From contig CP074575.1 of the NCBI GenBank assembly GCA_018394315.1, positions 2,093,501 through 2,157,500 on the forward strand: DNA of 64,000 nt, read 5' to 3'. The notes beneath the pieces were generated by a model, which had not been told where the DNA came from, made no database searches, and saw nothing but the letters and a program-made list of their open reading frames with translations. How positions within the stretch are numbered: position 1 is the stretch's first letter; each line of letters starts with the position of its first letter. The translations under genes and the position numbers were made by a program. Positions 1 to 64,000 of the stretch are shown here, piece by piece. Source of the stretch: Mycoplasmatota bacterium (GTDB taxonomy: Bacteria; Bacillota_I; Bacilli_A; MAG-NZ).

Positions 1-413
1 GCGTGACAAACGTTCATTTAGATTATGCATCTGAAGAAAATAGACTACTAGGGTTAGACGAGGCTTTAGACTTGATTGAGAATAATACAAATATTTTCGA
101 AGTGCTCCTTGGTGATTTTAACGTTGACTCAGAAAGTAATATTCACTTCGAACTTAGAATGGATGAGTTTGTAGATATATATCAAAGTTACTGTTTTAAA
201 AGAAATATATTTCCAGAACCTACACTTGATTTTAACAATCCTAGATGGAAAAACGAAGAAATCAATCAGACCCCTGGGAGGTTCGACTGGATTTTTGTCC
301 ACACTAGTAATGACTACAAAATAGTACATTCTGAGCTAATCGGGAAGGATGAAACTAATGGTATCACACCCAGTGACCATTACGGTGTAGTTGCTGAAAT
401 AAAACTACCATAA
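1..413 (+). CDS. Endonuclease/exonuclease/phosphatase family protein, 3' part
   Basis: This is the C-terminal ~137 residues of an endonuclease/exonuclease/phosphatase (DNase I-like) fold protein. The 5' part lies outside the window, so the GTG at position 3 is probably an internal codon. A strand like NVHLDY, the GDFNVD catalytic motif near the middle and a terminal PSDHYGVVAEI segment (the SDH motif) are family hallmarks that coordinate a divalent metal and the phosphate. Members cleave phosphodiester or phosphomonoester bonds in nucleic acids, lipids or sugars; the substrate cannot be read from this fragment. The gene converges on the lipid kinase gene, and the two share a bidirectional terminator. 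Confidence 0.85.
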   Translation, partial: VTNVHLDYASEENRLLGLDEALDLIENNTNIFEVLLGDFNVDSESNIHFELRMDEFVDIYQSYCFKRNIFPEPTLDFNNPRWKNEEINQTPGRFDWIFVHTSNDYKIVHSELIGKDETNGITPSDHYGVVAEIKLP

Positions 414-431
414 AAAAAAAATTAAAGTACC

Positions 432-460
432 AAAAAAAGCATCTACTTGATGCTTTTTTT
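432..460. terminator. Bidirectional terminator
   Basis: A GCATC/GATGC stem with a 5-nt loop is flanked by an A-run on the left and a T-run on the right. It can therefore end both the rightward nuclease gene and the leftward lipid kinase gene, whose stop codon overlaps its edge. Confidence 0.85.
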
Positions 461-1347
461 TACCTCTTCACTAACACTCTAAACGCTTTAGGAACAATCT
501 TAAACTGAGCAGGTAACACTCCACCATACTCTCCATCGATATCTATTGAAACATCACTAACAGATTCTATATATATATCCTTAGTCTTGAAATATGATAC
601 ATTTGGATGGTTTATGTGTTTTCCACTTAATAGGTTAAAAAAGATCGAAACTATACTTTGGATATCAGATTTCTTAATAATTAAACAATCTAATAATCCA
701 TCTTCTATTTCAGCTAAAGGAGCTAATTTCTTAAATCCTCCAATTGAAGAACTATTTGATACTATAAAGAGCAATATTTCCTCTTCACTACTATATTCTT
801 CACTGACAAATCTAACCTTTACTGGTTTAAACCCTTTAGGCAATTCTTTTAATCCTTCTAAATAATATGCCATTCTCCCAAATACTGTTTTAGTCTCAGA
901 AGATACTTGGTGAGCAACATTTGTCAAGAAACCTCCAGCAGCTACATTAACAAAATAATTACTTCCTGCTACTCCTAGGTCAACATCCTTATAAAAGCCT
1001 TCTTCAATCATATTACAAAATTCATTAGGATTACTAGGAAGTCCCAAAATAGACGCAAAATCATTCACGGTTCCAGAAGAAACAATAGCGACTGGAATTT
1101 TTCGCCCACCTAAAGCAATTCCGTTAGCAACTTCATTCATTGTTCCATCACCACCACATGCAATGATGATATCCCAATTCTCTTTACAACACTTTATTGT
1201 TTCATTTTTCGCATCATTTTTCTTTTCTGTATAATACCTACTAACTAAATAACCCTTGTCTAATAAATTCAAACACATATTATCAATCTTTTTCTGGAAA
1301 GATTGTCTTCCAGACGAAGGATTAATAATCATCTTTATTTTTTTCAT
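460..1347 (-). CDS. Diacylglycerol kinase family (YegS/BmrU-type) lipid kinase
   Basis: A 295-residue protein, the usual length for YegS/DagK/BmrU lipid kinases, which phosphorylate diacylglycerol or related lipids at the membrane using ATP. The N-terminus has INPSSGR, and the signature nucleotide-binding loop ACGGDGTMNEVANGI lies near residue 65. A conserved SSGTVNDFA segment follows, and the C-terminal beta-sandwich contains IDGEYGGVLP. The ATG start has a GGGGAGAG ribosome site. It stands alone on the minus strand. The family is clear; the lipid substrate is inferred. Confidence 0.9.
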   Translation of the reverse strand: MKKIKMIINPSSGRQSFQKKIDNMCLNLLDKGYLVSRYYTEKKNDAKNETIKCCKENWDIIIACGGDGTMNEVANGIALGGRKIPVAIVSSGTVNDFASILGLPSNPNEFCNMIEEGFYKDVDLGVAGSNYFVNVAAGGFLTNVAHQVSSETKTVFGRMAYYLEGLKELPKGFKPVKVRFVSEEYSSEEEILLFIVSNSSSIGGFKKLAPLAEIEDGLLDCLIIKKSDIQSIVSIFFNLLSGKHINHPNVSYFKTKDIYIESVSDVSIDIDGEYGGVLPAQFKIVPKAFRVLVKR

Positions 1348-1531
1348 ACTGCTCTCCCCTACATTTAATAAAGATACCTGTTAATCGTTTAAAGTTTCTA
1401 TTTTAAATTAGTTAAATTATCCAATATTTAGGCTTATAATACTTATACTCATTAAATCTCATTCAAAAACGAATTATAAGTAAGTGAGTGTATTTCTTTT
1501 CTTCAAAATTTAGTAGATAATCTTATTAGTC

Positions 1532-2299
1532 CTAATCTATTACCTCTTCAAATTTGTCATTTTGATTAGGTAGCATTAGTCTTGTGAACCATAGAATTAT
1601 GAGACTATTAAGAGCTAATCTTACTAAACCTCCTCCAAATGGAAGATTTGCTGTTATAAATCCAACAATAGTGATATTAAAAGCAACTCTTGTAATTGCA
1701 TTAATAATGACTAATGGTGTAACTGCATAGAATGTAAGTTTATACATATTAGAATATCCAATATTTTCTTTAAAGAATCCTTTAACCAATATTTCATTTA
1801 TTATTGTTCTTAATAAATTAAATATCAAGTGACCTATCCAAGTGAAAAATGTGATTATAACGAAAATTATAAATACAGCTGTTCCCTTAGTTTTACTGAA
1901 TAGCACTAATGCATCTTCATATTTAAAATCACTTGAATGATGATTCATCTGAGATAACCATTCTTCATATGTATAAGTGATTCCACCTACGCTTATCATA
2001 TCCTTCGTAAGTAAAGTCCCAGTAAAACCATTTATTGTTGATCCATCTCTATTAAGGTCAATCACTAGATTACCAAAAATATAATAATCATCGTTACATG
2101 TTAATTGATAATCATCAATATAACATCCAAATTCACTATAATATTCGTCAATTGCTTCTTGGGTATACATTAAATTAATACCCTTAGAAAGTATTAATGA
2201 AATCGATAATGCAAAGATAATTGATAAAATACCAGCATATAAAATTGTAAAAAAGAATCCTTTTTTGGATAACCTGTACATAAAATTGAAAATTCTCAT
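1532..2299 (-). CDS. DUF1189-like membrane protein
   Basis: A 255-residue protein with one N-terminal membrane helix (residues ~14-37), an extracytoplasmic segment of ~110 residues, then three or four further helices. Layout and motifs such as YSNMYKLTFYAVTPL resemble the DUF1189 membrane family, whose function is unknown. The ATG is preceded by AAGGA. No neighbour is close enough to suggest an operon. The family assignment is from memory of the family pattern and is moderate. Confidence 0.5.
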   Translation of the reverse strand: MRIFNFMYRLSKKGFFFTILYAGILSIIFALSISLILSKGINLMYTQEAIDEYYSEFGCYIDDYQLTCNDDYYIFGNLVIDLNRDGSTINGFTGTLLTKDMISVGGITYTYEEWLSQMNHHSSDFKYEDALVLFSKTKGTAVFIIFVIITFFTWIGHLIFNLLRTIINEILVKGFFKENIGYSNMYKLTFYAVTPLVIINAITRVAFNITIVGFITANLPFGGGLVRLALNSLIILWFTRLMLPNQNDKFEEVID

Positions 2300-2394
2300 A
2301 AATATTTTCCTTCACTTTCTAAAAGTAATCCATAAATAGTATAACACATTAATTTTTGAGATTAACTAATTTATCCAGTTTTATTTATTAGTAA

Positions 2395-4335
2395 TTATAT
2401 TGACTTCAGATATAATTTTCTATTAAGTGGATTTACTTTAGATCTTGCTTTATCTTTAGTAAGTTCTATTTTACTATCATGATAACCATCAAAAACTGTT
2501 TCAAATACACCCTTACCTTTTGTAAATGATGCTAGCTCTATTCTATAATTGTAAGACGTCTCTATTGGTATTAATCCTTCAATAATAGCTTCACCATTTA
2601 TTATTTCAGGATGACTATATACAGCTCTCATTTTCTGTAAATCATATAGTACTCTTCCTATTTCACTTTCTTTTATTCTTATCACAAATCTATTTCTTGG
2701 TTCTAATAATTTAGTTCTTGCTTTATCCAGCGCTTCCATAAACACTAGTGGTGTTAGCCTTCTAAAATCTGCTGGTGTACTGCAAACGCTACTGTAAAAG
2801 GCTTTGTTAAACGATACAAGTGCATCAGTTACTTCCCAGCCAAACAGCCCTTCTTTTGCTGTTTCAAAAACAGCCTCTCTTACTGCATTTTGAAATGGTT
2901 TCAGTATATACCCGTATGAAACATTAGACTGATAATTTAGTCCACTTCCAGTTGGTAAGGGTTCTATTTTAAGTCCAATTTCAGCTGCAAATGGGTGCTT
3001 ATCTTTATATTTAATATGAGATTCAGCTGCAGCAACTGGTTTCTCTACATAAATCACTTCAATATTAGATAATCGAACACTGATGCCATATTTTTCTAAA
3101 AGTAATGATTTTATAACCTCCATCTGAATTTGTCCTACAAGATTAATAGATAATTCATTATTTAGTGGGTTTTTCTTGAAATCGAGTAATGGGTCTTGAT
3201 TACTTAGTTCTGTTAGAACAGATACTAGTTTAGGTAAATCACTATTCTTTATGGGACATATCTTAGAGCTTAGAGTTGTTTTTGGAATTGTGTAGGTTTT
3301 TATCGAATCCGAATATTCTCCAATAATATCACCGATTTCAATGTTATCTAACCCATAAATAACTGCAATATCTCCTTCGAAAATGGATTCAGTTTTTATA
3401 AGTTTCCCGTTTACAATAGATTTCAAATTCTTTACCTTTACTTCCAAATCCTTATTGGCAATTCTCATTTTGTCTCTATTACGTAATACTCCACTAAAAA
3501 TTCTTGCATATGCAATTTTATAACCCAAGCCATCCCTATCTATTTTGAAAATCACTCCAGATAAATCATCGTAAGACATTTCTCTTTTTCTCAAAAAAAA
3601 TTTCTTTACTCCGTCTAATAATTCATTTATTCCCTTATCTGAAAGTGCTGATCCTGAGAAAACAGGAAAACATTTTCCATCTAATGTAATTTTTTTTAAA
3701 ACCAGTTCAATTTCATCATCACTAACATTCTCATCATTCAAAAATTTTTCTAATAGTAGATCGTCATATTTTATTAATAAATTTAGTGCATCACTTAAGT
3801 ATTTTACATTTATGATATCTAAGTGTCCAAAACCCTCATTTATACACTTATTCATTAAAATTACATCTTCAGATAATTCGCTTGTTATTTCTTCGACAAC
3901 GCTTTTGAAATTTACACCTGATCTATCCATCTTGTTAATGAATATTATTGTCGGTATTTCTAATTTTCTCAATGCACTCCACAAGACTTTTGTTTGTGTC
4001 TGAACTCCTTCTTTTCCAGAGATAACTAATATCGCACAATCTAATACACATAAAACTCTTTCCACTTCAGCGATAAAATCAATATGACCAGGAGTATCTA
4101 TTAAATTCACCTTCATATCATCTAAGTAGAATGAACTTGTAGCTGACTTTATCGATATTCCTCTTCTTCTTTCTATTTGCATAGAATCAGTTTGCGTATT
4201 ACCTAAGTCGACTCGACCTACTTTATTGATTACACCCGTCTTATATAAAAAGTTTTCTGTGATTGTCGTCTTACCAGCATCAACATGAGCGAAAATGCCC
4301 AAATTAATCGGTTTATATTTACTTTCCTTTATCAT
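2395..4335 (-). CDS. Tet(M)/Tet(O)-type ribosomal protection GTPase
   Basis: An EF-G-like GTPase of 646 residues, matching the tetracycline ribosomal-protection length (~640). Tet(M) relatives bind the ribosome and eject tetracycline. Visible motifs: G1 AHVDAGKT (residues 16-23), G2 region RRGISIKS, G3 DTPGHIDF, G4 NKMD, and the domain-IV segment STPADFRRLTPLVF characteristic of the RPP group. The start is the ATG at 4335 behind GGAGG, not the earlier in-frame codon at 4383, which lies inside the attenuator. The C-terminal tail differs from classical Tet(M), so it may be a chromosomal relative rather than a proven resistance gene. Expression is probably attenuated by the leader upstream. Confidence 0.88.
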   Translation of the reverse strand: MIKESKYKPINLGIFAHVDAGKTTITENFLYKTGVINKVGRVDLGNTQTDSMQIERRRGISIKSATSSFYLDDMKVNLIDTPGHIDFIAEVERVLCVLDCAILVISGKEGVQTQTKVLWSALRKLEIPTIIFINKMDRSGVNFKSVVEEITSELSEDVILMNKCINEGFGHLDIINVKYLSDALNLLIKYDDLLLEKFLNDENVSDDEIELVLKKITLDGKCFPVFSGSALSDKGINELLDGVKKFFLRKREMSYDDLSGVIFKIDRDGLGYKIAYARIFSGVLRNRDKMRIANKDLEVKVKNLKSIVNGKLIKTESIFEGDIAVIYGLDNIEIGDIIGEYSDSIKTYTIPKTTLSSKICPIKNSDLPKLVSVLTELSNQDPLLDFKKNPLNNELSINLVGQIQMEVIKSLLLEKYGISVRLSNIEVIYVEKPVAAAESHIKYKDKHPFAAEIGLKIEPLPTGSGLNYQSNVSYGYILKPFQNAVREAVFETAKEGLFGWEVTDALVSFNKAFYSSVCSTPADFRRLTPLVFMEALDKARTKLLEPRNRFVIRIKESEIGRVLYDLQKMRAVYSHPEIINGEAIIEGLIPIETSYNYRIELASFTKGKGVFETVFDGYHDSKIELTKDKARSKVNPLNRKLYLKSI

Positions 4336-4371
4336 TTTTCCTCCAATAGTTTGTTTTATTAAGCAAACAAA

Positions 4372-4399
4372 AAAATCCTTCACAACTGAAAAGGATTTT
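4372..4399 (-). terminator. Attenuator hairpin in the ribosomal-protection gene leader
   Basis: Read on the minus strand, a 9-bp perfect stem (AAAATCCTT / AAGGATTTT) is followed by seven T, just after the leader peptide and 36 nt before the GTPase start. This is an intrinsic terminator inside the transcript. The 3' arm (GTGAAG) can alternatively pair with TTTCAC in the end of the leader-peptide coding sequence, giving a candidate antiterminator. Confidence 0.75.
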
Positions 4400-4436
4400 G
4401 CTATTAATAAAAGACTATTAGATATTATAGACTAAT

Positions 4437-4499
4437 TTAAAAACCTCTCACAAGTGAAATATTTTTCTGTATCAAGTTTTTTACGTTAGTCTTCTTCAT
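4437..4499 (-). CDS. 20-residue leader peptide
   Basis: A short reading frame (starts MKKTNVKN, ends LVRGF, TAA) with a GAGGTG ribosome site lies between the promoter and the attenuator of the ribosomal-protection GTPase. Tet(M)-type genes are known to use a leader peptide whose translation under ribosome-slowing conditions permits read-through of a terminator. Position, size and the following hairpin match that arrangement. The regulatory role is inferred; the reading frame, ribosome site and hairpin are visible. Confidence 0.65.
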   Translation of the reverse strand: MKKTNVKNLIQKNISLVRGF

Positions 4500-4528
4500 A
4501 TTTACACCTCGCAATAGATTCTTTAAAA

Positions 4529-4557
4529 ATTATATCATTAGAGTTCATCTGTGTCAA
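4529..4557 (-). promoter_or_regulatory. Consensus sigma-A promoter of the ribosomal-protection gene
   Basis: On the minus strand, TTGACA (4557-4552) and TATAAT (4534-4529) are separated by exactly 17 nt, a perfect vegetative consensus. The predicted start lies about 25 nt upstream of the leader-peptide ATG. A promoter this strong fits a gene held in check by attenuation. Confidence 0.88.
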
Positions 4558-4776
4558 TTAAGGAGATACTAAAAGTATAGTTTTCTTATATAACTCATAT
4601 AATTTTTTCATTACACTATAGAAGATTGAATGAAAATCACTATAATATCAAAAAATAATAGTATTATAGAAAATTTTATATTAAATCATGTATTTACAAT
4701 ATATAAAAGAATACTATTGATTTCTAATATATTATATGTAAGAATAGAAATTGTATTTAAATTTTAGGAGGATAAG

Positions 4777-6294
4777 ATGTCAGACTTAAGTATACTTAAT
4801 CATTTTTGGCTAACACTTTTAATTTTATTACCTATTATATTGATATCGCGTACAGTTGTCGCAGGAACAAAGTACTCACCAATATTGATAATTGTAATTT
4901 TTGGATTACTACTTGGAGTGATTTTGCAAGTAACAGGTATCGGTAGCCCCGGCCTATCTGAATTTCCAGTAATAGGATTATCTTCTTCTGTTACTGTAAC
5001 AGCACTTATTGTTACTTTCTTTGTTGGTGGACAAAAATTAAGAAATACATTCTTTAAACCGAAGTTACCTGGAGAAGATGATATTGAATTAAATGAAAAT
5101 GAAGTTGTTTTAGGAACTAGAGGAACGCAGTTGGTTTTCATTATAAGATCTTACTTTATCCTACTTGGGATTGAAGGATTAAAAAGAATTATTATAGGAG
5201 ACATAACTACGGGACTAGTTGATTTTTACCCGCTAATAGCATTCTTTGGATTAGCTGGATCTATTATCCTAATTGATAATAGAGCAAAAATTTCGAATAA
5301 GAGAAATTATCTTGGAAGAGGAATCATTGAAATAATATCTATTTTAGTTATATTAATACTATCATATTATATAGCTATTTGGATCAAGGAGATTATTGCA
5401 CTTCCGCAAATATTCTTTGCAATGTTAATTAGTAGTGGATTAGGAATGTACTTTTCTAACTGGAAAGCTGGACCCACAATGAGAGCTCTATTATTTGCGG
5501 GAATACCAATGGTACTAGCTGCTGTATTCTTAATAGGTGGATCTAGATTATTGAACGCCTTCAGCCTCGAAGGAATGCTTCAAGTTATGGCATTTGGATT
5601 CTTTGGACAATTGTTCTGGATGTTCATAGGTGTAGCTTTATTAGTATTTATCGGTAGATCAAATAAAATAGATATTGTAGCTCCTGGTATGGCTGGAGCA
5701 CTTTCACACTCTGGGCTAACAGGCGCTTGTACTTCAGGAGATCTTGGTGAGGTAGCAAAAGATAGAGCACCTGTAATGATAAACATTCCATTCTTTGGTC
5801 ATTTATTTGTATTCACAATACTCGCTGCGAGTGCATCAAGAAGAGAGTTATTAATCGTTCCTAGTATAGTAGTAGTACTATTTGGTATATTATTTACCTA
5901 CTTATCACTTAAAACATTAATGAATGCAAAAAATGAAGAAAGCAAAGAAATCAAAGGATTGATTTTATTCTCACTTGGATGGCAATTAATCGCTGTTTTC
6001 GGTGGATTCATGTTATTAAGCGCAGCAGGTATGAGTTTAGAATATGCAGCTATGTCCAACAGTGCAGCAATTTCACACTTTGGCCTATTCGCTTCCATCC
6101 AAGGAGGCATGTTCGGTGTTGAATCTGCAGCTTTGATATCATTTATATTTGCGATGCCATTCTTAATTCATCCAATAGTATTTGGAATGTTTGGTAAAGC
6201 TATGAGCAATAAAGGTGAAATGCCTAGAAAGGCAATTGCATTTCTTGCTATTATAGGAGTTGTCGGCGTTATTTACTCACTAGTATTCTTATAA
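4777..6294 (+). CDS. Polytopic membrane protein, possible GltS-like symporter
   Basis: A 505-residue, strongly hydrophobic protein with roughly 12 predicted membrane helices and a short charged loop near residues 92-112. The arrangement of glycine-rich re-entrant-like segments (for example SHSGLTGACTSGDLGEVA around residue 310) is reminiscent of sodium/glutamate symporter-like carriers, but I do not recognise a definite family. The start is supported by AGGAGG 7 nt upstream. It stands alone with its own terminator. Substrate unknown. Confidence 0.6.
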   Translation: MSDLSILNHFWLTLLILLPIILISRTVVAGTKYSPILIIVIFGLLLGVILQVTGIGSPGLSEFPVIGLSSSVTVTALIVTFFVGGQKLRNTFFKPKLPGEDDIELNENEVVLGTRGTQLVFIIRSYFILLGIEGLKRIIIGDITTGLVDFYPLIAFFGLAGSIILIDNRAKISNKRNYLGRGIIEIISILVILILSYYIAIWIKEIIALPQIFFAMLISSGLGMYFSNWKAGPTMRALLFAGIPMVLAAVFLIGGSRLLNAFSLEGMLQVMAFGFFGQLFWMFIGVALLVFIGRSNKIDIVAPGMAGALSHSGLTGACTSGDLGEVAKDRAPVMINIPFFGHLFVFTILAASASRRELLIVPSIVVVLFGILFTYLSLKTLMNAKNEESKEIKGLILFSLGWQLIAVFGGFMLLSAAGMSLEYAAMSNSAAISHFGLFASIQGGMFGVESAALISFIFAMPFLIHPIVFGMFGKAMSNKGEMPRKAIAFLAIIGVVGVIYSLVFL

Positions 6295-6299
6295 AACAT

Positions 6300-6340
6300 A
6301 ACCTCATGATAACCTTATTTAGGATACCATGGGGTTTTTA
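6300..6340 (+). terminator. Terminator of the membrane carrier gene
   Basis: AACCTCATG pairs with CATGGGGTT (9 bp, one G-U) just after the stop codon and is followed by a T-run. Confidence 0.85.
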
Positions 6341-6363
6341 TAAAAAAAGATAGATTAACTATC
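6341..6363 (-). terminator. Terminator of the 41-residue gene
   Basis: On the minus strand GATAG-TTAAT-CTATC is followed by seven T, 20 nt beyond the stop of the small gene. The stem is only 5 bp. Confidence 0.55.
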
Positions 6364-6384
6364 CATCTTACTTATTATGTTCAT

Positions 6385-6510
6385 TTACTTTTCAAGAACT
6401 ACAATATAGTACTTATCTCCTAGATGAGATTCTAGTTCTTTGATTTTGATTATTTCTTCTTCACTTATATTTGCTATTGGAACTTCATTTAACTTATTTT
6501 TACTTTCCAT
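6385..6510 (-). CDS. Small acidic protein, 41 residues
   Basis: A short frame (MESKNKLNEVP... ending YYIVVLEK) with an AAGGAG ribosome site 8 nt before the ATG and its own terminator. It is rich in Glu, Lys and Ile, with a probable helix (residues ~16-30) followed by a beta strand. I do not recognise a family. The ribosome site, terminator and natural composition support a real gene. Confidence 0.6.
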   Translation of the reverse strand: MESKNKLNEVPIANISEEEIIKIKELESHLGDKYYIVVLEK

Positions 6511-6609
6511 TAATTAGTCTCCTTTTTTTATTATCTTTCTCTGTAAAAACTATTTTATGTATGAATAAAATTTAATAAATATAATAAGAAGTGATTATAA
6601 TTTATTATT

Positions 6610-6640
6610 AAAAAAAGGTAAACTATTTCAGTTTACCTTT
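6610..6640 (-). terminator. Terminator of the Tyr/Gly/Arg repeat gene
   Basis: A 10-bp perfect stem (AAAGGTAAAC / GTTTACCTTT) is followed on the minus strand by a T-run. Confidence 0.85.
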
Positions 6641-6675
6641 ATGATATAAGGTTATATCTACCACATTAACTATTA

Positions 6676-6963
6676 CTAATAGTCGTGTGGTTTGTTATGG
6701 TATGAATAATGACTATATTTTGGTCTTCCATAATACCAATGACTATATCTCGGTCTTCCATAGTACCAATAACCATATCTCGGTCTTCCGTAGAACCAAA
6801 AACCATATCTTGGTACATAAAATCCATGGTGATATCTTGGCCTTTTATATCCATATTTAGGTTTGCCATACCCTCCATAACCGCCCATATATCGGATATC
6901 GCTTTGAGTAATCATATTGCTATTTTGATAGTTGTTTTCTATGACGGTATACTCTTGAGTCAT
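6676..6963 (-). CDS. Tyr/Arg/His-rich low-complexity repeat protein
   Basis: A 95-residue protein whose N-terminal ~25 residues are ordinary and whose remainder is a repeated YYGRPRYxHW-like unit (about six copies) rich in Tyr, Gly, Arg, Trp and His. It has AGGAGG 6 nt before the ATG and a strong terminator. There is no signal peptide or membrane helix. Proteins of this composition often coat surfaces (spore coat, matrix), but that is a guess. An alternative frame through the same DNA also looks repetitive but has no ribosome site. It is one of several repeat-rich small proteins in this window. Confidence 0.75.
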   Translation of the reverse strand: MTQEYTVIENNYQNSNMITQSDIRYMGGYGGYGKPKYGYKRPRYHHGFYVPRYGFWFYGRPRYGYWYYGRPRYSHWYYGRPKYSHYSYHNKPHDY

Positions 6964-7173
6964 AATATCCTCCTAATCTAAAACTTTCGCTTTAGTATAT
7001 GTTTCATAGAAAGAAAAAGAGATAATATTTACCTATACAGGGATAGATTAAACTCCACTTAATAAATGAAGAAGTACAATTTTAATTTTATATAGAAAAA
7101 GCGTATAACCTTATTACTCTAATAGGATAATAAAAAAGATAAACATAAATATACTTAATAAAGGAGGAAAATA

Positions 7174-7527
7174 TTGAGATATCAAGATGAAAAATTGCCT
7201 GCTGGAGCTATTAAAGTGGGTGAAACTCCAATGATGAGTGAGAACACTGTACTCCCTGCGATTCTTAACAAACATATGTCTCCTAGAGGGAAAATCGGTC
7301 ACATTGTGGTTGAGACTGGGAGTTTACAATTCGTATGGGAAGATAATTTACATGACATAATAATGTGCGATAAGAAGCATCCTGTTGTTATTGAACCTGA
7401 AAGATACCATCATGTTATTATTACAGGTAAGGTTGAATTCAAAGTTGAATTCTATAAAGTAGAAAGTTCTGAAGTGGAGATTACTGAAGAAGATGCTGTT
7501 AGGCCTGGAGAAGAATTCGTAGAATAA
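7174..7527 (+). CDS. DUF1971 (YeaR/TehB-like) cupin protein
   Basis: A 117-residue single-domain beta-barrel protein starting at TTG behind AAAGGAGG. Features of DUF1971 are visible: a proline-containing LPAGAI opening, a conserved His-Met in NKHMSPRGKIGHIVV, a GSLQFVW strand, and PVVIEPERYHHV near residue 75. Related proteins include YeaR and the accessory domain of tellurite/chloride response proteins; their chemistry is unresolved. It is monocistronic. The family call is firm; the function is open. Confidence 0.8.
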   Translation: MRYQDEKLPAGAIKVGETPMMSENTVLPAILNKHMSPRGKIGHIVVETGSLQFVWEDNLHDIIMCDKKHPVVIEPERYHHVIITGKVEFKVEFYKVESSEVEITEEDAVRPGEEFVE

Positions 7528-7573
7528 TTTTTATTAATGAAAATTAAATCAATCTTATTTTTATAATAAAGAA

Positions 7574-7597
7574 AAGAGTTCCGAATTAGGAACTCTT
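7574..7597 (-). terminator. Terminator of the FMN-binding lipoprotein gene
   Basis: AAGAGTTCC and GGAACTCTT form a 9-bp perfect stem around a 6-nt loop, 6 nt beyond the lipoprotein stop on the minus strand and followed by a T-rich tract. It may also serve the rightward DUF1971 gene. Confidence 0.75.
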
Positions 7598-7602
7598 AAT
7601 TA

Positions 7603-9018
7603 TTAGTTTACTTCTGGTACTTCGTGAGCAATTATTCTCTCGTCAGCTACCATTTCATCATGTAAAATTTGAGCTAATCTTAAGTAATTATCCCATGCGC
7701 TATTTCTCTTAGTAAACCCTGTTGCAGAATAACTTCCTGAGTCACCTGTTGCAGGTAGATCGATAATATCAAACATTGATCCTCCAGCAATTAAATGATC
7801 TTCCAATGCATCAAAACTTATATTAAATCCTATACGCGCTGGTTCTTCATATGTTACAGATTGATATTTTGATTGTCTATAGAATTTTTTCAAACTACCA
7901 TCTACAATTCCATCTTTTGAATCAGCGAAGATTTCATCATAATAAGAATCGATAATATTTCCTTCTGAATCAACTACAAATCTTAACAATGCCGTTAACC
8001 CTGCTGACTCACCAGTTAATTTTTCTGCATATTGATAGAAATATAATCCACTTTCAGTATTTCTAACCAGATCAATTCTTTCTGCTAATGGCACCATAGA
8101 TTGTTGAATACTATTTGAAGCACCGGCAACAATGTCTAAATCTAAGTATTTTAATCTATTTGGTTGATCATACTGTTTTGCCAATGTAGAATCATAATCA
8201 GGATTAAGTTCGAATGTTAGTTTATCATTAGCAACCATATGTTTTTCCATCAACTCAGCTGATTGAATCCATGCAGCACCCTTTTTAGCTCCCATTGTAA
8301 AGTTATATTCTGACATTCTCTTAGGTACGTCTTGATAGAATCTAGTATAATAGTTTTCTCTACCAGTCTCGTTAAATTCAACAAGGATTAACTCATTTGA
8401 TTCATTCGTAACAACAGTTAAACTACCAATATGTCCTTGTCGGAATTTTTCTTCTTCATAGAAGTAATTACCTTTTAATAATCCTAATTCCGGTTGAACT
8501 GACCACTCTAAATCAAATGTATCTTCAGAATTTTCCGATGAAGTTACTTGAACGAACTCAGGTTCAGATTCATCAGTTCTAGGTAATGCATTTATAGCTT
8601 CTAAAATCCCATTTGATGAGAAAGTTGCACCAGTTACTGCATCAAGACCCTCATGTCCATTTCTTTCAATAACTTTCTCATATAATACTACTGCATTAAG
8701 GTATAGAGACTCTGTTTCTAAATTTGAATTTGTTTCAATGTCTTTTATTAAACCATTTTCAATAGTTACATCTAAGACAATTTCACCAAATTTACCTTGT
8801 CCAGTTACAGTATGTACTCCATCCACATATTTTCCTATTAAATTAGTTGATGTAATCACACCGTCTTTAACTACAACAATGAAATCACTTCCACTTGATG
8901 AAATCTCATATGTTCCATCTTGTAATCCATCTACTTGAGCAACATTTTTATCGTTTGAGCATGCTGCCAAAGATAAAACTGCAGCGAATAATAACAATAT
9001 GCTTAATACACTTTTCAT
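7603..9018 (-). CDS. Flavinylated FMN-binding lipoprotein (PplA-like)
   Basis: A 471-residue lipoprotein with signal peptide and lipobox LAAC (lipidated Cys20). Residues ~30-145 form an FMN_bind domain ending in DAVTGATFSS; Thr132 is the expected site of covalent FMN attachment by ApbE-type transferases. A second, diverged domain (~180-315) ends in DIVAGASNS, with Ser301 in the attachment position, and a third similar module (~320-465) lacks the motif. Proteins of this kind (Listeria PplA) carry electrons on the outer face of the membrane. No ApbE or NADH dehydrogenase lies nearby. Start supported by GAGGAGAG. Confidence 0.85.
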   Translation of the reverse strand: MKSVLSILLLFAAVLSLAACSNDKNVAQVDGLQDGTYEISSSGSDFIVVVKDGVITSTNLIGKYVDGVHTVTGQGKFGEIVLDVTIENGLIKDIETNSNLETESLYLNAVVLYEKVIERNGHEGLDAVTGATFSSNGILEAINALPRTDESEPEFVQVTSSENSEDTFDLEWSVQPELGLLKGNYFYEEEKFRQGHIGSLTVVTNESNELILVEFNETGRENYYTRFYQDVPKRMSEYNFTMGAKKGAAWIQSAELMEKHMVANDKLTFELNPDYDSTLAKQYDQPNRLKYLDLDIVAGASNSIQQSMVPLAERIDLVRNTESGLYFYQYAEKLTGESAGLTALLRFVVDSEGNIIDSYYDEIFADSKDGIVDGSLKKFYRQSKYQSVTYEEPARIGFNISFDALEDHLIAGGSMFDIIDLPATGDSGSYSATGFTKRNSAWDNYLRLAQILHDEMVADERIIAHEVPEVN

Positions 9019-9054
9019 TATCTCTCCTCTTTCTGTCTATATTTCGACTCCTGC

Positions 9055-9130
9055 ATTATATCTACCGATAAATATAAAATCAATATGAATACTACTGGTA
9101 AATTTAACAAGCACTGTGTACCTGGTAAAT
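9055..9130 (-). promoter_or_regulatory. Promoter and direct repeats upstream of the FMN lipoprotein
   Basis: On the minus strand TTGATT (9083-9078), a 17-nt spacer and TATAAT (9060-9055) lie upstream of the lipoprotein start. Immediately upstream of the -35 are two direct repeats of CTGGTAAAT (9095-9103 and 9122-9130, plus-strand reading) spaced 27 bp apart, a candidate activator or repressor site. Confidence 0.6.
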
Positions 9131-9332
9131 ATAATTTTTATGCTATAATTGAAAATTATAAATATATTTTATTTTAAGTCAAAGTGACTATTATTCGATT
9201 GAAAACGAGTAATTTACTAAGTATTATCAGATATCACTTTTTCTACCTAAATTTACTAATATTAAGAACTAATGAATAGAATTTGTTATCTACGAAGAAA
9301 ATATTGTATCAAATTAAGCAAGGAGGAAGTAT

Positions 9333-9674
9333 ATGGGTATCTTGTCAAGCTCAAAGACTATGATGGATAAATGTGTAGAATTATGTAATAATTGCCTTAG
9401 AGCATGCGAAGAGTGTCTTGAAGCATGTTTAATGGAACCCGACGTACAAGCAAGGATTAATTGCATAATGGTACTAAATGATTGTGCCGAGATCTGTACA
9501 CTAGCTACTCGATTTATGTCTAGAAATAGTAATTTCTCTAAAGAGATATGTAGGTTATGTGCTACTATCTGTGAAAAATGTGCTCAAGAGTGCGAAATGT
9601 TTGAAGATGAACATTGTAAAGAGTGTGCTAGTATTTGCCGTGATTGTGCTCAAGAGTGTAGAAACATGGCTTAG
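9333..9674 (+). CDS. DUF326 cysteine-rich four-helix protein
   Basis: A 113-residue protein with 19 cysteines, arranged mostly as CxxC and CxxxC spaced along helices, e.g. CNNCLRACEECLEAC near the start and CKECASICRDCAQEC near the end. This is the DUF326 family (YhjQ-like), related to cytosolic copper-storage four-helix bundles that line the helix core with Cys thiolates for Cu(I). Start at ATG with AAGGAGG. There is no signal peptide, so it is predicted to act in the cytosol or inside a spore. Family firm; copper binding inferred. Confidence 0.85.
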   Translation: MGILSSSKTMMDKCVELCNNCLRACEECLEACLMEPDVQARINCIMVLNDCAEICTLATRFMSRNSNFSKEICRLCATICEKCAQECEMFEDEHCKECASICRDCAQECRNMA

Positions 9675-9695
9675 CAAGCAGTTATCTTATTTGAA

Positions 9696-9720
9696 AAGGA
9701 TGTTCAACTTGAACATCCTT
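9696..9720. terminator. Hairpin between the DUF326 gene and the convergent kinase gene
   Basis: AAGGATGTTC and GAACATCCTT form a 10-bp perfect stem with a 5-nt loop between two convergent genes. The T-tract is weak on both sides. Confidence 0.7.
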
Positions 9721-9725
9721 AATCT

Positions 9726-10376
9726 TTATATGTTAAAATGTTTAATCACAGCTTCAGCACGTTCTAAAAAATTAGTCTCTTCGTCTCGAAAGTTGCATAA
9801 AAATCCAGACTCGATTGCTTTATCTATTTCTTTTTGTGCGATTACTTTTGATACTAATCTCGTGTTTTCTATTGAAAATTCAGGATTAGTGGTATTCTTC
9901 ATAATGCATTTAAGCATATCACTCTTGTCATCTCTACTGAAATACTCATTATACACTAACTCAGGATCAGCTAATAAGAATATTACCCTATCATACGTAG
10001 ATACTTGCTTAAAGATTTCGGGCATACAATGAATGTCAACCACAACTTTTTGATTCTTATCTTTTGCTAATTCAATTAAATCAAGTATTATAAAATCCAT
10101 TTCTTCTAACTCGCTATCTAGTAACCAATTAGCTTGTTTTTCTGCATTTCTACTAAAATATTCATCCCAAGTTGTAAAAGGTCTATTCATAGCTGGTTGA
10201 TTTTCTATATCACTATACTGACGGTGGTTCCAGTAATGATCATCTGCACTATAGTAAACCATATTAAATTCCTTTGATAAGTGTTTTGCCATTGTGGATT
10301 TTCCTCCACAGTTAGTTCCTGCAATAAAATATACATTTTTTAGTTTTCCTTTTAAAACATTATTCTTAATTTTCAT
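9726..10376 (-). CDS. P-loop NTPase, probable small-molecule kinase
   Basis: A 216-residue protein with a Walker A-type loop GTNCGGKST near residue 22 and a downstream SADDHY acidic segment, as in shikimate/gluconate/nucleoside-kinase-like P-loop proteins. A conserved VVVDIHCMP strand and a DPELVYNEYFSRD lid-like region follow. It probably phosphorylates a small molecule; the substrate is not evident. The start is the ATG at 10376 behind AAGGAGG; a TTG five codons upstream lies inside that ribosome site. A 17-codon frame with its own ribosome site sits just upstream. Confidence 0.75.
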   Translation of the reverse strand: MKIKNNVLKGKLKNVYFIAGTNCGGKSTMAKHLSKEFNMVYYSADDHYWNHRQYSDIENQPAMNRPFTTWDEYFSRNAEKQANWLLDSELEEMDFIILDLIELAKDKNQKVVVDIHCMPEIFKQVSTYDRVIFLLADPELVYNEYFSRDDKSDMLKCIMKNTTNPEFSIENTRLVSKVIAQKEIDKAIESGFLCNFRDEETNFLERAEAVIKHFNI

Positions 10377-10394
10377 AATTTCCTCCTTCAAATA

Positions 10395-10448
10395 TTAATT
10401 TAAAAGAGATGTTCTGATCTTGACCGGTCGACAATTCATGAAAAACAT
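10395..10448 (-). CDS. Candidate 17-residue leader peptide
   Basis: ATG-initiated frame of 17 codons (starts MFFMNCRPVK) with a near-perfect AAGGAGGT ribosome site 5 nt upstream, ending 18 nt before the kinase start on the same strand. It contains a GACCGGTC palindrome within the coding sequence. It could be a translated leader controlling the kinase gene or simply a short peptide gene. I see no terminator hairpin downstream, so a transcriptional attenuation role is not supported. Confidence 0.35.
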   Translation of the reverse strand: MFFMNCRPVKIRTSLLN

Positions 10449-10477
10449 AACGTACCTCCTTGATGACTTAATATAAT

Positions 10478-10702
10478 TTATTTAATAATAAATTCTTTTT
10501 TTATAAATGTTTTTATTTCATCATAAAAGAAAATTAATACTCCAATAATTGTGAAAATGACGAAAAAATCAAATATATTACCTGCTTGAGTATGTAATAC
10601 ATTAACGTACTGACTACTTGATACCATAGAGGTACAAATTATTCCCGTAATACTTATTATCCCTGTAAATATCATAATTGCGCCAAAAATCATTCTTTTC
10701 AT
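10478..10702 (-). CDS. Small membrane protein with two helices
   Basis: A 74-residue protein with two hydrophobic helices (residues ~4-27 and ~42-60), a short polar loop between them, and a basic C-terminal tail (KTFIKKEFIIK). The ATG at 10702 follows AGGGGGAA; an upstream in-frame start at 10720 overlaps that site and is unlikely. It is probably cotranscribed with the acetyltransferase gene 32 bp upstream. No family recognised. Confidence 0.6.
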   Translation of the reverse strand: MKRMIFGAIMIFTGIISITGIICTSMVSSSQYVNVLHTQAGNIFDFFVIFTIIGVLIFFYDEIKTFIKKEFIIK

Positions 10703-10734
10703 AATTCCCCCTATATTCAATAAAATAGTAAAGC

Positions 10735-11520
10735 CTACATATCTGGTGCCCAGTAATGAGCAATTTCATCCTCTCTTTCAATAAAACCTAGTTTCTTAGC
10801 TAATATAATAGACGTCTCTCTGAATGGCCAACATGACCAATTTGGAGTCAATCCTTTTTCAATACACTTTTCTATAAAGCTAGCTGCTACTATCCTAGCA
10901 AAACCTTTTCCCATATACTCTTCCTTAGTAAAAATATCAATTTCTGCATTACTATTTCCAACATGAATAGAATAACATGCTGATATAACTTCGCCGTCTT
11001 TTAATATACAAAAACCAATACCATTAGCAACAAATTTTTCTACTGACTTATAAGATTTTGTAATGTTAATCTTCTTCGCGATTTCTTCATCAATTTGTTT
11101 TAGAGTATATCCTTTTGGTAATTCAATAATTTTCTTGTTTGCTTCAAATTTTGATTTATCAAATTCAAACGTTTTTCTTTGAATTGTTATTGTACCCTTT
11201 TCATTAAATAACTTTAAAAGTTCTTCATTCCAACCGCTTGATAAAGGAAATAAAACTAATTCGCCTCCATCAACCAAAATCTTATTAAATATTAAATCAC
11301 GCAATTCAGTGCTGAAATTTTTAATACCTACTTCACCAGCAATGTAGCAAAAAGAATCTTCGGCATACAAAAATACTGTTTTAGGTTCATTTAGATCATC
11401 AACATAAATACTTCCTTTAGCTATTCCTTCTACTATAGAAAATACTATTGGTATGCTATGTTCAATATTTTTTAATGCTGTATTAACCTTATAATAATCT
11501 TTTGTGTTTAATTTATTCAT
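10735..11520 (-). CDS. GNAT-family acetyltransferase (GNAT_acetyltr_2-like)
   Basis: A 261-residue protein. The N-terminal half is poorly conserved, and the C-terminal half (residues ~140-258) is a GNAT fold with the acetyl-CoA loop YMGKGFARIVA after a beta strand containing EIDIFT. The segment NWSCWPFRETSIILAKKLGF matches two-domain bacterial acetyltransferases of the PF12746 type. It likely transfers acetyl from acetyl-CoA to an amine; the substrate is unknown. The start has a GGGG-type ribosome site. It precedes the small membrane-protein gene. Confidence 0.8.
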   Translation of the reverse strand: MNKLNTKDYYKVNTALKNIEHSIPIVFSIVEGIAKGSIYVDDLNEPKTVFLYAEDSFCYIAGEVGIKNFSTELRDLIFNKILVDGGELVLFPLSSGWNEELLKLFNEKGTITIQRKTFEFDKSKFEANKKIIELPKGYTLKQIDEEIAKKINITKSYKSVEKFVANGIGFCILKDGEVISACYSIHVGNSNAEIDIFTKEEYMGKGFARIVAASFIEKCIEKGLTPNWSCWPFRETSIILAKKLGFIEREDEIAHYWAPDM

Positions 11521-11546
11521 TACTATTCCCCTTATATTATATTATC

Positions 11547-12074
11547 CTAGAAATTAGCGTGCTCTCGTTTAACGCTTTCTCCCTCATCTTCTAAGACTTC
11601 TGTATTAGATATAATATCTCTTATTGTTTGTTTGTCATCTCTTAGTGCGACCATAAATAAATCAATAATAGATCCTATACCTAAAGTTAGTGTCCACCAT
11701 AAAAACTTAAAAACAACTTCCCTTAAGAATAATTGCCCAAATGATAATTCAGACTTACTTGTTGGGCTCACTCGAATACCACACACAAGTCTACCAATAG
11801 TTTTCCCATTCCAAAACAATGGAAGGAGTACATTGTATAACATCATGCCTACAAAGCCCACAAGATATGAGTATATAGTGACATACTTCAGATAGTCCCA
11901 ATATATAATCATGAACTCACTCTCAGTTATCAACATTTTTTCAAGGTCAAATGCAAGTCTAATAAACTCCATAGTTCTCCCGAATATTGGAATTAAAAAC
12001 GGAATGCTTAATGTGCTCACTAGTAAATTATCAATAAAATAACTCCCAAATCTTTTAATAGCATTACTTCTCAT
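11547..12074 (-). CDS. RDD-family membrane protein
   Basis: A 175-residue protein with the RDD layout: an N-terminal RFGSYFIDNLLVS motif at the first helix, two or three more helices, and the conserved NGKTIGRLVCGIRV segment near residue 100 followed by FLREVVFKFLWW. RDD proteins are small membrane proteins, some with transport or export-related roles. ATG follows GAGGAGG. It lies between the acetyltransferase gene and the two-component genes on the same strand. Confidence 0.85.
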   Translation of the reverse strand: MRSNAIKRFGSYFIDNLLVSTLSIPFLIPIFGRTMEFIRLAFDLEKMLITESEFMIIYWDYLKYVTIYSYLVGFVGMMLYNVLLPLFWNGKTIGRLVCGIRVSPTSKSELSFGQLFLREVVFKFLWWTLTLGIGSIIDLFMVALRDDKQTIRDIISNTEVLEDEGESVKREHANF

Positions 12075-12118
12075 AATAGTTCCTCCTCTTTAGTAAAAAA
12101 TGCTCTACTCTATTATAC

Positions 12119-12766
12119 TTACTCATCAACATATTTATTTTCTATTGCATAAAGAATCGCTTTACTGCGCTCTTTAATTCCTATTTTATCATAAATAGTA
12201 CTTATATAATTCTTTACTGTGCCCTCAGATATATATAATGACTCAGCAATTTCCTTATTATTCAATCCTTTACCAAGTAGTTTAAAGACATCTATCTCTC
12301 TTTCCGTAAGTTGATCAATTTGACCATCTAGATTAGCACTTTGTCTCTTAACTGTTATATGAGATATGATTTTCGAAGCTATTTCTGGTTGAATAATCGA
12401 GTTCCCTCCATATACATCCTTAATAGCACTAATTAATTTTTCTGATGTTAAATCCTTAAGTAAGTACCCTTCTGCTCCATTCCTAAGTCCCTCAATTATA
12501 TACTCATCATCATCAAATGTTGTTAGTATTAAAACTTTAACATATGGATACTTTTCTTTTATAGCTTGAGTACACTCTACTCCATTCATGATAGGCATTC
12601 TTATATCTAGTAAAACTAGATCCGGATTATATAAGCTGATTTTGTCTAAGGCATCTTGTCCATTTTCAGCAAGACCAACAACTTTTATATCTTCTTCAAA
12701 TTCTAAGATAGTCTTTAACCCTTCTCTCATCAATCTTTGATCATCTACTACGAGTATCTTAATCAT
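12119..12766 (-). CDS. NarL/LuxR-type response regulator
   Basis: A 215-residue regulator: receiver domain with DD at residues 8-9, phosphoacceptor Asp54 in LVLLDIRMP and the conserved Lys after LKDLTSEK, then a LuxR-type helix-turn-helix (residues ~150-210) containing LTEREIDVFKLLGKGLNNKEIAESL. It is the DNA-binding partner of the overlapping histidine kinase and probably controls transcription after phosphorylation. Its start overlaps the kinase end by 8 bp and has a GGAGG site within the kinase 3' end. Confidence 0.93.
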   Translation of the reverse strand: MIKILVVDDQRLMREGLKTILEFEEDIKVVGLAENGQDALDKISLYNPDLVLLDIRMPIMNGVECTQAIKEKYPYVKVLILTTFDDDEYIIEGLRNGAEGYLLKDLTSEKLISAIKDVYGGNSIIQPEIASKIISHITVKRQSANLDGQIDQLTEREIDVFKLLGKGLNNKEIAESLYISEGTVKNYISTIYDKIGIKERSKAILYAIENKYVDE

Positions 12767-13934
12767 AGGAGAATCCTCCTTTTATTGGCACCCAAATATT
12801 TGTTCTAAAACCTTTTCCGAGTGTACTATAGAATTCAACTGTCCCATCAAAGGTTCCTATTCTCTCAATAATTCCTTTCAACCCAAATCCTTCCTTAATC
12901 AAATTACATCCTGCTCCGTCATCACTCATATTTAAAATTAAATATTCATCAGATTCAAAAATATCTATAGTTATGTGTTTAGCATTACCATGTCTCATAG
13001 AATTGGTTATCGTTTCCTGAATTACTCGAAATAGAGGAACCTCCATAAAGGCTGGAACATCAATTTTCTTATTAGTTAGTTTGACTTCTATATTCATATT
13101 TTCTTTAACATCATCTATTAAAGTAAGGACTGCATCGATAAACGTTCTATTTTCAAGGGCCCTTGGCCTTAATGCTTTTATTGTTCTCTTAATATCATTT
13201 AGGCCATCCCTAGTAGAGTTTTGGGCTTTTTCTATTTCTTTAAAAGCTCTATCCAAATCAATTCCTATTAACTTTTTACAAGCCTCTAGTTGAACAACAA
13301 CTGCTGTAAAAGTATGAGCAAGGGTATCATGAATTTCTCTTGCCATTCTTAACCTTTCATTATCAATAGAAAGTTCCTTTATCTTAGATGATTTTAGTAA
13401 TAACTTTTGATATGCTAGTTCTAATTCCTGATTAGCTCTCATTACTTTTTGTTTCTCTCTCATTTGCACTTTAACTAATAACCCGACTGAAAAAATAAGT
13501 ACCAAAGCTAGTCCAAAGCTATAGAATCCATTTAATATAAAATAAATTATACTATTTATTTCAGTAACCGTACTAAACCATACAAACAAAATAACAGCAC
13601 TAAGAATCGTAATGATTATACTTATATAAATTGAGTTGATAAATACAACTTCAAAAATTATTGTACAAAAAAACAAGGTTACAACTGCAGAATCTGATAA
13701 AAAGAGAATAGATCCAACTACAATTAACTGAATAATTATACTAACAACACTATATTTGAAATGTTTTTCTTTCCTGTATATAAAAAACTGTCTTAGTGCC
13801 GTATTAACAATGACAAATAAAATGCAAGATAATAATAGTAATACATTATTTGGATTATATACTAAAAGTTCTATAGAGCCTAGTATATAAAATATTATTT
13901 CAAGAACGATAAAGACTTTTTCGATCTTTCTCAA
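12759..13934 (-). CDS. NarL-partner sensor histidine kinase (HisKA_3)
   Basis: A 391-residue membrane kinase. The N-terminus has five or six helices without a large extracellular domain, followed by a coiled linker, the phospho-His motif REIHDTLAHTFTAV near residue 200 and an HATPase domain with NSMRHGNAKHI and DDGAGC. This intramembrane-sensing layout is typical of LiaS/DesK/BceS-like kinases. The start is a TTG at 13934 behind GGGGGGAG; an ATG 42 nt upstream lacks a ribosome site. It forms one operon with the response regulator and, 56 bp upstream, the microprotein and CPBP protease genes. Confidence 0.88.
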   Translation of the reverse strand: MRKIEKVFIVLEIIFYILGSIELLVYNPNNVLLLLSCILFVIVNTALRQFFIYRKEKHFKYSVVSIIIQLIVVGSILFLSDSAVVTLFFCTIIFEVVFINSIYISIIITILSAVILFVWFSTVTEINSIIYFILNGFYSFGLALVLIFSVGLLVKVQMREKQKVMRANQELELAYQKLLLKSSKIKELSIDNERLRMAREIHDTLAHTFTAVVVQLEACKKLIGIDLDRAFKEIEKAQNSTRDGLNDIKRTIKALRPRALENRTFIDAVLTLIDDVKENMNIEVKLTNKKIDVPAFMEVPLFRVIQETITNSMRHGNAKHITIDIFESDEYLILNMSDDGAGCNLIKEGFGLKGIIERIGTFDGTVEFYSTLGKGFRTNIWVPIKGGFSYD

Positions 13935-13990
13935 ATTACTCCCCCCAATATTCGTCATATTACCTAATATTACCATATATGTAAAAATCT

Positions 13991-14155
13991 TTAAAGAAGA
14001 CCATTTAAATGGTTGTTTAAATATAGTTTTGCTTGATCAAGATCTAATTTAAGATGTTCTCTTTTAATACCCATTGCACCTTCGCTTTTAATAAATCTAG
14101 AAAAACCATTTTTATTTTTGTTGAATACTTTGCTTATGTTTTTTAAATTTTTGAT
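13991..14155 (-). CDS. 54-residue basic microprotein between CPBP protease and kinase
   Basis: A frame with strong AGGAGG starting 3 nt after the CPBP stop. No ATG or TTG is near; the only GTG (14164) abuts the ribosome site, whereas an ATC at 14155 sits 8 nt downstream (an ATA sits at 5 nt). From the ATC the peptide begins MKNLKNISKV, has a basic N-terminal third, a central GAMGI and a charged helical end (LKLDLDQAKLYLNNHL). There is no clear signal peptide. Placed between a CPBP protease and a kinase/regulator pair, it could be a signal, a protease substrate or an accessory factor. No family recognised. Confidence 0.5.
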   Translation of the reverse strand: MKNLKNISKVFNKNKNGFSRFIKSEGAMGIKREHLKLDLDQAKLYLNNHLNGLL

Positions 14156-14171
14156 TATAGCCACCTCCTCA

Positions 14172-14990
14172 CTACACTGTTTTACTCTTATTCTTATACA
14201 TGTAAGAAACTAGCAGTATCAATATTACATCACCAATTATTGTTGCAATCATTAATAATTCATTTATACTTAAAGTCCCAAAGTTAAATACCCAAATTAT
14301 TAGTGTAGCGTGATTAACACTTCCAAAAAACATTCCCAAGAAAAGATCAACTGCGCTATGTAATAAAACTCCAGGCCAAATTGAACCAGTTAAATCATAT
14401 ATATAGGTAAATAAGAAAGTCGCGAGTAATAACTCAAGCAAATAAGCTACACTAAACGGTTGCTGCAAGAAGTGAATAAGAACAAAAATCAATCCACTTA
14501 TAACATATGCTGGCAATCTACCGTACCTAGTTAAACTTCTGAATAAATAACCCCTAAAATAAAATTCTTCATTTAAACCAACAGTCAAATATAAGAATGC
14601 AGCACTAAATATATACTTTAGCTGTACATTAGACCATCTCCAGTATGTAATACCCCATTTCTTTGTTAGCACCACCACTATGAAAAGCACTGAGAATGAT
14701 ACAACAAGCGAAATAATTGTTAATAACAATTCTTTTTTTCCAAATCTAAATCCAAAACCTTTCCAATTTCTCTTATCAACTACTCGGTGTAAAAATAAGG
14801 TAAATAAAACTACTCCAATACAATAAATAAATGCAAATAATATTATTTTCGGATTACGTACATCTACCAAACTCATAGTTCCGAAATACTTTGTAGCCAA
14901 TGCGTATAAAACTTGTCCAGTAATGATAAGTATTACAACTGATATCAACGAACGTATACCAGGATACCACTTTCTTAATATTTTAATCAT
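14172..14990 (-). CDS. CPBP-family intramembrane metalloprotease
   Basis: A 272-residue protein with seven or eight membrane helices and the Abi/CPBP signature: the glutamate motif NEEFYFRGYLFR (EExxxR) near residue 140, a following HFxxQ motif (VLIHFLQQPF) and a conserved terminal LLHSAVD. CPBP proteins include CAAX prenyl proteases, Rce1-like and bacteriocin self-immunity or processing proteins. Start at ATG 14990 behind GAGGTG; the upstream GTG overlaps that site. First gene of an operon with the microprotein, kinase and regulator. Confidence 0.88.
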   Translation of the reverse strand: MIKILRKWYPGIRSLISVVILIITGQVLYALATKYFGTMSLVDVRNPKIILFAFIYCIGVVLFTLFLHRVVDKRNWKGFGFRFGKKELLLTIISLVVSFSVLFIVVVLTKKWGITYWRWSNVQLKYIFSAAFLYLTVGLNEEFYFRGYLFRSLTRYGRLPAYVISGLIFVLIHFLQQPFSVAYLLELLLATFLFTYIYDLTGSIWPGVLLHSAVDLFLGMFFGSVNHATLIIWVFNFGTLSINELLMIATIIGDVILILLVSYMYKNKSKTV

Positions 14991-15021
14991 ATTAATCACC
15001 TCTTTCTATATTACAGTTCGT

Positions 15022-15064
15022 ATTATAAATAATATTCACAGTGTTGTCAGGTGAGTCTAGTCAC
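15022..15064 (-). promoter_or_regulatory. Promoter of the CPBP-microprotein-kinase-regulator operon
   Basis: On the minus strand CTGACA (15050-15045), a 17-nt spacer and TATAAT (15027-15022) lie 31 nt before the CPBP start. Just upstream of the -35, GTGA...TCAC (15051-15064) is a partial inverted repeat that could bind the operon's own response regulator. Confidence 0.7.
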
Positions 15065-15070
15065 AAAAAA

Positions 15071-15113
15071 AGTAATAAATGTATATGACTGCGGTCATAA
15101 AACACTTATTACT
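15071..15113. promoter_or_regulatory. Nested inverted repeat between divergent genes
   Basis: Outer arms AGTAATAA / TTATTACT enclose inner arms TATGAC / GTCATA around a TGCG loop. On the minus strand it is followed by seven T, so it would act as a terminator for leftward transcripts, yet it lies upstream of the CPBP promoter and in the leader region of the rightward alcohol dehydrogenase gene. It may be an operator or an insulating terminator between the divergent units. Confidence 0.55.
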
Positions 15114-15200
15114 TAAAATTTATTCAAATTTTTTTAGTATAGCAACATTAAGATAGAGATAAAATAAACATGGCTATATATAAATGAAAGAGGTGTTTAA

Positions 15201-16352
15201 ATGGCGAGTTACAAATTTTTTATGCCCCCAGTAAACTTAATGGGAACAGGATGTTTAGAAGAGACAGGAAAAGATGTAAAAACTTTAGGTTTTAAAAAAG
15301 CTCTTATTGTAACAGATAAGGTTTTGAATGAAATAGGTCTTGTGAAAGATTTAGAACGCGTATTAAATGAAAATGGGATAAAATCGATTATATTTGATGG
15401 AACTCAACCAAATCCAACTGTAGGAAATGTTGAAGAAGGTCTTAAACTTTTACAAGATAATGACTGCGACTTTATTATTTCATTCGGTGGTGGATCTCCA
15501 CACGACTGTGCTAAAGGTATTGCGCTTGTAGCTACAAATGGTGGGTCTATCAAAGATTATGAAGGTGTTGATATCTCAAGCAAGCCTCAGCTTCCATTAG
15601 TTGCGATTAATACAACTGCTGGGACTGCTTCAGAAATGACTAGATTTTGTATTATAACTGATGAGTCAAGACATATTAAAATGGCTATTGTTGATAAAAA
15701 CACTACACCAATCCTATCAGTGAATGATCCCTTATTAATGATAAAGATGCCTAAATCACTAACAGCTGCTACAGGGATGGACGCACTAACTCACGCCGTT
15801 GAAGCATATGTATCTACCATCGCTACTCCAATAACTGATGCTTGTGCACTTAAAGCTATAGAACTAATTAGTGATCATTTAAGAACCGCAGTTGAAAACG
15901 GCAGTGATGAAAACGCAAGAGAAATGATGGCTTATGCTGAGTTCTTAGCTGGGATGGCATTTAATAATGCATCACTAGGATATGTTCATGCAATGGCACA
16001 CCAACTAGGTGGATTTTATGACCTACCTCATGGTGTTTGTAACGCAGTTCTCCTACCTCATGTAGAAGAGTATAACGCACAAGTCTCTGCTGCTCGTTTA
16101 AAAGATGTAGCTAAAACAATGGGTGTAGATATTTCTAATATGTCCGATGAAGATGGGGCGAAGGCTGCAATTGATGCGATTAAATCGCTTTCTAGTGATA
16201 TCGGTATCCCATCAGGATTAAGTGAATTAGGAGCAAAAGAAGAGGATTTAGATACCCTAGCAACAAATGCATTAAAAGACGCCACTGGAGCAACAAATCC
16301 CAAACAAGCAACCCACCAGGAAATTGTAAATATATATAAAAACGCAATGTAA
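15201..16352 (+). CDS. Iron-containing alcohol dehydrogenase (AdhB/DhaT type)
   Basis: A 383-residue group III dehydrogenase, exactly the family's usual length. The NAD-binding [14 protein letters not shown] loop lies near residue 97, and metal ligands come from [12 protein letters not shown] (Asp, His) and [20 protein letters not shown] (His, His). It oxidises alcohols or, more likely in a fermenter, reduces aldehydes with NADH. Closest motif pattern is Zymomonas AdhB, YiaY and 1,3-propanediol dehydrogenase. ATG follows AGAGGTG. Monocistronic. Confidence 0.92.
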
Positions 16353-16368
16353 TATGTTATAACATACA

Positions 16369-16399
16369 ACTAGCCCTGAAAAATCAGGACTAGTTTTTT
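16369..16399. terminator. Bidirectional terminator
   Basis: ACTAGCCCTGA pairs with TCAGGACTAGT (one C-A mismatch) and is followed by a T-run, between the convergent dehydrogenase and lipoate-ligase genes. Confidence 0.85.
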
Positions 16400-16400
16400 A

Positions 16401-17408
16401 CTATAAATTAAATATACTTAATAAGGAAAATTTAATATCCTCTCTTATCATTTCGTTTTCTATAGTACTATCAATTGATTGATGAAGTACTTTTATTTTC
16501 GCTTTAGACCCTATAAATCTCTCCTCAAGTAATTCGAAGTTTTCCATTATAATTGAATCAGTATTAATAAAGCAACTAGAGATTAAGCCATCATCTATAT
16601 CTAAATCAATATCGAAAGTCCCCCAGTCAAATTTTTGAGTAGTATTTATGTTACATTTTGGACTTTCTTTCATATTCCATTCCCATGTATTGTACTTTCT
16701 TGCATAATCTTTTATTAACTTAAAATCATCTAGAACCTGTACTTCAAGTGATAACTCATCATTGTATAATCTATTAAATGATTCAATTAACTTTTTCTTA
16801 AGACTTCCGATTGTTACTTCCTCATTTAGTTCTTTTAAATTAGTAACACGAGATCTAATTGATTCAATTCCCTTACTTGTTACTTTAACCTTGGCAGGTG
16901 TAAGATAATTAACTAACTTTTCTAATGCAACATTAACAAGTAAGGTACCATGATGACAACAAACTTCATCTTCTTCCATAAACGCGTTACCAGAAAACTT
17001 TTTCCCATCTACAGTTAAATCGTTGCGGCCAGTATAATTACCTACTATCCCAAAAGACTTTAATGCATCTAATATAACTTCAAGTTGCTTTTTTATATTA
17101 TAAGTCGAACTATGAGCAATAAAAGTAAAATTCAGATTACCTAAATCATGGTATACTGCACCACCACCAGATAGTCGCCTTACTAGTTTAACATTGTCTT
17201 CTTTTAATAATTCTATGTTACACTCTTTTACCGGATTTTGATTTCTACCAATAACAACAGTATTTTTATTCTGCCACAAATAAAATATAACCTCTTCTTT
17301 TTTGCATACAGACATTAAATATTCTTCATAAGACAAGTTAACTGCTGGATCAAAACTGTTAGATATATATATTTGATTCGTTTTACCCAAAATGAATTCC
17401 ACGCTCAT
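16401..17408 (-). CDS. lplA: Lipoate-protein ligase A
   Basis: A 335-residue enzyme that activates lipoate with ATP and attaches it to lipoyl-domain lysines. Motifs: IGRNQNPVKECN, the lipoate-binding RRLSGGGAVYHDLGNLNFTF near residue 80, the catalytic-lysine segment DLTVDGKKFSGNAF and a C-terminal accessory domain. Its ATG lies inside the 3' end of the dihydrolipoamide dehydrogenase gene (26-bp overlap), so the two are translationally coupled. The upstream partner carries a lipoyl domain and is the obvious client. Confidence 0.92.
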   Translation of the reverse strand: MSVEFILGKTNQIYISNSFDPAVNLSYEEYLMSVCKKEEVIFYLWQNKNTVVIGRNQNPVKECNIELLKEDNVKLVRRLSGGGAVYHDLGNLNFTFIAHSSTYNIKKQLEVILDALKSFGIVGNYTGRNDLTVDGKKFSGNAFMEEDEVCCHHGTLLVNVALEKLVNYLTPAKVKVTSKGIESIRSRVTNLKELNEEVTIGSLKKKLIESFNRLYNDELSLEVQVLDDFKLIKDYARKYNTWEWNMKESPKCNINTTQKFDWGTFDIDLDIDDGLISSCFINTDSIIMENFELLEERFIGSKAKIKVLHQSIDSTIENEMIREDIKFSLLSIFNL

Positions 17409-19089
17409 CTAACATAAGAAGCCCTTCATGAATACCCTCTGATAAAGTAGGATGAGCATATATAACTTTCCTTGCTTTATTTAGGTCTGTTTTTTCGTAT
17501 ATTAGATTAGAGATTGTCGCAATTAATTCAGTACCACTACCTCCAACAATTGCTCCTCCGACCAGACAATTTGAGTCTTTATCAGCAATCAGTTTTATGA
17601 ATCCTTCAGGTTTATTCATTGCTAATGCTTTACCACTTGCTATAAATGGAAATTTAACTATATTTACATTAATTCCTTGCTCATATGCCTCAGCTTCACT
17701 AATTCCAACAGTACCGACTTCAGGAGATGTAAATATTGCACTTGGAACAACGCTATAATCCATCTTGTGATCTAAACCACTAATATGCTCAGCAGCTACT
17801 ATTCCCTGGTGAGATGCAACGTGAGCAAGTTGAATAATATCTGTTAAATCGCCTATTGCATAAATTTTTTCATTCGAAGTTCGCATATATTCATTGACTT
17901 TTACACCTGTTCCGGTTTCATTCAAATCGACACCCAACATATTTAGATCAATCGAATCTAAATTCGCTTTTCTTCCAACTGCCATAAGAACTTTTTCGCT
18001 CGTAACCAAATATTTTTCTTCTTCAACTGCCATCTCAGTTACCAGTTGATTATTAATTGTTTTCTTTATACTTACAGCTTTCGCCCCATCATATATATTA
18101 ATTCCTTTTTCTATAGCAGATTTTCTTACTACTTCACTTACATCCGAGTCTAAACATGAAAGAACTCTTGGTATATATTCAATAACACTTACATCAGTCC
18201 CAAGAGCGTTATAAATAAACGCTATCTCCATACCAATGATACCACCGCCAATGATAGTTAAAGACTTTGGTATTTCTTTAAGTTCTAGAATCTCTTTACT
18301 AGTAAGTACATATTGAGTTCCTTCTATTGGAATAATCTTTGGAGATGCGCCCAAAGCTAATATCATATTATTAAATTTTAAGGTTATATCTATTTTGTTT
18401 GTTTTTATATTTAATGTTTCTTTATCCTCTGCAACTGCCTCACCTTTTAATACTCTAATGTTATGCTTATCCATTAAACCATTTATCCCAGTTACAAGTT
18501 GTTCAACTACTTCATCTTTCCTCTTGATCACACTTTCAAAATCAATAGAAAGACTGTCTACTTTAAAACCATACTGATTACTCTTTTTAATATTCTCAAG
18601 TACTGAAGTACTTTGAACTAAAGCTTTTGTAGGAATACACCCGTAATTCAAACAAGTTCCACCTATTTTATCTTTCTCAATTAAGACTGTATTAAGTCCA
18701 AGTTGTGCAGCTCTAATAGCTGCAACGTAACCTCCAGGTCCACCACCAACTACTACTACATCACAATAAATTTCTTCTGTAGATGGTGTGTTTAATCCAA
18801 ATGAATAGGCTTTTTTCTTTACGTTAGGTTTTGAAGGTGCTTTTTCAGGTTCCTCGCTATTAATTAATCCAATTACCTGGTTAATTTTGACTTTGTCTCC
18901 TTCTTCTATATCAAGTTCTAGTAATACACCTTCGTATGGTGATTTGAATTTTATTGTGCCCTTACCTGATTCTATAGTGAATAACTGATCACCGATTTTT
19001 ATTTCATCACCTATATGTACATTAATTTTACCTACTCTACCTTCTCTATCATGTCCAGATAATTTATCTATAGTTATTTTCGCTGCCAT
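17383..19089 (-). CDS. lpd: Dihydrolipoamide dehydrogenase with N-terminal lipoyl domain
   Basis: A 568-residue fusion. Residues 1-78 are a lipoyl/biotinyl domain with the modifiable Lys43 in IESGKGTIKF; then a Pro/Lys linker and a full E3 flavoprotein: FAD site VVVGGGPGGYVAA, redox disulfide Cys146/Cys151 in GGTCLNYGCIPTK, NAD site IGGGIIGMEIA and terminal HPTLSEGIHEGL. It reoxidises dihydrolipoyl groups using NAD. Such fusions usually sit in pyruvate or glycine-cleavage operons; here no E1, E2 or GcvP is adjacent, only LplA downstream and an AhpD-like gene upstream. Start supported by AAGGAG. Confidence 0.93.
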   Translation of the reverse strand: MAAKITIDKLSGHDREGRVGKINVHIGDEIKIGDQLFTIESGKGTIKFKSPYEGVLLELDIEEGDKVKINQVIGLINSEEPEKAPSKPNVKKKAYSFGLNTPSTEEIYCDVVVVGGGPGGYVAAIRAAQLGLNTVLIEKDKIGGTCLNYGCIPTKALVQSTSVLENIKKSNQYGFKVDSLSIDFESVIKRKDEVVEQLVTGINGLMDKHNIRVLKGEAVAEDKETLNIKTNKIDITLKFNNMILALGASPKIIPIEGTQYVLTSKEILELKEIPKSLTIIGGGIIGMEIAFIYNALGTDVSVIEYIPRVLSCLDSDVSEVVRKSAIEKGINIYDGAKAVSIKKTINNQLVTEMAVEEEKYLVTSEKVLMAVGRKANLDSIDLNMLGVDLNETGTGVKVNEYMRTSNEKIYAIGDLTDIIQLAHVASHQGIVAAEHISGLDHKMDYSVVPSAIFTSPEVGTVGISEAEAYEQGINVNIVKFPFIASGKALAMNKPEGFIKLIADKDSNCLVGGAIVGGSGTELIATISNLIYEKTDLNKARKVIYAHPTLSEGIHEGLLMLDERGIHFG

Positions 19090-19116
19090 TCTAATTCTCC
19101 TTCACTGTTATAAAAT

Positions 19117-19153
19117 AAAGTATCAAACTATTTCGGCAATAGTTTGATACTTT
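19117..19153 (-). terminator. 16-bp hairpin between the AhpD-like gene and lpd
   Basis: A 16-bp perfect stem (AAAGTATCAAACTATT and its complement) with a 5-nt loop lies 10 nt after the AhpD-like stop and ends just before the lpd ribosome site. There is no room for a promoter between hairpin and lpd, so lpd-lplA expression must come from read-through or from upstream processing. Confidence 0.8.
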
Positions 19154-19163
19154 TTAACCTCTA

Positions 19164-19514
19164 CTATTTAAAGTCAGCTTCAAACTCATCTAAACATTCT
19201 TTTAGTAAAGTTACTGTGTATGCCATTGCTGGTCCACCACCAAAGGCTACAGAAACCATTGCAGCTTCGATTATTTCTTCTCTTGTTGCTCCAGCTTCAA
19301 AAGCCTTATAGCTGTGATAAACAATACAGTATTCACATCTATTGTAACATCCGATAGCTACACTAAGTAGCTCTTTAGTTTTCAAATCAATTGCTTTTGG
19401 TTCGTATGTTGCACCAAGTAACTCCATGAACGCATTTACCTCATTAGGATTCGTTTCTCCTAAAGTTCCTAGTCCGCCTACAAAGGCATTCAACATTTCT
19501 CTAACATTGTGCAT
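19164..19514 (-). CDS. AhpD-like carboxymuconolactone decarboxylase family protein
   Basis: A 116-residue CMD-family protein with the AhpD redox motif: Glu48 in TKELLSVAIG and Cys60-x2-Cys63-x3-His67 in NRCEYCIVYHS. AhpD-type proteins are thiol reductants; in Mycobacterium AhpD takes electrons from lipoylated E2 and Lpd and passes them to peroxiredoxin. Here the gene lies directly upstream of a lipoyl-Lpd fusion and downstream of a MarR regulator. Start is the ATG at 19514, 7 nt after GGAGGA; the in-frame TTG at 19520 is too close to that site. Confidence 0.85.
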   Translation of the reverse strand: MHNVREMLNAFVGGLGTLGETNPNEVNAFMELLGATYEPKAIDLKTKELLSVAIGCYNRCEYCIVYHSYKAFEAGATREEIIEAAMVSVAFGGGPAMAYTVTLLKECLDEFEADFK

Positions 19515-19538
19515 AATCAATCCTCCAATTGTTATTAT

Positions 19539-19608
19539 TTGCTACAACAACTAACATTATACATAATCAAAATAATGTTACTTGCTATAACAATGTTTGC
19601 TTAAGCAA
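19539..19608 (-). promoter_or_regulatory. Cluster of TTGC...CAA palindromes upstream of the AhpD-like gene
   Basis: Three related sites occur in 70 bp: TTGCTACAACAA (19539-19550), TTGCTATAACAA (19582-19593) and the perfect palindrome TTGCTTAAGCAA (19597-19608). Between the first two, AACATTAT (19553-19560) and ATAATGTT (19572-19579) form an inverted repeat. The block sits where the promoter of the AhpD-like gene should be, and is the natural binding region for the adjacent MarR protein. Confidence 0.6.
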
Positions 19609-19745
19609 GTGTAGTATAACAAATTGGATATTAATAATCAACATATATTATAATATTTTTCTAAAAGAAAATAGTCATCTAAAAGATGACCTCATATTAG
19701 TATAAAATTACCATCTGATTCACTAAGATAAATAAACTATTTCGA

Positions 19746-20183
19746 TTAATAATCCTCATAACCTTGTACATTTATAAGCATCTGATCAAGAACTTTTTGA
19801 AAGACTTCAAATTCTTCGTCAGAAATCCCTTTTAATAACAATTTGCTAAACTTTAATCCAACTGGCATTAGTTTAGTTATTAAATTGGTTCCCTTTTCTG
19901 TTAAGTAGATGTAAATTATTCTTCGGTCAACTTCACTACGTTTTCTAACGAGTAAATCATCTCTTTCCATTCTTTGAACAAGTCGCATACTACTTGAGTC
20001 ATTAATATTCATCAACCGAGAAAGTTCTCTTTGAGATATTGTACCTTCAGTAAAAATAAAGTATAAAGCAACCCATTGAATTCTAGTAATATTATAACTT
20101 TCTAACCACTTTCCAAATACTTCTAAAACTTGTTTACTAGTTCCTTCTGTTATGTAACTCACACACTTATTTATATTAAAAAT
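19746..20183 (-). CDS. MarR-family regulator, possibly thiol-sensing, with probable AUU start
   Basis: A winged-helix MarR regulator. The first canonical start (GTG, 20162) has no ribosome site, whereas AAGGAGGGG lies 9 nt before an in-frame ATT at 20183. From there the protein is 145 residues and begins MFNINKCVSY, restoring the N-terminal helix and a cysteine (Cys7) where OhrR-type regulators carry their peroxide-sensing Cys. HTH region: TISQRELSRLMN; wing: RKRSEVDRRIIYIYLTEKG. It likely represses the AhpD-like gene. The family is certain; the start and sensing role are inferred. Confidence 0.8.
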   Translation of the reverse strand: MFNINKCVSYITEGTSKQVLEVFGKWLESYNITRIQWVALYFIFTEGTISQRELSRLMNINDSSSMRLVQRMERDDLLVRKRSEVDRRIIYIYLTEKGTNLITKLMPVGLKFSKLLLKGISDEEFEVFQKVLDQMLINVQGYEDY

Positions 20184-20255
20184 ATTAAAACCCCTCCTTA
20201 GGACTATTTTATAAAATCATGAGACAAGCATTAATTGAGTAGTTCTATAGATATA

Positions 20256-20376
20256 TTAAAAATGGAATGGTGATTAAATCACCAATCCGTTTATTTTCTT
20301 ATTTTATTATAGCATACGTTGTATCTATTTACGATATGATGCATCATTTTATACGTAACATTCAGTTTGTTGTCAG
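20256..20376 (-). ncRNA. Candidate ~85-nt small RNA or attenuated MarR leader
   Basis: Minus-strand promoter CTGACA (20376-20371), 17-nt spacer, TATAAA (20353-20348); about 60 nt downstream a strong hairpin (GGA-TGGTGATT and its complement, 20264-20288) is followed by ATTTTTAAT. Any transcript from this promoter would be a short RNA unless it reads through into the MarR gene. The hairpin may alternatively terminate the upstream nucleoside operon. Confidence 0.4.
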
Positions 20377-20411
20377 TCTTAATCTCCATAAGCGTATTTA
20401 AAATACTTAAA

Positions 20412-21038
20412 TTAATCCCAACTTTCAACCCAGTCCTTTATTTCCTTTTCAGTCATAGTTCTAGGTTTACCAATTTGAAGGGAGTGATGATAAATCTTTG
20501 CAGCATCCTCAATATACTCCGCTCTTATGTATGCCTTAGATAAATCTTCACCAACAGCTATTGCCCCATGGTTTTGCATTAATGAAGCAGGTGAATTTCT
20601 TAAAACTTTACATACAGAAATTCCTAATTCTCTTGAACCAGGTGAAGCATACTTTGATACTTTTAAATCTCCACCTAAGAATGGAACCATTTCAATTAAG
20701 ATTGTAGGGATTTCTTTATTTACTACTGCAAATGATGTTGCATAAGGAGAATGGGTATGTACTACTGCATTTACAGTATCTAGCTGATGAAAAATTTCTA
20801 GATGCATTTTCCATTCACTTGAAGGTTTATGATCTCCCTCTAGTTTGATTCCATCTTGATCAACTATAACAATATCTTTTACGGTCATTGTTTCATATCT
20901 TACTGAACTTGGTGTTATTGCCATCACTTTGTTTTCTCTATCAAAAACACTCAAGTTACCACTAGTACCAGCAAATAATTTTCCTGCAAATGCATCTTTT
21001 GAATACTTTAGCACTTCTTCTTTTAATTTTGTGTACAT
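20412..21038 (-). CDS. Class II aldolase, likely 5-deoxyribulose-1-phosphate aldolase (DrdA-like)
   Basis: A 208-residue zinc aldolase of the L-fuculose-phosphate aldolase / ribulose-phosphate epimerase fold. Ligands align with the fuculose aldolase set: Glu75 in SSEWKMHLE, His94 and His96 in VHTHSPYA, and His157 in MQNHGAIA. In this operon it follows an MtnA-like isomerase, as in DHAP shunts, where the substrate is 5-deoxyribulose-1-phosphate or methylthioribulose-1-phosphate. The products would be DHAP plus acetaldehyde or methylthioacetaldehyde. Last gene of the operon, 8 bp after the dehydrogenase. The family is firm; substrate inferred from context. Confidence 0.82.
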   Translation of the reverse strand: MYTKLKEEVLKYSKDAFAGKLFAGTSGNLSVFDRENKVMAITPSSVRYETMTVKDIVIVDQDGIKLEGDHKPSSEWKMHLEIFHQLDTVNAVVHTHSPYATSFAVVNKEIPTILIEMVPFLGGDLKVSKYASPGSRELGISVCKVLRNSPASLMQNHGAIAVGEDLSKAYIRAEYIEDAAKIYHHSLQIGKPRTMTEKEIKDWVESWD

Positions 21039-21046
21039 AATTCCTC

Positions 21047-22213
21047 CTAAAGAGCTACTTTCAAAATATTGATTATATCACTCTCATATAACTCCTTGAA
21101 GCCACCGATAACTGGATTAGGTCTATCATGAACACATTTTTTTGCTAATGAATCTATCACTTTTTCAGGAACGTCTATCTCACTTAATCTGGTAGGTAAA
21201 CCAATCTCTTTATACCACTCTTCTAATTTGTTAATCCCCATTAGTACAATTTCTTCATCACTCATGCTAGGATCAATACTAAAGATTTGAGTGAACAGTT
21301 GAGTAAACTTTTTGATATTATCTTTATTTACATATCTCATCCAAGCTAAAAATACTATAGATAAACCAGCACCATGTGCTACATCATTATATCCACTTAA
21401 TTCATGTTCAATTGCATGAGAAGACCAATCCTCTATTCTTCCTACACCTAAAGATCCATTATGCGCATACGTTCCAGCTAGCATAATCTCTGCTCTTAGG
21501 TCATAGTCCTGAGTATCTTTAAGTAATTTCGGACCTAACTCAATAACGCTTTTTATAGCTCCCATTAAAAGATAATCCGTAAAAACAACATTCTTTTCAT
21601 TAGTAAAATATCTTTCGAACATATGTGCTAACATGTCCGATAAACCACATGATGTCTGATAATCAGGTAAACTAAAAGTATTTACTGGATTCATAATTGC
21701 AAACTTAGGAAATATGTATCCACTACCAAATGATCTTTTCAACATACCATCTTCCTTAGTTAAAACTGACCATGGAGAAGCCTCACTTCCAGCTGCAGGA
21801 ATAGTCAAAACAACTCCTACTGGTAATGCATCGGTTACAACTTTACCTTGGTAGAAATCCCATACATTATGTTCTACTAAAGCACCAGCTGCAATTGCTT
21901 TCGCGCTATCTATAACACTCCCTCCACCAACAGCTAAGATAAACTTCACATTTTGTTCTTTGCAAATTCTAATACCTTCTTCTACCATTGATAATACAGG
22001 ATTTGGTTTAACTCCACCTAATTCTATAACTTCAATATTTGCTTCACTAAGCAATTTCATAATTTTATCGTATAGCCCAGTTCTTTTGATTGAGCCACCA
22101 CCATAATGTAATAGTACTCTTTTCGAATATTTAAGTATTTCTTCTGGTAATCTTACCTCACTATCTTTACCAAAGATTAACCTTGTTGGATTAAAATAAC
22201 TAAAGTTTTGCAT
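21047..22213 (-). CDS. Iron-containing alcohol dehydrogenase (BdhA/YqhD type)
   Basis: A 388-residue group III dehydrogenase of the butanol dehydrogenase/YqhD subgroup. NAD(P)-binding AVGGGSVIDSAKAI lies near residue 95; metal ligands are in GLSDMLAHMFERYF (Asp, His), SSHAIEHELSGYNDVAHGAG (His, His). YqhD-type enzymes reduce a range of short aldehydes. Between the isomerase and aldolase genes, it is well placed to reduce the aldehyde released by the aldolase. Ribosome site GGAGG. It differs clearly from the other Fe-ADH at 15.2 kb. Confidence 0.9.
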   Translation of the reverse strand: MQNFSYFNPTRLIFGKDSEVRLPEEILKYSKRVLLHYGGGSIKRTGLYDKIMKLLSEANIEVIELGGVKPNPVLSMVEEGIRICKEQNVKFILAVGGGSVIDSAKAIAAGALVEHNVWDFYQGKVVTDALPVGVVLTIPAAGSEASPWSVLTKEDGMLKRSFGSGYIFPKFAIMNPVNTFSLPDYQTSCGLSDMLAHMFERYFTNEKNVVFTDYLLMGAIKSVIELGPKLLKDTQDYDLRAEIMLAGTYAHNGSLGVGRIEDWSSHAIEHELSGYNDVAHGAGLSIVFLAWMRYVNKDNIKKFTQLFTQIFSIDPSMSDEEIVLMGINKLEEWYKEIGLPTRLSEIDVPEKVIDSLAKKCVHDRPNPVIGGFKELYESDIINILKVAL

Positions 22214-22224
22214 ATTTACCTCCT

Positions 22225-23280
22225 TTAAGCTAGAACGCTTTCTCCTGTTAGTTTAAAATATCTTTCTAAATCATATGGAGAGAAAATACCTTGGTCTGTA
22301 ACCACACCTGATACTAAATGCGGTGGAGTAATGTCAAATGAAGGATAATATCCTTTTACTCCCTCCATAGCTGTTCTTACTCCCATAGCTTGCAATACAT
22401 AATTTGGATCTCTATACTCAATATTTACCGTATCTACAGTAGGATGCCCATAGTCTGGTCCTCCAGTTACAAAGTAAGGGATTCCAAAATGCTTAGCTAT
22501 GATCGAATATTGGAACGTACCAATTTTATTACATACGTGTCCGTCTGTGCAGATTGCATCTGCCGCAGAAGTGTATAAATCAATTTTTTCCTGTTGCATT
22601 ACGAATGCAACCATATTATCAGTAATTAAAGTTGTTTCAAATCCCATTTCATAAATAACACTAGCTGTTAGTTTTGCACCTTGAAAATATGGTCTTGTTT
22701 CAGGTACAAAAAACTTTATATCTAAATCTCTTTTTTTTGCTACTTTACACATCATACCTACAATAGTTTCACCAAAGCACTGTGTCATTACTTTACCTTT
22801 TTTAGGGAACATATCTACTAGATACTCAGCTGCTTTCTCCATCTTCTTATATCTTTTATTATTTATTTCAACTGTGTCATCAACAATTGCCTGTGATGGA
22901 TCTTTACCAGCATTAATAGCATCCTTTGCAACATCCAATGCTCTACCACATAAGATTTTCATTCTGTTCACTGTAGTTGGTCTAGCATGTGCAATTGTAT
23001 CCGCTGCCTTAGTTATATAATCTATTTGCTCTTCTTTTGGCATGTCTTTAGATTCATAAGCTGCTAGTGCAACACCCATTTTAGCAGCAGTATAAGGTCC
23101 AGCACTTTGAGTTACCATATCTGTAATTGCTTGCCTAACCTCTATATGATGTTTACAAGTAACAAAAGAAACTTCGGTTGGATAAATTCTTCTATCTAAT
23201 ATCCTTACTTCACCATTTTCATACCATGCTATATTTTCATATTTAAGTAAAAACGCTAATCCTTGATCTGCTCTTTCCAT
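22225..23280 (-). CDS. MtnA-like aldose-1-phosphate isomerase (eIF2B-alpha fold)
   Basis: A 351-residue member of the S-methyl-5-thioribose-1-phosphate isomerase family. Catalytic residues align with MtnA: Cys168 in VMTQCFGE and Asp241 in SAADAICTDGHVCNKIGT; the RPTTVNRM and YFVTGGPDYG segments are also conserved. It should convert 5-deoxyribose-1-phosphate or methylthioribose-1-phosphate to the ketose. The start is the ATG at 23280 (GAGGT 6 nt upstream), giving an abutting junction with the deaminase gene; an ATG 12 nt earlier would overlap it. Confidence 0.88.
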   Translation of the reverse strand: MERADQGLAFLLKYENIAWYENGEVRILDRRIYPTEVSFVTCKHHIEVRQAITDMVTQSAGPYTAAKMGVALAAYESKDMPKEEQIDYITKAADTIAHARPTTVNRMKILCGRALDVAKDAINAGKDPSQAIVDDTVEINNKRYKKMEKAAEYLVDMFPKKGKVMTQCFGETIVGMMCKVAKKRDLDIKFFVPETRPYFQGAKLTASVIYEMGFETTLITDNMVAFVMQQEKIDLYTSAADAICTDGHVCNKIGTFQYSIIAKHFGIPYFVTGGPDYGHPTVDTVNIEYRDPNYVLQAMGVRTAMEGVKGYYPSFDITPPHLVSGVVTDQGIFSPYDLERYFKLTGESVLA

Positions 23281-23281
23281 A

Positions 23282-24577
23282 CTATACCTCATATAATCTT
23301 TCTATAATTTTCTCGATTTCACTATAAGTACTATCCACATCTATTGTGAGATAATTACCATCCTCATAAATAATCTCTCCATCAACCATAGTCATACAGA
23401 CATCAGAACCTTGTGCTGAATAAACGATTGCCTCTAAATGATTTAGATTTGGGATTAAATGTGGTTTTTTAAAATCTAATGCTATTATGTCTGCTTTGTA
23501 ACCGACTACAATCAAGCCAGAATTTAATCTACCTTGCATTTTGGCTCCGTTAACTGTTGCCATTTTTATAATATCTTTAGCAGATAATACTGTAGGATCG
23601 TTTTGTTTTCCTTTATGTATTAATGCAGCAATATGCATCTCTTCAAACATGTTTAAGTTATTATTAGATGCAGTTCCATCAGTTCCTAGTGTTACGTTAA
23701 TACCCATATCTATCATTTTAGGAACTCTAGCAAATCCACTACCTAACTTCATATTACTAGTAGGGTTATGAACTACAGTTACATCATTTTCTTTAATGAT
23801 CTCTAAATCCTCATCTTCAAGCCAAACTCCATGTGCAAATTGACAAGATGTTTTAAGCGTACCTAAATCCCTAAACCATTTTGTAGGAGTTTTACCACGT
23901 CTATCCTTACATTCATCATGCTCTTTTTTTGTCTCAGAGACATGTACATGAACATTTGCATTTCTTTTCTTCGCTTCTAAAGAATATGCTCTTACAATTT
24001 TTTCAGTTGATGTATACTCAGCGTGAATACTGAAATCAACTCTTATTCTTCCGTTATGAGCTAAATTATAATTATCATATAGTTCAATAGACTCCTTGAA
24101 TCTTTCATTAGACTCAGGTTCTTCTTCTGGGTCAAATGATAAGACAGGTCTTGGGATATTTGCTTTCATTTTAGCTTTAGTAATTTCTTCAATCTGAGTA
24201 ACAGGTTCGAAATACATATCAGAAAAAGAAACTGTACCTGTAGATATCATTTCCATCATTGCTAACCTAGTACCAATTCTAATATCGTTTTGAGTTAGTT
24301 TTTCTTCTACTGGCATAACATTATCAAAAAGCCACTCGTGTAAAGGGAGTCCCCCACCAACATGTCTAAGTAAAACCATAGGTGAATGCGTATGACTATT
24401 CACTAAACCAGGCATTAGAACTTTGTTATTCATGTCTTTTACAATGTCGTACTTTTCATTAGGCTCCTCACCTGATATATATATAATCTGATCATTCTCA
24501 ACTCCCAAGAATCCATTCTTAAGTACATCAAAGTTACTTCCAACTAGAATATCAGCATTTTTAAATAAGATCTTCAT
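23282..24577 (-). CDS. Amidohydrolase, MTA/SAH/5'-deoxyadenosine deaminase type
   Basis: A 431-residue metal-dependent deaminase of the MtaD/DadD/SsnA group. Metal and catalytic residues: His62/His64 in VNSHTHSP, His212 and Glu215 in HVHVSETKKEH, His270 in VVHNPTSNMKLGSG and Asp300 in TLGTDGTASNN. It converts the adenine base of nucleosides to hypoxanthine, releasing ammonia. It is followed one base later by the isomerase gene and preceded by a nucleoside phosphorylase that prefers 6-oxopurines, so deamination is probably the first step. Confidence 0.88.
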   Translation of the reverse strand: MKILFKNADILVGSNFDVLKNGFLGVENDQIIYISGEEPNEKYDIVKDMNNKVLMPGLVNSHTHSPMVLLRHVGGGLPLHEWLFDNVMPVEEKLTQNDIRIGTRLAMMEMISTGTVSFSDMYFEPVTQIEEITKAKMKANIPRPVLSFDPEEEPESNERFKESIELYDNYNLAHNGRIRVDFSIHAEYTSTEKIVRAYSLEAKKRNANVHVHVSETKKEHDECKDRRGKTPTKWFRDLGTLKTSCQFAHGVWLEDEDLEIIKENDVTVVHNPTSNMKLGSGFARVPKMIDMGINVTLGTDGTASNNNLNMFEEMHIAALIHKGKQNDPTVLSAKDIIKMATVNGAKMQGRLNSGLIVVGYKADIIALDFKKPHLIPNLNHLEAIVYSAQGSDVCMTMVDGEIIYEDGNYLTIDVDSTYSEIEKIIERLYEV

Positions 24578-24578
24578 A

Positions 24579-25400
24579 CTAAATTTCCTTTACTATGTTT
24601 CTTACCAATTTCTTAAGTTCAGCTGAAGCAATTTGGCCCATCTCTCTTACTTCCTCAGTTGTGATTGGTTGGTCTAATATACCCGCTGCAACATTAGTAA
24701 TTAAAGACATCGCAAGTAAGTCCATCCCGCAATGAGCAGCAGTTAATGATTCTGTAACAGTTGACATTCCAACTGCATCTCCACCTAATATTCTAATAGC
24801 GTTTATTTCTGCAGGAGTCTCGAACTGAGGTCCTGTCCAGTAAAAATAATTACCTTCATGTATTTTTAATTTAGTATCCTTAGCGCATTTCTTAGCTAAC
24901 TCTCTAAGTTTTGGTGTATACATTTGAGTTACATCGAAAAACCTAGGTCCAAATTCTTCTACGTTGTGACCTCTAAGTGGACTAGCACCCATAAATTTAA
25001 GATGATCCTTAATTATCATTACGTCACCAGGTCTATAAGACATATTAACTCCGCCAGCAGCATTCGTAAGAATTGTTGTACCTACGCCTAGTAACTTAAA
25101 CAATCGAATAGGTATAACTAATTGTTCAAATGTATATCCCTCGTAATAGTGGAATCTACCATTCATACAAGCTACTTTCTTACCATTTAAAGTACCTAAG
25201 ATAAGTGTTCCAGCCATCGCTTTTACTGTAGACTTTAGAAAATTAGGAATAGATTCAAAATCAATTACTACTTGATCTTCTATTTCATCAGCAACACTTC
25301 CACAAGCTGATCCTAAGATCAATCCAATCTCAGGTTTAAAATCAATCTTGTCTAATACATAATCTGCACTTTTCTTGAAAAACTCATAATCATAATTCAT
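24579..25400 (-). CDS. Purine nucleoside phosphorylase (PunA type)
   Basis: A 273-residue trimeric-type PNP that splits nucleosides with phosphate into base and pentose-1-phosphate. Phosphate-site Arg82/His84 lie in GRFHYYEGY; Glu194 lies in TGPQFETPAEI; Asn236 lies in MSLITNVAAG. An Asn at this position marks 6-oxopurine nucleosides, whereas methylthioadenosine phosphorylases carry Asp. This fits action after a deaminase, on inosine-like 5'-deoxy nucleosides. The start is the ATG at 25400; the GTG at 25409 overlaps the ribosome site. Confidence 0.9.
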   Translation of the reverse strand: MNYDYEFFKKSADYVLDKIDFKPEIGLILGSACGSVADEIEDQVVIDFESIPNFLKSTVKAMAGTLILGTLNGKKVACMNGRFHYYEGYTFEQLVIPIRLFKLLGVGTTILTNAAGGVNMSYRPGDVMIIKDHLKFMGASPLRGHNVEEFGPRFFDVTQMYTPKLRELAKKCAKDTKLKIHEGNYFYWTGPQFETPAEINAIRILGGDAVGMSTVTESLTAAHCGMDLLAMSLITNVAAGILDQPITTEEVREMGQIASAELKKLVRNIVKEI

Positions 25401-25415
25401 TCTTTTCACCCTTTC

Positions 25416-26336
25416 TTAAATATTTGTAATTTTTCCACCTTTTTTTATTTTTGAATAGTTAAAGATTGCTAATGCAACAATAGTAGCCACATATGGAGTC
25501 GCAATCATTAATTCACTACTTAGAAACTGATTATCGAGTACATTACTTAAAGTTTGAGCCAATCCAAAGAAAGTACTTGCAAATACAACTCCAATTGGGT
25601 GTGCTGAACCTAATGATCCTGCTGCCATTGCCATGAAGCCTCGCCCTGATGTAATGTTTTGAACAAACATTGTCACTGCACCCATTGAAAGAAGTGCTCC
25701 ACCTAAGCCAGATAATAATCCAGAGAATACGATAGCACCAATTTGGATTTTATCTCCATCTACGCCAATACTGTTAGCTGCTTCTTTATTAATACCGATT
25801 GATCTTAACCTAAATCCAGATACTGTTTTAAACATATAAAAGTATAAGATTATAGCTAAGATAACAGCAAAGTAATCAAGATAAGTTAACGAACCAAATA
25901 AAGTGTAGAAAAACTTTGTCCCTTTTAAAAATTCCACATTAACTTTTGGTAAACTAACTAAGTCTTTATGAACGAATGCTCCCTTAACTCCAAAGAATAG
26001 TTGCATCAAGAAAGTGGTTGCACCTAACATTAGTACATTCACAGATATTCCTACAACTAACATCGCTCCTTTAAATTTAACCATAAATATCCCAGCAATC
26101 CAAGATACAAACATGGCTGATCCCATTGCTGCAAGTAAAGAAATTAAAACGCTTCCTGTGTAATAATTTGCTACGATCGCAAAGAATGCACCCGTAAGCA
26201 TCATTCCTTCCAATCCGATGTTAAAAATAAAAACTCTATTACAAACAGCCGATCCTAAGGCAACTAATAGGATTGGTGTCATCAATCTAAACGTTGAGTT
26301 TAAAATATGGGCAATGAATTCAATATCTAGAGCCAT
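25416..26336 (-). CDS. BMP-type nucleoside ABC permease (NupQ/YufQ-like)
   Basis: A 306-residue permease with eight to ten helices of the branched-chain amino-acid/sugar permease fold. The N-terminal segment FIFNIGLEGMMLTGAFFA and the GINKEAANSIGV coupling loop are characteristic of the smaller subunit of guanosine/purine-nucleoside importers. It pairs with the larger permease encoded one base upstream and the double ATPase. ATG follows GGGGGG. Followed 15 bp later by the phosphorylase gene, which links uptake with catabolism. Confidence 0.9.
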   Translation of the reverse strand: MALDIEFIAHILNSTFRLMTPILLVALGSAVCNRVFIFNIGLEGMMLTGAFFAIVANYYTGSVLISLLAAMGSAMFVSWIAGIFMVKFKGAMLVVGISVNVLMLGATTFLMQLFFGVKGAFVHKDLVSLPKVNVEFLKGTKFFYTLFGSLTYLDYFAVILAIILYFYMFKTVSGFRLRSIGINKEAANSIGVDGDKIQIGAIVFSGLLSGLGGALLSMGAVTMFVQNITSGRGFMAMAAGSLGSAHPIGVVFASTFFGLAQTLSNVLDNQFLSSELMIATPYVATIVALAIFNYSKIKKGGKITNI

Positions 26337-26337
26337 A

Positions 26338-27441
26338 TTACATTCCCCCCTTCACATTCAACTTCTTACTATTTGTGTTTTTTCTTCTCCATTTAATTAC
26401 TATTTTTGCTGAAATAAATAGAGTTATACAACCTTGTAGAATTTGAGAAATTTCAAGAGGTACAGTAGTGAATCTAGAAATTGCGCTTCCGCCTGTTTGT
26501 ATACCAGCTAATATTATTGATGAAACCAATACTCCAATTGGATTGTATGCAGAAATTAAAGCTGCATTCAAGCCAATCCAAGCTGATCTACCACTAACTA
26601 GTGAACCAGAAACATATCTGAAATAGGTTCCATAAACCTCAGAAACACCAGCAAATGCGCTTAGAACTCCACTTATAAATAAAGATAAATACATTATTTT
26701 CTTCGCCTTGATACCACCAAAGCGACAGAACTCTAAATTATATCCAACCATCTTTGACTCATATCCGTATTTGGTTTTGTTCATTAAGAACCATACTAGT
26801 ATAACCACAGCTACAGCAATAAAGAACCCTATCGTTAAAGCATAATCTTCATTTAATCTTGGGAATCTAATTTCTTCAGGTATCTTATAAGTCTGTTGTA
26901 GTTTACCACCAGTAGATGATGTATCTAAGAAAAAGTTTACAATAAAATATAATACGATAAATCTACCTGCATAATTCATCATTAATGTTGAAATAGATAA
27001 AGACATCTGGAATTTATCAAACAGGTAAGCTGAGATTAAAGAATATCCTCCTCCTGCTACAACTCCACCTACTATTGAGGAAACAAACTTAATCCACATC
27101 GGAGCAGGTAAATAAATTGCTATGATTGCTGCCACAAATGCACCAACTATCATTTGCCCCTCTCCTCCTATTCCAAAACAATTAGAACGCCATGCAATAG
27201 AAGCTCCAAGTCCTGCTAATATGATTGGCGTTGCCTTTGCTAAAGTTGTAGATAAATAAAACTTACTACCAAACGCACCCTTTAACATATATCCATATAC
27301 CACTAATGGATTTGATTTTGCTAATAGCATTGCAATCGCACCGATTACTAAAGCAAATGAAATAGCAACTATAGGTTGTTCAAGAGGTTTTAAATATTTT
27401 AATATTTGTTTATAATTCATTTTCTTAATCTTAAACTTCAT
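26338..27441 (-). CDS. BMP-type nucleoside ABC permease (NupP/YufP-like)
   Basis: A 367-residue permease, the larger of two. After a basic N-terminal tail come about ten helices with AWRSNCFGIGGEGQMIVGAFVAA near residue 90 and the conserved VGYNLEFCRFGGI coupling loop. It forms the membrane heterodimer with the next gene product. The start is the ATG at 27441 (AGGTGG upstream), overlapping the ATPase end by 11 bp, which implies translational coupling. Confidence 0.9.
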   Translation of the reverse strand: MKFKIKKMNYKQILKYLKPLEQPIVAISFALVIGAIAMLLAKSNPLVVYGYMLKGAFGSKFYLSTTLAKATPIILAGLGASIAWRSNCFGIGGEGQMIVGAFVAAIIAIYLPAPMWIKFVSSIVGGVVAGGGYSLISAYLFDKFQMSLSISTLMMNYAGRFIVLYFIVNFFLDTSSTGGKLQQTYKIPEEIRFPRLNEDYALTIGFFIAVAVVILVWFLMNKTKYGYESKMVGYNLEFCRFGGIKAKKIMYLSLFISGVLSAFAGVSEVYGTYFRYVSGSLVSGRSAWIGLNAALISAYNPIGVLVSSIILAGIQTGGSAISRFTTVPLEISQILQGCITLFISAKIVIKWRRKNTNSKKLNVKGGM

Positions 27442-28936
27442 CTTTATTACCACCTAACATTAAGAAGCCAATTTCTTCTTCATTTGCTGTTTCCCTTGTA
27501 AATTCACCCTTAACTTCACCTTCATACATAACATAAACTCTATCTGACAACTTTAAAATTTCAGTAAGCTCCGAAGATATTAGTAAAATCCCATCTTTAT
27601 TTGCTCTCTTTTCAAATAACTTATTATGGATAAATTCCATTGCACCAATATCTACTCCTCTTGTTGGCTCGGACACTATCAAAAATGAACTATGTTGTGA
27701 AATTTCTCTTGCGATAATAAGCTTTTGGGAATTTCCACCAGATAGCGAGCTCATTGTTTGTTTATTGTTTTTTGCAACTACTTTAAATTCTTCTATTAGT
27801 TCATCCGTAAATTGTGATGCAACTTTATAATCAATTATTCCATTCTTAGAGAATTCATCCTTGTGATAAAACCCCATTATGGAATTTTCAGTTAAAGTTC
27901 CTAAAGCAGCACTCCCATGAACATTTCTATCCTCAGGGACTAGCGCAACTCCTTTATTTCTTACATTCATTACACTTGTGTTAGTTACATCCTCACCGTT
28001 AACAATCACTTTACCACTGGTACAATTCTTCAGTCCAAAAATTGTCTCTACTAGTTCAGTTTGTCCATTTCCAGACACACCGGCAATACCAACTATCTCA
28101 CCACGCTTAACATGTATATTTACATTATCAAGCACAGAAACTTTATTATCAGTTAAAGTCAAATCTATTGACTCAAATACGGTTTCTCCAGTTTCTACTT
28201 TTTCTACTTGTTTATCAACAATATGTCTACCAACCATTAAGTATGATAACTCCTTAATGTTGGTATCTTTTATCATTAATTCACCAACTTTTTCTCCTGA
28301 TCGCATTACTAGAGTCCTATCGGCTACTTCCATTACCTCATTTAATTTATGAGTTATGAGAATAATACTCTTTCCCATTTTTGAAAGATTTTTCATCGTT
28401 TTAAGTAGTTCTGTAACTTCCTGTGGTGTTAAAACAGCTGTAGGCTCATCAAAAATAATTATGTCTGTATTTTGATATAATACTTTTAAAATCTCTACTC
28501 TTTGCCTTAGTCCTACTGGCATCCCCTCAATCACCGCATCTGGGTCAAGTGGTAAATCGTATTTCTTTCCTAAGTCAATAACATCCTGCCTTGCTTTAGC
28601 CATATCAAAGAACAATTTACCTTTCGGTTCACGACCATAAACTATATTTTCAGTAACGGTAAAAGAGTTAAATAGCATAAAATGCTGTTGAACCATTCCA
28701 ATACCTAATTTAATTGCACTGCTTGGACCATTAATATATACTTCTTCACCATTTAGGAAAATTTTACCGGATGTGGCTTCTTCTAATCCATATAGTACCT
28801 TCATCAACGTTGATTTTCCTGCTCCGTTTTCACCAACTAATGCAAGTATTTCTCCCTTTTTTAAATCAAGATCAACATCTTTATTCGCTAGTATGTCACC
28901 GTAGTTCTTATAAATATGTTCCATCTTTAAAAACAT
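27431..28936 (-). CDS. Double-domain ABC ATPase of the nucleoside importer
   Basis: A 501-residue ATPase with two ABC cassettes, as in RbsA/NupO-type importers. First cassette: Walker A GENGAGKST near residue 33, a divergent signature region VGLRQRVEILK and Walker B IIIFDEP. Second cassette: GVSGNGQTE as Walker A, LSGGNSQKLI signature, FLIVSEPTRGVDIGA. It powers purine nucleoside uptake with the two permeases. The start is the ATG at 28936, after GGAGG; longer in-frame starts upstream would run into the intergenic hairpin. Confidence 0.92.
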   Translation of the reverse strand: MFLKMEHIYKNYGDILANKDVDLDLKKGEILALVGENGAGKSTLMKVLYGLEEATSGKIFLNGEEVYINGPSSAIKLGIGMVQQHFMLFNSFTVTENIVYGREPKGKLFFDMAKARQDVIDLGKKYDLPLDPDAVIEGMPVGLRQRVEILKVLYQNTDIIIFDEPTAVLTPQEVTELLKTMKNLSKMGKSIILITHKLNEVMEVADRTLVMRSGEKVGELMIKDTNIKELSYLMVGRHIVDKQVEKVETGETVFESIDLTLTDNKVSVLDNVNIHVKRGEIVGIAGVSGNGQTELVETIFGLKNCTSGKVIVNGEDVTNTSVMNVRNKGVALVPEDRNVHGSAALGTLTENSIMGFYHKDEFSKNGIIDYKVASQFTDELIEEFKVVAKNNKQTMSSLSGGNSQKLIIAREISQHSSFLIVSEPTRGVDIGAMEFIHNKLFEKRANKDGILLISSELTEILKLSDRVYVMYEGEVKGEFTRETANEEEIGFLMLGGNKDEV

Positions 28937-28956
28937 AATTTTCCTCCAAAATATAA

Positions 28957-28989
28957 AAGCCAATAGTTAAATAACTAACCATTTGGCTT
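28957..28989 (-). promoter_or_regulatory. Intra-operon hairpin between lipoprotein and ATPase genes
   Basis: AAGCCAA / TTGGCTT with further inner pairing (TTAGTTA / TAACTA) lies in the 74-bp gap. Hairpins here commonly stabilise the 3' end of the binding-protein message or partly terminate, giving excess binding protein over transporter. Confidence 0.6.
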
Positions 28990-29010
28990 CTATAAAACTA
29001 ATTTTTAATC

Positions 29011-30054
29011 TTAAAAGGTATAACTAGTTTCTAATGGTGTCTTAACAGTAATTTCACCATTTTTAATTTTGTCCGCTAATTCTCTTAAGGCATCTACAAT
29101 CTCGTCTGTCAAGATATCTGTATTTCTTGGATTAGTACCATCATCAGTAACATAGATTGCTCCAATTACACCTTCTGCAATACCTAACTCAACTGCTTCA
29201 GGTTTGATTCCTGTTTCAAAGAATTCATCAACGATCATTTCAGTTACCACACCTGTGTACTTAACTTGTGTACTTAATATGTATGGGTTATCTGGACTAG
29301 TTCTATCCGCATCTTGACCTGAAGTGTAGAATCCTTTTTCTAGTGCAGCTTCAAATGTACCGAAGTCCGCCACTGCTGAAGCAGCATTGATAAATTTAGC
29401 ACCTTGAGCGTATTGTGATAAAGCCAACTCTTTCGCTAAAGCTGCATCAGTATATGATTTAGTAAAGTTGAAAATAAAATCATCCATTGTAAGGTTAGGG
29501 TTGATCGTTCTTGCACCTTCCATATATCCATATCTCCAAGGGAATGAACCTTGACCAGGATTTACATGAACTCCACCAAGTGGACCATCTGGTGCACCTA
29601 ATTTATCACTTACTAAAGCAGCCATAGCACCGATTAAGAATGCACCTTCTTCTGCTTTGAAAGTGTATGATTTAATGTTTTCATTTTGACATACAACATC
29701 AATACATACATATTGTGATTTGTCCGGATATTGAGCAGCAATTTGACTCATTGGATCATCTGATTGCCAACCAATACCAATAATTAAGTCATAACCCTCT
29801 TCTACAGCCGCACGTACATTATCTTTCCATGCACCTGAATCTTGAGATTCCATAATTGAATATTCCATTGGATATTTCCCAGTTTTATAAATTTCTTCTA
29901 GTTTTTCTGTTGCTTGTGTTAAGAAAGGATTTGTTCCAACTGGATCTGTAATAAATGCTATTCTTTTAACTGAATCTTCTGATGTGTTACCACATGCTAC
30001 TAAAGTAAGCGCTAAAATCATAAGACTAACAATACTTAATATCTTCTTCATCAT
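29011..30054 (-). CDS. BMP-family nucleoside-binding lipoprotein
   Basis: A 347-residue PnrA/Bmp-type substrate-binding lipoprotein. Signal peptide with lipobox LVAC (lipidated Cys near residue 21). The mature part has the BMP pattern: RIAFITDPVG start, YDLIIGIGWQSDDP, YVCIDVV, GSFPWRYGYMEGA and SGQDADRT near the purine-binding cleft. It delivers purine nucleosides to the ABC permeases at the cell surface. The ATG follows GGGAG. It is the first structural gene after the regulator, 108 bp downstream. Confidence 0.92.
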   Translation of the reverse strand: MMKKILSIVSLMILALTLVACGNTSEDSVKRIAFITDPVGTNPFLTQATEKLEEIYKTGKYPMEYSIMESQDSGAWKDNVRAAVEEGYDLIIGIGWQSDDPMSQIAAQYPDKSQYVCIDVVCQNENIKSYTFKAEEGAFLIGAMAALVSDKLGAPDGPLGGVHVNPGQGSFPWRYGYMEGARTINPNLTMDDFIFNFTKSYTDAALAKELALSQYAQGAKFINAASAVADFGTFEAALEKGFYTSGQDADRTSPDNPYILSTQVKYTGVVTEMIVDEFFETGIKPEAVELGIAEGVIGAIYVTDDGTNPRNTDILTDEIVDALRELADKIKNGEITVKTPLETSYTF

Positions 30055-30113
30055 TTTCTCCCTTTTTCTTCATAATTTAACTTTATTTTACCATAAAAGG
30101 GTTTTAGAATTGC

Positions 30114-30133
30114 AAATAAAATCAATTTTATTT
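30114..30133 (-). promoter_or_regulatory. Candidate DeoR operator
   Basis: AAATAAAAT and ATTTTATTT form a 20-bp palindrome around a 2-nt centre in the gap between the DeoR gene and the binding-protein gene. A TAAAAT -10-like element lies downstream toward the lipoprotein start, and TTGCAA borders the palindrome. This is the best candidate for a DeoR-controlled internal promoter. Confidence 0.55.
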
Positions 30134-30162
30134 AATTTTTTGCAAAACGATGAAAAAAAATG

Positions 30163-30915
30163 TTATAGATTAGCCTCTATTCTTATCACATTATCTCTAC
30201 TATCTAAACTAGAATATACTTCTCCAATACAGATAATATTTGTAAAATCCTCTAGTTGAGAGAATGAATAGCGTGCTACTTTATTATACTTAGTAGAATC
30301 TACTAATAAATAACTCTCTTTAGAACTTTCAATAACCAATTTATTGATGTGAGCTAATGCAGCACCTGAAGTTGAGACACCTCGTTCTTCTGAAATTCCT
30401 AACCCACCTAAGAAGCATTTATCAAAATTCATTCGTTTAATTTGTTCAATAGCACTCTCACAAGATATCACACCATAATTGCTCCTTACTTTTCCGCCAA
30501 TCAAAATTGTATCAATATTAAGTTCTGCCAACTTACTTAAATGAACCATCCCGTTTGTAACAACTGTAACATCCTTATTTCTTATATGATCTATAATCCA
30601 GTTTTCAGTAGTCCCTGCACCTAAAAAAATAAAATCTCCTTTTGAAATTAAAGTTGCAGCATACGCACCTAGCTTGCTCTTTTCAGTTTTCTTATAATCC
30701 ATTCTTTCTATCGCAGATTTCTCTTTTTCGTTTACAACTAACATAGCCGCGCCACCTTGAAGAATATTAATACGTCCTTCTTTTTCTAATGACTTCAAGT
30801 CTCTTCTTATTGTTGCTTCTGACGCACCAGTTTCATTTGCTAAATCTTGTAAATAAGCTACTTCAGATTTCTCCAAGTATTCTAATAATTTTTTTCTTCT
30901 AATATACGGAATCAT
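30163..30915 (-). CDS. DeoR/GlpR-family regulator of the nucleoside operon
   Basis: A 250-residue regulator with an N-terminal winged helix (residues ~4-58, including LANETGASEATIRRDLKSLEKEG) and a sugar-phosphate sensing DeoRC domain with DFIFLGAGTTENWIIDHI, VVTNGMVHLSKL and SGAALAHINK. Such proteins are repressors released by phosphosugars. Here a pathway intermediate such as the deoxypentose phosphate is a likely ligand. It is the first gene of the ten-gene operon; ribosome site GGAGGA. Confidence 0.9.
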   Translation of the reverse strand: MIPYIRRKKLLEYLEKSEVAYLQDLANETGASEATIRRDLKSLEKEGRINILQGGAAMLVVNEKEKSAIERMDYKKTEKSKLGAYAATLISKGDFIFLGAGTTENWIIDHIRNKDVTVVTNGMVHLSKLAELNIDTILIGGKVRSNYGVISCESAIEQIKRMNFDKCFLGGLGISEERGVSTSGAALAHINKLVIESSKESYLLVDSTKYNKVARYSFSQLEDFTNIICIGEVYSSLDSRDNVIRIEANL

Positions 30916-31051
30916 ATGTCCTCCTCATGTCAAAAAGCAATTAAAAAATCATTATCCAATTTTCCTAATTATACCATAAAATCAAATTCCAGAAAAACCC
31001 AGTATTACCCTCCAAATGAACATTGAAATCACTTGTGTTTAATCTAAACAA

Positions 31052-31076
31052 GAAAAAGCCCATCAAAAGATGAACT
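31052..31076 (-). terminator. Terminator overlapping the 3' end of the small hypothetical gene
   Basis: On the minus strand AGTTCATC-TTTT-GATGGGCT is followed by a T-run; the stem includes the last codons of the 93-residue frame. Confidence 0.7.
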
Positions 31077-31344
31077 TCTTAATTTGAAGTGTATTTAATA
31101 TTATCTCCTGAGCACCAGACATTACTTTACCGAAAAGACTTCTCTCGTTAATGTTCGTTATTAGTATAAGTAAATAACCATCATCTTTTACAGAAATTAA
31201 TACAGAACCATTAAACCCTTCATTCGTAAGAAACTCTTCAACTTTTTCTAATATTCTTAAGCATATTAATGCAATATATTTTAACATACTGATTTCAATA
31301 TCTTTCCTATAAATGCTATTCAAATATATCATTAGGTAACCCAA
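31063..31344 (-). CDS. Hypothetical protein, 93 residues
   Basis: A TTG-started frame with AAGGAG 9 nt upstream. The N-terminal half is predicted helical and fairly hydrophobic (SMLKYIALICLRILEKVEEF); the second half contains strands (GSVLISVKDDGYLLILITN). This resembles small roadblock- or PAS-like dimerising domains, but I cannot name a family. Its last codons form part of the terminator stem. It is in line with the nucleotidyltransferase-like gene upstream, about 40 bp away. Confidence 0.5.
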   Translation of the reverse strand: MGYLMIYLNSIYRKDIEISMLKYIALICLRILEKVEEFLTNEGFNGSVLISVKDDGYLLILITNINERSLFGKVMSGAQEIILNTLQIKKFIF

Positions 31345-31381
31345 GATACTATACTCCTTAATTAAAATAGAGTTCTTACTT

Positions 31382-31924
31382 TTAAGTAATAAGTGAATTA
31401 ATTTTGTTTTTAACTTCCTCTGGAAGGTTACCTTTCAAAGCCCTTTTCAAAAGAAATTCGTTAATTTGATTTACCCTTAAATGGTTAACTAATTTGTTTA
31501 ACTTGTTTTCCTTGTTTGGTAAAATTTGATATATCACATACCAATCTTCTAATGATGTTAACGGTATAGTGACGCAATTCAACATGTATATCTTAGAGAG
31601 TGAGTGTTTATCAAAATTATAGTTATAAGTACCCTCACGATGATTAATTTTGAACCCTGCAATGACATCAATATCTATTCCGTTAACTATATAACTTTCA
31701 AACCATTCGGAAGAAAATATGCTTTTTCTTTTTGACTTTTTCTTTTTCCCTATACTTCCTAAAATATCATCAACCTTAACGACATCATTTATGTCCACTA
31801 TAAGATCTATATCATTAGCATAGTCCACAAGTTGATACAATTTCATCAATAGAGAACCTCCTAAGCCCCAATTAACTTTCTCATCATTCAGTTTTTGTCC
31901 AATGTATCCCAAAGTTTCCAACAT
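31382..31924 (-). CDS. Nucleotidyltransferase-fold protein
   Basis: A 180-residue protein with the minimal nucleotidyltransferase pattern: helix, WGLGGSLLMKLYQLVDYANDIDLIVD near residue 20 (GS and DxD metal-binding motif) and a later acidic strand in NGIDIDVIAGF. Similar proteins include AbiEii-type toxins, aminoglycoside nucleotidyltransferases and tRNA-modifying relatives. There is no antitoxin-like partner beside it. It could transfer NMP to a small molecule or RNA. The start has AGAGGC. Confidence 0.65.
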   Translation of the reverse strand: MLETLGYIGQKLNDEKVNWGLGGSLLMKLYQLVDYANDIDLIVDINDVVKVDDILGSIGKKKKSKRKSIFSSEWFESYIVNGIDIDVIAGFKINHREGTYNYNFDKHSLSKIYMLNCVTIPLTSLEDWYVIYQILPNKENKLNKLVNHLRVNQINEFLLKRALKGNLPEEVKNKINSLIT

Positions 31925-31966
31925 CTTTATTGCCTCTTTCCTGACTAGCTCATTATTATATTTTTA

Positions 31967-32416
31967 TTACCTCTTATTTACATCTAATCTCATAATAATC
32001 TCATTATTATCTTTATTGATCATTCCAGTTCTCTTGAAACCTGATCCTTTATACAATTTCTCTGCTGCTTTGTTTTCTTTATTGTAATTTAGAGTGATTA
32101 AATTACAATCGTCAAATTCTGCTAAGTAATCAATAAAAGCATTAAAAGCTAATGTCCCTTTTCCTTTGCCTTGCTTATTCTTATCAATTACAAACACCAA
32201 AATATCGTACGCAATATCAGGGCTAACATCTATTTCATACGAGACAAAACCTATTAATTCATCCTCTTCATAAATAGCAAGTGGTATTTTGCTTGGGAAT
32301 ATATAGGATAAAGCGATTTGATATACAATAGGAGGGAGGTACTTTTCATCTATACCTGTTTCAATCTTGATACATTCTCCAAAATTCTTTTTTGTTATTT
32401 GCTTAAATTTAATCAT
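31967..32416 (-). CDS. GNAT acetyltransferase
   Basis: A 149-residue single GNAT domain with the acetyl-CoA loop NKQGKGKGTLAF near residue 80 and a C-terminal LNYNKENKAAEKLYKGSGFKRTG typical of diamine- or ribosomal-protein-type acetyltransferases. Start at the ATG 32416 with GGTGA; the longer in-frame start at 32452 lacks a ribosome site. Substrate unknown. Confidence 0.8.
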   Translation of the reverse strand: MIKFKQITKKNFGECIKIETGIDEKYLPPIVYQIALSYIFPSKIPLAIYEEDELIGFVSYEIDVSPDIAYDILVFVIDKNKQGKGKGTLAFNAFIDYLAEFDDCNLITLNYNKENKAAEKLYKGSGFKRTGMINKDNNEIIMRLDVNKR

Positions 32417-32525
32417 AAATTCACCATTTCCCTTCTGTATTATCTTTTTCATTATACCAAATCAGCTATTTATAGTAACCTAAATATAAGTACTTCTATA
32501 TTTATAAGATACTTATTAGAAATAA

Positions 32526-32555
32526 TTGACAATTAATAATGTGGTATGATAGAAT
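32526..32555 (+). promoter_or_regulatory. Promoter of the methyltransferase gene
   Basis: TTGACA (32526-32531), 18-nt spacer, TAGAAT (32550-32555), about 45 nt before the methyltransferase start. Confidence 0.65.
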
Positions 32556-32601
32556 GCAGTCGCTATAAAAAATCATAGTTTTCGACAAGGAGGAGTAGAT
32601 T

Positions 32602-33333
32602 ATGAATATAATTCTTAGAACCAACGCAACACAAGTTTATCGATTCTTGAGTATAATCCAAAAACACCTACCTACTGATCAATCTTTGAAAGGTAAGCGA
32701 ATTCTTGACTGTGGTGCAGGTGGCGAACTCCCACCATTAGCATTATTTGCAAGTAATGGATTTGATGCTGTAGGAATTGACATCTCAGTCGACCAAATTG
32801 AAGCTTCACAAAAATTTGCTAAAGAGCACGATTTAAACATCGCCCTAAGTCAGGGAGATATGAGAAAACTACCATTTGCTGATGAAACCTTTGATTATGT
32901 CTACGAGCATTTTTCCTTATGTCATCTAAACAAGGAAGATACACAACATGCAGTGAATGAAATGTACCGAGTATTAAAAAAAGGTGGGTTATGCTTTATT
33001 GGTGTAATCTCAGAAGACACTTGGCCAAAATCATTATTTGGTGAAGAAAAGGCTAATGGGAAATATGTCATGCAACAAGGTACTGAAGAAACCACTCATT
33101 ATATCTATAGTGATATCGAGACGAACTCATTAGTATCAAAGTGGAAAGTGCTAGAAAAAGAAAAAGTCTCAAAATATCTACACGTACTAGCATCTAAAAC
33201 TTCTTTAGAATCATGGAATAAGTGTTACGACAACAAATTAGCTTCTTCCTTAAAAGAGTGGAGTTCACGTTATAGTGAAAGAGACGATTTCTTCAAATAC
33301 GTTCATTCCTATTACTTCCTTAAAAAAGAATAA
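32602..33333 (+). CDS. Class I SAM-dependent methyltransferase
   Basis: A 243-residue methyltransferase with motif I ILDCGAGGELPPLALF near residue 35, motif II AVGIDIS, GDMRKLPFADETFDYVYEHFSLCH and the post-core MYRVLKKGGLCFIGVI. This UbiE/Methyltransf_11 pattern acts on small molecules or lipids; the substrate is not indicated. Monocistronic between its own promoter and a terminator. AAGGAGGA ribosome site. Confidence 0.88.
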   Translation: MNIILRTNATQVYRFLSIIQKHLPTDQSLKGKRILDCGAGGELPPLALFASNGFDAVGIDISVDQIEASQKFAKEHDLNIALSQGDMRKLPFADETFDYVYEHFSLCHLNKEDTQHAVNEMYRVLKKGGLCFIGVISEDTWPKSLFGEEKANGKYVMQQGTEETTHYIYSDIETNSLVSKWKVLEKEKVSKYLHVLASKTSLESWNKCYDNKLASSLKEWSSRYSERDDFFKYVHSYYFLKKE

Positions 33334-33347
33334 AGTATACAATAAAA

Positions 33348-33375
33348 ACAGAGTCAGAAATGACTCTGTTTATTT
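33348..33375. terminator. Bidirectional terminator
   Basis: ACAGAGTCA / TGACTCTGT, a 9-bp perfect stem with A-run before and T-run after, between convergent genes. Confidence 0.88.
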
Positions 33376-33379
33376 TAAT

Positions 33380-34204
33380 CTATAAATCTATTGCCTGAAA
33401 CTTATCTTTATCTTTATATAATATGAAAGCGAAAACTAATCCAATCAATAGTCCTGGTACAAGTTCTAACCAATTAAATAATTCAGATCTAACTACACTA
33501 GAACTGACTACTTGAATAACATATGTATAAATCCAGTGTAAGAATATTGCTGAAAGTAAACTATATTTTGTTCGTATGAATAAATAGGTATAAACGAACG
33601 AACTACCTGTAATAGATATTAAAAATGCTATGAATGGTAAATTATAACTATACTGAAATGATCCTACCATATAGAATAAAGGTAAGTGCCACATCGCCCA
33701 AATCACTCCAATTATAAGACTTGTAAAGTTCGCATTCGTTGATTTCAGTAATCTCTTAACAGCAAATCCTCTCCAACCAAACTCCTCAGAAAGTGGTCCT
33801 AAAATAATAAGAGGAATGATACCTGGTAATTGAATAAGAAATTGGTTGTATTCAAATTTACCTCCTATTAATGTATAAATCAATATCAAGGAAACTGTAA
33901 AGTAAATACCAATCAAGATAATCGAAAAAATCCATTTAATCCCATTATCAATACGAAGTGATCTTTTAAATAGTTGACGCACTCCCTTTTTACCCTCATA
34001 GACACCCGTAAGAATTAATCCAACTATTGAAGGGATAAATCCTCCAATAATAAATAAAATTACAGCCCATATAGGTCCCATTTCATCTTCAAGTAGGTTC
34101 ACAGTTGGAACTTTAAATAGTGCTATTGGACCCCAAAAAACAAAATAACTTAAGAAAATTACTAATATAAAAAATATTGATACCTCTCTTAATTCTTTTT
34201 TCAT
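33380..34204 (-). CDS. CPBP-family intramembrane metalloprotease
   Basis: About 274 residues, seven or eight helices. CPBP motif 1 is LSEEFGWRGFAVKRL (EExxxR) near residue 145, followed by a motif 2 histidine in WAMWHLPLFYMVGS and a final LHWIYTYVI. These membrane proteases or protease-like proteins occur in peptide processing and self-protection. It stands alone. The second of two tandem ATGs has the better spacing from AGGAGG. Closely resembles the CPBP gene at 52 kb. Confidence 0.87.
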   Translation of the reverse strand: MKKELREVSIFFILVIFLSYFVFWGPIALFKVPTVNLLEDEMGPIWAVILFIIGGFIPSIVGLILTGVYEGKKGVRQLFKRSLRIDNGIKWIFSIILIGIYFTVSLILIYTLIGGKFEYNQFLIQLPGIIPLIILGPLSEEFGWRGFAVKRLLKSTNANFTSLIIGVIWAMWHLPLFYMVGSFQYSYNLPFIAFLISITGSSFVYTYLFIRTKYSLLSAIFLHWIYTYVIQVVSSSVVRSELFNWLELVPGLLIGLVFAFILYKDKDKFQAIDL

Positions 34205-34338
34205 CATACCCTCCTATAAATATTAATCATCTTAGTCATTCATCATTGTATACTATAACACTCATGTCTAATAATATCATATTTTTACTTTTAGCGACAA
34301 TAATCTATTCTAGAAGTCTCTTATTTCAAGTGAAAGCT

Positions 34339-34365
34339 AAAAAGAGAGATTTTTAATCTCTTTTA
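34339..34365 (-). terminator. Terminator of the coiled-coil gene
   Basis: On the minus strand AAAAGAGATT pairs with AATCTCTCTTT (one G-U) and is followed by T residues, downstream of the gene ending at 34428. Confidence 0.7.
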
Positions 34366-34427
34366 TTTAGAATCTTTATTTCTTTACTATAAAGAAATTC
34401 TTAGGAGACGCATAAACTCAATACAAT

Positions 34428-34709
34428 CTAAAATGAAGTACTACCAGTGTTCTTCAACAATTGATCTATAGTCTTAGAATAAGAATCCAATATATTGTCA
34501 ATCATATCAATTTCTTCTTCTAACGATACTGATAATTTCTTTATTTTATTATCTAATTCAGTAATATTAGTTCCATGTTCATCCACTTGTTTTTCTGATC
34601 TTTCCATTTTTCCACTGTTCTTCTCTATTAAGCTTTTCAATGTTAAGATTTCTTCTGATATATCATCTATTCTCTTTTTAAGATTTGTAATCTCACTTCG
34701 AAAATTCAA
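34428..34709 (-). CDS. Small coiled-coil protein
   Basis: A 93-residue, charge-rich protein with continuous heptad-like spacing over residues ~5-88 (e.g. LKKRIDDISEEILTLKSLIEK and IDMIDNILDSYSKTIDQLL). TTG start behind GAGGTGAG. No signal or membrane segment. Probably a cytoplasmic dimer or oligomer; function unknown. Confidence 0.6.
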   Translation of the reverse strand: MNFRSEITNLKKRIDDISEEILTLKSLIEKNSGKMERSEKQVDEHGTNITELDNKIKKLSVSLEEEIDMIDNILDSYSKTIDQLLKNTGSTSF

Positions 34710-34926
34710 AATTACTCACCTCACTTTTCAAAAAGCATTTATTTTTAAATCATCACTTTCTATAGTGATAACGGATTGTTAATCATTTATAGTACTAATA
34801 ATTAAATTAATATATTTCTTAAAGGGGTACATTTAACTCTAACACTTTCAAGGCTAGTACATATATTAAACTGAGCTACATTGTGCACATTTAATTTTAG
34901 CTTAATTTAGTATGGAGGTGAAACAC

Positions 34927-35262
34927 ATGTTTAAACAATTATTACTTTCTATATTAGGAGGACTGCTGATTATACTAGGGATTTTTTATGCTATACTTGT
35001 TCCAGGGCTAGCATTCTTAGGCGGAATTGTTGTTATTCTAGGTCTATATGTTATTTTATTCTCAGCATTATCACGAAGGACTCTTTGCTTTAGAAAATGC
35101 TTTTTTGTCAATGCAATTATTGTTCTATTAGGAATCGCACTAATCTTTACTGGATCTTTTATTATATTTATAACTCCAGCACTGTTCATAATAGGACTAT
35201 TCGTAGTATTCTTTGGATTCATAGTATTAGCTCTTGGTATCCTATTAATGGCTGAATGTTAG
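34927..35262 (+). CDS. Small hydrophobic membrane protein
   Basis: A 111-residue protein with four glycine/isoleucine-rich helices and a central cytoplasmic cluster SRRTLCFRKC between helices 2 and 3. The two halves share LGGLLIILGIF / LGIALIFTGSF patterns, suggesting an internal duplication. ATG at 34927 has GGAGG 8 nt upstream; an ATG 15 nt earlier overlaps that site. No family recognised. Confidence 0.65.
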   Translation: MFKQLLLSILGGLLIILGIFYAILVPGLAFLGGIVVILGLYVILFSALSRRTLCFRKCFFVNAIIVLLGIALIFTGSFIIFITPALFIIGLFVVFFGFIVLALGILLMAEC

Positions 35263-35320
35263 AAACCATTCTTTATCGTAAAATACAAAGAACAGTTTCC
35301 TAATTATCAATGAAAAGGGT

Positions 35321-35354
35321 TGGTTCCTGAATATAACAGGAACCAGCTTTTTTT
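35321..35354 (+). terminator. Terminator of the small membrane protein gene
   Basis: TGGTTCCTG / CAGGAACCA perfect 9-bp stem followed by GC and seven T. Confidence 0.9.
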
Positions 35355-35500
35355 ATAACAAATAACCCTATTTCATTAATATAATATGCTAAACAAATAA
35401 TAATTCTACTTCAAATAAATAATTTGTTAAAAATATAATTATCTTTCCTATTAAAGTTAGTTTAATTTAGCAATTTTTTAATAGTGTGCCGTTATAACAT

Positions 35501-35528
35501 AAAAAAAGAGTCCGAATAAAGACTCTGT
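35501..35528 (-). terminator. Terminator of the UPF0316 gene
   Basis: AGAGTC / GACTCT stem followed on the minus strand by seven T, downstream of the UPF0316 stop. Confidence 0.8.
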
Positions 35529-35584
35529 TTAGTTTTGTACTTCCATATTTAATTATCTTCATAAACTATTTCTATATAATAAAA

Positions 35585-36106
35585 CTACTTTCTTGCCATC
35601 CCATATCCACCATAAATAGGCTTTATTTCATTTATTGTGATTACAGCATCAGTAGTAAGACTTTTTACCAAATTTATTAAACTATCGGAATTATTTCTTC
35701 TAACATTCATTATTATAATTACTCTATTACTATATGCACCCTTACCTTCTATTTCGGTAAGACCATAGCCGTGATCTCTTATAGAATTAATGATAGTCTG
35801 ACTGCATTCTGGATTCAATATGACTTCTATTCGAGAATTTCCAAGCCCTATTTTTTTCTCTAGGGTAGAGCCTACATAATTTCCTACAGCAAAACCAAAG
35901 GCATAAACTATTACCTTCAGTGGATCATCAGATATGTTTGTTAAAACCGTTGATGCCAACATTATCCATATAACTACTTCAAAAAAACCAATAATTGCAC
36001 CAATAAGTTTCTCTCCTTTTGTAATCAAAACTATTCTAGTTGTAGATAAAGAAACCTCACCTATTTTAACTATAAATATTAACAAATAGAACCATAATAT
36101 ATCCAT
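35585..36106 (-). CDS. UPF0316 (DUF2179/DUF5698) membrane protein
   Basis: A 173-residue protein: three N-terminal helices with GEVSLSTTRIVLITKGEKLIG, then a soluble DUF2179-type domain (residues ~95-165) with IEGKGAYSNRVIIIMNVRR. Members are conserved in Bacillota and of unknown function; the soluble domain resembles nucleotide-binding regulatory domains. Start has AAGGAGG. Monocistronic. Confidence 0.88.
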   Translation of the reverse strand: MDILWFYLLIFIVKIGEVSLSTTRIVLITKGEKLIGAIIGFFEVVIWIMLASTVLTNISDDPLKVIVYAFGFAVGNYVGSTLEKKIGLGNSRIEVILNPECSQTIINSIRDHGYGLTEIEGKGAYSNRVIIIMNVRRNNSDSLINLVKSLTTDAVITINEIKPIYGGYGMARK

Positions 36107-36206
36107 TCTTGCACCTCCTTAAGAGGAATTATACTCCTTTAGTTTTTAAAAAACAATAGGAGTCTCAAATTTTTTTTATTTCTTTCAATTTTTAATAGCT
36201 AAACTA

Positions 36207-36238
36207 TAAAAAAACAGAGCGACAAAGCTCTGTTTTTA
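36207..36238. terminator. Bidirectional-type terminator
   Basis: AACAGAGC / GCTCTGTT, an 8-bp stem with A-run and T-run on opposite sides, downstream of the leftward membrane-protein gene that ends at 36287. Confidence 0.8.
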
Positions 36239-36286
36239 AGAGAATCTATATATAAAATTTCTACTTATCCAACTCGCTTTTCTTAA

Positions 36287-37096
36287 TCATTTCTTACTTT
36301 CCTTATACATTTTAATAATGCAGTAAAATATATAACAAACAACTAATAATGTAAGTACCAAAGCAATCATTGAAGCTAGTCCTTCACTTAACCAGCCTAA
36401 CAATTCTACTGAAATAGATAATGCTAGTATAATAAACATTAAAGATAATGATTTTACTATCATTCGTTTAAATTTGTTGATATCTAAGTTGAGTTTCTTG
36501 AAATATTCTTCTTTTTTGTAGTAATTAAACATCTTGAAAATAAAGAAAAATATAAGAATGATTATTACTGGAATAATTACCAATGATGCATATCCTGCAT
36601 CAAATACACCTAAATATTCAACATACATACTTCCTATAACAATTAAAAATATTGAAATAATCAAGGCAAATATATATCTCTGATAAGTTGGTGGATGCGA
36701 TGAAGTTCTTTTAATAAATCTTTCTTTAACCGGTCCATACAATACGTAAATAAAAGCAAAAATAAGTATGTACATTCCGCCAACACCTAAAAGCACTCCA
36801 GTGACTATCTCGTTTTCAAGTGACTCTTCAGTCTTTAATAAATAAACAGTAAAGATATATAGATACCCTGTTAAGAGTAAACCAAATAAAGCTGTAGTTA
36901 ACCCTACATACTTTTTATATCCTTTGTGGTTTATCTCATCTCCTTCTTGTGCAAATAAGTGAGGTAAATTAATCCCTGGTTTCCAACCTCCCCTACTATA
37001 GTCATACATAAAATCTGTTTTCCACACCACAATACCCATTGTTAAAAGTATCAAAAATACCGGAGCAATACAAATAACTAACATAAAGTCTTCCAT
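36287..37096 (-). CDS. Polytopic membrane protein of unknown function
   Basis: A 269-residue protein with seven predicted helices. After the first helix there is a cytoplasmic or external stretch with YDYSRGGWKPGINLPHLFAQEG, and basic segments separate later helices. I recognise no family. ATG follows AAGGAGAAG. It stands alone between terminators. Confidence 0.6.
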   Translation of the reverse strand: MEDFMLVICIAPVFLILLTMGIVVWKTDFMYDYSRGGWKPGINLPHLFAQEGDEINHKGYKKYVGLTTALFGLLLTGYLYIFTVYLLKTEESLENEIVTGVLLGVGGMYILIFAFIYVLYGPVKERFIKRTSSHPPTYQRYIFALIISIFLIVIGSMYVEYLGVFDAGYASLVIIPVIIILIFFFIFKMFNYYKKEEYFKKLNLDINKFKRMIVKSLSLMFIILALSISVELLGWLSEGLASMIALVLTLLVVCYIFYCIIKMYKESKK

Positions 37097-37223
37097 TCTT
37101 CTTCTCCTTCAAAATATTTTGTTCTTTTAAAATTCTTATTTTATTGTAGCATACTGTTTTCATCACAAGCAACTTCAACATATTTCATAATGGCATAAGT
37201 TTTTGCTCAATGTAATAGTAAAG

Positions 37224-37241
37224 AACCCCATAAATGGGGTT
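37224..37241 (-). terminator. Hairpin downstream of the VWA lipoprotein gene
   Basis: AACCCCAT / ATGGGGTT with a 2-nt centre, just past the stop codon; the T-tract is modest (CTTTACTATT). Confidence 0.65.
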
Positions 37242-37265
37242 ACAGGGGAAGATTAATTTACAAAA

Positions 37266-38867
37266 CTAATCATTACTATATAAAGACTTTGCGATTTCAA
37301 CAAGGTCCACAAATTGTGATCTATATTCACCTGAATCTTCACCTAGATTGGCTGATGCCCTTTCAGTTACAGAATCAAATGATGAATGACCCCTATGCAC
37401 TGAGTCTCTAAGTAACATCGAGAACTCAATAACACTTGATGCAAATAAATAATCTTGACTTGGAGTATCTGTTATTTCATCAAAGATCATAGAGTATGTT
37501 AACTCTTCGCTAGAATGAGCTGTTGGGTCCTTATACCTAATATCTAATGTAAATAAATCATTTTCATTTTGCTCTGTAATGATATGATATTTCAAGTCAT
37601 TAACATCTATGTCCTCAGAAGTCTCGACTTCACTCATTGTTTCATCTGATGATGCAGTAATCAATTCATAAAAGGCTGTTACTTGATGACCATATCCAAT
37701 ATCACCTGCATCTACAAAATCATTATCAAAATCATCATAAGATAATAGTCTATTTTCATATCCAATTAATCGATATCCCTTTATCATGTTTGGGTTAAAC
37801 TCTAACTGTAACTTAACGTCTTCTGCTACAGTTATTAAAGTAGATCCCATTTCCTCTACTAATACTTTCTTAGCTTCAAGTAGTGAATCGATATATGAAT
37901 AGTTTCCATTTCCTTTATCAGCTAATGTTTCCATAACATCATCTCGAGTATTACCAGTTCCGAATCCCAAAACGCTTAAGTAAACACCTGTAGTGCGTTT
38001 TTCCGCAATCATGTCTTCTAATTCACTAACAGATTTTGGTCCGACATTAAAGTCACCATCAGTAGCTAAAATAACTCTGTTATTCCCATCCTCTATAAAG
38101 AGTTTTTCAGCAGTCAAATAAGCTAATTCTATTCCAGCTCCTCCAGCAGTTGATCCTCCTGCTTGTAAATTATCTATTGCATTAATAATTTCTTCCTTAT
38201 CATTACCTGATGCACCATCTAAAACTAACCCCGCTGCACCTGCATAAACAACAATAGATATTCTGTCTTCTTCTCTTAGTTCATCGATTAGCATTTTAAG
38301 TGATTTTTTTACAAGTGGAAGTTTAAGTTCATTATTCATTGAACCAGAAACATCTAATAAAAATACTAAATTATTCGCTGGAGACTGACTAAAATCAATT
38401 GACTTAGTCTTTAGTCCAACCATTAAACAAAGATGCTCATTTAACCAAGGGCATTCACTTACTTCAGTAGAAATGGAAATAGGTGAATCTTCAGTCGGAT
38501 CATCGTAATCATATCTAAAATAATTAACTAACTCTTCAGTACGTATTGCATCAACTGGCGGTAATTTACCATCCATCAAATAACGTCTCATATTACTATA
38601 AGAAGCGGTATCAACATCTACAGAAAAAGTTGAAACAGACATCGACTTTGTAGCCATAAATGGTGACTCACTTATTTCTGAATACTTTTCATTACTTACT
38701 ACTGAATCAGAAGTTGTTGGACTTGGGACTTCAACATAAATAGTTTCACCAGCGACTTCGACTTCTTTAATGACTTCGACTTCTTTCATGACTTCCACTT
38801 CTTTAGAACAAGCTCCTATAGACAAGGATAACCCTAATAGTAGAACTAAAGTTAATACTTTCTTCAT
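37266..38867 (-). CDS. YfbK-type VWA-domain lipoprotein
   Basis: A 533-residue lipoprotein: lipobox SIGAC, then a short tract of three KEVEV repeats and a Ser-rich linker. The YfbK N-terminal region follows (STFSVDVDTASYSNMRRYL), then a von Willebrand A domain (residues ~165-345) with an intact MIDAS DVSGS, and a DUF3520-type C-terminal domain. Such surface proteins probably mediate metal-dependent protein contacts; the function is uncharacterised. Start with AAGGAGG. Monocistronic. Confidence 0.88.
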   Translation of the reverse strand: MKKVLTLVLLLGLSLSIGACSKEVEVMKEVEVIKEVEVAGETIYVEVPSPTTSDSVVSNEKYSEISESPFMATKSMSVSTFSVDVDTASYSNMRRYLMDGKLPPVDAIRTEELVNYFRYDYDDPTEDSPISISTEVSECPWLNEHLCLMVGLKTKSIDFSQSPANNLVFLLDVSGSMNNELKLPLVKKSLKMLIDELREEDRISIVVYAGAAGLVLDGASGNDKEEIINAIDNLQAGGSTAGGAGIELAYLTAEKLFIEDGNNRVILATDGDFNVGPKSVSELEDMIAEKRTTGVYLSVLGFGTGNTRDDVMETLADKGNGNYSYIDSLLEAKKVLVEEMGSTLITVAEDVKLQLEFNPNMIKGYRLIGYENRLLSYDDFDNDFVDAGDIGYGHQVTAFYELITASSDETMSEVETSEDIDVNDLKYHIITEQNENDLFTLDIRYKDPTAHSSEELTYSMIFDEITDTPSQDYLFASSVIEFSMLLRDSVHRGHSSFDSVTERASANLGEDSGEYRSQFVDLVEIAKSLYSND

Positions 38868-39089
38868 TTTGTTTCCTCCTTTTAAATTTGTATAAGAACC
38901 TTGATAATTTATTATATTACATTAAATATGCAGTTTATAGAATTCTTTGTATGTTGCATAAATTAGTAGGTAAGTTACAAGTATAGAGTGCGATTTTGTT
39001 GAATATAATAAACGGAATTCAAAAATTTTAGTATAGTATTCTTGATCAACCATACTGGTGAAATTTTGTATAACTAATCTTAAAAAATG

Positions 39090-39115
39090 AAAAAGAACAC
39101 CTTATTGGATGTTCT
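39090..39115 (-). terminator. Terminator of the TM-anchored hypothetical gene
   Basis: On the minus strand AGAACATCC / GGTGTTCT is followed by TTTTTC, 19 nt past the stop at 39134. Confidence 0.75.
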
Positions 39116-39133
39116 ACAAAAATTTAGTATTAA

Positions 39134-39964
39134 CTAATTCTCAAGATACAAAGTATAAGTTTCACCGTTGCTATAACAATAAACTTCAATCTTATTAGTA
39201 TTACTAGATAAAAATTCATATGCTTTAAAAATGTTAGAGTTATTATCTATTTCTTCATATGTCAACGTAGCAAATTCGTACTGAGAAGTAAAATCACCAT
39301 CAAAATCATAATAATAACTTACACCATTTTCTTTTTCATTTGGTAGGTTAGTTCTCGTAATAAAACCATCGCTTTCGTAATCAAACTCATAGGTGAATTC
39401 ATAATTATCATTACTCCATGTACCTAATAACCTTATGCTTTGTAGGTCTTCCAGATTAGTACAATAATCTTTTCTTAAGTTCCACCCATAATAATAATTA
39501 TTACTATGATAAATTTTATAATATGCTTCCCTAGCATCACTTACATCTAATCTAACATTGAAATCACATAATTTATTCATATCTCTTTTCAGGTCGTGAT
39601 ACTCACTTGCGATGTAAGAAACATCTTTATAATCAGATGTGAGTGTATTAATGTTTTTCTCAATTATATCATCCTCATCACTCCACCCACTATAGCCATC
39701 TACTGCTTCAATAAGGTCTTTATACATTAATTTGTTCATAAATGTTTTAGTAGAAACAAGTATAGTAAACAATAAGACTGCTAAGATAATAACTAATAAA
39801 ATTGAATTATTCAAAATAAATTTAGAAAACCCACCTTGCTCACTTACACTAAATTCCTCTTTTTTACTCTGTTTAGATACAATCGCCCTAACAGAGTATA
39901 CTACTACACTTGAAAATAACAGTAAACCAAAAATGTAACCTAGAATACCTGCCAAATCATACAT
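39134..39964 (-). CDS. Membrane-anchored hypothetical protein
   Basis: A 276-residue protein with two N-terminal helices (residues ~4-26 and ~52-75), then an acidic, Tyr/Asn/Asp-rich domain predicted to be outside the membrane. The tail has strand-rich sequence (GDFTSQYEFATLTYEE). No family recognised. Of three clustered ATGs after GGAGG, the one at 39964 has the proper 9-nt spacing. Confidence 0.6.
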   Translation of the reverse strand: MYDLAGILGYIFGLLLFSSVVVYSVRAIVSKQSKKEEFSVSEQGGFSKFILNNSILLVIILAVLLFTILVSTKTFMNKLMYKDLIEAVDGYSGWSDEDDIIEKNINTLTSDYKDVSYIASEYHDLKRDMNKLCDFNVRLDVSDAREAYYKIYHSNNYYYGWNLRKDYCTNLEDLQSIRLLGTWSNDNYEFTYEFDYESDGFITRTNLPNEKENGVSYYYDFDGDFTSQYEFATLTYEEIDNNSNIFKAYEFLSSNTNKIEVYCYSNGETYTLYLEN

Positions 39965-40136
39965 AATCATCATCCTCCAATTTTTTCTCAAAATAGTATT
40001 TCGGCAAATTTCTACAATTAATTAAAATCTACACTAGTTGGGATCAATCGCTCAAAAAAAATAGAAATTAATCTATCTTTTTTTCCTCTTTATATATTAG
40101 TTTGTTACCAACTACAAAAACTTTCTTTATAACTAT

Positions 40137-40634
40137 CTAAACTCTATAAATATATCTTAATTCTCTTATAGGAGTAACTAAAATCTCGTCTTTCGATTTA
40201 CCTTCAAAAACGAATCCAAATTTCTCATAGAAAGATATGGCGTTATTATTAGAATCCAGTACCCATAGAACTATTTTTTTGAATCCTTGCTCCTTCAATT
40301 TAGTTACAGCGTTCGTTAATAATTCTCTTCCATATCCAAGACCATGATATTTTTTCAAAATATACATTCCAGGTATCTCTCCATAGTCCTCATTCAAATC
40401 TTCATCTCTTGCTTTCATAAAGCCTATAAAACCTACTATATTATCGTCAATAACCAATACTAAGTGATTTTTGCATTTAATCCTTTGAAACATTCTTACA
40501 CTTTTTCTAACACTGAGCTCTTTAAGATAGTTATTATTAATCTTCCCAGTATAAGTCTCTATCCAAGCATTATAGTGTACATGTCCCATTTGTTCTGAAT
40601 CTTGTGATGTAGCTTTACGAATTATAAAGCTCAT
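40137..40634 (-). CDS. GNAT acetyltransferase
   Basis: A 165-residue single-domain GNAT protein: RKATSQDSEQMGHVHYNAW at the start, acetyl-CoA loop YHGLGYGRELL near residue 95 and LWVLDSNNNAISFYEKFGFVFEGKSK at the end. Its ATG overlaps the stop of the membrane-protein gene upstream (ATGA), so the two are coupled. Substrate unknown. Confidence 0.85.
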   Translation of the reverse strand: MSFIIRKATSQDSEQMGHVHYNAWIETYTGKINNNYLKELSVRKSVRMFQRIKCKNHLVLVIDDNIVGFIGFMKARDEDLNEDYGEIPGMYILKKYHGLGYGRELLTNAVTKLKEQGFKKIVLWVLDSNNNAISFYEKFGFVFEGKSKDEILVTPIRELRYIYRV

Positions 40635-40924
40635 ATTTCTTTACCGTAATTTCGCCCATTTTTCATTTTGCTTATTAGGAAAGAGAATATGTTAAGAAGT
40701 GAATATACTAAGTATACATCTAGAATTAGGGCAAATACATTTATTTGCGTTCTCATTAAAAGTATTTCATTACTCTGGATTGGCGGTAAATTATACATGG
40801 TAAAGAATGAAATAGGGTATCCAAAGTAAAATCTGAACCCATCACTATATGAATACGGCACTACGAAAACTGTCGATAGAACTATCAAAATCGCAAACAA
40901 TAACAATAATTTCTTTAAATTCAT
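40631..40924 (-). CDS. Small membrane protein coupled to the acetyltransferase
   Basis: A 97-residue protein with two helices (residues ~4-24 and ~58-85) separated by an external-looking loop (YSYSDGFRFYFGYPISFFTMYNLPP). GAGAGG ribosome site. Four-base overlap with the acetyltransferase gene. No family recognised. Confidence 0.6.
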   Translation of the reverse strand: MNLKKLLLLFAILIVLSTVFVVPYSYSDGFRFYFGYPISFFTMYNLPPIQSNEILLMRTQINVFALILDVYLVYSLLNIFSFLISKMKNGRNYGKEI

Positions 40925-41073
40925 ACTATTTACCTCTCATTAAATAATTACATTTTTTCATCTTAAAGTGAATTATAAGTTAGTTAAGTAAGTATAGCAT
41001 ACAATGGTATTCGGAGAAATAGAAAAATATCACCTAAGAAATAACATATTTAAATTTGATAGGAAAATGTTGA

Positions 41074-41103
41074 GAATCAAGTCTAGTTAACTAAACTTGA
41101 TTC
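41074..41103 (-). terminator. 30-bp palindrome downstream of the His-tailed gene
   Basis: GAATCAAGT...ACTTGATTC with TAGTTAACTA at the centre, one mismatch overall. It lies 42 nt past the His-tailed gene stop; the following T-tract is weak, so it could be a terminator or a protein-binding site. Confidence 0.55.
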
Positions 41104-41144
41104 CCCAGAAAATTTTCTTCATTATCTACTCAAGTAAATTATTA

Positions 41145-41435
41145 CTAGTGGTGATGATGATGCTTATGCTTATAGTCTAAGATTTCCTCTAGTTTATACT
41201 GCAGTAACATTTGCATCTTACTAACATTTTTTAGTGTTTCACTTACTGACTCATTAACTTTAATTAGATCGTCTATACTTGTTGCAATAGCTACTCCTTT
41301 TTGAATTTTTTCACCTTCCGCGTTTAGGATATGAGCTAATCCTACTTCCTCTAAAGCTATTGACTCAATTACATCTGCGATTGCCTGCGGTTTATCAATT
41401 GGAAACTCGGGCTTGTTTATTACTGGTTTTGACAT
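41145..41435 (-). CDS. Small helical protein with natural His-rich tail
   Basis: A 96-residue protein beginning MSKPVINKPEFP, with two amphipathic helices; the segment IESIALEEVGLAHILNAEGEKIQK resembles a domain found in clostridial/bacillar coat-like and collagen-like proteins. It ends KHKHHHHH, a native metal-binding tail. Start is the ATG at 41435 behind AAGGAGG; an in-frame ATG 18 nt earlier overlaps that site. A spore-surface or metal-related role is conceivable. Confidence 0.7.
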   Translation of the reverse strand: MSKPVINKPEFPIDKPQAIADVIESIALEEVGLAHILNAEGEKIQKGVAIATSIDDLIKVNESVSETLKNVSKMQMLLQYKLEEILDYKHKHHHHH

Positions 41436-41722
41436 ACTTATTACCTCCTTCATAATTTATTAGTTAATTTTTATACGCGCGCTTAACCACTTTTAATATA
41501 TGAAGTAATTACTATCTTGACAAGTATGATATCCCAATTATGATGATTTCTTATGAAATAAGGACTAGTTAACGTAGCGAGTGAAATATTTGCATTACTC
41601 ATGAATAATGGTATTCTATGAATATAACAATTTTGATTGTAACACACAGAATTTTACGTAAATCATTGATAATTAATGAAATCCAATTGATAGAAAAATC
41701 ATTAACATAAGTGAGGAGAAAG

Positions 41723-42223
41723 ATGGAAGAGAGTATTTTAACTGATAGACTTGAAATTATTCCTTGTGATATGAAAATGATTTTAGAGATTCTGAATTGT
41801 AAATATGATAATATAATTTTCTCTAGAAGCATTAGTAGTGAACAACTTAACAAGCTGAGAACAATAGCTAATATCTTCAAAGAAAAACTTAGTGATGACA
41901 AAGGTTCGTATCGTTGGTTTGCTTGGATTGTGGCAGAAAAGGAAACCGGACACATTGTGGGAGATGTAGGTTTCAAGGGTGCACCTAACGAACTGGGTGA
42001 TGTCGAAATCGGATTCGGGATAGATTCAGCATTCAGGAGAAGAGGATACGCTACCGAAGCAGCCTTAGCACTCATGAAATGGGCTTTTCATACTGGAATT
42101 GTAGAGCGTATCTTTGCTATCTGTAGAATTGATAATTTACCATCAATAAAAGTACTTGAAAATATTGGGATGATTCAAAATAGAATTCATGATTCATATG
42201 TACATTGGTCCAAAATTATTTAA
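41723..42223 (+). CDS. RimJ/RimL-type GNAT acetyltransferase
   Basis: A 166-residue GNAT protein of the Acetyltransf_3 group: starts ESILTDRLEIIPCD, has GDVGFKGAPNELGDVEIGFGI, acetyl-CoA loop FRRRGYATEAALALMKWAF and terminal RIDNLPSIKVLENIGM. Likely acetylates an amine or protein N-terminus. Start at ATG 41723 after GAGGAG; the GTG at 41711 is inside the ribosome site. Confidence 0.87.
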   Translation: MEESILTDRLEIIPCDMKMILEILNCKYDNIIFSRSISSEQLNKLRTIANIFKEKLSDDKGSYRWFAWIVAEKETGHIVGDVGFKGAPNELGDVEIGFGIDSAFRRRGYATEAALALMKWAFHTGIVERIFAICRIDNLPSIKVLENIGMIQNRIHDSYVHWSKII

Positions 42224-42292
42224 TCTATATTCACATTAAATAAAGCTTAAAGATACGTACGTAAAAAAAAATAATATTTCTACCAATAATTA

Positions 42293-42328
42293 TTGACAAT
42301 CGATAATTTAATGATATAATATTATCGA
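42293..42328 (+). promoter_or_regulatory. Promoter with overlapping operator for the DUF2975/XRE pair
   Basis: TTGACA (42293-42298), 16-nt spacer, TATAAT (42315-42320). An inverted repeat TCGATAAT (42300-42307) / ATTATCGA (42321-42328) brackets the -10, as expected for autorepression by the downstream XRE protein. Confidence 0.75.
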
Positions 42329-42354
42329 AATACAATAATTATGGAGGTTTTTTT

Positions 42355-42957
42355 ATGAAAGAGTCATTAATAGCAATGATCAGTTATCTATTAATCATGA
42401 TGTCAATTACTATACTTATTTATAAATCAATAAAATCGGAAAAGTACTCAATGAGAGGAGTATCCAAAGTTGTAAAGTTAATTGTTGTGGCATTAAAGTG
42501 GTTTAATATTATTTTTGGAGTAATATTTGTTTTCCTAGCCATTCCAGCTATTGCAATTATATTTATAAGTTCTAGTTCTTTTATTTTAGAAGGTATAACC
42601 TGGACTATACGAGGTAATGATATTGATTTTATTCTAGTACCTATTCTCGTATTAGTAATACCTTATGCACTGTATCTTACTTATAGGATACTTCTAAAAT
42701 CAGAAATCATATTCGAAAATTTAGCTAATGGTATAGTTTTCTGTGACGAAATTTACAATGCACTTAAGTCAATTTCTCTCTTTATTACACTTCTGCTTCC
42801 TTTATCTATGGTGGAATTATCGAATCTTGAAACAATGCAGCACACATCTATAAATATAACAATATTTCCTATATTCTATATCTTCCTAGCATATATAATT
42901 CAACTGGTTTATAAAGAAGCATTAAAGTTATATAACGAAAATAGGTTAACGATATAA
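42355..42957 (+). CDS. DUF2975 membrane protein
   Basis: A 200-residue protein with four or five helices and the DUF2975 pattern of a long periplasmic-side loop after helix 2 and a LANGIVFCDEIYNALKSISLF segment near residue 122. The family is nearly always paired with a small XRE regulator of the YozG type, as here. Function unknown. GGAGG ribosome site; the stop overlaps the XRE start by one base. Confidence 0.85.
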   Translation: MKESLIAMISYLLIMMSITILIYKSIKSEKYSMRGVSKVVKLIVVALKWFNIIFGVIFVFLAIPAIAIIFISSSSFILEGITWTIRGNDIDFILVPILVLVIPYALYLTYRILLKSEIIFENLANGIVFCDEIYNALKSISLFITLLLPLSMVELSNLETMQHTSINITIFPIFYIFLAYIIQLVYKEALKLYNENRLTI

Positions 42958-43166
42958 TGGCAATTAAAATTAATCTATCAAATACACTTAAAAAACGTGG
43001 CATTACTTCTAAGGAATTAGCAAAACTCATAGGCATCACAGAGGCTAATTTATCTATACTTAGAAGCGGGAAAGCAAAGGCAATCAGATTTGAAACTTTG
43101 AATGCAATTTGTATAGCGTTAAATTGTACCATTACAGATGTGATAGAGTTTGAAAATGAAGAATAG
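42957..43166 (+). CDS. YozG-type XRE helix-turn-helix regulator
   Basis: A 69-residue single-domain repressor: MAIKINLSNTLKKRGITSKELAKLIGITEANLSILRSGKAKAI, with the HTH at residues ~17-40, and the conserved tail ALNCTITDVIEFENEE. It probably binds the inverted repeat over its own operon promoter. Coupled to DUF2975. Confidence 0.9.
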   Translation: MAIKINLSNTLKKRGITSKELAKLIGITEANLSILRSGKAKAIRFETLNAICIALNCTITDVIEFENEE

Positions 43167-43168
43167 AA

Positions 43169-43197
43169 AAAGAGTAGAATGTTAACTTCTACTCTTT
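43169..43197 (+). terminator. Terminator of the DUF2975/XRE operon
   Basis: AAAGAGTAGAA / TTCTACTCTTT, an 11-bp perfect stem directly after the XRE stop. Confidence 0.85.
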
Positions 43198-43301
43198 CCT
43201 ATATTTCACACTAGAATTTACAGAACTTTATAAAATCCAAGTGATAAATACAATCTAATATATTATATAAATAAAATCATATATATTAGTGGTGATAAGT
43301 A

Positions 43302-44288
43302 ATGGAATTGAAAAGACTATTAGAATCAAACTTAACTAAATTGATAGTTCCTCAACAAGAAATACTAGTTGTTAAGGAAAAAGATTCAATCCCTAGCATT
43401 GATAATCCAAAATTTGTCAATGTTAATGAAGCCAAATTATGGCTTGAAGACACAGAGCCAGTGATTACTTTAAATAATAAAGCATATCCTATTCAAATTA
43501 TGATGTGGCATGAAGTTGTCAATGATGGTCATGATGTAGTTAGTTATTGTCCACTATGTAGCAGTTCATTCATTTTTGACAATCAAGATTTAGAATTTGG
43601 AGTTTCCGGACTTTTACGTAACTCAAACTTGATTATGTATGATCGTGATACAAAATCCTTATGGCAACAGTTTTCTGGTTTTTCTATAGGGGGAGAAAAA
43701 GCATCGAACAGATTAATGTTTAAGCCCGCATCTGTGGTGTCATTTAAAGATTTTTATGAAACCTATCCAAATGGCTTAGTGCTTTCAAGAAATACCGGAT
43801 ATGAAAGAAACTACGGTGCAACACCTTACGTTAAGTATGATGACATCTCTAATACCCCAAGTCTATTTATTGGTACACTAGACAATAGACTACCTCCAAT
43901 GACCATAATACTAGGGGTTGGTAACAAAGCCTATACTTACAATCTACTTAGAAATAAAAGAGTCTCATATGATAAAATAAATAATACTGACTATGTAATA
44001 TTCTATAAGTTAGGAACAAATTCAGCATTAGATACACCTTTCATTAAAAATGGAAAAGACGTTGGTGCCACTGGAGTCTTTATCCCAAAGATAAATAATC
44101 AAGTATTAACTTTTAGACATCAAAATGGATACTTTATAGACTCAGAAACCAATAGTACATGGACAGTTTTAGGAAAAGCAATTGATGGGAAACTCAAAGG
44201 AAGTCAGCTAACTCCAGTAATCCACGCAGATGTATTTTGGTTCCCATGGGCAGCATTCTATCCTAATACCGAGTTGATAACTAACTAA
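43302..44288 (+). CDS. DUF3179-domain protein
   Basis: A 328-residue protein matching DUF3179: NKAYPIQIMMWHEVVND, the Cys motif SYCPLCSSSFIFD near residue 85, GLLRNSNLIMYDRDTKSLWQQFSG and a C-terminal DSETNSTWTVLGKAIDG and HADVFWFPWAAFYP. Function unknown; the Cys-His pattern suggests a metal or redox site. No signal peptide is apparent here. Ribosome site GGTGATAAG. Confidence 0.88.
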   Translation: MELKRLLESNLTKLIVPQQEILVVKEKDSIPSIDNPKFVNVNEAKLWLEDTEPVITLNNKAYPIQIMMWHEVVNDGHDVVSYCPLCSSSFIFDNQDLEFGVSGLLRNSNLIMYDRDTKSLWQQFSGFSIGGEKASNRLMFKPASVVSFKDFYETYPNGLVLSRNTGYERNYGATPYVKYDDISNTPSLFIGTLDNRLPPMTIILGVGNKAYTYNLLRNKRVSYDKINNTDYVIFYKLGTNSALDTPFIKNGKDVGATGVFIPKINNQVLTFRHQNGYFIDSETNSTWTVLGKAIDGKLKGSQLTPVIHADVFWFPWAAFYPNTELITN

Positions 44289-44516
44289 TTAAAGAATAAC
44301 CACTATTAAAAGAATCCAGAACCATTAAATGGCTCTGTTATAATTTTATATAACTGGACAAGAACTGTTTTTTCACTATTGAGATAACCTTATTAAAATG
44401 TTTTAGAATAATTACGACTTGCCCTAGATTGGAATGATATTTAGAATTCATATTTGTCGATTTTCACAACTTATCGTATAATTAGGATATCTAAGAATCA
44501 AAATGAGAGGATGTCT

Positions 44517-45275
44517 ATGGAAATTATTATTTACATAATCGGAGGATTACTAGCTGGAATTGCGACAGGTCTTGTGGGATTAAGTGCTGCAACAATAATT
44601 GCTCCTTTATTCGCGACTATTCTTGGTGTTCCAGTATACGCAGCAATAGGGATTGCTTTAGCAAGTGATGTTTTAGCGAGTGCTATTAGTGCAGGTAATT
44701 ATATAAGAAACAAAAACATTGATATTAAGAGCTCTTTATTACTAGCTATTTGTGTAATCTTCTTCACCGTCCTGGGTAGTTATTTATCAAAAGATATGAA
44801 TCCCTATAATCTTAATGGAATTATAAATATATTTGTATTAATACTTGGATTAAGATTCATAATTTATCCCGTTAAAAATAGAGCTCAGAGTAAAGTAATG
44901 AAACCTGGCAAGTTACTAATAGTTCAAACAATCATTTGGGGAGCAATCATCGGGATGATTAACGGATACTTTGGTGCAGGTGGTGGACTCTCAATTTTAG
45001 CAGTGTTAACAATACTCCTTGGCTATGATCTCAAAAGAGCAATTGGAACAAGTGTTTTTATTATGACATTTACAGCATTGGTAGGAGCATCTACTCATAT
45101 TATAATTGGTGGGACTAATTTGTTGCCTCTAATAATAACATGCATTTCCGCATTCATTGGAGCAAATTTATCTAGTATTTATGCTAATAAAATTGACGAA
45201 GTCACATTAAACAAGGTTATTGGATCTTTCTTAGTTGTTTATGGTATTTTATTAATTATGGTTTATTACACATAA
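44517..45275 (+). CDS. TSUP (TauE/SafE) family transporter
   Basis: A 252-residue membrane protein with eight helices in two homologous halves: GGLLAGIATGLVGLSAATIIAPL in the first and IIGMINGYFGAGGGLSILAVLTILLG in the second. TSUP carriers export sulfite, sulfoacetate or related anions. The start is the ATG at 44517, 6 nt after GAGAGG; earlier in-frame codons have no ribosome site. Confidence 0.88.
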   Translation: MEIIIYIIGGLLAGIATGLVGLSAATIIAPLFATILGVPVYAAIGIALASDVLASAISAGNYIRNKNIDIKSSLLLAICVIFFTVLGSYLSKDMNPYNLNGIINIFVLILGLRFIIYPVKNRAQSKVMKPGKLLIVQTIIWGAIIGMINGYFGAGGGLSILAVLTILLGYDLKRAIGTSVFIMTFTALVGASTHIIIGGTNLLPLIITCISAFIGANLSSIYANKIDEVTLNKVIGSFLVVYGILLIMVYYT

Positions 45276-45293
45276 AGATACTCAAAAAAAGAA

Positions 45294-45330
45294 AACATCT
45301 TCAAAAAATCTGGAAGATGTTACTTTTTTT
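45294..45330. terminator. Bidirectional terminator
   Basis: AACATCTTC / GAAGATGTT stem followed by an eight-T run, between the convergent TSUP and DUF819 genes. Confidence 0.8.
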
Positions 45331-45359
45331 TAAATACTATCAGCATCCTATTTATATAG

Positions 45360-46547
45360 TTATAGCATAAATAATAATCCAAGTAACATTCCTAAGAATG
45401 TCCCCACTGCATACCCAATAGAGCCAATAATTAATCCAGGTGCAGTTAAACTATCATTCTTAATTTGTTTTGTTATTGCTGGTACAAAAGCTGGACCATA
45501 TACACCTGCAGTTAAAGTAACCATTGTACAATCAGCATCTATTTTCATGAACCCACTTATCACAGAATGAACAAGAAAAACACCTAATGTAATCATTCCG
45601 TACAGTAATATGATATCACTGAATAAACCTTGAAGTCTCGTAAAATCTAAACTAGATGCAAGGGCAAAACTAAAAACTAAAATAAAATATTGTCCTACAA
45701 CATTCATTCCTTTTGTCTCTCTAATTTTTTTACTAAATGAACCAGCTATCCCTAGTACAGTAACGGTAATCATTAAAGAAGGTACAAGTAGATCAATCAT
45801 TTTTCCTTCAACACTACCTAATAGTATCCAAACTACTACTCCTATAATAGCACCGGTTACCGCCATCCCTAATGCTAACAAAACCATCAAAAGTAATTTA
45901 TAACTAATAGAAAACTTCCTAACATCTAACTCATCTACGTTTTTAATATTTATTTCCCTTTTAGCATAAACATTATCACTCTTTGATTTTAAAAATTTTA
46001 CTAGCAATGGTTTACATCCTAACAACAAAAATAAATAAAATACTGCGCCTATTACCATATCAGATAAGTTGGCAACACCGATTACAGTTCCCTCTAATCC
46101 AAATATATTACCAATAGCATTTAAATTAGGTGTTCCTCCGGTATATAATCCAATTGCCATTCCAGAAAGCTCTGCTCCGTGACTTATCGTTCTACCATAA
46201 ACATAAAATGCTACGGTGCTTACAACGATAGCCGAAATTAATAAAGAAAAGAAAGATTTTAAAACAGTTGTAGATAATTTCTTTGTTTCCATTAAGTTAG
46301 CGCTAAATAGTAATAATGGAATCGCGATAGCAATAGCAGCATGACTTCCAATCTCACCAACATCAGTATTCAAGGAGAATTCAACACCAAATTTATTAAT
46401 AACAAATATAATTAATGCGACAATAATACCCAGAAAATATGCAGTTCCAATTGTTCCTATCCACCTTGTTATAATAAAGTTTGAATATCTAATTATAAGA
46501 AACGGTATTAAAAACACAAGTGTCACTTGAAGTAATATAACAATCAT
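45360..46547 (-). CDS. DUF819 family membrane protein
   Basis: A 395-residue carrier-like protein with about 11 helices. It has the family features AAIAIAIPLLLFSANL near residue 75, GLYTGGTPNLNAIGN near residue 135 and a second half repeating glycine-rich helices (VTLTAGVYGPAFVPAI). DUF819 (YjcL) proteins resemble sodium-coupled carriers; the substrate is unknown. Its ATG overlaps the stop of the upstream acetyltransferase-like gene, so the two are coupled. Confidence 0.88.
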   Translation of the reverse strand: MIVILLQVTLVFLIPFLIIRYSNFIITRWIGTIGTAYFLGIIVALIIFVINKFGVEFSLNTDVGEIGSHAAIAIAIPLLLFSANLMETKKLSTTVLKSFFSLLISAIVVSTVAFYVYGRTISHGAELSGMAIGLYTGGTPNLNAIGNIFGLEGTVIGVANLSDMVIGAVFYLFLLLGCKPLLVKFLKSKSDNVYAKREINIKNVDELDVRKFSISYKLLLMVLLALGMAVTGAIIGVVVWILLGSVEGKMIDLLVPSLMITVTVLGIAGSFSKKIRETKGMNVVGQYFILVFSFALASSLDFTRLQGLFSDIILLYGMITLGVFLVHSVISGFMKIDADCTMVTLTAGVYGPAFVPAITKQIKNDSLTAPGLIIGSIGYAVGTFLGMLLGLLFML

Positions 46548-47641
46548 CCTTTTAACTCCTTTCCGTAGAGACGGTATATCTTGGTAATTTCACCGCCAAA
46601 TTTTTTGAAAGCATTAATTGGTCTAGGATTATCTTCCATCATTGTACCTGCCTCAAACTCAGTTATGCCTGCTTCAATTAAATCATCAAAGATCACTTTA
46701 AACATGTGTCCAATCAGTCCACTATTTTGGTATTTAGGGACGATATATTGCATCTGTCCTCTTGCTCTTGTAATTTTTCTTTTATAGTACATCATTCTAA
46801 AAGGTCTGATTTTGCCTTTTGTCCTATTGAATACCTGGTTAAAATCAGGCATTACTAAACAAAATCCAACGGGTTTATCAGTACCATTTTCGCGAGCAAT
46901 CTTAATAAATTTGGGATTAATGAATGGACGCATTTGTCTTGCAGTCTGCTCTATCAATTCCATATCTGGTGCATCTTGGTAGATAATTTCATTTGTTGCA
47001 ATCCTTAGGATTTTTTCAATATCCTTTAAATCATTACTTAAGTTTTTAAAATCTAAACTATCTACTCTTACATCATTTCTTCTTAAAAAGAACTTACTTA
47101 GGGAATTTAATCTCTTTCTCGAGTTATCATTAACATCCGCATTAAGAAGCACAGTGTCAATCGCTTTCTTGAATCCATATCGCTCTAAAAGTTTTCCATA
47201 ATAATCATAGTTATAAGATGTAAATATTGAAGGCATTTCATTAAATCCCTTGATCATTACTCCCCTTCTGGTATCAGGATCAAATGGACTAAATGTCCCT
47301 TCACTATAATCAATCCCATTTAACTTCATATCTTCTTCCATGAAGCTAAATAATTCCTCTATAACAGAATAATTATTTATCGAATCAAAGTATGAGTAGT
47401 AACAAATTCTCTTTCCTTGTTTCTTACTATAATCATATGTAAAAAGCAGTCTTCCAACAGCTTGTCCGTTTCGTATACAAAGTATAGCTTTATAAGTTTT
47501 ATCTTCTAATACTATCTTTTTCAGTTCTTTCTTTTGAGCATAAAAAATAGGATATACATAATACTCATCATCCTTGTATAAATCTTTTATAAAATAAATA
47601 AATCGATTCAACTCTTTTTTTGTATTAACTTCTATAATCAT
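46544..47641 (-). CDS. Two-part GNAT-like protein
   Basis: A 365-residue protein. The N-terminal part (ELNRFIYFIKDLYKDDEYYVYP) and the YIVPKYQNSGLIGHMFKVIFDDL loop near residue 305 match large GNAT-like acyltransferases that act on small molecules. The first half contains a second, degenerate GNAT region (AILCIRNGQAVGRLLF). Start at ATG 47641 behind AGGAG. Coupled by a 4-bp overlap to the DUF819 carrier, suggesting a shared substrate. Confidence 0.7.
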   Translation of the reverse strand: MIIEVNTKKELNRFIYFIKDLYKDDEYYVYPIFYAQKKELKKIVLEDKTYKAILCIRNGQAVGRLLFTYDYSKKQGKRICYYSYFDSINNYSVIEELFSFMEEDMKLNGIDYSEGTFSPFDPDTRRGVMIKGFNEMPSIFTSYNYDYYGKLLERYGFKKAIDTVLLNADVNDNSRKRLNSLSKFFLRRNDVRVDSLDFKNLSNDLKDIEKILRIATNEIIYQDAPDMELIEQTARQMRPFINPKFIKIARENGTDKPVGFCLVMPDFNQVFNRTKGKIRPFRMMYYKRKITRARGQMQYIVPKYQNSGLIGHMFKVIFDDLIEAGITEFEAGTMMEDNPRPINAFKKFGGEITKIYRLYGKELKG

Positions 47642-47910
47642 TAGTATAACTCCTATCAAAAATTTAGCAACATTGGCCTACATAAAAACTTGTACTTCTC
47701 AATTTAAGCCTTTATTACTAGCGATTCATACTCTAATAAGTTATTTCATTCATACTCATTATAATACATTAGCTACTGATTTGTAAGTACTTATCTTCTT
47801 TTGCGATAATGATGAATCATAATTTCTATAGCACATACCTTACTACCCATAGTTGAATAATTCGATAAAAATGATCAGATTAGAAAATTTAATAAGCACT
47901 GTTATAAAAA

Positions 47911-47996
47911 AACAGAGTCATATTTGAACTGCACCCCTTTCTTACTTGGTTAGTTTCCTCCAAGTTCTGGGGTGCAGTTCATATTACTCTGCTTTT
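47911..47996 (-). terminator. Terminator interrupted by a mini-element
   Basis: CAGAGT (47914-47919) and ACTCTG (47986-47991) are the arms of a terminator; on the minus strand they are followed by a T-run (47903-47912 region). A 57-bp insertion with its own inverted repeats occupies the loop and extends the stem. It would end the leftward transcript of the subtilase gene at 48130. Confidence 0.75.
47925..47981. mobile_element. 57-bp mini-element with IS3-type ends
   Basis: Ends TGAACTGCACCCC (47925-47937) and GGGGTGCAGTTCA (47969-47981) are perfect 13-bp inverted repeats resembling IS150/IS3-family termini. Inner arms ACTTGG (47944-47949) and CCAAGT (47960-47965) add a second stem. It is flanked on both sides by TATT (47921-47924 and 47982-47985), a target duplication. 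No coding capacity, so it is non-autonomous. The rest of the 488-bp gap (47642-48129) holds no recognisable gene. Confidence 0.7.
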
Positions 47997-48129
47997 CTTA
48001 TGACGACGGCAACGGGTTTTGAACCAATACCGATGGTGTTTTTCACTGTTTAATTTTGACCACTTTATATGGTTCACTATAGCTGTTAAAAATAACAATT
48101 ATTGGATTACAGTATTATTTCAAAGAAAT

Positions 48130-49344
48130 TTACCTTGTTTTTCTTTCTTTCACTAATTGAATAAATCCAACAGGATTAACTAACTTAGTTCGATTCACAT
48201 TATATGCGCTCTCTAGCATCATATCATTCATTTTAAAAACATCAATATTAGGATCTACTTGTAATGCCATTGCAGCTAAAGACACTTGAACTGGCGTTGT
48301 CCAACTGGTACCACCCCTATTCCAATATGTATAATGATCATCCATAGAAGAATTACCAAGAGTATATGTAGTAGGGAAAGTGACTCTATCAGTACCATTA
48401 AAAATAGGTTCGTAATTTTCTGGATTATCTCTATCTAGATATGGTTTAATTAATGCAACACCATTGTCTGCAAAAAACACTACCATCCCGTTATCATTTG
48501 CAGCTTCTACAGCTTCTCTAAAATCAGATATGTTTGACTCACTTGGATCTGGATTGTCAGAAAATCCAATTATTTTAATTTTTCCATCTTCGGGTAATGT
48601 TTCATTTATCTCAATTACCTTATATATAGCTTCACTGTGACTCTTTTGATCACGGAGATAAGCTGGATGACCTATAAAATATAGGTTAACATCAGGTGCT
48701 GCTCCCACCTTATCACCTACAATAAGATTAGCAACACTAATGCCGTGCATTGAAGTTCCATAATCTATTGCATTATTATAATCAATCCATTCATAATGGA
48801 TATTTTTACCCTGAATTGACTCGTGTGATTCTCTTAAATCTTGATCAATATACGCAATATTAACTCCCTTACCTGTTATTCCCTGCTCATGTAAAGAAGT
48901 AATACCTAAGACAGGACTTCTCCCCCATTCAAGTACTGTCTTTGGATCAAATTCCTCTGGCATATACTCACTGCTAGGAAACCTATCATTACTATGAATA
49001 GTAAAATTTAACAAGTTATCTAGTGAATCCCTAAAATCATAATCTGTAAAATCATTCCTAGCTTTATATCTAAACTCAGAAGGAACCAAATCATTCCCGT
49101 CTAAAGTAGGACCATACTCTTCTTCAGTCACATCTGAATCCTCTATTAGGCTACTTTCTTCTTGTTCTTCATCAATTACAGTTTCTTCTGTTGTAGACTC
49201 TTCTTTTACAGTTTCTTCCTCAATATTTGATTTATCTGTTTCTTTTTCTAGTGTTTCAGGACTATTAATTTCACTTACTTGCTCGCATCCTGCAGTGTTA
49301 ATAACCATTATAACCAATATAATTAATATAATTAATTTTCTCAT
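48130..49344 (-). CDS. Subtilisin-like (S8) serine protease lipoprotein
   Basis: A 404-residue lipoprotein: lipobox NTAGC (Cys20), an acidic Glu/Thr linker to ~residue 75, then an S8 domain. The triad is Asp167 (NIAYIDQDL), His200 (GTSMHGISVANL) and Ser347 (GGTSWTTPVQVS), with oxyanion Asn294 in FADNG. The domain is divergent but all catalytic residues are present. It acts outside the membrane. The start is ATG 49344 after AAGGAGG. Its downstream end is shared with the mini-element terminator. A larger paralogue lies directly upstream. Confidence 0.88.
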   Translation of the reverse strand: MRKLIILIILVIMVINTAGCEQVSEINSPETLEKETDKSNIEEETVKEESTTEETVIDEEQEESSLIEDSDVTEEEYGPTLDGNDLVPSEFRYKARNDFTDYDFRDSLDNLLNFTIHSNDRFPSSEYMPEEFDPKTVLEWGRSPVLGITSLHEQGITGKGVNIAYIDQDLRESHESIQGKNIHYEWIDYNNAIDYGTSMHGISVANLIVGDKVGAAPDVNLYFIGHPAYLRDQKSHSEAIYKVIEINETLPEDGKIKIIGFSDNPDPSESNISDFREAVEAANDNGMVVFFADNGVALIKPYLDRDNPENYEPIFNGTDRVTFPTTYTLGNSSMDDHYTYWNRGGTSWTTPVQVSLAAMALQVDPNIDVFKMNDMMLESAYNVNRTKLVNPVGFIQLVKERKTR

Positions 49345-49479
49345 AATACCCTCCTTTGGTATCAAAATATTTGAATCATCTAATTATCTATAGAAATTAT
49401 ACTTAACATGAACTTTTTTTATAGATCATGATAAAAGTTTTTATTAATATTGGAGCATAATAGGGGGAACACCTAACTG

Positions 49480-51903
49480 TTATTTAAGTAGATTATGTAA
49501 GGGTGATTCATCAGTTACTGTTATATTGTTAACTTTATCTTTACTAGAAACTTCTAATAAGCCTAAGTAGTGGAATGCAAGCGAATTATTAAGATTGAAT
49601 TGATAATTACCTTCAGAAAGATATCTATTAGCCAAACTATTTGAAATATATATTCTTTTTGCATTCATAAAACTTTCACTCCATGATAAATTATGAAGAT
49701 AAATACCTTTCATAGTCCCATAGAATAATGATACTCCATTATTTCCCTTTAACTCATTCAAAGGTGCATAAACATCTATACCACTATTTGATGTGATATA
49801 TGAAGAAGCAATTACATTGATTGCTTTACCCTCACTAAGCATTAGTTGAGTAATGTTTTCGTCATTTAATTGAGCTGCACCCCAACAATCCCAAAGGAAC
49901 AAATTAAAATAGTTATTGTCTAAATATCTATTTACATTAATGTTATTTAAGAAAGACTTCCTAACTTCTATTTCTCCACTTGTGCCTATAAAATACGCAT
50001 TATCAATGTTATCAAATTGACCGTGCGAATTAATAACAAAATTGACTATTCCTTGTTCATTCTCATACTCAATGTTCTCAGGCTCAAATCCACCTAGAAC
50101 AGGATTAGATACCGGATAGTTACCTTTTAAATTCCCATACAACTTATAATCATCATCTGACAAAATTCCAAAATACTTATCTAGTCTTAAGATGAAAGTT
50201 CCTAAATCATCTAGGTGTTTACGACTAGCAAAGATCGGATTAGAAAAGCTAACTAGAGGTAATCTCTTATTATTTGTTAATTCCTTATATTCTAAGTATC
50301 TATTGTAATAGTCGCATATTTCTCCTTCACCTAATGGTAATCTCGCTAGATCCCATTCAGGATAAAAGTTTATATCGATTTCATTTTCTTCAAAGATAGT
50401 ATACATACTTAAGTTCTTATCAATTTTACTAGCATCATTTTTAAAGTTAGAATAAAAATGGTCCGTGTAGATAGTACCATAATCATGAATACCATATTCA
50501 TCCATATTTACCTTATCATGAATCATAAACGTGGGTACTTCCTCCCTTGATCCAAATATTTGAATTCCTTTTAGAATCAAATTCGTATTGGTATTCACTT
50601 TCTCTAAATAAGAAAGGATGCCCTGCGCTGTGTCAAAGTTCTTGACATCTATGATTTTAACATCTGTTTCATCATTAATTAGGGATTTACTATAGTCATT
50701 AATTGCTTCCAAGTCCATGGTATTTGCAAAAAGACTATTATAAAGAAGAACATAGTAATACTGACTTTCCGCTTTATTATTCTTTACTAAATCTATAAAT
50801 CCTTTTGGGTTTATAAGTTTATTACCATCGATGTTATACGCTGATTTAAGCATTAACTCTTCGATACTAAATGGATCTAAGTTAGGATTAACTTGTAACG
50901 CAAGCGCAGCTAAACCAACTTGTACAGGTGTTGTCCAACTTGTATCACCACTTTCCCAAAATGTATAGTGTCTATCAGAGTCGGTATTTCCTGTTACATA
51001 TGTGGTCGGGAATGCTAATTTATCCGATTTATGATAACTATTGAATTCGTAGTTGCTAGGCTCATCCCTATCCAAGGATTCTTTTATAGTTACTATATCA
51101 TTGTTTGCAAAGAACACCACTATACCATTTTCATTGGCAACCTCTACAGCTTCCTCAAATGCATCCTTATTTAATTCACTATCATCAATATTATCAGAGA
51201 AACCTATTACTCTTATTTTTTCATCCAAAGCTAAGGTATCATTTATTTCCAACACTTTATAAATTGCCTTTGCATGAGTCCATTGATCCATTAAAAATGT
51301 TGGGTGAGCAATATAATAAAGATTAACCTCAGGTGCCGCTCCAAACAGTAGATCTGTAACAGCAATCCCATGCATTGAGTTCCATAAGTCGATTTCACTG
51401 TTGCTTATAGTTACATAATCATAATATAAGCTTTTATCATCTAAAGCTTCATGGCTAATTCTTAATGGTTGATCTATATATGCAACACTAACTCCTCTCC
51501 CAGTAACACCTTCATTATGTAAATTTCTTATTCCTAAAACAGGCTGCCTTCCCCATTCAAGTAAAGTAGTACGATGTTCCTCATCATTTATTGGTAAATA
51601 AGAAAATCCTCCATCCTCTGAAGTTGAATTAAATTGATCCAACTTTAAACCGACTTGTTCTGTTTCGGTAATCTCATCTTGCTGAGTTTTTTCTTTTACT
51701 TCATCATCTTCTTTATTTGAACCATCAGAATCTTCTTGATTATTTTCATCTTTTGCAGTATCCAAGTCATCTTCATCGTCATAACTCTCATTATTTAAAT
51801 CTTCTGTCATCTCCACCACTTCCTCTTTATAATAAGAATCTTTACATCCTGTTAAGGTTAAGAAATTACTTAAAATAATAATGATGATTAGTAATTTTTT
51901 CAT
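49480..51903 (-). CDS. Lipoprotein fusing S8 subtilase to a C25 gingipain-like domain
   Basis: An 807-residue lipoprotein (lipobox LTLTGC, Cys20). After an acidic linker comes an S8 domain (residues ~105-378) paralogous to the neighbouring gene: Asp144 (VAYIDQPL), His178 (NSMHGIAV), Ser322 (GDTSWTTPVQVG). Residues ~385-790 form a second protease-like domain with clan CD features: WDLARLPLGEGE, catalytic His627 in FVINSHGQ and Cys673 in LFLWDCWGA, as in C25 gingipains and caspase-like folds. Both active sites look intact. ATG after AAGGAG. The cysteine domain was assigned from motifs. Confidence 0.8.
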   Translation of the reverse strand: MKKLLIIIIILSNFLTLTGCKDSYYKEEVVEMTEDLNNESYDDEDDLDTAKDENNQEDSDGSNKEDDEVKEKTQQDEITETEQVGLKLDQFNSTSEDGGFSYLPINDEEHRTTLLEWGRQPVLGIRNLHNEGVTGRGVSVAYIDQPLRISHEALDDKSLYYDYVTISNSEIDLWNSMHGIAVTDLLFGAAPEVNLYYIAHPTFLMDQWTHAKAIYKVLEINDTLALDEKIRVIGFSDNIDDSELNKDAFEEAVEVANENGIVVFFANNDIVTIKESLDRDEPSNYEFNSYHKSDKLAFPTTYVTGNTDSDRHYTFWESGDTSWTTPVQVGLAALALQVNPNLDPFSIEELMLKSAYNIDGNKLINPKGFIDLVKNNKAESQYYYVLLYNSLFANTMDLEAINDYSKSLINDETDVKIIDVKNFDTAQGILSYLEKVNTNTNLILKGIQIFGSREEVPTFMIHDKVNMDEYGIHDYGTIYTDHFYSNFKNDASKIDKNLSMYTIFEENEIDINFYPEWDLARLPLGEGEICDYYNRYLEYKELTNNKRLPLVSFSNPIFASRKHLDDLGTFILRLDKYFGILSDDDYKLYGNLKGNYPVSNPVLGGFEPENIEYENEQGIVNFVINSHGQFDNIDNAYFIGTSGEIEVRKSFLNNINVNRYLDNNYFNLFLWDCWGAAQLNDENITQLMLSEGKAINVIASSYITSNSGIDVYAPLNELKGNNGVSLFYGTMKGIYLHNLSWSESFMNAKRIYISNSLANRYLSEGNYQFNLNNSLAFHYLGLLEVSSKDKVNNITVTDESPLHNLLK

Positions 51904-51980
51904 TTTCTCTACTCCTTTATTAATTCAGAAATTTAGTCAGATAAATATATGCTTATCACTTAGTTAATAGTAAAACTGTT

Positions 51981-52008
51981 TTTAAAAGACCAGACAATTT
52001 GTCTAGTC
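51981..52008 (-). terminator. Terminator of the TetR-CPBP operon
   Basis: On the minus strand GACTAGACAA-AT-TTGTCTGGTC-type stem followed by TTTTAAAAAC, 65 nt past the CPBP stop. Confidence 0.65.
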
Positions 52009-52072
52009 CTTGTAGATAATAAGATAGAACGGGAGAAATCTTAATATCCAATATCAACATTAAAATTCTTCT

Positions 52073-52891
52073 TTACATATCTTCCAATTTCTTGCTAAAG
52101 AAGAATTCAGGATCACGTTTCACAAGCACGAATGCTACACCGAATAATACCAACGTAAGAATACACTTACTTACTTGATTAGCTTCAAAAATCTCTGAAG
52201 TAAAATTAACAAATACGTGGAATACTGCAACCAATAAGATACTTCTTTTATTTTTATAATATAACCAGTTCATTATAAATACTAACGGAATTATCCCTAC
52301 AAAGAAGTTAATTGCGTAGATTGGATTCATTATCCAAAGTGAAGTTTGATAAGACCCTTCAATAAAGAATACTGGTAAATGCCATAACCCCCATATTAAT
52401 CCAAAGATAATACTAGTTCTAAACAGATTATTTTTATGCATGATGCTATCTACACCATAACCTCTCCAACCCAATTCTTCAAGTATAGGTACTAACGCTA
52501 GAATTATTACACTAAGAATCATCTCTCCATCGAAAACTTTAAATTCTTGTGCAAATGTAAGTTGTTCAATAGGTTGTCCAAATATAACTGAAATCAATAT
52601 AGATACAATCATACCAATTGGTAAAATCAATAATGTAAATGGTAAGTATCTAATATTTATAAGTTTTACGTTAACCAACCTTCTGCGAAAATCTTTGAAT
52701 AGTCCTTTTTCTCTTAAAATCGCAAATATAATTAATGCTGCGATAAATGGTCCCATGTATGCTAATAACAAAACAATCATATTCTTCGATCCTGAATTGT
52801 GACTTTGATATGCTAATATAAATCCATTTATCCATGTGATTGCAAAAGCTAAACCAAAGTATAATAGTGTACGATATTTATGTCCCTTCAT
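52073..52891 (-). CDS. CPBP-family intramembrane metalloprotease
   Basis: A 272-residue protein with about eight helices. EExxxR motif in PILEELGWRGYGVDSI near residue 140, histidine motif in GLWGLWHLPVFFIEGSY and terminal FHVFVNF. Four bp downstream of the TetR gene, in one operon, so it is probably the regulated target. Third CPBP gene in this window. Confidence 0.87.
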   Translation of the reverse strand: MKGHKYRTLLYFGLAFAITWINGFILAYQSHNSGSKNMIVLLLAYMGPFIAALIIFAILREKGLFKDFRRRLVNVKLINIRYLPFTLLILPIGMIVSILISVIFGQPIEQLTFAQEFKVFDGEMILSVIILALVPILEELGWRGYGVDSIMHKNNLFRTSIIFGLIWGLWHLPVFFIEGSYQTSLWIMNPIYAINFFVGIIPLVFIMNWLYYKNKRSILLVAVFHVFVNFTSEIFEANQVSKCILTLVLFGVAFVLVKRDPEFFFSKKLEDM

Positions 52892-52895
52892 TTTT

Positions 52896-53504
52896 TTACC
52901 TCTCTCCTAATAATATATTTTCTTCTAAGCCAAATACTCTTTCAATAATTTTGATCATTGTAATGCTTTTACTTACAATTTCTTCCTCAGTCCAACCAAA
53001 TAAACTTTCATCTAAGAAAAACTGTGCTCCAGTAAGAAGAAATTGTATTGTATCAAGTACGTTATTTACTTTAAATGTACCTTCTTCAACACCGTCACTA
53101 ACAATTGATGCGATTATAGGTGATAGTTTCATCACAATAGCTACATTCATTTTTTCGTGTAATAATCTATTTGATGGTAAATGAAGAATATCCGCTGCCT
53201 TTTGAGTATCCTTATTATTAATTTTATCACCACGCAGTAAAGTAGAAAATTTTTCTATTGGTGATAAATGTGGTGATTTTGCCAATTCGTCAGCAGATTT
53301 CAATACATTCTCTAAAGTTGTCTCTACAATTGCTTCAATTATGTCCTCTTTGGATTTAAAGTAGTAATAGAAAGTACCCTTTGCTACCCCAGCTTCTATT
53401 GTAATATCTTCGACTGTAGTTTCATTGTACCCCTTTGTTTCAAAAAGCATCTTAGCTGAATGAATTATCTCAAATCTTCTTTCTTCAGGCTTCTTTTTTT
53501 TGAT
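52896..53504 (-). CDS. TetR-family repressor with probable AUC start
   Basis: A TetR regulator of 202 residues from the proposed start. HTH at residues ~25-45 (TTVEDITIEAGVAKGTFYYYFKSKEDI), ligand-binding helices after that. The GTG at 53513 shares its G with the AAGGAG ribosome site and cannot use it, whereas an in-frame ATC at 53504 sits 8 nt downstream and gives a typical start MKKKKPEERRFEI. It likely represses itself and the CPBP gene through the palindrome upstream. Confidence 0.85.
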   Translation of the reverse strand: MKKKKPEERRFEIIHSAKMLFETKGYNETTVEDITIEAGVAKGTFYYYFKSKEDIIEAIVETTLENVLKSADELAKSPHLSPIEKFSTLLRGDKINNKDTQKAADILHLPSNRLLHEKMNVAIVMKLSPIIASIVSDGVEEGTFKVNNVLDTIQFLLTGAQFFLDESLFGWTEEEIVSKSITMIKIIERVFGLEENILLGER

Positions 53505-53523
53505 AGTAATCACTCCTTGCGAT

Positions 53524-53555
53524 AGTATAATAGCATACTGACTGACCGTCAGTCA
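53524..53555 (-). promoter_or_regulatory. TetR operator and promoter
   Basis: TGACTGAC-C-GTCAGTCA (53539-53555) is a 17-bp palindrome of TetR-family type. On the minus strand CTGACG (53552-53547) within it and TATACT (53529-53524) form a promoter with 17-nt spacing, so binding would block the -35. Confidence 0.8.
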
Positions 53556-53709
53556 ATAATTATTAGTATTTTTTTGAAATCAATAGAATATATCTATTAA
53601 ATATAAAAAATTATCTAGAAATTACAGTTAAATAAATATGATGGTTCTGTTAGTCACAAAATTGCAGGTGTAACATCCTTTAAACTAATATCAATAGTAT
53701 AGGAGTATG

Positions 53710-53769
53710 AAAAAAGTCCCAGGTTGAACTAATACCCATAAAAAGGAGTAGTTCATCAGAGGCTTTTTA
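53710..53769 (-). terminator. Long hairpin downstream of the His/Pro-rich gene
   Basis: An A-run/GTCC...GGCTTTTT outer stem encloses TGAACTA / TAGTTCA arms (53725-53755). It lies 49 nt past the His/Pro-rich stop and ends on the minus strand in GGGACTTTTTT. The inner part resembles a decayed version of the IS3-type mini-element. Confidence 0.6.
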
Positions 53770-53817
53770 CTAGAAGACATATTGTGAGGAAATTTTAGTT
53801 TTAAACTAGTTTTTTCA

Positions 53818-54657
53818 CTATAGCCTTCCAACTAATGAAGTCAGGTGGTTCACAGTACTTATAATTTCTTTTTTTAAAAATTCGTTTGTATTTATTGAAT
53901 TCTCAACCTCTACATCTCGCTTTAGTAAACCAAAATTTCCCCAACTTGGTGAGAATGGTTTATAAGGCTTGTGTCCTGGTTTATGATCCCAGTGCGGTAT
54001 ATATGGTTTATATGGCTTATGGTCCGGTTTGTGGTCATCCCAGTGTGGTATTGGCACATGATGTGGTTTATGATTGTGTTCGTGATCATCCCAATAAGGA
54101 ATATATGGTGTATATGGTTCATGATCGTGTGTGTGATCATTCCAATCAGGAATATAAGGTGTATATGGTTCTGGTGCTGGGACGGGAGTTGGTTCAGGTA
54201 TTGGAATTACATCAGGCTTTGGTGGTTCTGGTTTTGGTTTTGGTTTCCATTCTCCATCATCATCTTTAAAGTACTCAGTACAATCCCATTCCTCCATACC
54301 TTCAAAAATCTTATTTAGAGAAATATCAATTCCTTTTGAATAATTACTTCCAAGATGCATACTTGCACTAAAAACTCTATCTATCACACATTGACAAGTT
54401 TCATATCTCAACTTATCTATTCCCCAGTTGATAATTGGTTTAACCTTTAACAATGTTTCATTTTTAACTTCAGGATTCATCTCATTCCATCCTTCAGTCT
54501 TTAGATATTTATTGCCACTAAATTTGTACCAACTAAAATATCCAGCTACTGCAGCTCTTTTAATTAATTCCTCACACGGTAATACACCAAGATAATCATA
54601 TATTGATATCGGATGATAAAACATAAACTGCTTATCTTTACGGTATTGAGTTTTCAA
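53818..54657 (-). CDS. His/Pro/Tyr-rich repeat protein
   Basis: A 279-residue protein. Residues 1-130 are a compact helical domain with three cysteines (LPCEELIKRAA, ETCQCVIDRVF). Residues ~137-235 are low complexity: a PKPEPPKP spacer, then repeats of PYxPYIPxWDDHxHxHKP-type units (about five), rich in His, Pro, Trp and Tyr. A helical C-terminus follows. The repeat could bind metal ions. TTG start behind AAGGAGAG. There is no signal peptide. A coat-like role is a guess. Confidence 0.75.
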   Translation of the reverse strand: MKTQYRKDKQFMFYHPISIYDYLGVLPCEELIKRAAVAGYFSWYKFSGNKYLKTEGWNEMNPEVKNETLLKVKPIINWGIDKLRYETCQCVIDRVFSASMHLGSNYSKGIDISLNKIFEGMEEWDCTEYFKDDDGEWKPKPKPEPPKPDVIPIPEPTPVPAPEPYTPYIPDWNDHTHDHEPYTPYIPYWDDHEHNHKPHHVPIPHWDDHKPDHKPYKPYIPHWDHKPGHKPYKPFSPSWGNFGLLKRDVEVENSINTNEFLKKEIISTVNHLTSLVGRL

Positions 54658-54988
54658 ATTTCTCTCCTTCCTAATCTTTATTCTCCTTATAATATGTTTT
54701 AATCTATTTTAAGAAATTATTAATGCCTACTTTTTTTATGATAAAATATCGTAAAAAATTCTTTGGAAATTAAATGACCAAACAAAGCATGTATAAAGAC
54801 CTTAAAGGAAATTCTTACGGCTATGTTAAATGACAACAGATACGCTTCCACACGAAAAAAAAGCGAGAATTAACTTTTCCCCCTTTTAAGTTATGTTGTT
54901 ACTAAAATAATAATGCTAAGACCGAAATTCAAGAAATCCTTAAGTCAAGGTTAAAAACATATACGTAAGGTTATGAACTATCCTTTTA
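54658..54988. other. Gap without recognisable gene
   Basis: 331 bp, AT-rich. It contains the promoter region of the His/Pro-rich gene and a run of A followed by pyrimidine-rich sequence; I see no gene, repeat or convincing hairpin. Confidence 0.6.
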
Positions 54989-55222
54989 TCAACCTCCAAT
55001 GATAACATCTAAGATATTACTTGATAATGATGTTTTAGACTTGTATAGCTCAGTGTATCCACAAGTCGAGCAACTGATTGTTGTAAATTTCTTATTTTGA
55101 AGATCTATGATTTTACTGAAACCACCACCTGTTGCAGAAAACTGACTTACTTCGGCCCCTTGGTTATTACACTTTGGACATCTAAATTTATCACTCACTT
55201 CTTTTGCTTCTTGCTTGTTCAT
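54989..55222 (-). CDS. Zn-ribbon nucleic-acid-binding protein (COG3478 type)
   Basis: A 77-residue protein with CPKC near residue 15 and CSTCGYTELYKS near residue 51, forming one zinc ribbon, with the family's TGGGFSKIIDLQNKKFTTIS between. It is followed by a short hydrophobic tail (SSNILDVIIGG). Predicted nucleic-acid binding; the role is unknown. AAGGAG ribosome site. Confidence 0.82.
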   Translation of the reverse strand: MNKQEAKEVSDKFRCPKCNNQGAEVSQFSATGGGFSKIIDLQNKKFTTISCSTCGYTELYKSKTSLSSNILDVIIGG

Positions 55223-55454
55223 CTGTATCTCCTTCCAATTTTTAATTTATTTTCATTTCACATTATGATTTATTATACTACATTATTCAATATTGCATAT
55301 TATTTGATCGTATCTTATACCAACTCCATATTAGCCATAGTTTTTGCTACTTAGCTTTAAAATATTACTAAAATATATATATAATTTTAGAAAAAGTATA
55401 TAATTTATTTACAATTACTTTATTAAAAGTACGTGGGATGGAGGTCCAGTAAAG

Positions 55455-55928
55455 ATGAATAAAATATTCGGATATCGAATAGAGGTTTTAAAAGTAAATG
55501 CGTTAGAGAACGCATTGACCCTTATAAAAGACGTTTTTATGGAATTCGAAGCTCCAGACTATAATAATGAAGGTATCAAAAATTTTATAGATTTTATAGA
55601 AATTAGTTCCATTAAAAATTTAACGCGCAGTCATATTCTAAGTTTTTGGGGATGTTATGATAAGGAAAAACTAGTTGGAGTAATCGCTACTAAGCAAATG
55701 AGTCACATAAGTATGTTGTTCGTAGATAAATGTTACCACAGGAAGGGAATTGCAAAGAATCTATTTAAAACTATTCTTAAAAACGCTATAGTAAAAAATA
55801 TTAAAGAAATAACTGTGAACTCGTCTCCTTATGCAGTAGAATTCTATCATAAACTAGGTTTTCTAGATACTAAGACTGAACAGACAATTGATGGTATAAG
55901 ATTCACTCCGATGAAAATGAGTATTTAA
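55455..55928 (+). CDS. GNAT acetyltransferase
   Basis: A 157-residue GNAT protein: EVLKVNALENALTLIKDVFMEFEAPDY at the start, LVGVIATKQMSHISMLFVDKCYHRKGIAKNLF (acetyl-CoA loop near residue 98) and EITVNSSPYAVEFYHKLGFL. Start with GGAGG. It is 36 bp upstream of the MFS gene and likely cotranscribed. Confidence 0.85.
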   Translation: MNKIFGYRIEVLKVNALENALTLIKDVFMEFEAPDYNNEGIKNFIDFIEISSIKNLTRSHILSFWGCYDKEKLVGVIATKQMSHISMLFVDKCYHRKGIAKNLFKTILKNAIVKNIKEITVNSSPYAVEFYHKLGFLDTKTEQTIDGIRFTPMKMSI

Positions 55929-55964
55929 CCAATCTTTAAAAGTTATAAGTAGTAGGGTGGTATT

Positions 55965-57197
55965 ATGAAAGGAAGACATATAAAAATACAACTGATAAAA
56001 TTTAGTTTATACGGATTTTTTAAGAATCTTAGATTCTTTGATCCATTTTTACTTTTGTATTTGACATACAATAATATATCACTAACACATATTGGTATAT
56101 TATTCGCTATAAGAGAAGCAATAATTTATATATTTGAGGTTCCATCCGGCGTTTTTGCGGATAAATTTGGTAGAAAGACTGAATTGATAATATGTTTTAT
56201 ATTTTACATAATGTCATTTATTATCTTCTATTTAGGAAATGGATTTCATCACTTTATCATTGCATTTTCATTATTTGGTCTAGGTGAAGCATTTAGATCG
56301 GGGACACATAAAGCTATGATTATGGATTTTATGGATTATCATAATATCAAAGACAACAAGAGTAAGATATATGGAGCTACGAGGTCTTACTCTATGATAG
56401 GTTCTATGTTTTCAAGTATACTAGCTATTGTTTTAGTTAGGATTTTACCAAGCATATCAACTTTATTCCTAGTAGCAATCATCCCTTACATCTTTGATTT
56501 ACTATTAATTTTATCTTACCCTAATTACTTAAACACAAAGATAGAACATAAGTTCTCATTTAAGGAATTTTTTCAAGGCAGCATTGTGATTATCAGTACA
56601 ACACTGAAGAATAAAACATTAAGATCCACTCTCTTTGACTCAGCTACTTATAATGCCATTTTCAAAACAATCAAAGACTATATTCAAATTGTCATATACG
56701 CAGCACTTATTACTTCATTTGTCAAAATGGACGATGCTACTGAATCGATTGAAATCAATCTCGCATTGATTTATGCAGGTATGTTTTTACTCAGCGCTTT
56801 AGCTAGTAGACTCTCTCACCGATTCTTGAAATTATCGAGTAGAGACAATATACTAAACTATATATGGCTACTAACTGCATTAATCTCATCTTTAATCATA
56901 ATTTTTAACAATTCACTATACATAACGATAGGTTTATTCTCTCTATTCCATGTACTACTAAATATCAGAAAGCCAATCATGATTGAAAAGATTGGTGATA
57001 TGGCAGATTCCTCTCAAAGAGCTACCATATTAAGTGTAGAATCACAAATAACATCTTTAGTAATAATTGTAATGGCTCCATTATTTGGGTTTGTGTATGA
57101 CAGATGGAATTTGCAGTACGTGTTCATATTGATTGTAATATTCAGTTTACTATTTTCATTAATCACCTATAAAAAAAGAAATCTTTCCAATACATAG
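55965..57197 (+). CDS. MFS transporter
   Basis: A 410-residue protein with 12 helices and the MFS loop PSGVFADKFGRKTELIICF near residue 65; the second half repeats this pattern weakly. It resembles drug/proton antiporter-like MFS proteins. The substrate is unknown, possibly a compound modified by the acetyltransferase encoded just upstream. Ribosome site GGGTGG. Ends before a terminator. Confidence 0.87.
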   Translation: MKGRHIKIQLIKFSLYGFFKNLRFFDPFLLLYLTYNNISLTHIGILFAIREAIIYIFEVPSGVFADKFGRKTELIICFIFYIMSFIIFYLGNGFHHFIIAFSLFGLGEAFRSGTHKAMIMDFMDYHNIKDNKSKIYGATRSYSMIGSMFSSILAIVLVRILPSISTLFLVAIIPYIFDLLLILSYPNYLNTKIEHKFSFKEFFQGSIVIISTTLKNKTLRSTLFDSATYNAIFKTIKDYIQIVIYAALITSFVKMDDATESIEINLALIYAGMFLLSALASRLSHRFLKLSSRDNILNYIWLLTALISSLIIIFNNSLYITIGLFSLFHVLLNIRKPIMIEKIGDMADSSQRATILSVESQITSLVIIVMAPLFGFVYDRWNLQYVFILIVIFSLLFSLITYKKRNLSNT

Positions 57198-57296
57198 ATT
57201 AACAAAGTTTAAGACTGACTTAGTTGGTTTTCTTTAATATACTAAATTTCTATCAACGAAGTGTTGGAAATCAAAACAGCGCATTTTATAAAAAAC

Positions 57297-57318
57297 AAGC
57301 CTCAATTATGAGGCTTTT
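57297..57318. terminator. Terminator after the MFS gene
   Basis: AAGCCTCA / TGAGGCTT perfect 8-bp stem followed by TTTT. Confidence 0.8.
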
Positions 57319-57423
57319 AACATAGAACTAAAGGACAATTGTAAAAAAACGCACAAACCATTACCTCAATGCTAGTTTTCAGAACAATTCAGTAAGATTA
57401 TATAATTACTTTTTTTAAAAACA

Positions 57424-57735
57424 TCATAGCTTATTAGCTTGATTTTGCATTAAGAAAGGATTTAACCACGATAATGCGAAGAAACAGAAAATCAAATAGA
57501 GTATAGAATGGTCATCAGCACCTTGCTTTGCAAGTCGTTGCCCCGCCACATATTGCCAATAAATGCTATAGATACCAAATGTGAAAATCAACATAAGAAA
57601 GTGAGCAAACCCTCCGAATCCCTCTCCAGTTTGTTCCTTTAACTCAACTTGAAACTTAATATTCCAGTAAATCAAATAGATTCCAAATGTTACAATTATA
57701 AGTAATATCATCAGTCCAATTGAACGCTTTGTCAT
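57424..57735 (-). CDS. DUF4234-like small membrane protein
   Basis: A 103-residue protein with three helices and two copies of the motif FGIYxIYW (residues ~18-24 and ~53-59), the DUF4234 hallmark, plus a GEGFGGF loop between. Function unknown. The ATG follows GGGGGAG. Flanked by copies of the dispersed repeat. Confidence 0.8.
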   Translation of the reverse strand: MTKRSIGLMILLIIVTFGIYLIYWNIKFQVELKEQTGEGFGGFAHFLMLIFTFGIYSIYWQYVAGQRLAKQGADDHSILYLIFCFFALSWLNPFLMQNQANKL

Positions 57736-58560
57736 AACACTCCCCCTTTTCTATTATAACTAGGTATATCATAGTATGCAACGATGATTAAAATAATACA
57801 TACTAGGAGTGCTGGATACCGAAACAACGCATAATCACATTTTGAGATACAACTTTCTAAATCATAGACACCCATTAGATATCTAATTTATTATTAATCT
57901 CCCCTAAAAAACCTTATAGATGGAATGAAATATATTCCAGTAAAACACACCTAAAAAATATTATCATAAGAGTAAATCTAGTAAATTTAATCATCATTGC
58001 GCATTTTCTTAATCACACTTCATAGTACCTACCCCATAATCACACAGAATCAAATAAAAATTACTGGTTTTAGATAATCCCCAGTTACAAAATCCAGCTA
58101 CTGAGTTAGCATCTTTAGGTTTTCCTAAGCGGTTTCGATGGTGGATCTGGGATGCAACCTTAAACAATCACATAAAAAATTTCTTTAACTTGTACAATTT
58201 GAAAATATATTGTTTAAAGGCATTGTTGATGCTCTCTTTCTTAACAGAATTATTTAGTTTACTACAGAAGAACTGTTTTTTTGTATGTACAAGACTTAAT
58301 CGTATATAATTTATTTCTTGTAAATATTCATTTAATTTATTATGATTATGAAGATATTTTCTTAAGTATGATTTGTAGTGCCTATATTTTTTCTTTTTGC
58401 GGTTCGAAAGTTAGAGGAATATTTACTATTTTATCATCTGATTTTAGTAGATCGGCCGAAAATAAAAAGTTCACTACATATTGTAATCAACTTTTTTATA
58501 TCTAGTTAAGTAATTCTTAACTACAAACTGAAACTATTTTGTTAGAAGGGTAGAAATTAC
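57736..58560. other. 825-bp gap with a repeat copy and a short relic frame
   Basis: It contains one dispersed repeat (57809-57832), a small hairpin TTTAGG-TTTT-CCTAAG-type near 58115, and an uninterrupted minus-strand frame at 58009-58167. Otherwise I see no gene; the longer plus-strand frame at 58281 lacks a ribosome site. Confidence 0.5.
58009..58167 (-). pseudogene. Possible relic frame, 52 residues
   Basis: A frame with protein-like composition (includes GKPKDANSVAGFCNWGLS and LILCDYGVGTMKCD) but no ribosome site and a TTG as the only start. It may be a remnant of a larger gene. I do not recognise the family. Confidence 0.2.
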
Positions 58561-58746
58561 TTAACATTTAGTGGAAGCAAGACCTATAATAACCAACAGT
58601 ATAAATAATACTAATACTATTGTGTAGCTATTATCAGAACCACAGCAACCATAACCGTATCCGCCACCGTAACCATATCCGCCACCGTAACCGTATCCGC
58701 CACTGGAACTGTATCCGCCACCGTAACCATATCCACCGTAACTCAT
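58561..58746 (-). CDS. YjcZ-like small Gly/Tyr-rich membrane protein
   Basis: A 61-residue protein: N-terminal GGYGYGG repeats (about five), a CCGSDNS junction and one C-terminal helix with IVLVLFILLVIIG, matching the YjcZ sporulation-associated small protein family (which has the same GYGG head and helix). Start with AAGGGGG. It suggests the organism has, or descends from, a sporulation programme. Confidence 0.75.
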   Translation of the reverse strand: MSYGGYGYGGGYSSSGGYGYGGGYGYGGGYGYGCCGSDNSYTIVLVLFILLVIIGLASTKC

Positions 58747-58957
58747 ATAATTCCCCCTTTCTAATACTAGAGTATGTTCATATGAAACTTTGAGATATTA
58801 CAAACAACCAATTTCTATATCTAAAGCTTCTTAAGCATAGCATTTACCCCCCCTTAAAAATTACTTTACCGATTATAATATTCGTTAGTCCATTTTTATT
58901 ATAAATAATCTTTGGGACACCAATAAGAAAACCAATAATAATATGATTTTATTTTTA

Positions 58958-58977
58958 TTTATGATACATATCATAAA
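58958..58977. promoter_or_regulatory. Palindrome upstream of the pentapeptide gene
   Basis: TTTATGATA-CA-TATCATAAA is a perfect 20-bp palindrome, 80 bp before the pentapeptide-repeat gene; a TATAAT lies between (about 59025). It resembles Fur/PerR-type sites in general shape. The remainder of the 58747-59057 gap has no gene. Confidence 0.5.
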
Positions 58978-59057
58978 GAAATCACGTTTAATATGTGATA
59001 ATGATTTTACACTTACAGTATGTTATAATAATTTAATTGAATTAAGTAGGTGAATAA

Positions 59058-59699
59058 ATGAAAAAGAAAGAAATAAAAAGACCAATTCATAGGGCTGAGT
59101 TGGAGATTTATTATGATTTACTTACTACTAATTTAGATATGGACCGAATTGAATACAAGAGAATTTATGATGGCTTAATTGCTGAAGTAGAAGGTTATAG
59201 GTTAGTTCTAGATACTTGTGAAGTTGAAAAATGTATCTTTAGAGATGGTGAGTTTGTTCGTTCTGAATTTATTGATATAGTGTTTAAAAATTGCGAATTA
59301 ACGAACTGTACTTTCATAGATTGTACCTTCGTTCGTGTCGAATTTATTAATTGTAAACTAGTTGGTACACACTTTGTAACAACTCATATGAGTGATGTTT
59401 TCTTTAACGAAGTGTATGCTGATTATCTAGATATATCGGAATGTAAATTAAAGAACGTAAAGATTGTTGATTCATCTTTAATGATGGCATCGATATTTAA
59501 TAATAAAGTAGATAATTTTATACTGGAAAGTGTCAATTTAAAGAGCGCGACTTTTTACGAGACTTCACTTAAAGGAGTCGATTTGTCTACATCGGATATT
59601 TATGGAATAAATATTGAGCTTAAGAGTATTAAAGGAGCCACTATAGCATCGTGGCAAGCAGTAGATGTATGTAATTTACTTGGAGTATATTTAAAATGA
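59058..59699 (+). CDS. Pentapeptide-repeat protein
   Basis: A 213-residue protein with about 25 degenerate A(N/D)LxX units from residue ~53 (e.g. CIFRDGEFVRSEFIDIVFKNCEL) forming a right-handed quadrilateral helix. Such proteins include Qnr/MfpA gyrase-protecting DNA mimics and many of unknown role; the loop and charge pattern needed to call Qnr is not evident. Start with AGGTGA. Stop is TGA. Confidence 0.85.
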   Translation: MKKKEIKRPIHRAELEIYYDLLTTNLDMDRIEYKRIYDGLIAEVEGYRLVLDTCEVEKCIFRDGEFVRSEFIDIVFKNCELTNCTFIDCTFVRVEFINCKLVGTHFVTTHMSDVFFNEVYADYLDISECKLKNVKIVDSSLMMASIFNNKVDNFILESVNLKSATFYETSLKGVDLSTSDIYGINIELKSIKGATIASWQAVDVCNLLGVYLK

Positions 59700-59807
59700 T
59701 GAAAGAATTAGTTTGATAAGTAATCCTGATATTCTTTTGAATTTACCAAGTGGTATTAGTGAAGTGGTTTGAACTACAAATTTTAGAGAATTTATACTTA
59801 AATAAAT

Positions 59808-59830
59808 AAAGCCTCATCAAAGAGGCTTTT
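59808..59830. terminator. Terminator after the pentapeptide gene
   Basis: AAAGCCTC / GAGGCTTTT stem with a 6-nt loop and T-run. Confidence 0.75.
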
Positions 59831-59939
59831 GTTGTTTTAATAGTGAATCGATGGTGGAGACCGAAAGGACACTCTCTATGATTATCGAACTGTAGATTTT
59901 CTTCTTATCTTTTTATACCAATAATCTCTTACTAAGCAC

Positions 59940-60773
59940 TTAAGCCGGAATCTTGAATTCACATGCAACACCAACTTGGCACAATCCGCAGCTTGATGAA
60001 GCCACTTCATAATGTTTCTCGGTATATGGCTTGATTACATTTCGTTGATACGCTCTACACTTAAGTTTGTCGTGCCCTTGCTCGGATATGGCTCCTACTG
60101 GACATCTTCTTATACAATCATTACATGTACCATCGGAATAAAAAAGGCAGTATTCATGGTGAGAAACATATTTTCTTACACTGTAAGTTAATTCTACTTC
60201 CGAAATAATAGAACCGCACCGATGAGCTTTTCCAACACTTGTTATTAATCCATCACATAGTCCAAAAGTACCTAATCCACATGCAAATGCAGTATGTCTC
60301 TCTGACCATGAGGAAGCATATCCATATTTATCAGATTCATAATAACTCCAATTTTCACTTAAGGATGGGCACATTGTTTTTATGTTTCTTCTATTCAATT
60401 CGTTAACTAAGAATTCCATTAACATATCAATAAACTTTTGACCATATATTCTATTATTTGACCATAATCTACTAGCATAGTGCTCTTCATTTAGATTTGC
60501 AATCCTAGTCTCTATTCTTTGGGGAAAGATAAAACTAACAACACTTAGTTTATCAGTATTAGAATCTCCGAATTCATGCCTAAAAGCTTCTTTTGGATTC
60601 CAGTAAAATCCCCCTATATCGTTCTTGAAAAAATCAAAAATTTTATCACTTCCACTGGAAAATCCAATTAATGGCATTTCATACGGTGTTTCTGATTCAG
60701 CATAGTTAATATAAAATTCTTCTATTAGTTCATTCAGTAAATTAGTATACTCCCTTTTTACATCACCAGGCAT
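59940..60773 (-). CDS. QueG-like 4Fe-4S protein
   Basis: A 277-residue iron-sulfur protein. The C-terminal region has CNDCIRRCPVGAISEQG (first 4Fe-4S set) and a later CGLCQVGVACEFKIPA with the cysteine completing the second cluster, as in epoxyqueuosine-reductase-like proteins. The N-terminal half has FGLCDGLI and RCGSIISEVEL elements of that family. True QueG is longer, so this is a relative rather than a certain queuosine enzyme. Start is ATG 60773 behind GGGGGGAG; the longer in-frame start lacks a site. Confidence 0.78.
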   Translation of the reverse strand: MPGDVKREYTNLLNELIEEFYINYAESETPYEMPLIGFSSGSDKIFDFFKNDIGGFYWNPKEAFRHEFGDSNTDKLSVVSFIFPQRIETRIANLNEEHYASRLWSNNRIYGQKFIDMLMEFLVNELNRRNIKTMCPSLSENWSYYESDKYGYASSWSERHTAFACGLGTFGLCDGLITSVGKAHRCGSIISEVELTYSVRKYVSHHEYCLFYSDGTCNDCIRRCPVGAISEQGHDKLKCRAYQRNVIKPYTEKHYEVASSSCGLCQVGVACEFKIPA

Positions 60774-61016
60774 TTGGCTCCCCCCATTCATGCTAGAAAC
60801 TATTTTCAAGCAATACAAACTATCCAACTGTTTCGGATGTTTACATAATATAATTCAACTTAGATTAATACTCTACACTTACAATAAAAAAAGAATGATT
60901 TTACTCTAAAAATGTATGTTTATGCAACCGGTGTTAGAAACAGAAAACGACACATTATTTAACTGAAAATAATCTAAGTTTCATCCTCACTATTTTTCAA
61001 CTACTCAAAAAGGTTA

Positions 61017-61574
61017 TTATTCAATAATTTTGTACTCAATGTCTTCCCATTCTTCTCTCAAAATACCATACTCATATTCATCCCACCAGATTGGGTCGCC
61101 ATTATTATTTCTTTTAATAAAATAACTTTTTTTTAAGTTACCTTCTCGTCTCATTAAAATCCTTTCTAAAAGTTTCCATGACTTAATATTATCAGGATTA
61201 CATCTTGCGGAAACACGATGAATTTGAAGGTTATCAAAACCATACTGTATAATAGCTTTGCATGCTTCTGTAGCGTAGCCTTTACCATAATATTTAGGAT
61301 TAAATATATACCCTAAATTCCAACTCAAAAATTTTTTTGGCATTGCTTGATTGAAGTATACATGACCAATCATTTTACCTTTAGTTTTAAGTTCAACAGC
61401 CCAAAAGGCATTACTTTGTGATAAAGACATAGCCGCTTTCTTACAACCTTCATCAGTTGAATCCCAATCCGACTCAAACTTAAGTACTTCTTCTTCAATT
61501 ATATATTCTTGTAAATCTTTCCAATCTTCTTCTTTGAAGTTTCTCACTAATAATCTTTCGGTTTCTATGATCAA
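61017..61574 (-). CDS. RimJ/RimL-type GNAT acetyltransferase
   Basis: A 185-residue GNAT protein: MIIETERLLVRNFKEEDW, GHVYFNQAMPKKFLSWNLGYIF, loop YYGKGYATEACKAIIQYGF near residue 95 and ARCNPDNIKSWKLLERILM. The TTG start at 61574 follows AAGGGGAG. A dispersed-repeat copy lies 65 bp upstream. Confidence 0.87.
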   Translation of the reverse strand: MIIETERLLVRNFKEEDWKDLQEYIIEEEVLKFESDWDSTDEGCKKAAMSLSQSNAFWAVELKTKGKMIGHVYFNQAMPKKFLSWNLGYIFNPKYYGKGYATEACKAIIQYGFDNLQIHRVSARCNPDNIKSWKLLERILMRREGNLKKSYFIKRNNNGDPIWWDEYEYGILREEWEDIEYKIIE

Positions 61575-61722
61575 TTGAATCTCCCCTTTTTATTTTATCT
61601 ATATCAATTGTATACTTATTTTGCACTTATATCAAACTGTGTTGGAGTCTGAAATAACACATATTCTTTTAAAAATAACTTTGTCTTTTTTTTAGAGCGT
61701 AATGTAATTAAACAATATCATT

Positions 61723-61963
61723 TATCTTATTAACTGATTGTAGCTTAATTTATTATTATTTGTAATTCCACTAAATATTGAAATACCTTTTCCGATTAAT
61801 TTGGGTATAGTTACAAAATACTGATCAATTAAGTTTAGTTCCCCAATTGGTTTGATGAACTTTCCTCCACCAAACAACCATATATTTTTAAACCTTGTAC
61901 TCTCAATTCTCTTACAAATCCCGCAACATCACTACTATAAAATTGTAGTACACTCCCTTTGTA
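61723..61963 (-). pseudogene. Decayed dihydrofolate-reductase-family (RibD_C) gene
   Basis: Reading the minus strand, one frame gives FYSSDVAGFVRELRVQGLK, then after a 1-nt frame change another gives LFGGGKFIKPIGELNLIDQY, FVTIPKLIGKGISIFSG and a stop. LFGGGK and LIGKGI..FSG are hallmarks of the C-terminal half of RibD-like/DHFR-family reductases (YwjB/YyaP type). The N-terminal half is gone and stops interrupt upstream sequence. The 61575-62102 gap otherwise holds one dispersed repeat and a mini-element copy. Confidence 0.7.
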
Positions 61964-62030
61964 TTACTAAATCCCTTTTTTCGATAAGACATTATAAATT
62001 CCTTTTTGAATCATTCTTATACTTAAGCAT

Positions 62031-62086
62031 TTAAAAACACCCCAATCTTTAACTTGGTTTCTTGTCCAAGATTGGGGTGTAGTTTA
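62031..62086 (-). mobile_element. Second, diverged mini-element copy acting as terminator
   Basis: A 56-bp element with ends TTAAAAACACCCC and GGGGTGTAGTTTA, inner ACTTGG (62052-62057) and CCAAG (62066-62070), the same layout as the copy at 47925. ACACCCCAATCTT / AAGATTGGGGTGT form a 13-bp stem, and the minus-strand T-run after it makes a terminator for the coiled-coil gene. Confidence 0.6.
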
Positions 62087-62102
62087 TTAGTTGATTCTTT
62101 AT

Positions 62103-64000
62103 TTATGACTGATTTTTAATCTCATCTATCTCGCCATTTACTTCTTCAATTTCCTTCTCATAGTGGCGATTTAATTCATTTATCTTGTCATTGTATTCTT
62201 CAATCTCTTCATCTGATAATTCACTTCTTTTTGCTTCTAACTCTTCTTCTAGTTCTGCTAGTTTTATATCATATTCCAATTCTAGATTCACTAACTCTTC
62301 CTCTAACTTTTGGATTTCCTCTTGTTTTTCAGCTTCATCTTCTTGTGCTTCTTCATCTAGGTCTGAAATAAAATCAAGGATATCTTTTTTTAGATCTTCA
62401 TAATCTTCTTCCAGATCATCAATTTGATCTTTTACTTCGTCGATCGCATCTTCATGTAATGATGTATCTTCTAACATTATTTCTAGATCAGCTATATTTT
62501 CATTAAACTGAGCAGTAATCTCATCCAATAATAAATTAGCCCCTTCAACTGAAATCAATTGTTCAATTTCATGTTCGTACTGTTCAGTTATTGCTTCAAA
62601 TTGATTTTTTCTTGCTCCTAGCTCCGATTCACTTTCCTCTTCTTCTAAGTCTGAAATAAAATCAAGAATTTCTTCTTCTAGGTCTTCAAAATCGTCTTGT
62701 AGATCTTCAATTTGATCTTTGATTTCGTCGATCGCATCTTCATTTGATGGTGTACCTTCTAACATTACTTCTAGATTAGCTATATTTTCATTAAACTTGC
62801 CAGTAATCTCATCCAATAACAAATTAGCTCCTTCAACTGAAATCAATTGTTCAATTTCATATTTATACTGTTCAGTTATTGCTTCAAATTGATTTTTTCT
62901 TGCTTCTAGTTCTGCTTTACTTTCTTCTTCATCTATTTCTGAAATCAATTCAGTGATGTCTTCTTCTAAATCCTTATAATCATCTTGTAGGTCTTCAATT
63001 TGATCATTGATTTCGTCGATCGTATCTTCATTTAATGAAGTATCTTCTAACATTATTTCTAGACTAGCTATATTATCATTAAACTCAACAGTAATTTCTT
63101 CTAACAATGAATTAGCTTCCTCAACTGAAGTCAATTGTTTTATTTCATACTTATAACGGTTTTTTATCGCTTCTAGCTGAATTTTATTAGCTTTTAATTC
63201 TGCATCTTCAACATCTTCTATAGCATCGTTCATGGTAGAAGCAATCTTTTCTTCAGCTTCAGTTTTCAACTCATTAATTTTTTGATCAAACTCAACTGTT
63301 AGTTCAGCAATTTCTGCCTCAAGCTCTGCAATTTCTTCTTCAGTCATATTTTCTCTATTTGTTAAAAGTTCAGTGTTAAGTTCTTCTAGTTCTTGTTCAT
63401 ATTCATCAGTTAATTTTGATATATCTTCGTACAACTCTTCAGCGACATCTTCAGCTTCATCTTCTGCTTCTCTTACCTTTTCTTTTGCTTCTTCGATTTT
63501 TTCCTTAGCTTCTTTGGCTTTTTCTTTTGCTTTTTCTTTTGCTTCTTCGTCCTCTTCAATTGATTCATAATAATCTTCTAACATGTCCTCAAGATCATCA
63601 ACATCCATTGCTTGTAATTCTTCTACACTTAACAACCCTAAACCACTTAATGTTTCAATATACTTTTGTCTATCTGTTTCTTCAACTGCAAGTTCCGCAG
63701 TTTCCTTAACTTGATTTTCCTTAATTTCGTAATATTCCTTTAGAACATCATGTAAATCTTTTGTCTCAGTAACAGCAATTTCTTCGATTGTTAGTAGTTC
63801 CTGTTCTAAGATTTCATTAACATACTTTTCTCTTTTTTTCAATTGTCCCGGGGTATCATCATTATCTTCAGATACGATTTCTTGAATTACAACCCCGTAA
63901 GATTCTTCTAGTAAATCTTTGATATCATTAACCTTCATATCAGCAAGTTCATCTACATCATCTAATGAATAATCACCAGTAATAAGTAATGCTTCAATCA
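62103..64000 (-). CDS. Large acidic coiled-coil repeat protein, 5' end missing
   Basis: At least 632 residues, open to the window edge; the ATG at 63938 has no ribosome site and the frame continues upstream, so the gene starts outside. The N-terminal part has helical modules of the form LL(S/T)(V/I)EE(L/I) ... DL..(M/V)L(E/K)(D/E)YY (three visible). Next come an E/K/A-rich coiled coil, three 96-residue repeats and a final coiled coil. It is strongly acidic with no membrane helix visible. It may be a scaffold or cytoskeleton-like protein; no family recognised. Confidence 0.8.
   Translation of the reverse strand, partial: IEALLITGDYSLDDVDELADMKVNDIKDLLEESYGVVIQEIVSEDNDDTPGQLKKREKYVNEILEQELLTIEEIAVTETKDLHDVLKEYYEIKENQVKETAELAVEETDRQKYIETLSGLGLLSVEELQAMDVDDLEDMLEDYYESIEEDEEAKEKAKEKAKEAKEKIEEAKEKVREAEDEAEDVAEELYEDISKLTDEYEQELEELNTELLTNRENMTEEEIAELEAEIAELTVEFDQKINELKTEAEEKIASTMNDAIEDVEDAELKANKIQLEAIKNRYKYEIKQLTSVEEANSLLEEITVEFNDNIASLEIMLEDTSLNEDTIDEINDQIEDLQDDYKDLEEDITELISEIDEEESKAELEARKNQFEAITEQYKYEIEQLISVEGANLLLDEITGKFNENIANLEVMLEGTPSNEDAIDEIKDQIEDLQDDFEDLEEEILDFISDLEEEESESELGARKNQFEAITEQYEHEIEQLISVEGANLLLDEITAQFNENIADLEIMLEDTSLHEDAIDEVKDQIDDLEEDYEDLKKDILDFISDLDEEAQEDEAEKQEEIQKLEEELVNLELEYDIKLAELEEELEAKRSELSDEEIEEYNDKINELNRHYEKEIEEVNGEIDEIKNQS
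62334..63197 (-). repeat. Three tandem 288-bp (96-residue) repeats
   Basis: Marker segments such as the EQLISVEGANLLLDE coding sequence recur at exactly 288-bp spacing (plus-strand 62551, 62839 and, more diverged, 63127). The two copies nearest the 3' end are most alike, indicating recent duplication; the first copy has drifted. Confidence 0.9.

Follow-up and report, generated by a model that had tools for sequence, protein, structure and literature searches.

A predicted surface lipoprotein that joins a divergent subtilase domain to a gingipain-like domain

The window, by which we mean the whole 64,000-nucleotide stretch of DNA analysed here, encodes on its reverse strand an 807-residue protein that probably acts on extracellular protein as a two-protease surface protein. 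In this protein a divergent serine protease domain of the S8 (subtilase) type is followed by a domain whose predicted fold resembles that of gingipain R, a cysteine peptidase of family C25 in clan CD. Catalysis by both domains, their specificity and the surface location are predictions, and the arrangement that fits the data best would be one exported, surface-tethered chain with two protease domains that differ in catalytic type, the second using a His627/Cys673 dyad. Its most likely use would be to degrade or process extracellular proteins or peptides, with the two domains cutting complementary sites. Fold comparison supports the C-terminal domain as a divergent branch of a known fold that is missed by the libraries searched, and in the papers searched we found no description of a fusion between a subtilase and a gingipain-like domain (S8 plus C25).

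The two-domain gene corresponds to the open reading frame at 49480..51903 (minus strand, as are all features of this protein), which starts with ATG and is preceded by a GGAG ribosome-binding-like site. No second gene of the S8 plus C25-like type is present in the 2.17-Mb genome. The product is composed of a signal peptide with lipobox, an acidic linker, the S8 domain and the C25-like domain. The signal peptide (residues 1–20, 51844..51903), read by eye, ends in the lipobox L-T-G-C20, and based on this we predict that the protein is a lipoprotein, presumably located at the cell surface. The acidic low-complexity linker (residues 21–108, 51580..51843) is recognised by its D/E-rich composition, with 33 D/E vs 7 K/R across the 90 residues 21–110; it would keep both catalytic units off the membrane lipid anchor. 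Besides C20, the only cysteines are C530, which is not conserved, and C673.

Upstream of the protease gene, two adjacent genes on the same strand (52073-52891 and 52896-53513, minus strand) encode a CAAX-type membrane protease (Rce1-like, PF02517) and a TetR regulator. The product of 53818-54657 (minus strand) carries a long repeat tail rich in proline, histidine and tyrosine, of the PYTPYIPxWDDHxHDHKP type, which is possibly metal-binding and has no Pfam match, and the gene at 43302-44288 (plus strand) encodes a clear DUF3179 protein (PF11376, 283 bits).

The S8 domain spans residues of about 109–378 (50770..51579). It matches PF00082 over residues 135–356 with 23.7 bits, above the curated cut-off of 21.8, and its best PDB sequence match is aqualysin-1 (E 0.0039), so that its nearest solved relatives are aqualysin-like subtilases; the padloc and PHROGs matches were to generic subtilase or protease models only. 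The catalytic residues correspond to Asp144 (YIDQ, 51472..51474), His178 (SMHG, 51370..51372) and Ser322 (DTSW, 50938..50940). They occur in the Asp-His-Ser order of subtilases (PF00082, MEROPS S8), with an SxxxP core around the serine, and are invariant in the five two-domain proteins and in all eight S8 sequences seen, which bears out the intact triad described in the initial annotation. Canonical S8 motifs are D[ST]G, HGTxVAG and GTSMA[TS]P. In contrast, the window protein and its relatives feature IDQP, MHG[IPQ] and [TQL]SW, with DQP replacing D[ST]G and SW replacing SM at the serine of the window protein. This S8 domain also differs from typical subtilases in lacking a recognisable I9 propeptide and in being followed by a second predicted peptidase domain. 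The window protein and several relatives have an oxyanion asparagine where one is expected, whereas its position is unclear in the homologue L009.

These departures raise the alternative that the protein contains a pseudoenzyme domain that binds substrate or serves as a scaffold, in which case the S8 domain would be the likelier candidate. The atypical motifs, the unclear oxyanion position in L009 and small deletions in this S8 domain relative to that of a neighbouring S8-only paralogue are all compatible with such a loss of function. However, retention of the aspartate, histidine and serine in 8/8 S8 sequences argues against it, and a mere scaffold would not be expected to have an S8-only paralogue kept next door; we therefore regard a pseudoenzyme as fairly unlikely.

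The C-terminal domain is about 400 residues long (residues of about 382–785, 49549..50760) and escapes sequence-based detection. Residues 375–807 gave no match in Pfam, NCBIfam, PHROGs, padloc or PDB sequences, and a PDB search with a profile of the domain was likewise negative. The motifs listed by the initial annotation in this half are present, namely the sequence WDLARLPLGEGE beginning at residue 517 (WDLAR), SHG with His627 (50023..50025) and WDC with Cys673 (49885..49887). His627 and Cys673, the candidate catalytic residues, are invariant in all five proteins that share the domain, which argues against a chance occurrence, and Cys673 is the sole conserved cysteine of the domain.

Because AlphaFold2 performed poorly on the single sequence (pLDDT 34), the prediction was redone with homologues, using a five-sequence alignment of the C-terminal domain, and residues 375–807 were used for fold comparison. 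The resulting model (pTM 0.71, mean pLDDT 62) shows an alternating alpha/beta fold. Its confidence is limited by the small alignment, by the much poorer scores of the other four of the five models (49 and below) and by active-site loops with pLDDT below about 50. Four strands (8–14, 39–45, 69–76 and 144–148 in domain numbering) precede the catalytic subdomain. In the second alternating alpha/beta unit, strand 246–252 leads directly into His253 (H627) and strand 291–298 into Cys299 (C673). In this model of moderate confidence the domain thus shows the features of clan CD, a caspase-like alpha/beta fold with histidine and cysteine ending consecutive strands. The order of His627 and Cys673 that had been proposed from the sequence is reproduced, and the prediction, although of low confidence in these loops, gave no sign against a single active site.

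Comparison of this model with the PDB by Foldseek returned RgpB chains (1cvr, 4ief) as its top three matches, with E-values of 1.7e-5 to 2.7e-4 and a probability of 1.00; the TM-score to RgpB was, however, only about 0.47 and the identity only 12–13%. According to a review of clan CD structures (PMC4357240), RgpB is composed of a four-strand N-terminal subdomain and a caspase-like subdomain, whose third strand ends at the histidine and whose fourth ends at the cysteine. The layout of our model matches this description, including the four-strand subdomain ahead of the catalytic one, and is thus in agreement with the C25 fold. The C-terminal domain might instead be a non-peptidase alpha/beta domain, for instance a periplasmic-binding-protein-like or receptor-like ligand-binding domain, as no profile calls it a peptidase and the Foldseek matches from rank 4 downwards are periplasmic-binding-like folds. 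Among the PDB matches listed, however, those other than RgpB reach a probability of at most 0.47, and the periplasmic-binding-like folds have TM-scores below 0.3. An invariant His-Gly and a cysteine after consecutive strands would also be unexpected in a binding protein, and no non-peptidase profile matched the domain either. Taken together, we consider a ligand-binding domain very improbable, and the model supports a C25-like fold for this domain.

Membership of family C25 was a different matter at the level of sequence. None of the five members, nor their profile consensus, matched PF01364 up to E 10. For direct comparison we used three C25-type proteins, two from Clostridia with real PF01364 matches and a plasmid-encoded relative of one of these; neither hhalign nor HMMER gave a significant alignment of the window domain with any of them. 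A lenient alignment of the window domain's profile with those of two C25-type proteins was colinear along the domain, pairing cysteine with cysteine and histidine with histidine within one residue, and a home-made profile-profile score was higher than in any of 300 column permutations (Z about 5). When real proteins served as controls, first rank went to just one of the three C25-type sequences, and we therefore regard the sequence evidence for C25 as weak. The absence of a PF01364 match together with the RgpB-like fold places the domain in a C25-like branch of clan CD rather than in the family by sequence; accordingly, the gingipain-like assignment of the initial annotation holds for the fold, but not for family membership.

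Among the clostridial Pfam-C25 proteins, P0009 (L022) shares with the window domain the motif series of a strand ending in G then P, Y.[DS]..Y.[DN] and R[LI], as well as a histidine and then a cysteine after a hydrophobic strand. In contrast with the window protein, neither P0009 nor the protein of L021 has an S8 domain, and hhalign with the window profile was not significant. At L022:904-2325 and L023:2327-5581 we encountered a variant of C25 in which His-Gly is replaced by His-Ser-Ser or His-Ala and the cysteine lies in FNCSS; its hosts are a clostridial genome and a Salipiger plasmid, and the Salipiger copy is joined to RTX repeats.

The comparison with RgpB also offers a tentative view of specificity. 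In RgpB, Asp163 on the first helix of the catalytic subdomain binds the P1 arginine (PMC4357240). The five homologues share an invariant Asp565-Asp566 pair (50206..50211) at the start of the corresponding helix, and these residues are candidates for a basic-P1 pocket. Their placement, about where RgpB has Asp163, suggests by analogy that the cysteine domain may prefer a basic residue at P1, which we offer as a reasonable guess. Further likenesses include an extracellular location, predicted for the window protein, and the Ig-like domain of RgpB, which recalls the extra C-terminal sequence resembling beta-sandwich repeats in the homologues L009–L011. In one of these, an apparent beta-sandwich repeat (FNPPNADIV...KGLNTYYFEIS) that the window protein lacks occurs at least twice in the tail at L010:3100-3714. 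RgpB is, however, a type IX secretion cargo, whereas the proteins described here are Firmicutes lipoproteins, SLH-anchored or secreted proteins, and the position held by the prodomain in gingipain is taken by an S8 domain ahead of the window domain.

This last difference would allow an intramolecular cascade, in which the S8 domain takes the role of the gingipain prodomain, keeps the C25-like domain latent and then cleaves either this domain or the linker, leading to its activation or release from the surface. RgpB indeed has a large N-terminal inhibitory prodomain that is proteolytically removed (PMC4357240); the S8 domain holds the prodomain position in all five homologues with a fixed domain order, and a gingipain-type prodomain was not seen in the two-domain proteins. 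Yet we identified no conserved cleavage motif between the two domains, and the segment joining them is just a few residues long in the window protein, although longer in L010 and L011. Activation of one domain by the other, also raised in the initial annotation, is speculative, and on balance such a cascade appears rather unlikely. A broader version, in which the serine protease domain inhibits and then activates the attached gingipain-like domain, and in which the latter represents a new clan CD family that has moved between sparse Firmicutes lineages by gene transfer, is speculative and we hold it to be distinctly unlikely. We favour two domains that would each act on extracellular protein.

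Scanning about 85,000 species genomes with short peptide patterns, an approach that may miss distant members, we identified four relatives of the C-terminal domain. They are 34–55% identical to the window protein over this domain, and their overall identity to its C-terminal domain is 35–53%. All four carry an S8 domain in front, so that the same domain order recurs in four other species. They originate from an Eubacteriales MAG (L008), a Clostridiaceae MAG (L009) and two Erysipelotrichaceae MAGs (L010 and L011), of which L010 is from cattle duodenum. The mode of anchoring differs, with S-layer homology (SLH) domains at the N-terminus of L008, a plain signal peptide in L009 and a lipobox in L010, and by these features all are predicted to be extracellular. 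Both domains are similarly conserved in the nearest two-domain homologue (S8 50%, C-terminal domain 53% identical). Samples of the class, of the phylum and of the neighbours of each homologue's genome yielded no further members, which together with the four relatives indicates a rare and scattered family. Nothing supported an origin from phages or mobile elements, as no relative was detected in phage, plasmid and viral collections, nor in a viral fold search. At the Erysipelotrichaceae locus, the product of the gene upstream of the homologue (L010:2-688) resembles, as judged by eye, a cysteine peptidase of the C39-like kind, so that this cluster might contain a third protease.

The next gene downstream of the two-domain gene (48130..49344, minus strand) encodes the tandem S8-only paralogue of 404 residues, which matches PF00082 with 35.2 bits and has no C25-like domain. 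An ATG at 49344 is its preferred start, and the listed TTG at 49365 is less likely. The paralogue is 56% identical to the 807-residue protein over 281 residues, in accordance with the duplication proposed earlier; between the gain and loss of a domain that had both been entertained, the tree of S8 domains favours loss. In this tree the paralogue groups with the S8 domain of the two-domain L008 (59% identity, support 84/85), the long window protein is sister to this pair, and S8-only relatives of the same class (L004, L005) lie further away. Because the paralogue groups with a two-domain protein, domain loss after duplication is simpler than gain by the long gene, and based on this moderately supported placement the paralogue probably lost its C25-like domain after duplication.

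An S8 and a gingipain-like domain, both with intact catalytic residues, are paired in five species, which points to a two-protease machine that has been conserved. It is unusual for a single chain to combine proteases that are unrelated in fold and in chemistry, and as the pairing is conserved in five species, mutual control of the two domains is directly testable. The predicted fold would also extend gingipain-like folds to surface proteins of Firmicutes that go undetected with current profile libraries, a gap that matters for protease counts in gut and environmental bacteria.
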